Shown here: in pieces, positions 1 through 23,155 of the stretch | How positions within the stretch are numbered: position 1 is the first letter of the stretch | Layout: each line of letters begins with the position of its first letter | IMG/VR virus record: IMGVR_UViG_3300032893_000276 | Span: 1-23,155 of that record | Length of the DNA: 23,155 nucleotides | Strand: one strand, 5' to 3' | Origin: a virus | Made by a program: the position numbers and the translations under genes | Notes under the pieces: generated by a model | Told to the model about the DNA's origin: nothing | What the model saw: the letters and a program-made list of their open reading frames with translations, nothing else | Databases searched by the model: none

Positions 1-60
1 CGCCATGCCACGCAGAATCCAGCACTCAAGCGACCAGGACCAGTGATAGCGAGGCTTCAC
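1..60 (-). CDS. Partial CDS, N-terminus of an unknown protein
   Basis: A GTG at position 60 on the minus strand overlaps the TGA stop of the DUF1364 gene in a GTGA arrangement. The frame then stays open to the window edge, giving 20 residues that begin MKPRYHWSWSLECW and are rich in Trp. The four-base overlap matches how other genes in this leftward operon are joined, so this is probably the next operon member, cut by the window boundary. The family cannot be recognised from so short a piece. Confidence 0.5.
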   Translation of the reverse strand, partial: MKPRYHWSWSLECWILRGMA

Positions 61-338
61 CATCTGACGACTCCATCCTCAATGAGTGCCGCGATCGTGC
101 GAAGTACACCTTTTGCGAAATCGAGTTGCGTCTGAGTATCCTTGCTTGAGTCCACCGCAGCATGACAGCTCGAACAGCACCAAGCGCCAAGCAAATCCGG
201 TGACTTCATGCCTATGCCGCTGATGCCGGCGATTCTGAAGTGTGCAAGGACAACGGTTGTGGGGTCATGATTGCACACGCCGGCAAGACGCACTTGGCAT
301 GTCTGGCCTTTGGCAAGTTTGCGTAGGTCGCGGTTCAT
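57..338 (-). CDS. DUF1364 (YbcO-like) putative nuclease
   Basis: This 93-residue protein matches the DUF1364 family typified by E. coli prophage YbcO. It has the N-terminal pattern LRKLAKGQTCQVRLAGVC, the central HFRIAGISGIGMKSPD segment and a C-terminal CCSSCHAAVD block. The Cys and His residues (C14, C22, CxxCH) resemble an HNH/zinc-type nuclease fold, and the family is generally described as a putative nuclease in lambdoid recombination or nin-like regions. The ATG overlaps the stop of the DUF1367 gene (ATGA), so translation is probably coupled. The family call rests on clear sequence resemblance; nuclease activity is inferred. Confidence 0.85.
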   Translation of the reverse strand: MNRDLRKLAKGQTCQVRLAGVCNHDPTTVVLAHFRIAGISGIGMKSPDLLGAWCCSSCHAAVDSSKDTQTQLDFAKGVLRTIAALIEDGVVRW

Positions 339-778
339 GCGGCCTCTTGACCGTAATGCTCGTCGCAGTAGCGCGAGACTTCCGCTTCGAGTTCGTCGAT
401 TCCCATGTCGTGCAGGATGTGAGCACAGACGTTCATCATGGCACCGAATACCTTCGTGAATTCGACTTCGTCCAACGTGTCGTAACTAATGCTTTTCGGA
501 AGGAACAGTACTTCGCCGTCGACCGTGATGAGCTCCTCAGTGTGACCGGCCGCAATCGCCACGGCCTTTCGAAACTTCTCGAAGTTATCGTACTTCTCCT
601 GGTTCGAATACGTGAGGTTCAGCAAGGCAAAGGCCAGCTTGTGATGCTGATACGAACGCGGCTTCACGATATCGCCACGGTAGACTTCGCCGACCTTGTA
701 CTTGCGCATGACTTCCTGAGACGGTTCGTCTGCAGGCGCGAAGCCGGAAAGCGTGCGCTTAAGGAATAGCCGCGCCAT
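335..778 (-). CDS. DUF1367 family phage protein
   Basis: This 147-residue protein resembles the DUF1367 family found beside recombination genes in lambdoid phages. Matching features are the N-terminal LFLKRTLSGFAPADEPSQE region, a KVGEVYRGDIVKPRSYQHHKLAFALLNL segment (written here in parts: KVGEVYRGDI then KPRSYQHHK), and the later PKSISYDTLDEVEFTKVF stretch, close to the family's RPRSISFxxMDExEF signature. No biochemical role is established for the family as far as I know. The gene overlaps the 3' end of bet by 20 bases and the DUF1364 start by 4, so it belongs to the same leftward transcript. Confidence 0.8.
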   Translation of the reverse strand: MARLFLKRTLSGFAPADEPSQEVMRKYKVGEVYRGDIVKPRSYQHHKLAFALLNLTYSNQEKYDNFEKFRKAVAIAAGHTEELITVDGEVLFLPKSISYDTLDEVEFTKVFGAMMNVCAHILHDMGIDELEAEVSRYCDEHYGQEAA

Positions 779-1622
779 GACGCTCGTCCGGGGGCAACAA
801 AGCGAGGAACTCTCGGAACTTGCCCTTGGTGATGATCTTGCGCTTCGCGAGTGCGTCGAATACGGCCGAGTAGACTTCGGAGAAGGCGTTGAGGTACGCC
901 TCGGCGTAGTCTCTCAGCGCCTTCGCCTGCTCGTACTCGTCCTTGTACTTGTCCTCGACGTTTTCGAGGATTCCCTTGATGGCCTCGACGTGCTTGTCGA
1001 TTTCCTCTGGCGGAATGTTCGACGTGTCCGGCCGTGGACCATGATCGATTGGCGTCACGTCGATAATGCGTTGCGCCTCGTCCTCGTCATAGACGCCGAC
1101 AAACCCGAACGCAAGGCGCGCACACTGAATCATTGCCTTGTGGCGAAGCATCCGGCGAGGATGGGTCTGCCACGGGCCTTGAATGTCGTTGCCATTACGA
1201 TCCTTCGGCTGGCGGTAGACTTCGTCGAAGTACTCCTTCACGCAGATCGGGTGCTGGCGGTCCTTACGGTGAATGCGGCACTCGATCCAGCTCGGGATAC
1301 TCTTGCCGTTTAGTTCGCCCTCGACGAAGTCCATGCCATCGAACTGAGGATTCGAGTTGATGATGCGCGACCAGCCGTCGACACCCACGACCGGGACGAT
1401 GCCGCCGCCTTTGTCCGGGAAGGCGTAAATTTCCTTCGTCCAAGGGTTGAGCTCGTATTGGTCGGCGACAACGCAGAGCGCCATCAGCTGCTCGACACTC
1501 GCGTCGCCTTTGAAAGCCGTGGCCTTCAGGGTGTGAAGCATCTTGTCCGGGTCCACGCCGAAGCGGGTGGCCATGCGGACGATGACGGAATTGGACGGTG
1601 CGGCCTTGACTACGGCGTTCAT
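759..1622 (-). CDS. bet: Bet/RecT-type single-strand DNA annealing protein
   Basis: This 287-residue protein belongs to the lambda Bet/RecT family, which binds single-stranded DNA and promotes strand annealing in phage recombination, normally with a 5'-3' exonuclease. Family hallmarks are LNPWTKEIYAFP (about residues 58-69), VVGVDGWSRIIN (78-89) and WQTHPRRMLRHKAMIQCAR (151-169). The frame is open further upstream, but ATG 1622 is preferred because GAGGTAACG lies directly before it and matches the family N-terminus. That Shine-Dalgarno overlaps the stop codon of the small basic ORF upstream. No Exo or Gam gene is seen in the window. The C-terminal tail, about residues 190-287, is less conserved and partly charged. 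Confidence 0.93.
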   Translation of the reverse strand: MNAVVKAAPSNSVIVRMATRFGVDPDKMLHTLKATAFKGDASVEQLMALCVVADQYELNPWTKEIYAFPDKGGGIVPVVGVDGWSRIINSNPQFDGMDFVEGELNGKSIPSWIECRIHRKDRQHPICVKEYFDEVYRQPKDRNGNDIQGPWQTHPRRMLRHKAMIQCARLAFGFVGVYDEDEAQRIIDVTPIDHGPRPDTSNIPPEEIDKHVEAIKGILENVEDKYKDEYEQAKALRDYAEAYLNAFSEVYSAVFDALAKRKIITKGKFREFLALLPPDERHGAAIP

Positions 1623-1624
1623 CG

Positions 1625-1762
1625 TTACCTCGGTCGTGGACCGAACTGACGCACCTTGGCGCGTGCATTCGGGTTCGGCATGTAGGTGTAGAGGACTTGG
1701 CGCATGCGCCGACGTATCCGACGGTTGCGCCATTCGCGGAACTTGCGGAGAAAGAAGTTCAC
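1625..1762 (-). CDS. Small basic protein, 45 codons, upstream of bet
   Basis: Translation from GTG 1762 gives 45 residues beginning MNFFLRKFREWRNRRIRRRM and ending VRQFGPRPR, with many arginines. The GTG overlaps the TGA of the preceding coiled-coil gene (GTGA), and the TAA lies inside the GAGGTAACG ribosome binding site of bet. It therefore fills the gap between its neighbours exactly, in the same style as the rest of the operon. The strong positive charge would suit a nucleic-acid-binding peptide, but this is inference and I recognise no family. It falls below common minimum-length cut-offs. Confidence 0.55.
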   Translation of the reverse strand: MNFFLRKFREWRNRRIRRRMRQVLYTYMPNPNARAKVRQFGPRPR

Positions 1763-1947
1763 TTCTCGATCCTCAGCCGCGTTTTGAGGTCAAGAATTTC
1801 GGCCCGCGCGCGGCGCAGCTTCTCCTCGAGAATGGTAATCTCGGCTTTCAGCAGCGAGACTTCACGATCACGCGCGGAGTAAGCGGCTTTCGCAGTCTCG
1901 GCATGGCTGCGCGCGGTTTCGAGAATCAAGTCTTTTAGTTCGTTCAT
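1759..1947 (-). CDS. Small coiled-coil protein of unknown function
   Basis: This 62-residue protein begins MNELKDLILETARSHAETAK and continues as one long heptad-rich helix with alternating Leu/Ile and charged residues (EVSLLKAEITILEEKLRRAR), ending RLRIEK. The frame is open upstream, but ATG 1947 is chosen because GAGGGAGCC precedes it at good spacing. It is probably a helical oligomeriser. No family is recognised. It sits between the 96-residue unknown gene and the 45-residue basic ORF, with which it shares a GTGA overlap. Confidence 0.7.
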   Translation of the reverse strand: MNELKDLILETARSHAETAKAAYSARDREVSLLKAEITILEEKLRRARAEILDLKTRLRIEK

Positions 1948-1954
1948 GGCTCCC

Positions 1955-2245
1955 TCAGTCGGTGGAAATCTTGCACTTGAACGTCGTGCCCTGGCGCTCA
2001 ACCCTCGCACCGAAGCAGCAGTTACCAGAGTCGCACCGAATGGCAATGTCGCCATCCGAGAAGTCCAGCGGCGCAAGTCCGCGGTAGGTGCGAGAGTTGC
2101 AGTCGGACGGATCGAAGCTGGACGTGATCACGAAATCCTCGCGGTTGGCGATCTCCTTGTACCGCTTGCCGATCGCCTCAGAGAGTTCGGTCGCGTTCGG
2201 ACTGAACGCCCAGCCATACAAGGCAGCGCGGTCGGTGACGGTCAC
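1955..2245 (-). CDS. Hypothetical protein, 96 residues
   Basis: Translation from GTG 2245, which overlaps the upstream TGA as GTGA, gives a 96-residue protein beginning MTVTDRAALYGWAFSPNATE. It has no membrane segment or signal peptide. The C-terminal third contains Cys residues in CDSGNCCFGARV and a final CKISTD, and an upstream Cys in DPSDCNSRTYRG, which could indicate metal binding or disulfides. A start seven codons earlier at ATG 2266 is possible, but the overlap style of the operon favours 2245. I do not recognise the family. Confidence 0.65.
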   Translation of the reverse strand: MTVTDRAALYGWAFSPNATELSEAIGKRYKEIANREDFVITSSFDPSDCNSRTYRGLAPLDFSDGDIAIRCDSGNCCFGARVERQGTTFKCKISTD

Positions 2246-2430
2246 GCCAGCACTCCTTGTGCCCACGCTAAGGCAGCTTCGATCGATGAAGGCTTCAAGT
2301 CAGCCCATTTCACGCGCACTGATTCGTCAGTCGCGAGATTTCTGAACCAGCCATAGACGTGCTTAGCGGTGTCGGCTTCGTACTCGTAGAAGGTGCCAGA
2401 GTCGTCTTGCCAATAAAGGTTACTTGCCAT
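2242..2430 (-). CDS. Hypothetical protein, 62 residues
   Basis: This small aromatic-rich protein begins MASNLYWQDDSGTFYEYEAD and ends SIEAALAWAQGVLA. A strong GGAGGAAA Shine-Dalgarno precedes ATG 2430. The first half (YWQDDSGTFYEYEADTAKHVYGWF) reads as short beta strands and the C-terminus as a helix, but no family is recognised. It overlaps the 54-residue gene upstream by 11 bases and the next gene by four, which supports cotranslation as an early leftward operon member. Confidence 0.65.
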   Translation of the reverse strand: MASNLYWQDDSGTFYEYEADTAKHVYGWFRNLATDESVRVKWADLKPSSIEAALAWAQGVLA

Positions 2431-2584
2431 TGCGCTTTCCTCCGTTCTTACCGTGGCGGACGCCAGCGACGTAAGCCGCGATTACTTTGCGCTGAATGTT
2501 GTCCGGGTCCAGCGTCCAGTACCAGGAACCGAAGGCGCGCAGGCCGTAGAGGCGGGCGGCTTGGGTTGCGGTGGGTTTCTTCAT
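2420..2584 (-). CDS. Hypothetical protein, first gene of the leftward operon
   Basis: Translation from ATG 2584 gives 54 residues beginning MKKPTATQAARLYGLRAFGS and ending in a Lys/Gly/Asn-rich tail (HGKNGGKRNGK). An upstream in-frame start would extend it by nine codons, but that extension would run into the palindromic control region, so 2584 is preferred. The ribosome binding site is a moderate AAGG. The basic tail suggests nucleic acid contact, which is only inference. As the promoter-proximal gene it would be the first made from the leftward promoter. Confidence 0.6.
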   Translation of the reverse strand: MKKPTATQAARLYGLRAFGSWYWTLDPDNIQRKVIAAYVAGVRHGKNGGKRNGK

Positions 2585-2604
2585 GGATCGGACCTTAGCA
2601 TAGC

Positions 2605-2621
2605 TTGACATTCGATGTCAA
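2605..2621. promoter_or_regulatory. Palindromic operator-like site between divergent genes
   Basis: TTGACATTCGATGTCAA is a perfect 7+7 bp inverted repeat with a 3-bp centre. It lies between the minus-strand operon (first start at 2584) and the plus-strand genes (first start at 2641). Each arm contains TTGACA reading outward, so a dimeric repressor bound here would cover a -35 element on both strands. The symmetry is seen directly; the operator role is inferred. No repressor gene is recognisable in the window. Confidence 0.55.
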
Positions 2622-2634
2622 CGGGGCCTATCAT
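2605..2634 (+). promoter_or_regulatory. Candidate sigma-70-type promoter, rightward
   Basis: TTGACA (2605-2610) and TATCAT (2629-2634) are separated by 18 bases. Transcription would begin about seven bases after the -10 element, almost on the ATG at 2641. That gene has no convincing Shine-Dalgarno, so this promoter may yield a leaderless message. The -35 hexamer is the left arm of the palindrome, so occupancy of that site would be expected to block initiation. On the other strand a matching TTGACA exists, but its -10 is poor. Confidence 0.5.
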
Positions 2635-2640
2635 CCGACC

Positions 2641-2796
2641 ATGCCGAAGAAGATGAAACACGGGACGCGCAGCACCTATACGAACTACAAGTGCCGGTGT
2701 CCTGCGTGCAAGAAGGCGAACAGAGACTATCAGCGACCGTACATGCGGTCGGTCTACAAGGTCAGGAAAGGTCTAGCTCAGGCTGGACAGCAATGA
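2641..2796 (+). CDS. Small HGT...CRCPAC motif phage protein
   Basis: Translation from ATG 2641 gives 51 residues: a basic start (MPKKMKHGTRSTYTNYKCRC), then PACKKANRDYQRPY and a basic tail. The pattern HGTxxxYxxxxCRCxxC is one I associate with small phage-encoded proteins of unknown role. The three closely spaced Cys residues could contribute to metal binding, though only one Cys cluster is present. There is no clear ribosome binding site and the predicted transcription start is at or next to the ATG, so leaderless translation is possible. An in-frame TTG at 2605 is rejected because it lies in the operator. Confidence 0.65.
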   Translation: MPKKMKHGTRSTYTNYKCRCPACKKANRDYQRPYMRSVYKVRKGLAQAGQQ

Positions 2797-2918
2797 CTTC
2801 GCCAGTCCATAACAGGCCCTTCTGCGGTGAGACCAAAAAAGGTGCTGTCTGTTGCAGCTTTCTAGAGGCTGCCTGGCGATCTTTTTGGAGTCTCCCCCTC
2901 CGAGTCTCGGGAGCTTAA
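2793..2918 (+). CDS. Possible 41-codon ORF overlapping the previous stop
   Basis: ATG 2793 overlaps the TGA of the preceding gene (ATGA) and opens a 41-residue frame beginning MTSPVHNRPFCGETKKG and ending PLRVSGA. The overlap style matches the region, but there is no good Shine-Dalgarno, and its 3' end contains the left arm of the 11-bp inverted repeat at 2892-2935. It may be a small coupled gene or chance; no family is recognised. Confidence 0.2.
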   Translation: MTSPVHNRPFCGETKKGAVCCSFLEAAWRSFWSLPLRVSGA

Positions 2919-2935
2919 CCGGCCCGGAGGGGGAG
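2892..2935. repeat. 11-bp perfect inverted repeat upstream of helicase
   Basis: CTCCCCCTCCG (2892-2902) pairs perfectly with CGGAGGGGGAG (2925-2935), enclosing a 22-base loop. The stem is very stable, but no T-tract follows on either strand, so it is not a standard intrinsic terminator. It lies in the 210-base leader before the helicase and could influence transcription, RNA stability or access to upstream alternative starts of the helicase gene. Confidence 0.5.
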
Positions 2936-3006
2936 GGAGGTTGCGCGCAGTGGCCTACAGAGGTGTACGCGACTTGGGCAAAGAGCATAACAGAAACGAC
3001 GTGTCA

Positions 3007-4413
3007 ATGCCTGAACGCGACGTTAACGGCTATTTATCATTCCTAGAGCACAAGGCTCAACTAGGGGATGACCACGGATTTACGCCAAAGGAACTCCCGC
3101 CGTTTCTTTTTGATTTCCAAGCGGAGCTCGTTACCTGGGCGCTCCGAAAGGGTCGGGCGGCGATCTTCGCTGACTGTGGACTCGGTAAGACTCCGATGCA
3201 GCTGGCGTGGGCGGATCAGGTACAGCGGCGCACCGGAAAGCCGGTTCTGATTCTCACACCGCTGGCCGTGTCATTTCAGACTGTAGCTGAGGCTGAGAAA
3301 TTCGGTATCGACGCTCAACGGTCGATAGCCGGGGAGATAAGCGCGCCAGTCGTCGTCTGCAACTATCAGCGGTTGCAGCATTTCAATCCACAGGACTTCG
3401 CCGGGGTGGTCTGTGATGAGTCAAGCATCCTCAAGTCCTTTGAGGGTGCGACGCGCGATGCGATTACGGTCTTCATGCGCAAAGTTCCGTACCGGCTGCT
3501 ATGCACGGCGACCGCCGCCCCGAACGATTACATTGAACTCGGCACCTCGAGCGAAGCCTTAGGCTATCTTGGCTATACAGACATGCTCGGTCGATTCTTC
3601 AAGAACGATCAGAACACGGTGAAGCCTGTCGTTTATCGGCATCGTGGGCAGAACTTCTCGAAGCTGGACGACGCCGCGAAGTGGCGATTCAAAGGTCACG
3701 CGGAGCTGCCTTTCTGGCGATGGGTCTGTTCGTGGGCCCGCGCGATGCGCAAGCCTTCTGATCTCGGCTTCAGCGACGAACGATTCACATTACCGCCGTT
3801 GATTGAACGTGATCACTTGGTTGAGGTCGCTTCACTTCCGACCGGAATGCTCTTTGCACTCCCGGCCGTAGGACTCGCAGAACAACGCGACGAGCGACGC
3901 AGGTCGATCCGTGAACGCTGTGAAAAGGTGGCTGAGCTCGTAAATGGCAACGACCAGGCGCTTGTGTGGTGCCATCTAAATCAAGAGGGAGACCTCTTGG
4001 AGCAAATCATTCCTGATGCAGTGCAGGTGAGTGGGAGTGATAGCGAGGAAACCAAAGAGGCAGCACTAATCGCTTTCGCTCGAGGCGAGCAGCGGGTGCT
4101 GATTACTAAACCGAAGATCGGTGCCTATGGCCTCAATCTGCAGAACTGTCACCATGTGACGTTTTTCCCTTCGCATTCCTACGAGCAGTATTACCAAGGC
4201 GTACGACGTTGCTGGCGCTTCGGACAGAAGCATGCGGTCACGGTTGATGTAGTTACGACCGAAGGTGAAAAGAGCGTGTTGCAGAACTTGCAGCGCAAGG
4301 CTACTGCTGCCGATCGCATGTTCTCGAACCTCGTCACGGAAATGCATCGAGCAGAGAACGTCAGTCGTTTAACCTCCTATCCTCAACGAGAAAAGGTACC
4401 CGCATGGCTGTGA
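3007..4413 (+). CDS. SNF2-like superfamily 2 DNA helicase/ATPase
   Basis: This 468-residue protein has the motifs of the SNF2/DEAD-like superfamily 2 ATPases. Residue positions are approximate: motif I GLGKT at 58-62 within FADCGLGKTPMQLAW, motif II CDESS at 136-140, motif III TATAAPND at 167-174, and motif VI QGVRRCWRFGQ near 397-407. It would use ATP to translocate on or remodel DNA. The start is uncertain: ATG 3007 is chosen by domain position, but GTG 3001 and TTG 2974 are in frame and TTG 2974 has a GAGGTG upstream. The 3' end overlaps the methyltransferase start by 10 bases; this gene pair recurs in phages and mobile elements. Confidence 0.88.
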   Translation: MPERDVNGYLSFLEHKAQLGDDHGFTPKELPPFLFDFQAELVTWALRKGRAAIFADCGLGKTPMQLAWADQVQRRTGKPVLILTPLAVSFQTVAEAEKFGIDAQRSIAGEISAPVVVCNYQRLQHFNPQDFAGVVCDESSILKSFEGATRDAITVFMRKVPYRLLCTATAAPNDYIELGTSSEALGYLGYTDMLGRFFKNDQNTVKPVVYRHRGQNFSKLDDAAKWRFKGHAELPFWRWVCSWARAMRKPSDLGFSDERFTLPPLIERDHLVEVASLPTGMLFALPAVGLAEQRDERRRSIRERCEKVAELVNGNDQALVWCHLNQEGDLLEQIIPDAVQVSGSDSEETKEAALIAFARGEQRVLITKPKIGAYGLNLQNCHHVTFFPSHSYEQYYQGVRRCWRFGQKHAVTVDVVTTEGEKSVLQNLQRKATAADRMFSNLVTEMHRAENVSRLTSYPQREKVPAWL

Positions 4414-5375
4414 TAGACCAGAAAATCACCGAGAACTACGCTCTCTATAACGGCGATTGCATCGAAGTGATGCAGACGCTGCCAGCCTCGAGCGTGCATC
4501 TATCGGTCTATTCTCCACCGTTCGGTGGCCTCTATCACTACTCGAGCAATGAACGCGATCTTTCAAACGCGACTGATTACGAGGAGTTCTTCGCGCACTA
4601 CGCTTTCTGCGTGCGGGAGATTTTCAGGCTCACACATCCAGGGCGTATGACGGCCGTCCATTGCATGGATGTTCCATCCGGGAATAGTGGCACGGACTAT
4701 TTGATCGACTTTCCCGGCGACATCATTCGCCTGCACGAAAAGGAGGGCTTTCGCTACGTCGCGCGCTACGCGGTATGGAAAGAACCGCTGGGCGTGCGCA
4801 ATCGGACGATGGCTAAGAATCTCGCGCACAAGACCATCGTGGACGATTCTTCGCGTTGCACGGTGGCCTCGGCCGATTGGCTTTTGCTGTTTCGCCGTAA
4901 GGGAGACAACAAGATCCCGATCGCGCATCCGCAGGGATTGCTCGAGTACGCCGGCGAGAGGCAAATGCCACCTGAACTCTTGCCATACCGTGGCTGGACT
5001 GGGAACCAGATAGAGAATCGCTATTCGCATTGGATATGGAGGCAGTACGCTTCGGCGTTTTGGGATGACGTGCGCATTGATCGCGTTCTGCCATTCAAGC
5101 AAGGCAAGGACGAGGATGACGAAAAACACGTCCACCCACTGCAGCTCGACGTCATCGACCGGATTCTCACTCTGTGGTCGAACGAAGGTGAGGTAGTCCT
5201 ATCTCCATTCGCTGGGGTCGGTTCTGAAGTCTATGGGGCTGTATGCCACGGGCGCCGCGGGATAGGCATTGAGTTAAAGACCTCGTACTACCGTCAGGCT
5301 GTGAAGAATTTAGCTATGGCTAAACCTGGGATGGTTCACAGCGATCAGGCCGAACTCTTCGAGCGAACCGCATGA
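4404..5375 (+). CDS. DNA methyltransferase, beta-type motif order
   Basis: This 323-residue protein is an S-adenosylmethionine-dependent DNA amino-methyltransferase. The catalytic motif IV SPPF lies near residues 37-40, after the NGDCIEVMQTLP segment. The SAM-binding motif I FAGVGSE lies near 269-275, preceded by HPLQLDVIDRILTLWSNEGE (residues just upstream). Motif IV before motif I is the beta arrangement. SPPF fits N4-cytosine enzymes, though N6-adenine activity cannot be excluded. AAAGGT precedes the ATG. No restriction endonuclease is adjacent, so it is probably an orphan enzyme that modifies phage DNA, perhaps to evade host restriction. The recognition sequence cannot be read from the protein. 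Confidence 0.9.
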   Translation: MAVIDQKITENYALYNGDCIEVMQTLPASSVHLSVYSPPFGGLYHYSSNERDLSNATDYEEFFAHYAFCVREIFRLTHPGRMTAVHCMDVPSGNSGTDYLIDFPGDIIRLHEKEGFRYVARYAVWKEPLGVRNRTMAKNLAHKTIVDDSSRCTVASADWLLLFRRKGDNKIPIAHPQGLLEYAGERQMPPELLPYRGWTGNQIENRYSHWIWRQYASAFWDDVRIDRVLPFKQGKDEDDEKHVHPLQLDVIDRILTLWSNEGEVVLSPFAGVGSEVYGAVCHGRRGIGIELKTSYYRQAVKNLAMAKPGMVHSDQAELFERTA

Positions 5376-5611
5376 GCATTGAGGGCGAACTCAAGAGCAG
5401 GATTGAAAAGGCACGAGCGCGCTACGGAGATTTCGCAAGCACTCACGAAGCTTTGGGCGTCGCTCTGGAGGAATGGGAAGAACTCAAGGACGCCGTGAGG
5501 GCTAACGCACCGAGTTCGGTGTACGAAGAGTGCCTGGACTTGGCTGCGGTACTAATCCGGCTCGCGGAATCCTTGGACAACGAGGCCGTGCGACTTCGGA
5601 GCGTGAAGTGA
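5372..5611 (+). CDS. MazG-like nucleotide pyrophosphohydrolase-like small protein
   Basis: This 79-residue all-helical protein starts at an ATGA overlap with the methyltransferase stop. It carries an EEWEEL motif (residues 33-38) followed by EECLDLAAV (52-60). That EExxE...ExxD spacing is typical of the MazG/all-alpha NTP pyrophosphatase fold, where these acidic residues bind magnesium. If active it would hydrolyse nucleoside triphosphates to monophosphates. It is short for the family, so it may be a minimal version or a non-catalytic relative. The imperfect hairpin just downstream may mark the end of this gene block. Confidence 0.55.
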   Translation: MSIEGELKSRIEKARARYGDFASTHEALGVALEEWEELKDAVRANAPSSVYEECLDLAAVLIRLAESLDNEAVRLRSVK

Positions 5612-5920
5612 TTCAGAAACGCGAAAGCCCCTTTCGGGGCCTTGCGTACCTCCGGGCGGAGGATTATGGTGCTGCTTGCTTGGACAGCGGTCATCATCAT
5701 ACGCAAGTCCGCGTATTGCTGCAAACCCCGCTAGTTCGAACCGGCAAGGCGCTCGTTAGTCATGGGGTAGAAGCATGCCCGCACGCCAGAAAAGTGCTAT
5801 TCCGGGCGCTGCTGACCCAATTGCATCCCGGTCGTAGTGGAACCCTGTGTAGCAGGGCCCCGAACAGGGGAGGGAGCCTTAGTAGCCGTCGGTGGCAACC
5901 ACGGGGAAAGGGGTTGAGGT
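5612..5920 (+). other. 309-base gene-poor region dense in hairpins
   Basis: I see no convincing gene here. Several inverted repeats are visible: GCCCC/GGGGC (5627-5640), CCTCC/GGAGG (5649-5662), a perfect ATACGC/GCGTAT (5699-5716), CCCTG/CAGGG (5843-5857), CCCC/GGGG (5858-5870) and GTGG/CCAC (5892-5902). CCCTG at 5843 could pair with either of two CAGGG copies, so alternative folds exist. A 22-codon ORF (5666-5734, MVLLAWTAVIIIRKSAYCC...) has a GGAGG that lies inside the second hairpin, and a 20-codon ORF starts at 5774. A structured leader or small RNA is plausible but unproven. Confidence 0.4.
5621..5646 (+). terminator. Imperfect hairpin after the MazG-like gene
   Basis: GCCCC (5627-5631), a TTTC loop and GGGGC (5636-5640) form a short G+C-rich stem with partial extension into flanking AA/TT and CGC/GCG. 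It begins ten bases after the MazG-like stop codon. There is no run of T after it, so intrinsic termination would be weak; it may instead stabilise the 3' end of the message. Confidence 0.3.
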
Positions 5921-6232
5921 ATGTCTGCTGAGGTCCCTTACGATCCCGAACCCAAGAAGATCGTTTCTCGCAAGCGTATGCTTGAGATCCTCGAGCGGCA
6001 CAGCAAGAGGATTCAGATGAATCTAGACCAGGAGATATGGCTCGCCAACCGACTCCGGGTTCAAGGTGTCGCAGACGTCTTCTCCGGGGATACTACAAGG
6101 GAAATGAGACGCGAACGTGTGCGCTCTGCGATCGCCGCAAAGAAGCTGGCTGAACGTGTCTGTGGCAAACGCCAAGGCAAGGAATGCACATTCGCCGAGG
6201 TCTTTATTCTGGTGTACGGGACGAGTCTATGA
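5921..6232 (+). CDS. Hypothetical protein, 103 residues
   Basis: This mostly helical, basic protein begins MSAEVPYDPEPKKIVSRKRM and ends ECTFAEVFILVYGTSL. AAGGGG about seven bases before the ATG serves as ribosome binding site. The central part (TTREMRRERVRSAIAAKKLA) is rich in Arg/Lys, and the C-terminal CTFAEVFxxVYG ending looks like a conserved terminal motif, but I cannot assign a family. It follows the hairpin-dense region and overlaps the nuclease gene by ATGA, making it the first gene of the next run. Confidence 0.7.
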   Translation: MSAEVPYDPEPKKIVSRKRMLEILERHSKRIQMNLDQEIWLANRLRVQGVADVFSGDTTREMRRERVRSAIAAKKLAERVCGKRQGKECTFAEVFILVYGTSL

Positions 6233-6498
6233 GCGTTCACCGCTTTGCTGCACGTCGCGACGCGAACGAAGACGAGCTCGTGAAGGTAGCCGAGAAGCTG
6301 GGCGCCTGGGTGATCTACGGTCCGCCGCTGGATTTCTGGCTGTGGCACGCGAAAACCGGCTTTGTTCCGGTCGAGGTGAAGTCGAGGCGAGGTCAGTACA
6401 CGCAAGCGCAAAAGAGATTCCTGTACCAATGCCAGCTGAACCGTGCGCCGGCCTTCCTATGGCGGTGCCAGGACGACGTGCTCAAGAGCTTGGCATGA
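6229..6498 (+). CDS. VRR-NUC-like PD-(D/E)XK nuclease
   Basis: This 89-residue protein has a minimal PD-(D/E)XK nuclease core: an acidic residue near E15, D35 in GPPLDFWLWH, the E-x-K pair in VEVKSRRGQ (E49, K51) and a following YTQAQKRF helix with a conserved Gln. This arrangement is seen in stand-alone VRR-NUC and Holliday-junction-resolvase-like phage proteins, so a structure-specific DNA nuclease is likely. ATG 6229 is chosen because it overlaps the upstream TGA. It is joined to the next gene by another ATGA overlap. Exact substrate is inferred only. Confidence 0.75.
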   Translation: MSVHRFAARRDANEDELVKVAEKLGAWVIYGPPLDFWLWHAKTGFVPVEVKSRRGQYTQAQKRFLYQCQLNRAPAFLWRCQDDVLKSLA

Positions 6499-6686
6499 AG
6501 TTCTCACCTCACCAACGGATCTACTTCAAAAGTCTTACCTCGGACCATGTTTACCGGGGCTTCGTCTTGCGCGTACTCAAGGACGGCTTCTACCTGATCG
6601 ACGATGGCACCAGCAGGCCGCCTCGAGTCGTGCATGGGAACAGGCTGGGTACTCCGGAGATCAAGACGAGCGGGGTGTTTGCGTGA
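6495..6686 (+). CDS. Small beta-rich hypothetical protein, 63 residues
   Basis: Starting at an ATGA overlap with the nuclease gene, this 63-residue protein begins MKFSPHQRIYFKSLTSDHVY and reads as a series of short beta strands (GFVLRVLKDGFYLIDD) ending KTSGVFA. The pattern is compatible with a small SH3-like barrel but no family is recognised. It lies in a chain of genes each joined by four-base overlaps, with the next starting at GTG 6683. Confidence 0.6.
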   Translation: MKFSPHQRIYFKSLTSDHVYRGFVLRVLKDGFYLIDDGTSRPPRVVHGNRLGTPEIKTSGVFA

Positions 6687-6886
6687 GCATCCCCGACACC
6701 ATTAGCGACGCGTGTGACGACACGCTGAGACTTGCCGAACTTTTGGCGCCAGCACTTGAACAGCTTCCACTCGAAGGCCACGCCTGGCACGCATTCTCGC
6801 TGTACGTCAAACGCGGCGAGGACGGCAAGATTCTGGTCACCGCCATGCGGCTGCGGGAAGTGCTGTCCCGAAAGAACGGATCGTGA
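6683..6886 (+). CDS. Hypothetical protein, 67 residues
   Basis: GTG 6683 overlaps the previous TGA (GTGA), and the frame gives 67 residues beginning MSIPDTISDACDDTLRLAEL and ending REVLSRKNGS. It is acidic at the N-terminus and basic at the C-terminus, with predicted helices and one short central strand pair (VKRGEDGKILVTAMRL). No family is recognised. Its stop overlaps the GTG of the Q-like gene, so the two are probably cotranslated. Confidence 0.55.
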   Translation: MSIPDTISDACDDTLRLAELLAPALEQLPLEGHAWHAFSLYVKRGEDGKILVTAMRLREVLSRKNGS

Positions 6887-7296
6887 TCGACTGGTTGAAC
6901 GAGTACTGCAAGGAATGGGGCACTTGCACCCGATGGATATTGACCGACACGAACGAAGGCTATCCGTCGGCCGACACTATCGAGAAGGCGCGCCAAGGCA
7001 TGCTTTCGCTGACCGGAGCGTCGTCTCGTCACTGGCCGGAAGTTCGCGTAAATCATGCGCTTATGATCGCGAACGCCATGAAGCAGCCGCCGCACATGCC
7101 GCTCGAGCTCACCGCGACCGTTTGGGCTCACTACGTCGTCAAGGGCCGCCCAAGGAACAAGCTGCCGGCGCTTTCCAAGTATCTCGGCCGGACAGTCTCA
7201 GTCCCCGAGTACTGGCGCAACGTCGATCGGGCGCACTGGTTTCTCGCGGGGCGCTTGACAGTATCAACGGAATCACGTAGTTGTACGGTCCCATAA
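6883..7296 (+). CDS. Putative Q-like late antitermination protein
   Basis: This 137-residue protein starts at a GTGA overlap. An N-terminal WGTCTRWI segment, a central GYPSADTIEKA, then LELTATVWAHYVVKGRPRNKL (about 94-114) and the C-terminal YWRNVDRAHWFLAGRL (about 110-130) resemble the layout of the Phage_antitermQ family, in which a loop-helix with an HYV-type motif precedes a C-terminal helix. Position supports the call: it is the last gene before a hairpin array and the membrane and packaging genes, as Q is in lambdoid phages. Likeness is distant and the assignment could be wrong; a generic helix-turn-helix regulator is the alternative. Confidence 0.5.
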   Translation: MIDWLNEYCKEWGTCTRWILTDTNEGYPSADTIEKARQGMLSLTGASSRHWPEVRVNHALMIANAMKQPPHMPLELTATVWAHYVVKGRPRNKLPALSKYLGRTVSVPEYWRNVDRAHWFLAGRLTVSTESRSCTVP

Positions 7297-7305
7297 CTGA
7301 ACATC

Positions 7306-7332
7306 CAGTACTTTCCCCGCAGGGATCTACTG
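7306..7332 (+). other. Imperfect hairpin in the putative late leader
   Basis: CAGTA (7306-7310) pairs with TACTG (7328-7332), with an inner TCCC/GGGA stem (7314-7317 with 7322-7325) around a CGCA loop. It begins ten bases after the Q-like stop and is the first of three consecutive hairpins before the membrane protein genes. It has no T-tract, so it could be a pause or antitermination element rather than a terminator. Confidence 0.35.
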
Positions 7333-7348
7333 TGAACTTCGGTAAAAG

Positions 7349-7370
7349 CGCCGGCATCTCGCCGGCGTTT
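7349..7370 (+). terminator. Hairpin terminator-like element
   Basis: CGCCGGC (7349-7355) and GCCGGCG (7361-7367) form a perfect 7-bp stem with a five-base ATCTC loop, followed by TTTGCATTT. The T-tract is interrupted, so this is a moderate intrinsic terminator. It forms a tandem pair with the stronger element 30 bases downstream. Confidence 0.6.
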
Positions 7371-7396
7371 GCATTTGGGCTCCCCGCCCACCAGTT

Positions 7397-7421
7397 GGCC
7401 GGAATTGCGCCGGCCTTTTTT
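7397..7421 (+). terminator. Rho-independent terminator with T6 tract
   Basis: GGCCGG (7397-7402) and CCGGCC (7410-7415) form a 6-bp G+C stem with a seven-base loop, followed directly by six T residues (7416-7421). This is the clearest intrinsic terminator in the window. It lies between the Q-like gene and the membrane and packaging genes, so rightward late expression should need antitermination or a promoter downstream of it. Confidence 0.75.
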
Positions 7422-7436
7422 GCCAGGGAGGGTGAG

Positions 7437-7718
7437 TTGTCGCGTATTGACCCCGACTACAGCCCGACTGATGCCGAACTTGAGAACTTCGCGAAGCTCT
7501 TGGGCTATGTGGGCCGTATCGGATCGGTCCACTCGAACGGCACGAACGGCTTTCAGAAGGCGCTGTTGGTGGTCACGACCGGACTTGCGATCCTAGGCAT
7601 CGGCGGGGTGGTCGGAATGTACGGCAAGCTCTCGGCGATCGACGCGCAGCTCACTGACTTGCGGGACGAGCTCCAGAAAGTCGAAAAGCTCGTGGAGCCG
7701 AGGTATCGCAGTGGCTGA
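7437..7718 (+). CDS. Single-span membrane protein with C-terminal coiled coil
   Basis: TTG 7437 follows AGGGAGGGTGAG and gives 93 residues. After an acidic soluble N-terminus lies one hydrophobic segment at about 42-62 (ALLVVTTGLAILGIGGVVG), then a heptad-like helix at about 66-86 (LTDLRDELQKVEKLV). Longer frames start within the terminator and are rejected. Location upstream of the packaging genes and next to a second membrane protein suggests a lysis role such as a holin-type or spanin-type component, but no family motif is visible and no endolysin is nearby. The 3' end overlaps the next gene by eight bases. Confidence 0.65.
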   Translation: MSRIDPDYSPTDAELENFAKLLGYVGRIGSVHSNGTNGFQKALLVVTTGLAILGIGGVVGMYGKLSAIDAQLTDLRDELQKVEKLVEPRYRSG

Positions 7719-8034
7719 CACGAACACTGACGAGTCGGTGTACGCCACGCACTCGAACGTGAATCGCACGTCGATTAACCTCGGTGGCATGACGCTAGTC
7801 GTGATCGTGATACTTGCGGTCGTCATCGGTGCTTGTGGTGTGGTGATGGGCCTGAATCTCGCGAAACAGGCTCAAATGGATGCCGACTTCAAGGCGTTGA
7901 AGACCCAGGAATGGCTCACGGAACGACGTCTGATGGACCGCGAGGCGTACGACATCGTGAACGGATTCAAAGTCCCGGGCGATGACCAGAACGGTCCGGC
8001 CGGGAATCTGCAACGCATGAAGCCTAAGAGGTAA
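7711..8034 (+). CDS. Single-span membrane protein, possible lysis-associated
   Basis: GTG 7711 gives 107 residues: a polar N-terminus of about 25 residues rich in Thr/Asn, a strongly hydrophobic segment at about 26-50 (MTLVVIVILAVVIGACGVVM), and a charged helical C-terminus (KALKTQEWLTERRLMDREAY). The topology is that of a bitopic inner-membrane protein. It overlaps the preceding membrane gene by eight bases, so the pair is probably made together. Role in lysis is inferred from position only; a membrane protein unrelated to lysis is equally compatible. Confidence 0.65.
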   Translation: MADTNTDESVYATHSNVNRTSINLGGMTLVVIVILAVVIGACGVVMGLNLAKQAQMDADFKALKTQEWLTERRLMDREAYDIVNGFKVPGDDQNGPAGNLQRMKPKR

Positions 8035-8037
8035 GTC

Positions 8038-8238
8038 ATGGGCGGCTCATCTGGCGGAATCATCGTTCAGCACGACGCGGTGCAGACGCTCACGAATCCC
8101 GTGGTACACGGCTCATTGCCGAGTCGGATGTGCTTCTGGCTCGATCCGATCCTCGCCAAAGACACGGCTCAATGGTCAGACGTCGAGAAAATGTGCGTGG
8201 CTCACGCCTACAGCTGGGCGCTCTGTAACCTCGCGTGA
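8038..8238 (+). CDS. Hypothetical protein, 66 residues
   Basis: ATG 8038 follows a good GAGGTAAGTC ribosome binding site three bases after the previous stop. The 66 residues begin MGGSSGGIIVQHDAVQTLTN and end HAYSWALCNLA, with a Gly/Ser-rich start and no membrane segment. I recognise no family. The stop overlaps the GTG of the gpZ-like gene as GTGA, which ties it to the same transcript. Confidence 0.6.
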   Translation: MGGSSGGIIVQHDAVQTLTNPVVHGSLPSRMCFWLDPILAKDTAQWSDVEKMCVAHAYSWALCNLA

Positions 8239-8837
8239 TCCGCGTCAACGTCAAAGGCTCAATGGAGTCGATTCGCAATCAGCTCGGCGCAACGCAGAAG
8301 GAAGCGAGCAAAGCCGCGTCTCGAGCGTTGAATCGCACGGCTAGCAAGGTGCGAACGGTGAGCGCTCGAGCGATTAGAGACGCTGGCTATCAGCTCAAAG
8401 TCGGCGATATCAAGCGAAATATCAGGATCGTGAAGGCATCGCCGACGATCTTGGCGGCAACGGTCATCGCTTCTGGTCGTTCAATCCCGCTGATCAAGTA
8501 CTCAGCCAGGCAAACACGGGAAGGCGTGACCGTGAACGTACAGCATGGCAGACGCTTGATCCGACACGCTTTTATCCAAGTGATGAAGTCCGGCCATCGT
8601 GGCGTATTCATCCGCCGCGAGGTAAGAGGCGGCACACAGCACGTCAAGGTCATCACCAGAGGCCATTCAGGGCGCAACACACGTCATGGTCTGCCAATCG
8701 ATGAATTGTACGGACCGTCAATTCCAGCGGCGTTCAGCAACGCCATCGTGCAGAAGCAGCTTGTGGAACAGACAGAGCAGTACTTCCCAATCGAAATGAC
8801 GCGGCAGCTTGAGCACGTCCTGGACACACGGGCATGA
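8235..8837 (+). CDS. Lambda gpZ-like minor tail protein
   Basis: This 200-residue basic protein resembles the prophage minor tail protein Z family (lambda gpZ). The N-terminal half carries KEASKAASRALNRTASKVRT (about 21-41), followed by a VGDIKRNIRIVKASP segment; then come the hydrophobic strand ASGRSIPLIKYSARQ, HAFIQVMKSGHRGVF, and a C-terminal PIDELYGPSIPAAF motif, the order found in gpZ. gpZ acts at the head-proximal end of the tail during head-tail joining. GTG 8235 overlaps the upstream stop. The position, before rather than after the terminase and head genes, is unlike lambda. Confidence 0.75.
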   Translation: MIRVNVKGSMESIRNQLGATQKEASKAASRALNRTASKVRTVSARAIRDAGYQLKVGDIKRNIRIVKASPTILAATVIASGRSIPLIKYSARQTREGVTVNVQHGRRLIRHAFIQVMKSGHRGVFIRREVRGGTQHVKVITRGHSGRNTRHGLPIDELYGPSIPAAFSNAIVQKQLVEQTEQYFPIEMTRQLEHVLDTRA

Positions 8838-8848
8838 AAGATCATCGC

Positions 8849-8885
8849 GCGGGTCCTCACCGAAGCCGTCGTCTAATGCGGGTCC
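8849..8885 (+). repeat. Direct repeat in the gap before terminase
   Basis: GCGGGTCC occurs at 8849-8856 and again at 8878-8885, 29 bases apart. The 111-base gap 8838-8948 also contains an A+T-rich stretch at about 8893-8930 that contrasts with the G+C-rich terminase genes. In lambdoid phages the cos site and its terminase-binding repeats lie just upstream of the small subunit gene. The repeat is seen; assignment to packaging is a hypothesis. Confidence 0.3.
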
Positions 8886-8948
8886 GTGACTCGCGAAATT
8901 CGAGCAATTTTGGAGTTTGGTTTTCAGTAAGCAAAGCAAGGGGTTACG

Positions 8949-9512
8949 GTGCCCACATCGCGAGTGACCAGGCCTTTGCCGGACTTCGTGACGAAGAAAT
9001 CGCTGGCGCAGGTGTTCGGGGTTACGCGGAAGACGGTCGAGGAGTGGGAAGCCGAGGGGATCATCCAGCAGTCGTCCCCGGATGCCTACGAGCTCCGAAC
9101 CTCGGTTCAGCGGGTGATGCAGAACCAGGTTGGGCACGCCACGGACGCCATGAGCGCCGAGAAGCTGCGGAAGCTGCGGCTGGAGAATGCGCGGATCAGC
9201 CGGTCGGTTCTGGCCTCAGCCGAGGTCGAGCAGACGGCACGTTCCTGGGCGTTCACGGTGAAGCAGATGCTCGAGTCCTTACCCGGGCGGCTGGCGAGTG
9301 CCTTGGAGGGCTTGGGGGCGGCGGACATCCGTGAGCGCATCAGGGAAGAGGTCATTCGCATCCTCCAGGCGTCTGACGAAGCGATCTCAGGCCTTGTCCA
9401 GCACCAAGGGGCTGGACGAGATCACGCTGGTGGTGGCGGGGATCTTCCGGCCGAAGCCCAAGCGCACCCCGGACCAGTGGGCGAACCAGGAGAGGGTGCT
9501 GCCGCTCGGTGA
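8949..9512 (+). CDS. Terminase small subunit, Nu1-like
   Basis: GTG 8949 follows AAGGGG at good spacing and gives 187 residues. Residues about 14-38 (TKKSLAQVFGVTRKTVEEWE) form a helix-turn-helix of the Nu1 type, which binds cos DNA. A helical segment LRLENARISRSVLASAEVEQ follows, then a C-terminal region that should contact the large subunit. The last roughly 40 residues are Gly/Pro-rich and lie over the start of the large subunit gene in another frame, an unusually long overlap; the functional end may be near residue 150, or a frame error may be present. Directly upstream of a gpA-type gene, as in lambda. Confidence 0.8.
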   Translation: MPTSRVTRPLPDFVTKKSLAQVFGVTRKTVEEWEAEGIIQQSSPDAYELRTSVQRVMQNQVGHATDAMSAEKLRKLRLENARISRSVLASAEVEQTARSWAFTVKQMLESLPGRLASALEGLGAADIRERIREEVIRILQASDEAISGLVQHQGAGRDHAGGGGDLPAEAQAHPGPVGEPGEGAAAR

Positions 9513-11370
9513 GGTGGCGGAGCCAGGTCCGTTCCGGTGTGAGCGTACGCCCTACATGATTCCGATCATGCGGGCCTCGGTCGACACCTCGGTCCGGCAG
9601 ATTGTGGCTGTCTGTGCCACACAGATGGCCAAGACCGACACGTACATGAACGTGATCGGCTACCGGCTATCGGACGACCCGATCCCGGTGATTTACGTGG
9701 CTCCGACCCGCGAGATGCTCGAGAAGCAGATCGAGCCTCGGATCATGGCGATGCTGAAGTCGAGCGCGGAACTCTGGGCCAAGTGCGCCAAGAACACCTC
9801 CAAAATGCTGAAGCGGGTGAACGGGACGTCACTTCGCCTCGCCTGGGCGGGTTCGGCCACTCAGCTCGCTTCTCAGGCTGCTGGCCTCGTCGTCATGGAC
9901 GAGATCGACAAGATGGACGTCGACGTCGAGGGTGAGGGATCGCCTATTGAGCTTGTCAAAGCGCGTCTTGCAACGTTCCCGGACAGCAAATTGCTGATCA
10001 TTTCGACGCCAACTGAGGGCCATGTTGTCGAAGAGCGTCATCCGGTGTCGCGGCTCTCGCACTGGCAGTATGCGGACCCGAAATCGGTCCGTTCGTCCAT
10101 CTGGAAGCTTTGGCAGGCTGGGACCCGGTTCGAGTGGGCCTGGCCGTGCCCGCACTGTGGGGAGTACTTCATCCCGCGGTTCTCGACCTTGAGCATCCCG
10201 GAGAAGGCCACACCGACCGAGGCGAGGCTTTCGGCCCGGGTGGCGTGCGTCAATTGTGGCGGGCTCATCGAAGACTCCGCCAAGCGCGAGATGAACGACC
10301 GTGGTCGGTATGTCGCTCCCGGGCAGTCGGTCTCCAAGGACGGGACGGTTACCGGGGAGATCCCGAAGAACGACACGTACAGCTTTTTCGTCTCCGGTCT
10401 CTGTTCTCCCTGGCGAACGTTCGGGGAATGCGCGTCGGAGTACCTCGAGGCGACCGAGAGCGCGGACGCCGAGCGCATCAAGGGCGCGACCACGAACGTC
10501 TTCGGGGAACCCTATCGGGCGCCGTCCGAGGCTCCGGCCTGGAAGGACATCATCAAGCGCGCCGGCGGCTACCTTATGGGTGAGGTGCCTAAGGGCGTCG
10601 AATGGCTGACGGGGAGCGCTGACGTTCAGCAGAACCGCTTGGTCGCTTGCGTCCGTGGTTGGGGCTACGGGCTCGAGTCCTGGCTCATTCTGTTCGAGGA
10701 AATCTGGGGCGACAGTTCCTATCCTGAGACCTGGCAGCGGCTTCGCCAGCAGGTGATCGAGCGGGAGTATTCGGGGCTCACGATCCGCCGGTTCCTAGTC
10801 GACTCGGGTTACAAGCCGGGTGAGCCGAACGCGGATCACATCGTGTACGACTTCTGCCGGCAGATGCCGAATGTGGTCGCTCCCGCCAAGGGCCACGACC
10901 ACCTCGAGAAGATGTCCTATGCCTCGATGATCGACGTTCGCGCGAACGGCAAGATCATCAAGAACGGCCTGCAGCTCTGGCACATAGACTCGGACCGCAC
11001 GAAGAGCTTCGTCCACAACCGGCTGCGCTTGCTGCCCGGCGCCGACGGTCAGTGGCACCTGCCCTCCGACGTGACCGAGGACTACTGCCAGCAGCTCGTC
11101 GCCGAGGCGCGCTTGGCTGAGCTCAACGGTCACGCGACCTGGGTGCGCTTACGGAAAGCGAACCACGCACTCGACTGCGAGGCCATGAACGTCGCGGCGA
11201 TTCACATGCTCGGCGGTCACATGATGGTGCGGCCACGGACAGACGAGAAACCTGCCGCGGAGACATCCCCCACGCCTCAACCGCCTTCCCCGCGGCCTGC
11301 ATCCCCTGGGGCACGTTGGGCGATGTCTCCGCCGGCGGGGAGCCCCTTCGCAACGAACTGGAGGAAGTGA
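9394..11370 (+). CDS. Terminase large subunit, lambda gpA family
   Basis: This protein of about 658 residues is the packaging ATPase and endonuclease of the GpA family. The N-terminal PDQWANQERVLP and RTPYMIPIMRA segments match the family start. The P-loop-like CATQMAKTD sits near 74-82 and the Walker B VVMDEIDKMD near 166-175. A CPHCGEYF...CVNCGG pair suggests a zinc-like insert, and the C-terminal nuclease region includes FLVDSGYKPGE. The P-loop reads MAKT where GKT or GKS is usual. The start is uncertain: TTG 9394 is chosen by family length but lacks a strong ribosome binding site, and GTG 9430 is an alternative. Confidence 0.9.
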   Translation: MSSTKGLDEITLVVAGIFRPKPKRTPDQWANQERVLPLGEVAEPGPFRCERTPYMIPIMRASVDTSVRQIVAVCATQMAKTDTYMNVIGYRLSDDPIPVIYVAPTREMLEKQIEPRIMAMLKSSAELWAKCAKNTSKMLKRVNGTSLRLAWAGSATQLASQAAGLVVMDEIDKMDVDVEGEGSPIELVKARLATFPDSKLLIISTPTEGHVVEERHPVSRLSHWQYADPKSVRSSIWKLWQAGTRFEWAWPCPHCGEYFIPRFSTLSIPEKATPTEARLSARVACVNCGGLIEDSAKREMNDRGRYVAPGQSVSKDGTVTGEIPKNDTYSFFVSGLCSPWRTFGECASEYLEATESADAERIKGATTNVFGEPYRAPSEAPAWKDIIKRAGGYLMGEVPKGVEWLTGSADVQQNRLVACVRGWGYGLESWLILFEEIWGDSSYPETWQRLRQQVIEREYSGLTIRRFLVDSGYKPGEPNADHIVYDFCRQMPNVVAPAKGHDHLEKMSYASMIDVRANGKIIKNGLQLWHIDSDRTKSFVHNRLRLLPGADGQWHLPSDVTEDYCQQLVAEARLAELNGHATWVRLRKANHALDCEAMNVAAIHMLGGHMMVRPRTDEKPAAETSPTPQPPSPRPASPGARWAMSPPAGSPFATNWRK

Positions 11371-12213
11371 ATGGCAGCACCAGGCTCAGGGATCACTGGC
11401 CCGCCGAAGAAGATGCGGCAGAACGAAACGGTGTACTGGACCGACTACCCGTACACCGACAAGTTCAACAACCAGTACGACTCAGGTAGCTACGTCCTGC
11501 AGTACGCCTTTGCCGGTGCTTCGGCTTCCGCAGTGGTGGTAAACGCGGTCGCGACGGCCACTAATGTCGCCGGCCAGGGCTGGCTCTCGACGTTCTCGCC
11601 GACTCAGTCGGCCTTGATGCTCCCGGGCGTCTACAAGTGGCAGGCGATCCTCACCGGTATTTCGATGACCTTCACGGGGTCGATTTCCGGTACGACGTTG
11701 ACCGTCACGGTTCCACCGACCCAGGCCAATCTCGGCATCGGCATGGTGCTGACCGGGTCAGGGATCACGGCTGGCACGACCATTACCGCAGGCGGTGGGC
11801 TGAGCTGGACCGTCTCGGCTTCGCAGTCGGTGGGGTCGGAGACCATTACCGCACAACTCCCGTCGCGCATCGTACCGCTCGAGGGGACGATCACCGTCGA
11901 GGTGGACCTCGCGACTATTGCAGGTCCCTACGACGGTCGCACGCAGATGCAGATCGGGCTGGCGAATGCCGAGGCCGCCCTCATCACGTTTCAGACATCA
12001 GGCGGGCGGATCAAGGCGTACAACATCGCGGGCCGCAGCATGACCTTTCAGGACGACCGCGAGATTCGCGAGCTCTGTGACTGGTTCCGGGCACGGGTCC
12101 AGATCGAGGAGGACAAGATCCTCGGCGGCGACTCGCGGTTCATCCGCGTCGGCTTTTCGCCCGCGTCCTCTGGTGTGCCGGCAAGTTCAAGCAAGAACTG
12201 GCCCTGGTGGTGA
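11371..12213 (+). CDS. Mosaic head protein with gpW-like C-terminus
   Basis: This 280-residue protein lies between terminase and portal, where lambda has the head-completion gene W. Residues about 1-97 and 163-205 read as one beta-rich domain (ending YKWQAIL, resuming RIVPLEGTITVEVDL). It is interrupted at about 98-162 by a Thr/Gly/Ser-rich module (TGSISGTTLTVTV...GSGITAGTTITA) of a type seen as add-on domains in phage structural proteins. Residues about 211-265 (GGRIKAYNIAGRSMTFQDDR then EIRELCDWFRARVQIEED) resemble gpW. gpW closes the head after packaging. The gpW likeness is moderate and inferred by eye; the ATG abuts the terminase stop. Confidence 0.65.
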   Translation: MAAPGSGITGPPKKMRQNETVYWTDYPYTDKFNNQYDSGSYVLQYAFAGASASAVVVNAVATATNVAGQGWLSTFSPTQSALMLPGVYKWQAILTGISMTFTGSISGTTLTVTVPPTQANLGIGMVLTGSGITAGTTITAGGGLSWTVSASQSVGSETITAQLPSRIVPLEGTITVEVDLATIAGPYDGRTQMQIGLANAEAALITFQTSGGRIKAYNIAGRSMTFQDDREIRELCDWFRARVQIEEDKILGGDSRFIRVGFSPASSGVPASSSKNWPWW

Positions 12214-12335
12214 TCGTGAAGTCCAACACTCGTCCGCCTCCTGACCCCGGCACCGTGAAGCCCGGGACGCCCTACGCGCCATTCAAGGCGCCTATGGGCC
12301 CGCTGCAGCCGCAGAACATCCCGCTCAAGAACTGA
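12210..12335 (+). CDS. Proline-rich small ORF, 41 codons
   Basis: GTG 12210 overlaps the upstream TGA as GTGA and opens a 41-residue frame beginning MIVKSNTRPPPDPGTVKPG and ending QNIPLKN. About a quarter of the residues are proline. A second GTG two codons later is also possible. It fills the space before another small ORF that has its own strong ribosome binding site. Such short proline-rich proteins between terminase and portal have no assigned role that I know of. Confidence 0.5.
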   Translation: MIVKSNTRPPPDPGTVKPGTPYAPFKAPMGPLQPQNIPLKN

Positions 12336-12346
12336 AGGAGCGCTTT

Positions 12347-12448
12347 ATGAAGACAACGCCGGTCCTGCCTAACCAGGACCCGCGGCGCCCCGGTGCGCCC
12401 GCAGACAACCGGCCGACGCCGATCACCGTGCCGCCGAAGAGGAAGTGA
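12347..12448 (+). CDS. Proline-rich small ORF, 33 codons
   Basis: ATG 12347 is preceded by a strong AAGGAG at good spacing. The 33 residues begin MKTTPVLPNQDPRRPGAPAD and end TVPPKRK; about ten are proline and the tail is basic. Composition resembles the preceding 41-codon ORF, so the two could be diverged relatives or parts of one disordered gene family. The strong ribosome binding site is the best evidence that it is translated. Confidence 0.5.
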   Translation: MKTTPVLPNQDPRRPGAPADNRPTPITVPPKRK

Positions 12449-12450
12449 CC

Positions 12451-12681
12451 ATGAACGAGCGACCGCCGACTCCTCAAGAGGAAGCCGAGTACGACGAGTA
12501 CATGGATCGCGCTGAGGGACGGAGCAAGTTCTCGGAACTCGAGGCGAAGCTCGCCAAGAAGACGAAGAAAGGCAAGCCGGTCATCAAGAACCCAGGTGGG
12601 CTCGCCTACACCATCGGCAAGGCCAAGTACGGGAAAGAGGGCATGGCGAAGAAGGCCGCGGCCGGTAAGGCGAAGAAGTGA
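12451..12681 (+). CDS. Lysine-rich small protein upstream of portal
   Basis: Translation from ATG 12451 gives 76 residues: an acidic N-terminal half (MNERPPTPQEEAEYDEYMDR) followed by a very Lys-rich half (KKTKKGKPVIKNPGGLAYTI then KAAAGKAKK). AGAGGAAG precedes the start; GTG 12445, which overlaps the previous stop, is an alternative. Charge segregation suggests binding to DNA or to acidic virion proteins, which is inference. It overlaps the portal start by GTGA. Confidence 0.65.
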   Translation: MNERPPTPQEEAEYDEYMDRAEGRSKFSELEAKLAKKTKKGKPVIKNPGGLAYTIGKAKYGKEGMAKKAAAGKAKK

Positions 12682-14453
12682 TCGGCGACGTTCCATTCGC
12701 CCACTGGCTACCGAAACCAAAGAGAACAGGAAAGCGCGCCGCCAAGGAAGCAACGACGACGCCTGACTGGCTTCAGTACCCCTCGCGCATGTACGCGAGT
12801 GCGGTGCCTTCTCGGTTCAACCAGGGCTTCCCATCGTTCAACACGTCCGAGGACCTGGAGCTCGTCTCCAGCCTTCGGAACATGCGGGCCCGGTCTCGCG
12901 CCTTGGTGCGCGACGCCGGCTTCGCCAAGAGCGCCAAGCGAGCGATCGTCGACAACGTCATCGGGACTGGGGTGCGGGTCCAGCCGGCGGTGAAGACCGC
13001 GCGCGGTGGGTACAACGACCGCATAAACGACGGCATTGCGGACGCATGGGCCAAGTGGATGCACGCGCCGAACTGCCACACGGGTGGGGCGCTGCACTTC
13101 CACGACATGGAACGGATGCTCATGGGCCAGGTGTTCGAGGCGGGGGAAGTGTTCCTTCGCATCCACCGGGGGACCAAGTTCGGCTGGTCTGAGGTTCCGA
13201 TAGCACTTGAGGTGATAGAGCCAGAGCGCATCGTGGACGGCTATGCCTATCCCGGGGCCGTGTCACCGAAGTCTGGCGGTGTTCGGCTCGGCATCGAGAC
13301 CGACAAGTTCAAGCGGCCGATCGCGTACTGGATTCGCGACCTTCACCCGGGCGATATCCGCTTGAACCTCGAGCAGTCGGACGCGGTGACGAGGGTGGAT
13401 GCGGCGGACGTCATCCACATCTACATCGTGGACCGCTGGCCGCAGACTCGAGGAGTCCCGTGGCTTCATGCCGCGGCCGCCAAGGTGCAGGACGTCAACG
13501 GGTATACGGAAGCGGAAATCATAGCCGCCCGCGGTGCGGCCTCCTACATCGGCATCATCGAGACGCCGGAGCCGTCCGCATCGCTCGCTCAGCAGGCACC
13601 CGACAACACGTACCAGATGTCGGTCGAGCCTGGCGTGTGGTATCGGTCGAGGCCTGGCGAGAAGATGCAGTTCATCTCGCCGAACCGGCCGACGAACTCG
13701 TTCGACCCGTTCATGCGTTTCATGCTGCGGGAGATTTCCGCCGCCGTGGGTGTGTCCTACGAGGCGGTCTCTCACGATTACTCGCAGTCGAACTACTCGT
13801 CCACGCGGCTCTCGCTCTTGAACGAACGGGACGTGTGGAAGGCGCTGCAGTCCTGGTGGATCCGGTCCTTCCGTCACCGTTTGCACCGCGAGTGGATGAA
13901 GACGGCCGTCATGGCGCGCGCCATTCCTGAGATCGACATCATGGACTTCGGCGGCAATGCGGAGAAGTTCCTCGAGGCGAACTTCCGTCCCCGCGGGTGG
14001 AGTTGGGTGGATCCCACGAAAGAGGTCCAGGCGTACGTCCAGGCCATCAAGTCGGGCCTGCGGACTCAGGCCGATGTCATCGAGGAGACCGGCGGTGGCA
14101 TGGACCTCGAGGAGATGATGAAGTCGCGCGCCGCGGAGCTCGAATACATGCGCGAACTCGGTATTCCGTTCGACACATCGCCCATCGTCTACGTCTCCGC
14201 CGAGACCCGCGGTCAGATGGTGATGAAGGACGACGGCACGGTGGTGCCGGCTGCCCAGGTCACGGCGGAGATCCAGCAGAAGTTCAACTTCGAGGCGCAG
14301 GGACTTCCGGCACCGCCGACCTCCGCAGGGGCGTTACCTGACCCGGAGACGGTCGAGGAGCCGGCGGCAACCGAAGGCGAAGAGGGCGACGAGGAAGAGG
14401 AACGGAACAACCTGGTGAGTTTCTTCCGGCGCCGGCAGAGGCGAGGAGAGTGA
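12678..14453 (+). CDS. Portal protein, lambda gpB family
   Basis: This 591-residue protein matches lambda-family portals. Typical segments are the N-terminal LVSSLRNMRARSRALVRDAG, KRAIVDNVIGTGVRVQP, then FEAGEVFLRIHRG, IEPERIVDG and YSQSNYSSTRLSLLNERDVW. The portal forms the dodecameric ring at the head vertex through which DNA enters and exits. Lambda gpB is 533 residues; this one is longer, mainly through an acidic C-terminal tail (TEGEEGDEEEERNN). GTG 12678 overlaps the upstream TGA. The terminase-gpW-portal order is the lambda order, with extra small ORFs inserted. Confidence 0.93.
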   Translation: MIGDVPFAHWLPKPKRTGKRAAKEATTTPDWLQYPSRMYASAVPSRFNQGFPSFNTSEDLELVSSLRNMRARSRALVRDAGFAKSAKRAIVDNVIGTGVRVQPAVKTARGGYNDRINDGIADAWAKWMHAPNCHTGGALHFHDMERMLMGQVFEAGEVFLRIHRGTKFGWSEVPIALEVIEPERIVDGYAYPGAVSPKSGGVRLGIETDKFKRPIAYWIRDLHPGDIRLNLEQSDAVTRVDAADVIHIYIVDRWPQTRGVPWLHAAAAKVQDVNGYTEAEIIAARGAASYIGIIETPEPSASLAQQAPDNTYQMSVEPGVWYRSRPGEKMQFISPNRPTNSFDPFMRFMLREISAAVGVSYEAVSHDYSQSNYSSTRLSLLNERDVWKALQSWWIRSFRHRLHREWMKTAVMARAIPEIDIMDFGGNAEKFLEANFRPRGWSWVDPTKEVQAYVQAIKSGLRTQADVIEETGGGMDLEEMMKSRAAELEYMRELGIPFDTSPIVYVSAETRGQMVMKDDGTVVPAAQVTAEIQQKFNFEAQGLPAPPTSAGALPDPETVEEPAATEGEEGDEEEERNNLVSFFRRRQRRGE

Positions 14454-14455
14454 CG

Positions 14456-14674
14456 ATGGCCGAAGAGACATTTGCTTACGACGAGTCGACGCGCTGCGCG
14501 ACCATCACGATGGAGGGCGGACGGCCCTTTAAGCTCTCGAACGTCTCGAAGGAGCGCGCGGAGGCCTTCTACAAGCGCCTGAAGGACGAGGCGGCGGCGA
14601 TGGTGGCACGGGGTGCCAAGGGCGACCCCCTCACTTTCAGCGGCTTGGACGGCACGGTGGTGCGTCATGGCTGA
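14456..14674 (+). CDS. Hypothetical protein, 72 residues, between portal and protease
   Basis: ATG 14456 is preceded by GAGGAGAGTGACG, which favours it over GTG 14450 (which overlaps the portal stop). The 72 residues begin MAEETFAYDESTRCATITME and contain a beta hairpin followed by a helix (VSKERAEAFYKRLKDEAAAM). No family is recognised. Its last eight bases overlap the protease-capsid start, so the two are probably coupled. Confidence 0.7.
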   Translation: MAEETFAYDESTRCATITMEGGRPFKLSNVSKERAEAFYKRLKDEAAAMVARGAKGDPLTFSGLDGTVVRHG

Positions 14675-16544
14675 AGAGAACCGCACCCGCAAGCTCTCCT
14701 TCTCGTCCGAGCAGGCGGTGGTTCCGCGCTGGTTCGGGGGCGAGATTCTGGACCACTCGCCGAAGGCGGTGCGGACGGATTTCCTCAACTCCGGCCGCGC
14801 GCCGCTCCTCATGAACCACGACACCAGCGCCCAGCCGATCGGGGTGGTGGAGAAGGGGAGTGTCCAGATCGGCAAGGACAAGGTTGGCCGCGCGAGTGTG
14901 CGCTTCGGCCGCACGGGGAGCGCCCAGGACGCGCTCACGAACGTGGACGACGGGATTCTCGCCAACACCTCCGTCGGCTATCGGGTGCATGAGATGCGCT
15001 TCGACAGTGAAAAGGACGGCGAGGAGAACTACAGAGTCGTTGATTGGGAGCCGCACGAAGTCAGTCTCGTGGGCGTCCCGGCCGATCGGTCCGTTGGGAT
15101 CGGTCGTGGCGATCGTGAGGCTGACACAACTACCAGAGGTACACGTATGAGTGAAGTGAACGGCGCCGCGGCTGCTGAGCGCGCTGCGGCGGAAGAAGCG
15201 GCCCGTAACGCGGAAGCTGTTCGGCAGGAGAGGCTTCGCAAAGAGGCGGAGGAGACGGCGCGAGCCGAAGCCGCTGCCAGGGACCGGGTGGGTGCGGAGG
15301 CCCTTGAGGGCAAGCGCATCAAGATGATCAAGGACTGGTGCAAGGAGAACAAGCTCGAGGAGCGTCTCGAGCGCCAGTGGATCACCTCCGGCGCCTCGGT
15401 CGAGGTGGTGGCGGATGAGATCCTGCGCATTCTCAAGAAGCGCGGCGAGTCCTCGTCCTCGAGTGCCGGAAACCTCGGTCTCTCTGAGCACGAGGCGAAG
15501 CAGTTCTCGGTCGTGCGCGCCATTCGCGCGATCGCCGAGGACAACTGGAAGGACGCCGGCTTCGAGGCTGAGTGCTCGCGGACCATCGCGGCCAAGCTCG
15601 GCAAGGTCGCCGACGGCAAGCGGTTCTTCGTGCCCGCCGAGGTGCGGAACGTGAGACGTCCGGTCTCCGGCCAGCGCTTGAACTACGCCGACCGGCAGCA
15701 GACCCGCGCCGATATCGTCGGCACGACCACAGCCGGTGGCTACCTGGTTGAGACGATCAATCTGTCCTTCATCGAGCTCCTGCGCAACCGCACGGTGGCG
15801 TTCAGGCTAGGAGCCACGGTGCTCTCAGGCCTCGTCGGCAACGTGAGCATCCCGAAGCAGACGGGCGCTGCGACGGCCTACTGGCTCTCGTCTGAGACGA
15901 CTCAGATCACGGAAGTCGAGCAGACCTTCGGCCAGCTGGCGTTTACCCCACATACCGTCGGCGGCTATACGGAAATCAGCCGCCTCCTGCTGCTGCAGTC
16001 CTCGCCGGATGTGGAAGGCATCGTGAATGCCGACCTCGCGGCGATCATCGGCATCGCGGTGGACGCGGGTGTCATCAACGGCTCCGGCTCCGCCGGTCAG
16101 CCGCATGGCATTGTCGGTCTCTCCGGTGTCGGTACTGCGACAGGAACCTCACTGGCTCTCGCGGGACTTCTGACCGCGCAGGGGACGGTCGGTGCGGCGA
16201 ACGTGGTCCCGGTGAGTGGCGGCTGGACGACGACTTTCACGGTCTCGGCCCTGCTGCGTGCTCGCCAGGAATTCTCGAACACCTACAGCCCGCTCTGGTA
16301 CGGCTCAGTGTGGGACGGCGTGATGCTGGGCTACCCTGGTATCGCTTCCAACCAGTGCCCGACCGGCGATGTCATCTTCGGCGACTGGGCGCAGGTCGTG
16401 GTGGCGGAGTGGGGAGTCCTCGAGGTCGAGGTGAACCCGTACGCGAACTTCACGGCCGGCATCATCGGCGTTCGTGCGATGATGACGATCGACGTGGGCG
16501 TTCGGTATCCGGGCGGCTTCTACGTCATCACCTCGGTCACTTGA
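14667..16544 (+). CDS. Prohead protease fused to HK97-fold major capsid protein
   Basis: This 625-residue protein joins two head functions. Residues about 1-150 are an HK97-type prohead serine protease: H51 in MNHDTSAQPIG, S102 in ANTSVGYRV and acidic E131 in WEPHEVSLVGVPAD are the likely catalytic residues. Residues about 161-290 are Ala/Glu/Arg-rich and helical, suited to a scaffold or delta domain. Residues about 340-625 are the HK97-fold capsid (GTTTAGGYLVETINLSFIEL near 352-371). An internal ATG at residue 161 has its own ribosome binding site. ATG 14667 is preferred over upstream in-frame codons because it begins the protease domain. Confidence 0.92.
   Translation: MAEENRTRKLSFSSEQAVVPRWFGGEILDHSPKAVRTDFLNSGRAPLLMNHDTSAQPIGVVEKGSVQIGKDKVGRASVRFGRTGSAQDALTNVDDGILANTSVGYRVHEMRFDSEKDGEENYRVVDWEPHEVSLVGVPADRSVGIGRGDREADTTTRGTRMSEVNGAAAAERAAAEEAARNAEAVRQERLRKEAEETARAEAAARDRVGAEALEGKRIKMIKDWCKENKLEERLERQWITSGASVEVVADEILRILKKRGESSSSSAGNLGLSEHEAKQFSVVRAIRAIAEDNWKDAGFEAECSRTIAAKLGKVADGKRFFVPAEVRNVRRPVSGQRLNYADRQQTRADIVGTTTAGGYLVETINLSFIELLRNRTVAFRLGATVLSGLVGNVSIPKQTGAATAYWLSSETTQITEVEQTFGQLAFTPHTVGGYTEISRLLLLQSSPDVEGIVNADLAAIIGIAVDAGVINGSGSAGQPHGIVGLSGVGTATGTSLALAGLLTAQGTVGAANVVPVSGGWTTTFTVSALLRARQEFSNTYSPLWYGSVWDGVMLGYPGIASNQCPTGDVIFGDWAQVVVAEWGVLEVEVNPYANFTAGIIGVRAMMTIDVGVRYPGGFYVITSVT
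15135..15149 (+). promoter_or_regulatory. Internal ribosome binding site and start for capsid
   Basis: AGAGGTACAC (15135-15144) lies just before an in-frame ATG at 15147. The same ten bases, AGAGGTACAC, precede ATG 16554 of the next gene. Initiation here would give a 465-residue scaffold-capsid protein lacking the protease. The identity of the two leaders is seen directly; internal initiation is inferred. Confidence 0.5.
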
Positions 16545-16553
16545 GAGGTACAC

Positions 16554-16877
16554 ATGGCACTCACTCAAGACAGCTTCCGCGATCCGCGCCGGCTCTACCG
16601 GGTGAAAGTGAAATCGCCGTTCTTCGTCACGGGACGCAAGGACCCGACGGAGGTGGGGGATATCATCGCTCTCCCACGCTCCGAGGCGGCAGAAGTCATT
16701 CACTCGAACAAGGCAGTCTCGGTCGAGGAGGGGACGGCAGCGCCCTCCTCGAGCCCGATCATGCGGGCGGATCCACCGGATCTTAACGAAATGACCCGGA
16801 ACATAAACCAGGCGACTGCCGAGCTTCCTCCCGAACCACCGAAAGACGCGAAGGCGTCGAAGTCCAAAGGAGACTGA
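16554..16877 (+). CDS. Small structural-region protein after capsid
   Basis: This 107-residue protein begins MALTQDSFRDPRRLYRVKVK. Residues about 13-55 form a compact beta-rich unit (SPFFVTGRKDPTEVGDIIAL then EVIHSNKAV) similar in style to small barrel proteins encoded just after capsid genes in many phages. The C-terminal half is proline- and lysine-rich and probably disordered. AGAGGTACAC precedes the ATG. A role in the head is suggested only by position. Confidence 0.65.
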   Translation: MALTQDSFRDPRRLYRVKVKSPFFVTGRKDPTEVGDIIALPRSEAAEVIHSNKAVSVEEGTAAPSSSPIMRADPPDLNEMTRNINQATAELPPEPPKDAKASKSKGD

Positions 16878-16880
16878 TCC

Positions 16881-17159
16881 ATGAGCAACTATTCAGGCCG
16901 GCCGCGCGTCGGTTGGGTGCATCCGAAGGAGGCGACGGGGCCAAACGCCAAGCAGGCGACGCTCGAGGCGGGTGCCGGCAATATCGAGGCGGAGCCGCCA
17001 GCGTTGCAGGAAGTGGCGAATCCGCGTCCTACAGTCGACGGCGAGGCTTACCCCACCCCGCGCGACTCAGGAACGATGGCGGACGGCCAGACTGGCGGCA
17101 ACTACGAGCAGGTGAAGATCCCGGACCTGCAGGTCGCGCAGGGCGAGGACGGAGACTAA
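16881..17159 (+). CDS. Disordered small structural-region protein
   Basis: AAAGGAG precedes ATG 16881. The 92 residues begin MSNYSGRPRVGWVHPKEATG and are rich in Gly, Pro, Ala and acidic residues, with no hydrophobic core, so the protein is probably mainly unfolded. It ends VAQGEDGD. No family is recognised. It sits between two genes of the head module, each with a separate strong ribosome binding site. Confidence 0.6.
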   Translation: MSNYSGRPRVGWVHPKEATGPNAKQATLEAGAGNIEAEPPALQEVANPRPTVDGEAYPTPRDSGTMADGQTGGNYEQVKIPDLQVAQGEDGD

Positions 17160-17162
17160 CCC

Positions 17163-17564
17163 ATGACAGACGCAAGGCTGCTTGACGACTGTCAGGCTGC
17201 GGCGCTCCTCGCTCCGGTGAGCGCGGCGAACACTGCCGCGGCCACGAGCGGATCGGGGCTCTGGCTCGACATCTCGAACTTCGTCGGCGATGTTCTCGTC
17301 GCGCAGAACGTCGGCGTCTGCACGGGCGCGGGCTCCATCAACGGTAAGCTCCAGGCCGCGAGTGATGTGAACGGGACGGGTGCGGCGGACGTGAGCGGGG
17401 CGACCTTCACCTCGGTGACGGCCTCGAACAATGCCCAGATCTACGCGATCAGTCCCGACCAGGTGCCGGCCGCGAAGACCTTCATCGGCTACGTCGGCAC
17501 GATCGCTGGCTTTTCCGCGGTGCTGGTGAGTGTCACGGCTCACGGTCGCAAGCGCATCGTCTGA
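17163..17564 (+). CDS. Beta-rich virion protein, decoration-like
   Basis: This 133-residue protein has an alpha-helical start (LLDDCQAAALLAP) and then a long beta-rich stretch: GLWLDISNFVGDVLVAQNVG, GSINGKLQAASDVNGTGAAD, and a final FIGYVGTIAGFSAVLVSVTA. That order recalls head-decoration or fibre-like proteins encoded beside the capsid in other phages. The call is by general pattern, not by a named family. Its TGA overlaps the ATG of the head-tail joining gene by one base. Confidence 0.55.
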   Translation: MTDARLLDDCQAAALLAPVSAANTAAATSGSGLWLDISNFVGDVLVAQNVGVCTGAGSINGKLQAASDVNGTGAADVSGATFTSVTASNNAQIYAISPDQVPAAKTFIGYVGTIAGFSAVLVSVTAHGRKRIV

Positions 17565-17854
17565 TGTTCGCCGAGAACCTGTCGGCGTTCTTCCAGGACT
17601 TCGCGCTGACCGCAGTCGCCAACGGCTACACGGCGCAAGTCATCTTCGACGCCCCGGACGAGAACGTCATGGGACAGCGCGTACAAAGCGCTGAGTACAC
17701 CATCACGTTTCCGACCGGGGCGCTGGGGAATCTCACCTACAACGTCGCCGTGACCGTGAACGGCGTCGCCTACAAGGTGCGGCAGTGTCACCAGATAGAA
17801 GACGGCAACTTGCAGCGCGCGACGCTGGAAGCTGTGACTGCCCTTGTGGCGTGA
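17564..17854 (+). CDS. Head-tail joining protein, lambda gpFII-like
   Basis: This 96-residue protein resembles gpFII, which joins the tail to the filled head. After an N-terminal helix (ENLSAFFQDFALTAVANG) comes VIFDAPDENVMGQRVQSAEY, comparable with the family's FDDPE...GQGVRVEG segment. Paired strands follow (GNLTYNVAVTVNGVAYKVRQ) and a final QRATLEAV strand. Length is close to the usual 110-120. Position after capsid and small head genes agrees. The start is the TGATG junction with the upstream gene. Confidence 0.65.
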   Translation: MFAENLSAFFQDFALTAVANGYTAQVIFDAPDENVMGQRVQSAEYTITFPTGALGNLTYNVAVTVNGVAYKVRQCHQIEDGNLQRATLEAVTALVA

Positions 17855-17864
17855 GGAGAGGCAT

Positions 17865-18068
17865 TTGAGCAACAGAGTGTTGACGACACACGGGCTGATT
17901 GAGCTCTCGCAGCTCGACGTGAGCGACCATGTGGAGATCGGAGACGGTTACCGCAAGGTGATCGTCCAGTATCGGCTGGACGACGAGATCGTGAGACAGT
18001 CGGTTTTTGTCGATTTACTGCGACCGAACGGCGCTGATGCCGTGCCCGGTACATTGAACGGGAGATAG
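17865..18068 (+). CDS. Hypothetical protein, 67 residues
   Basis: TTG 17865 follows a strong GAGGAGAGG and lies ten bases after the previous stop; an upstream in-frame TTG at 17844 would overlap that gene. The 67 residues begin MSNRVLTTHGLIELSQLDVS and include DYxKVIVQYRLDDEIVRQSV-like beta strands (here GYRKVIVQYRLDDEIVRQSV). No family is recognised. It is probably a small structural or assembly protein in the head-to-tail transition. Confidence 0.65.
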   Translation: MSNRVLTTHGLIELSQLDVSDHVEIGDGYRKVIVQYRLDDEIVRQSVFVDLLRPNGADAVPGTLNGR

Positions 18069-18071
18069 CAC

Positions 18072-18542
18072 TTGGCTAACACCACCGCGATCTGCACTTC
18101 CTTCAAGTCTGAGCTGATGCTCGGGGCGCACCAATTTGGGAGTGTGACTATCGTCTCGCGAGGTTCCCTGACCTCACCTACGACCGACACTCTGAAGGCG
18201 GCGCTCTACCTCACGACGGGTTCAGTCGGCGCGGGCACGACAGCCTATAGCGCGACGAATGAGGTGTCGGGCACCAACTACTCAGCAGGCGGCGTGACGG
18301 TGACGAATGCCACGGCGCCTACGACTTCCGGCACCACCGCATACTGGACGCCATCAGCGGCAATCGTCTACACGACGGTCACGCTTTCGACAGCTTTCGA
18401 CACGGTGCTGCTCTACAACTCGACGCAGAGCAATCGCGCGATCCTGACGTACAACTTCGGATCGACCACGGTCACGGCCGGCACGTTGACGCTCAACATG
18501 CCGACGAACGACTCGACGCACGCGCTCATTCAGCTGAACTGA
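18072..18542 (+). CDS. Phage tail/structural protein of the MANTTAICTSFK type
   Basis: This 156-residue beta-rich protein begins MANTTAICTSFKSELMLGAH and continues TDTLKAALYLTTGSVGAGTT, AYSATNEVSGTNYSAGGVTV. I recognise this N-terminal pattern from small proteins near tail or fibre genes of many tailed phages, where the function is not settled. The second half is Thr/Ser-rich with short strands and no Cys. TTG 18072 is supported by GGGAG upstream and by the conserved N-terminus. It marks the change from head genes to the Thr-rich surface-protein block. Confidence 0.7.
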   Translation: MANTTAICTSFKSELMLGAHQFGSVTIVSRGSLTSPTTDTLKAALYLTTGSVGAGTTAYSATNEVSGTNYSAGGVTVTNATAPTTSGTTAYWTPSAAIVYTTVTLSTAFDTVLLYNSTQSNRAILTYNFGSTTVTAGTLTLNMPTNDSTHALIQLN

Positions 18543-18543
18543 C

Positions 18544-18672
18544 GTGAGCGTTCTCTACGTCCCGCTGTCCTTCATGCCGGGATGGTGCTGCGGGAAGTCC
18601 TATATCTGGCCGAGAAGGCTCCGCCACAAAGGCGCTCACCGTTATTACGGACAGACGAGGTGCAAGGCGTGA
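18544..18672 (+). CDS. Cys-containing small basic ORF, 42 codons
   Basis: GTG 18544, one base after the preceding stop, opens a 42-residue frame beginning MSVLYVPLSFMPGWCCGKSY, followed by WPRRLRHKGAHRYYGQTRCK. It has three Cys residues and a net positive charge. Its TGA overlaps the GTG of the next gene (GTGA). There is little ribosome binding site, so translation would depend on coupling. No family is recognised. Confidence 0.45.
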   Translation: MSVLYVPLSFMPGWCCGKSYIWPRRLRHKGAHRYYGQTRCKA

Positions 18673-19211
18673 GGCTCTTTCTTGCGTTGTTGTTCGTGTC
18701 CACGGCCTTTGCGGATGATCACACGCTCACATGGGCGCGGCCGCTCATCAAGAGCGACGGGACGGCGATCGCATCCACCAAAGCGCTGACCTACACGGTA
18801 CTCCATGCGACGTCGGACAACTGCATGGACTTGCCAGACTCGTCGGTCTTCAAGAGCCTAGTCACTGGGCTCACGGTACTGACTTGGGTGAACGCAGGGG
18901 CAGCGCCTGGGTTTCACTGGTATCAGATTCAGGCGTTATCCGGCACGACGGTCTTCGCCTACACGAACCCTGTCTGTATGGCGGTCATGGGATTTACACC
19001 AGCGCTTCAGGCGGGACCTGCGTACTCGCCAGTTAAGACCACCGACGCGCTGGTTCTTCTCGCCGTCGGCACGATCACCGCAGGGACGTCGTGCGACCTC
19101 ACGCAATCAATCGTCCAGGGCGGCGCGACGTACTACGTGGTGCCGGTTGCTGCGGTGACGTTGAGCGATCCTGCATCGGAGCCGACCGCCCTTGTCGCGA
19201 AATGCTTTTAA
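18669..19211 (+). CDS. Secreted beta-sandwich-like protein with signal peptide
   Basis: GTG 18669 overlaps the previous TGA and gives 180 residues. The N-terminus MRLFLALLFVSTAFADDH is a good signal peptide with likely cleavage after AFA at residue 15. The mature part has strands and two paired Cys regions (NCMDLP, NPVCMAV, TSCDLT) and reads like fibronectin type III repeats (FHWYQIQALSG, TYYVVPVAAV). A signal peptide is unexpected for a virion protein, since capsids assemble in the cytoplasm. It could be a periplasmic or surface protein made from the phage, or the signal-like start could be used otherwise. Confidence 0.65.
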   Translation: MRLFLALLFVSTAFADDHTLTWARPLIKSDGTAIASTKALTYTVLHATSDNCMDLPDSSVFKSLVTGLTVLTWVNAGAAPGFHWYQIQALSGTTVFAYTNPVCMAVMGFTPALQAGPAYSPVKTTDALVLLAVGTITAGTSCDLTQSIVQGGATYYVVPVAAVTLSDPASEPTALVAKCF

Positions 19212-19296
19212 AGCTCTGGCGCTGGCTTCTCTCGCATTGGCGGCGGCGCAGGCTGGACGCGCCGAGTCTATCTACACCGACGATCTCAGGAGTTAA
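19192..19296 (+). CDS. Possible 34-codon signal-peptide-like ORF
   Basis: In a frame different from both neighbours, TTG 19192 opens 34 codons beginning MSRNAFKALALASLALAAAQ and ending AESIYTDDLRS. It looks like a signal peptide: a basic n-region, a Leu/Ala h-region, and an AGRA-type cleavage site. It overlaps the end of the signal-peptide gene at 18669 and stops just after the AGGAG ribosome binding site of the next gene, a common layout for coupled genes. A GGAG lies about ten bases before the TTG. Confidence 0.35.
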   Translation: MSRNAFKALALASLALAAAQAGRAESIYTDDLRS

Positions 19297-19300
19297 TGGC

Positions 19301-19624
19301 ATGTCACGAGTCACGATTCCCGTAACGGTCACACTCACTCGCAACGGTGGCAAGGTTCCGGCGACTCTCGCCGAGGTGGCGAAGGTCGTCTCGCAGATGT
19401 CGGCGGACAATGGGGCTAACTGGACCTCACTTCCAGACCAGCCGAACACGGTGACAGACATCGTGGTCGACTCCCTCGACCCTGGGAGCTACCTGGTGCG
19501 TGCGGCGGAGGTCGACACGCAGACACCGCCTCTCACGAGTGCGTGGGCGCAGGCCTCCTTTACGGTCGTCGCTCCGTTGCCGGCGCTCGACCCTCCAGTG
19601 CTCGGTTCTCCGACTGTGAGCTGA
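19301..19624 (+). CDS. Fibronectin-like structural protein, 107 residues
   Basis: ATG 19301 follows AGGAG with eight-base spacing and gives a single beta-sandwich-like domain: SRVTIPVTVTLTRNGGKVPA, ADNGANWTSLPDQPNT, and DPGSYLVRAAEVDTQTPPLT, ending ASFTVVAPLPALDPPVLGSP. The pattern is that of a fibronectin type III or Ig-like module, often used for weak surface binding. An alternative ATG at 19202 would add 33 residues (MLLKLWRWLLSHWRRRRLDA...), but it overlaps the previous gene and the internal ribosome binding site is stronger. Confidence 0.65.
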   Translation: MSRVTIPVTVTLTRNGGKVPATLAEVAKVVSQMSADNGANWTSLPDQPNTVTDIVVDSLDPGSYLVRAAEVDTQTPPLTSAWAQASFTVVAPLPALDPPVLGSPTVS

Positions 19625-19628
19625 AGCA

Positions 19629-20522
19629 GTGCTGCTTCTCACCAGCACTAGCGACATTGTTCAGGTCGTCACTGGAGCGGCCAGTACGATCGACGTGCAT
19701 ACGTCCTACATGGACAATAATGCCGGCACGATCACGCCCGGACGAACGAACACTGCAATCATCAGCACCGCGACCACCACGACTGTCGTGGCTGCGCCTG
19801 GCTCGAGCGTTCAGCGGAACGTCCGGCATATCAACGTCGCGAACAACGACGCCACGAACTCGTGCGCGATCACGGTCCAGCATTACGACGGCACGACGAC
19901 CGAGGTGCTGTACAAATGCACGCTGCTGCCAGGTGAGGAGCTCGTCTTCACTCAGGGCGGCATCTGGGTGCATTACGACGTTTACGGCGGAGCCTATCAG
20001 GCGACCACGCAGGCGAAGCTGCTGTTCAACTCTTCGACTACCTCGCAGGGCGCGGGGTTCGCTTCTGATACGTATCTCACGGGTTCGAACATCCTCCTGC
20101 CAACGAGTCGCCCGATTGTCGGGACGCGGTTTCGTATCTGGTTCCACGTATCGAAGACGGCCGCTGGTACTGCAACCCCGATCCTGAACCTGAGATACGG
20201 TACTGGCGCATCGACCTCAGACACTGCGTTGTTGACTTTCACCTTTGCCGCCGGCACACCCGCCGCAGACGTTGCCTATGTCACGGTCGATACGGTTTTT
20301 CGCTCCGTCGGATCAGGTACATCGGCGGTAGTCTCTGGCATCGCTAACATGGGTACCAACCTAGCGACCACCGGCTTTTCGAACGCCGTCAAGAATGTTC
20401 AGGTGACATCAAGCGGCTTCGATTCGACCACGGCCAACACGTATCTCGGCCTCTCTGTGAATGGTGGTTCGTCTGCAGCATGGACGGTGCAGCAGGTAGC
20501 CGCCCAGTTGATGAACTTCTGA
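19629..20522 (+). CDS. Beta-rich phage surface/structural protein, 297 residues
   Basis: GTG 19629 lies four bases after the upstream stop. The protein is Thr/Ser/Ala-rich and almost wholly beta. An N-terminal section (LTSTSDIVQVVTGAASTIDV, then RHINVANNDATNSCAITVQH) resembles a tail-protein head domain with a LLPGEELVFTQGGIWVHYD segment. The C-terminal section (FRIWFHVSKTAAGTATPILN, DTALLTFTFAAGTPAADVAY) looks like a carbohydrate-binding-style sandwich. I assign it to the virion surface by composition and neighbourhood; no named family is recognised. Confidence 0.65.
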   Translation: MLLLTSTSDIVQVVTGAASTIDVHTSYMDNNAGTITPGRTNTAIISTATTTTVVAAPGSSVQRNVRHINVANNDATNSCAITVQHYDGTTTEVLYKCTLLPGEELVFTQGGIWVHYDVYGGAYQATTQAKLLFNSSTTSQGAGFASDTYLTGSNILLPTSRPIVGTRFRIWFHVSKTAAGTATPILNLRYGTGASTSDTALLTFTFAAGTPAADVAYVTVDTVFRSVGSGTSAVVSGIANMGTNLATTGFSNAVKNVQVTSSGFDSTTANTYLGLSVNGGSSAAWTVQQVAAQLMNF

Positions 20523-20523
20523 T

Positions 20524-22275
20524 GTGGCTACACCCACCCTGGTTCAGCACGTCGTCTGGCAGATGTCGAATGAGGCCGGTAACGCTTTCAAGCTGACGCT
20601 GCCGAATGCGTCGCTTTCTAACAATTGCCTCATCCTGAAGATTTACTACCCATCGGGGGTGAGTGTCAGTTCGATTGTGGACGACTCAAATACGTGGTCC
20701 ACGACTCCTATCGCTACGGTCACGGATGCTGGGAACAGCATCATCGTGGCCGTCTTTGCGGTCTACGGGGCAACGGCTGGTGCGAAGACCATCACCGTGA
20801 CCTTCAGCAGCACGGCGACGACGGCGTTCAATCCCGCGTTTCAGGAGTGGACGAATATCGCCACTTCGTCGGCGCTCGATGGTACGCCGTCTGCGATTGT
20901 TGGAGTGGGCACGAGGGCGGCACCTGGGATTGAGAACATCGCCTCGGGTTCATTCAATACATCATCCGATGGCGATTTGATCCTGCACTTCGGGCAGGTA
21001 ACTGGCTGGGCGAATAACGGAGACGCCGGCCGGTACATGGGCGTGGCCGCGGCTGGACAACTTGACGGCATCTCCAAGATAGACCGCGACACTGGATACA
21101 CGCTCGCTCAGGTAGACCTCGATCAAGGGTACTTCTGTGAGTACACGGTTCAGGCGACTCACGGCGCGACGAACCCAGCCGCAAGGGTTACGGATTACCA
21201 GAATGCCGGGTGGGCTTCGATCACCCTGGCGTTGAAGTCCGCGAGTGCTGGAACGGCCCCGTCTGCGGGGACGCGGGTATTTGGGTTACAGCACTTCAAG
21301 CCCGTAGGAACCGGTGGTACAGGTCTCATCGACTACCCGTGGCAATTCCCGCGGGTGGGTAACACGTTCATCGTTGGAACGTCCGATCCATCGGACCAGA
21401 TCCAGGTATTCGCGATCAACGGTCCGATCAACGGTCCGTGGACCAAGGTGACCTCGACCACTGGTGAGCCCACGATGCTCTACAAGACGAGCGGGATCGC
21501 GACCGACAACGAGGTAATGATCCTCACGCTCTGGGACCAGGCAACGCACAACTACGTGCAGGGATGCATGTACGACATCGTGTACGGTGGCCAGTACGAC
21601 ACGAGCGCGAACGTCAGTAATGGCAGTTTCACGATTCCTGGCAATACGCTTGATTCGCCCGCCATTACTCCGGGAGTTTCCAGCGGAATAGTCGTAAACG
21701 TCGTAGGCCTTGCGACCGGGCCGCCGGACTCTCTGGTGACTCCGGGAGGGGTTTTCGTCTCGGTCTACTACACGGGCGAGTCGGATGCCTCCTCGATGGA
21801 CAATGGCGACTGTCACGGCTTTTATGTCTATTCGAGCAATGCGACTCAACACTGGGTCTATCACGACGCTGGGTCTGGGACTTCCGGGGATGCGAACGGC
21901 GTAGCTGTTTCGATCTCCTCTGGTCCTCAGATCACCTCGCAGCCGACGAACCAGTACGCTTACCCAGGCAGGTCCGTCACTTTCTCGGTTACTGCGAGCG
22001 CTTCGAGCGGTTCTTTGTCATATCAGTGGTACAAGAACGGAAACTCGATCGGGAGTGCCACCTCCTCGACCTATACGTTCACGCCGAACATTCAGACGGG
22101 CGTTGCGGACACGTACTACGTCAAGGTGACCGACAGCAACAGCTTCACGTATAGCGCGACTGTCGAAGTGATTTTCTATTTGCCGATGTTCCCCACGAAA
22201 GGCCTTCATGCCGCTGACCGTGATGACGGTTCTCAGGACTACAAGAGTGAACTGACGCTGCTGCGGTGGTTCTAG
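20524..22275 (+). CDS. Tail fibre/adhesin-like protein with C-terminal Ig domain
   Basis: This 583-residue beta-rich protein begins at GTG 20524, one base after the previous stop. Residues about 1-240 read as one sandwich-type domain and about 250-465 as a second. Residues about 468-551 are an Ig-like domain: QITSQPTNQYAYPGRSVTFS, then LSYQWYKNGNSIGSATSSTY with its Trp and the YxVKVTDS strand. Ig-like domains in phages are common accessories of surface proteins. The last 25 residues (LHAADRDDGSQDYKSELTLL) differ in composition. The TAG stop is followed in the same frame by the next gene. Confidence 0.7.
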   Translation: MATPTLVQHVVWQMSNEAGNAFKLTLPNASLSNNCLILKIYYPSGVSVSSIVDDSNTWSTTPIATVTDAGNSIIVAVFAVYGATAGAKTITVTFSSTATTAFNPAFQEWTNIATSSALDGTPSAIVGVGTRAAPGIENIASGSFNTSSDGDLILHFGQVTGWANNGDAGRYMGVAAAGQLDGISKIDRDTGYTLAQVDLDQGYFCEYTVQATHGATNPAARVTDYQNAGWASITLALKSASAGTAPSAGTRVFGLQHFKPVGTGGTGLIDYPWQFPRVGNTFIVGTSDPSDQIQVFAINGPINGPWTKVTSTTGEPTMLYKTSGIATDNEVMILTLWDQATHNYVQGCMYDIVYGGQYDTSANVSNGSFTIPGNTLDSPAITPGVSSGIVVNVVGLATGPPDSLVTPGGVFVSVYYTGESDASSMDNGDCHGFYVYSSNATQHWVYHDAGSGTSGDANGVAVSISSGPQITSQPTNQYAYPGRSVTFSVTASASSGSLSYQWYKNGNSIGSATSSTYTFTPNIQTGVADTYYVKVTDSNSFTYSATVEVIFYLPMFPTKGLHAADRDDGSQDYKSELTLLRWF

Positions 22276-23155
22276 GTGGACCTGGAACTAAAAAAATGGT
22301 TTGACGAGACCTTCGAGTTCTCAGCCGGTGGTGGTGTTAGCAAGAACCTCGCCGGCCAGAGCGCGACGTTCACTGAGGGCACGCTAACTCGGTCTATCGC
22401 CTACGCGGTCACGGGGCAGTCGGTCGCGTCGACTGAGGGCACGATCAGTCGCGGCGTTTCCTATGCCGTCACTGGTATAGCGATCGCCTCTGCTGAAGGC
22501 GCGATCACCGCAGCGTGGTCTGGAAGTGCCAGTCTCGTCGGCCAAGCAATCACCTCGACGGAAGGTGCCATAACGCCTACCGTCGGCTATGCGGTGACGG
22601 GACAGTCGGGGACCATCACCGAAGGCGCTGTCTCGTACTCGGTCTCGTATGCACTCGTCGGTGAGGCGATCACCTCGACCGAGGGGACGATCACCGCCAG
22701 CACCGGCGGCAATGTCACTCTGTCCCTTGCCGGTCAGCTGATCACCTCGACCGAGGGCACGCTGACGGCCGCATGGTCTGGCAGCGCGTCTCTAGTAGGT
22801 CAGACGCTCACCTCGACCGAAGGTGCTCTCAGCTATACCGTCTCGTATTCGCCAGCCGGTCAGGCACTGACCTCGACTGAGGGGACAGTCACCGACACGG
22901 TGACTTATGGGATGGTCGGTGAGTCGGCGACGCTCACGGAAGGCTCGATCAGCGCTTCCGTCGGCGGCAACGTCACGATCACGCTGACGGGCCTTGCCGC
23001 AGTTTTCAGCGAAGGCACGATCACCGCGACGTGGAGCGGGACGGTCTCGCTTGCCGGCCAGCAGCTTGCCAGCACGGAGGGTGTACCGGCCCGAGAGGTC
23101 GACTACGTCGTCACTGGCCGTTCAGCGACTACCAGCGAAGGGTCGCTGACTTATA
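22276..23155 (+). CDS. Tandem-repeat surface protein, open at window end
   Basis: GTG 22276 directly follows the TAG of the upstream gene and the frame stays open to the window edge, so at least 293 residues are encoded. After a 20-residue start (MDLELKKWFDETFEFSAGGG) come thirteen units of about 20-23 residues with the consensus GQxxTSTEGxIT. The repeats alternate short beta strands, as in beta-helix or stacked-sandwich fibres. Similar GQ...EG/QG repeats occur in phage structural genes as I recall them. No good ribosome binding site is seen, so expression may rely on coupling or read-through from the previous gene. The C-terminus is not visible. Confidence 0.7.
   Translation, partial: MDLELKKWFDETFEFSAGGGVSKNLAGQSATFTEGTLTRSIAYAVTGQSVASTEGTISRGVSYAVTGIAIASAEGAITAAWSGSASLVGQAITSTEGAITPTVGYAVTGQSGTITEGAVSYSVSYALVGEAITSTEGTITASTGGNVTLSLAGQLITSTEGTLTAAWSGSASLVGQTLTSTEGALSYTVSYSPAGQALTSTEGTVTDTVTYGMVGESATLTEGSISASVGGNVTITLTGLAAVFSEGTITATWSGTVSLAGQQLASTEGVPAREVDYVVTGRSATTSEGSLTY
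22336..23155 (+). repeat. Protein-coding tandem repeat array with 258-base super-period
   Basis: Thirteen units of 60-69 bases encode repeats such as VGQAITSTEGAIT, VGEAITSTEGTIT and AGQALTSTEGTVT. Every fourth unit carries the same insert: the WSG tryptophan codon occurs at 22516, 22774 and 23032, exactly 258 bases apart each time. GGNV inserts occur in the unit before. The array is therefore a higher-order repeat of four units (86 residues). Confidence 0.85.

Follow-up and report, generated by a model that had tools for sequence, protein, structure and literature searches.

The stretch analysed here (the window) is a whole IMG/VR virus record of 23,155 bases (IMGVR_UViG_3300032893_000276), which terminates within a tandem array of short repeats encoded by its last gene. 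The GTG start of this gene at position 22276 is backed by a homologue in L011, one of the related loci described below, which begins MDLDILKWFDETFEFSAGG with an ATG. Following 20 N-terminal residues, the array begins at position 22336 and comprises 13 units of 20, 22, or 24 residues (22336–23154) with the consensus VSYxLxGQxITSTEGTITxx, about 20 residues in length; the successive unit spacings are 20, 20, 22, 20, 20, 24, 22, 20, 20, 24, 22, and 20. Unit 11 falls between cap units and block-start units in character, and its reading as a terminal cap unit was ambiguous (+0.9 bits). The last 28 bases of the window were carried by no other viral contig, and no overlapping contig extended the gene.

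Features of the array gene and its surroundings, in positions of the window.
Feature	Position	Strand	Remarks
phrog_644 gene	18072..18542	+	PHROG match
Upstream gene	20524..22275	+	Ig-like domain near the C-terminus (aa 468–550); Hoc-like PHROG match
Array gene	22276..23154	+	GTG start right after the upstream stop; runs off the contig without a stop, truncating its 3′ part
N-terminal 20 residues (VDLELKKWFDETFEFSAGGG) preceding the array	22276..22335	+	Common to L011 (MDLDILKWFDETFEFSAGG); diverged form in L002
Block 1, units 1–6 (20, 20, 22, 20, 20, 24 residues), ends TGGN	22336..22713	+	Layout matches L005 block 1
Near-identical stretch, 376 bp, 1 mismatch	22354..22729	+	Versus contig 3300032770_000143 (L002/L003)
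Trp-Ser insert following unit 3	22516..22521	+	Trp codon 22516
TGGN insert following unit 6, closes block 1	22702..22713	+	GG[ND] punctuation at the equivalent place in relatives
Block 2, units 7–10 (22, 20, 20, 24 residues = 86), ends VGGN	22714..22971	+	Unit parse
Trp-Ser insert following unit 7	22774..22779	+	Trp codon 22774
VGGN insert following unit 10, closes block 2	22960..22971	+	Unit parse
Block 3, units 11–13 (22, 20, then contig end)	22972..23154	+	Exceeds the usual length of relatives
Trp-Ser insert following unit 11	23032..23037	+	Trp codon 23032

The first-pass annotation had described the units as unequal, with their type recurring at every fourth position, and this description holds, as does the starting coordinate of 22336: Trp-Ser inserts follow units 3, 7, and 11, GGN inserts follow units 6 and 10, and the three Trp codons lie exactly 258 bases apart. 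Self-identity of the protein was 0.417 at a lag of 86 residues and ≤0.26 at all other tested lags in the range 10–139, and DNA self-identity was 0.512 at a lag of 258, the sole lag between 30 and 419 to exceed 0.42. When three WS and two GG inserts were placed at random, 2.4% of layouts showed a common period of whatever length and 0.3% a period of four. The 86-residue spacing is thus real in the window. When the inserts were removed, the 20-residue cores retained a period-4 excess of 0.072 in amino acid identity (permutation p = 0.010) and of 0.035 in DNA identity (p = 0.03); this excess came mainly from units 4, 8, and 12, which sit beside the WS insert, and p rose to 0.17 without those pairs, so most of the periodic signal lies in the inserts and the unit next to them. 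The regularity spans only units 3–13, equivalent to 2.75 blocks, with units 1 and 2 coming before it, and the first GG-bounded block holds six units.

Relatives were recruited by searches of viral contigs (IMG/VR) with a block alignment and a GG-boundary alignment, and layouts were parsed in 14 loci, representing at least ten distinct proteins, all from viral metagenomes; the matches L027 and L037 were left out of the block parse. The relatives share a looser grammar, in which GG[ND] splits the array into 3–6 units, then 3–4, and usually then one final unit. The window has the longest layout (6+4+3, i.e., 6+4+at least 3, the last block being cut by the contig end), and the others read 6+3+1 (L005), 5+3+1 (L006, L011, and L025), 5+4+1 (L024), 4+4+1 (L007–L010 and L018), 4+4 (L012), 5+3 (L020), and 3+3 (L013), together with a first block of 6 cut by the contig end in L002 and an uncertain 4+4 parse in L023, a contig fragment in which the last spacings are 22. 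Array length therefore differs among relatives, as had been anticipated, from 6 to at least 13 units; however, the notion of four units as a fixed block did not survive the comparison, since an exact four-unit (84-residue) block occurs twice in some relatives, others read 5+3 or 3+3, and block lengths of 3–6 rule out a family-wide four-unit block. L007, L008, L009, and L010, which come from different records, have identical layouts, and copy number is thus stable among near-identical phages.

Beyond these contigs, tblastn with the repeat and C-terminal alignments confirmed no relative in the genome_contigs collection, and searches of isolate phages with the window protein, L011, L013, and the C-terminal domains found no homologue, although BLAST low-complexity masking may hide some. 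Weak matches to Synechococcus phage S-RIM2 and to record MW202697 were read as different repeats. Neither Pfam nor NCBIfam matched the array protein above cut-off, its best PHROG match (phrog_9992, E 0.0055) was weak, and exact searching of paper texts with variants of the repeat motif gave no match.

In full-length relatives, the array is often accompanied by an N-terminal beta-rich domain and by a C-terminal domain that is conserved and composed of a hairpin and long helices. L011 combines the N-terminus found in the window with nine units and this C-terminal domain, which recurs in L005, L007–L010, L014, L017, and L018. In L014 (4708–6357), the C-terminal domain is joined to a different repeat of ~20 residues in the middle of the protein (VPAGSLxLTGQVPTV), and because the domain is kept with another repeat, the repeat has the look of a shaft that can be swapped. 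In many relatives, the N-terminal beta-rich region precedes the array within one gene; the separate upstream gene of the window may take the place of this region, and its relationship to the N-terminal portion of the fused array protein of L024 is bridged by L002.

The structure model of the window protein had a mean pLDDT of 45; in the L011 model, the C-terminal domain (hairpin plus long helices) mostly reached 74–89 and the array was mostly ≤55, and the two array models disagreed on strand layout. Foldseek with the array models returned no match at E ≤ 0.001. Upon realignment of the Foldseek PDB list, the adhesin EtpA was best (Z 19.6 over 263 residues, rmsd 3.2, with a model of pLDDT ~45), followed by a beta-helical antifreeze protein (Z 17.4) and several tailspikes (Z 14–16), also with low-confidence array models, and the L011 model aligned with the phage 7-7-1 tail fibre at Z 12.4 over 193 residues (rmsd 3.2; array confidence low). 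Across the tailspikes of HK620, P22, and Pam1, the 7-7-1 long tail fibre, and EtpA, the low-confidence models aligned over 190–280 residues at only 5–18% identity; the array has no sequence match to these families, the domain order of the 7-7-1 fibre is unlike that of the array protein, and no solved structure gave a convincing sequence match to the array. The unit length of 20–24 residues fits the coils of ~20–25 residues in a parallel beta-helix. Because the models are weak, we infer the array fold, which is probably a parallel beta-helix with one unit per rung. A regular fold per 86-residue block had been named as a check on the first reading; no 86-residue domain appeared in the models, in which, at low confidence, the repeating element is the single unit of ~20 residues. 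The period is best read as the spacing of loops over 2.75 blocks, not as a folding domain.

The array gene is of virion type and adjoins structural genes, in keeping with the initial association of such arrays with phage fibres. In the window, terminase, portal, and protease/capsid genes come before it; L006 and L020 have it flanked by the major head protein gene on one side and adaptor/head-closure genes on the other; and in L005, L011, and L014 it precedes terminase and/or portal genes, the L005 portal being of the SU10 type. All eight of the relatives’ records searched contained a phrog_644 match, in several cases shortly upstream of the array gene. In L011, an HNH endonuclease gene is encoded on the opposite strand (1693–2100, −) directly after the array gene. 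At the other end of the window (759–1733, −), ~100 bases are similar at the DNA level to Bet/RecT recombination genes of Pseudomonas phages, with 85–88% identity.

The gene context, together with a comparison to gp10 of phage SU10, an Ig-like protein with similarity both to a minor capsid protein and to a head-fibre domain, itself not seen in the capsid map (PMC9509320), favors a virion surface protein. We lean, with modest confidence, toward the array gene encoding the shaft of such a protein, a fibre or adhesin that is probably beta-helical and grouped into blocks by GG[ND]. Each ~20-residue unit would make up a single turn of a rod that is rich in beta structure and probably folded as a parallel beta-helix, and the GG[ND] loops would partition this rod into blocks; in most relatives, the single terminal unit would connect to an assembly domain at the C-terminus, made of a beta hairpin and long helices, and the Trp-Ser and GGN inserts may enlarge the same rod turn, producing ridges or contact points at block intervals. 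Alongside what was observed directly (the unit layout, the relatives’ block grammar, the domain architecture, the gene neighborhood, and the lack of DNA-level homogeneity between units), we infer a surface location, a role as spacer and binding arm, and a function for the loops.

A head fibre is slightly preferred over a tail fibre, because the gene lies between capsid and head-completion genes in two relatives; as the order of genes varies with phage type, a role in a tail fibre or outside fibres is also possible. That the array forms the shaft of a tail fibre or tailspike, and not of a capsid (head) fibre, falls only a little short of an even prospect, as shafts built as parallel beta-helices are common among tailspikes and are also seen in the 7-7-1 long tail fibre (PMC12796354), and one PHROG matched by the upstream Ig-domain gene is annotated as a tail protein; however, the same upstream gene matches a Hoc-like head decoration, the array gene of L006 and L020 sits between head and connector genes, and the resemblances of SU10 gp10, although this protein was not seen in the capsid map, are to head components.

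Both the location of the array gene, which some relatives have between capsid genes and connector genes, and the Ig-like upstream partner in the window recall head fibres and Ig-like decorations such as phi29 gp8.5, T4 Hoc, and SU10 gp10, to which the array has no sequence match; gp8.5 of phi29, a helical supercoil spike on a beta-tulip base, differs from the array (PMC7602432). Another parallel is provided by crAss-like phages, in which BACON domains form a tandem array in a tail-associated protein, with a copy number that varies by lineage and internal expansion through duplication and horizontal domain transfer (PMC6949934). Both systems thus consist of tandem beta repeats in a phage protein, variable in copy number among lineages, but the BACON unit is a whole domain, whereas the unit in the window is ~20 residues and is grouped by GG loops. 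A repetitive virion shaft is an ordinary kind of object; the family described here is matched by no Pfam, NCBIfam, or PHROGs model searched. Its recurring architecture consists of short beta repeats set in blocks that GG loops punctuate, frequently together with a C-terminal domain that is conserved. Should fibre length or contact points be determined by the blocks, block layout could serve to compare and group phages.

The exact period had also been taken to imply growth by duplication of a four-unit block whose copies then diverged. The divergence is evident, the cores of units 3–6 and 7–10 sharing only 56% amino acid identity, and the exact 86-residue repetition stands; what finds no support is recent copying, because synonymous sites are saturated. 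Between these blocks, dS was 1.42 (about 1.4), and identical codons were found at 21 of 49 conserved residues, where a fraction of 0.42 is expected by chance from codon use. A recent copy of units 3–6 as units 7–10 would leave synonymous matches, and none above chance were seen, so recent duplication is unsupported. Moreover, window units 3–6 are closer to L005 units 3–6 (67.5% amino acid identity of cores, dS 0.97) than to window units 7–10, which also speaks against expansion of the array by recent block duplication. Tandem Repeats Finder detected no tandem array in the DNA at score 30, there was no internal near-exact repeat, and DNA identity between units was ~50%; the absence of near-identical DNA copies speaks against a variable-number DNA tandem repeat, and the absence of a DNA tandem repeat combined with saturated synonymous sites rules out recent or ongoing repeat slippage. 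An exact period in a protein therefore need not imply recent duplication, as here it has no trace in the DNA, and growth by four-unit block duplication, as read from the period, is weakly supported.

Regular spacing may instead be kept by structural selection, with loops projecting at set intervals along the rod for partner contact or packing, whatever the origin of the units. This explanation is plausible but tentative: the GG[ND] loops occupy the same unit place in every relative even though synonymous sites are saturated, and the 4+4 layout recurs in the L007–L010 group, L012, and L018, the proteins of which are otherwise diverged, but the interval varies from 3 to 6 units across relatives, which a strict geometric rule would forbid. 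Tandem duplication of the four-unit (258-base) block as an old event, followed by divergence of the copies, is somewhat doubtful. It is possible because the third block of the window runs to three units or more, against one or none in relatives of comparable completeness, no relative with a readable end having a third long block, and it would account for the repetition of the 22, 20, 20, 24 layout at exactly 86 residues, the identity of WSGSASLVGQ at units 3–4 and 7–8, and the small period-4 excess in the unit cores; however, that signal vanishes without units 4, 8, and 12, the blocks of relatives span 3–6 units, and the codon, dS, and L005 comparisons given above weigh against an old copy as well. 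A more ambitious proposal, which we regard as unlikely on present evidence, is that the array belongs to an uncatalogued family of virion shafts in which GG loops delimit exchangeable beta-helix blocks, so that shaft length and lateral contacts change blockwise between otherwise diverged phages and the C-terminal assembly domain stays fixed.

Beside the 376-bp stretch shared with contig 3300032770_000143, the upstream gene aligns poorly and other stretches are 74–87% identical, and the near-identity stems from either modular exchange of the array or chimeric assembly. An assembly artefact at the contig end, in which the arrays of related phages were joined to give a long array and an apparent period, would fit this near-identity and the fact that both contigs end within the array, but is improbable given that units 1–6 are present in two separate contigs and agree with the L005 layout, and that Tandem Repeats Finder revealed no near-exact internal copies that could make an assembler slip. 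Further upstream, positions 16929–20501 of the window align with L002 1–3646 in stretches of 97–100% identity beside stretches of <50%.
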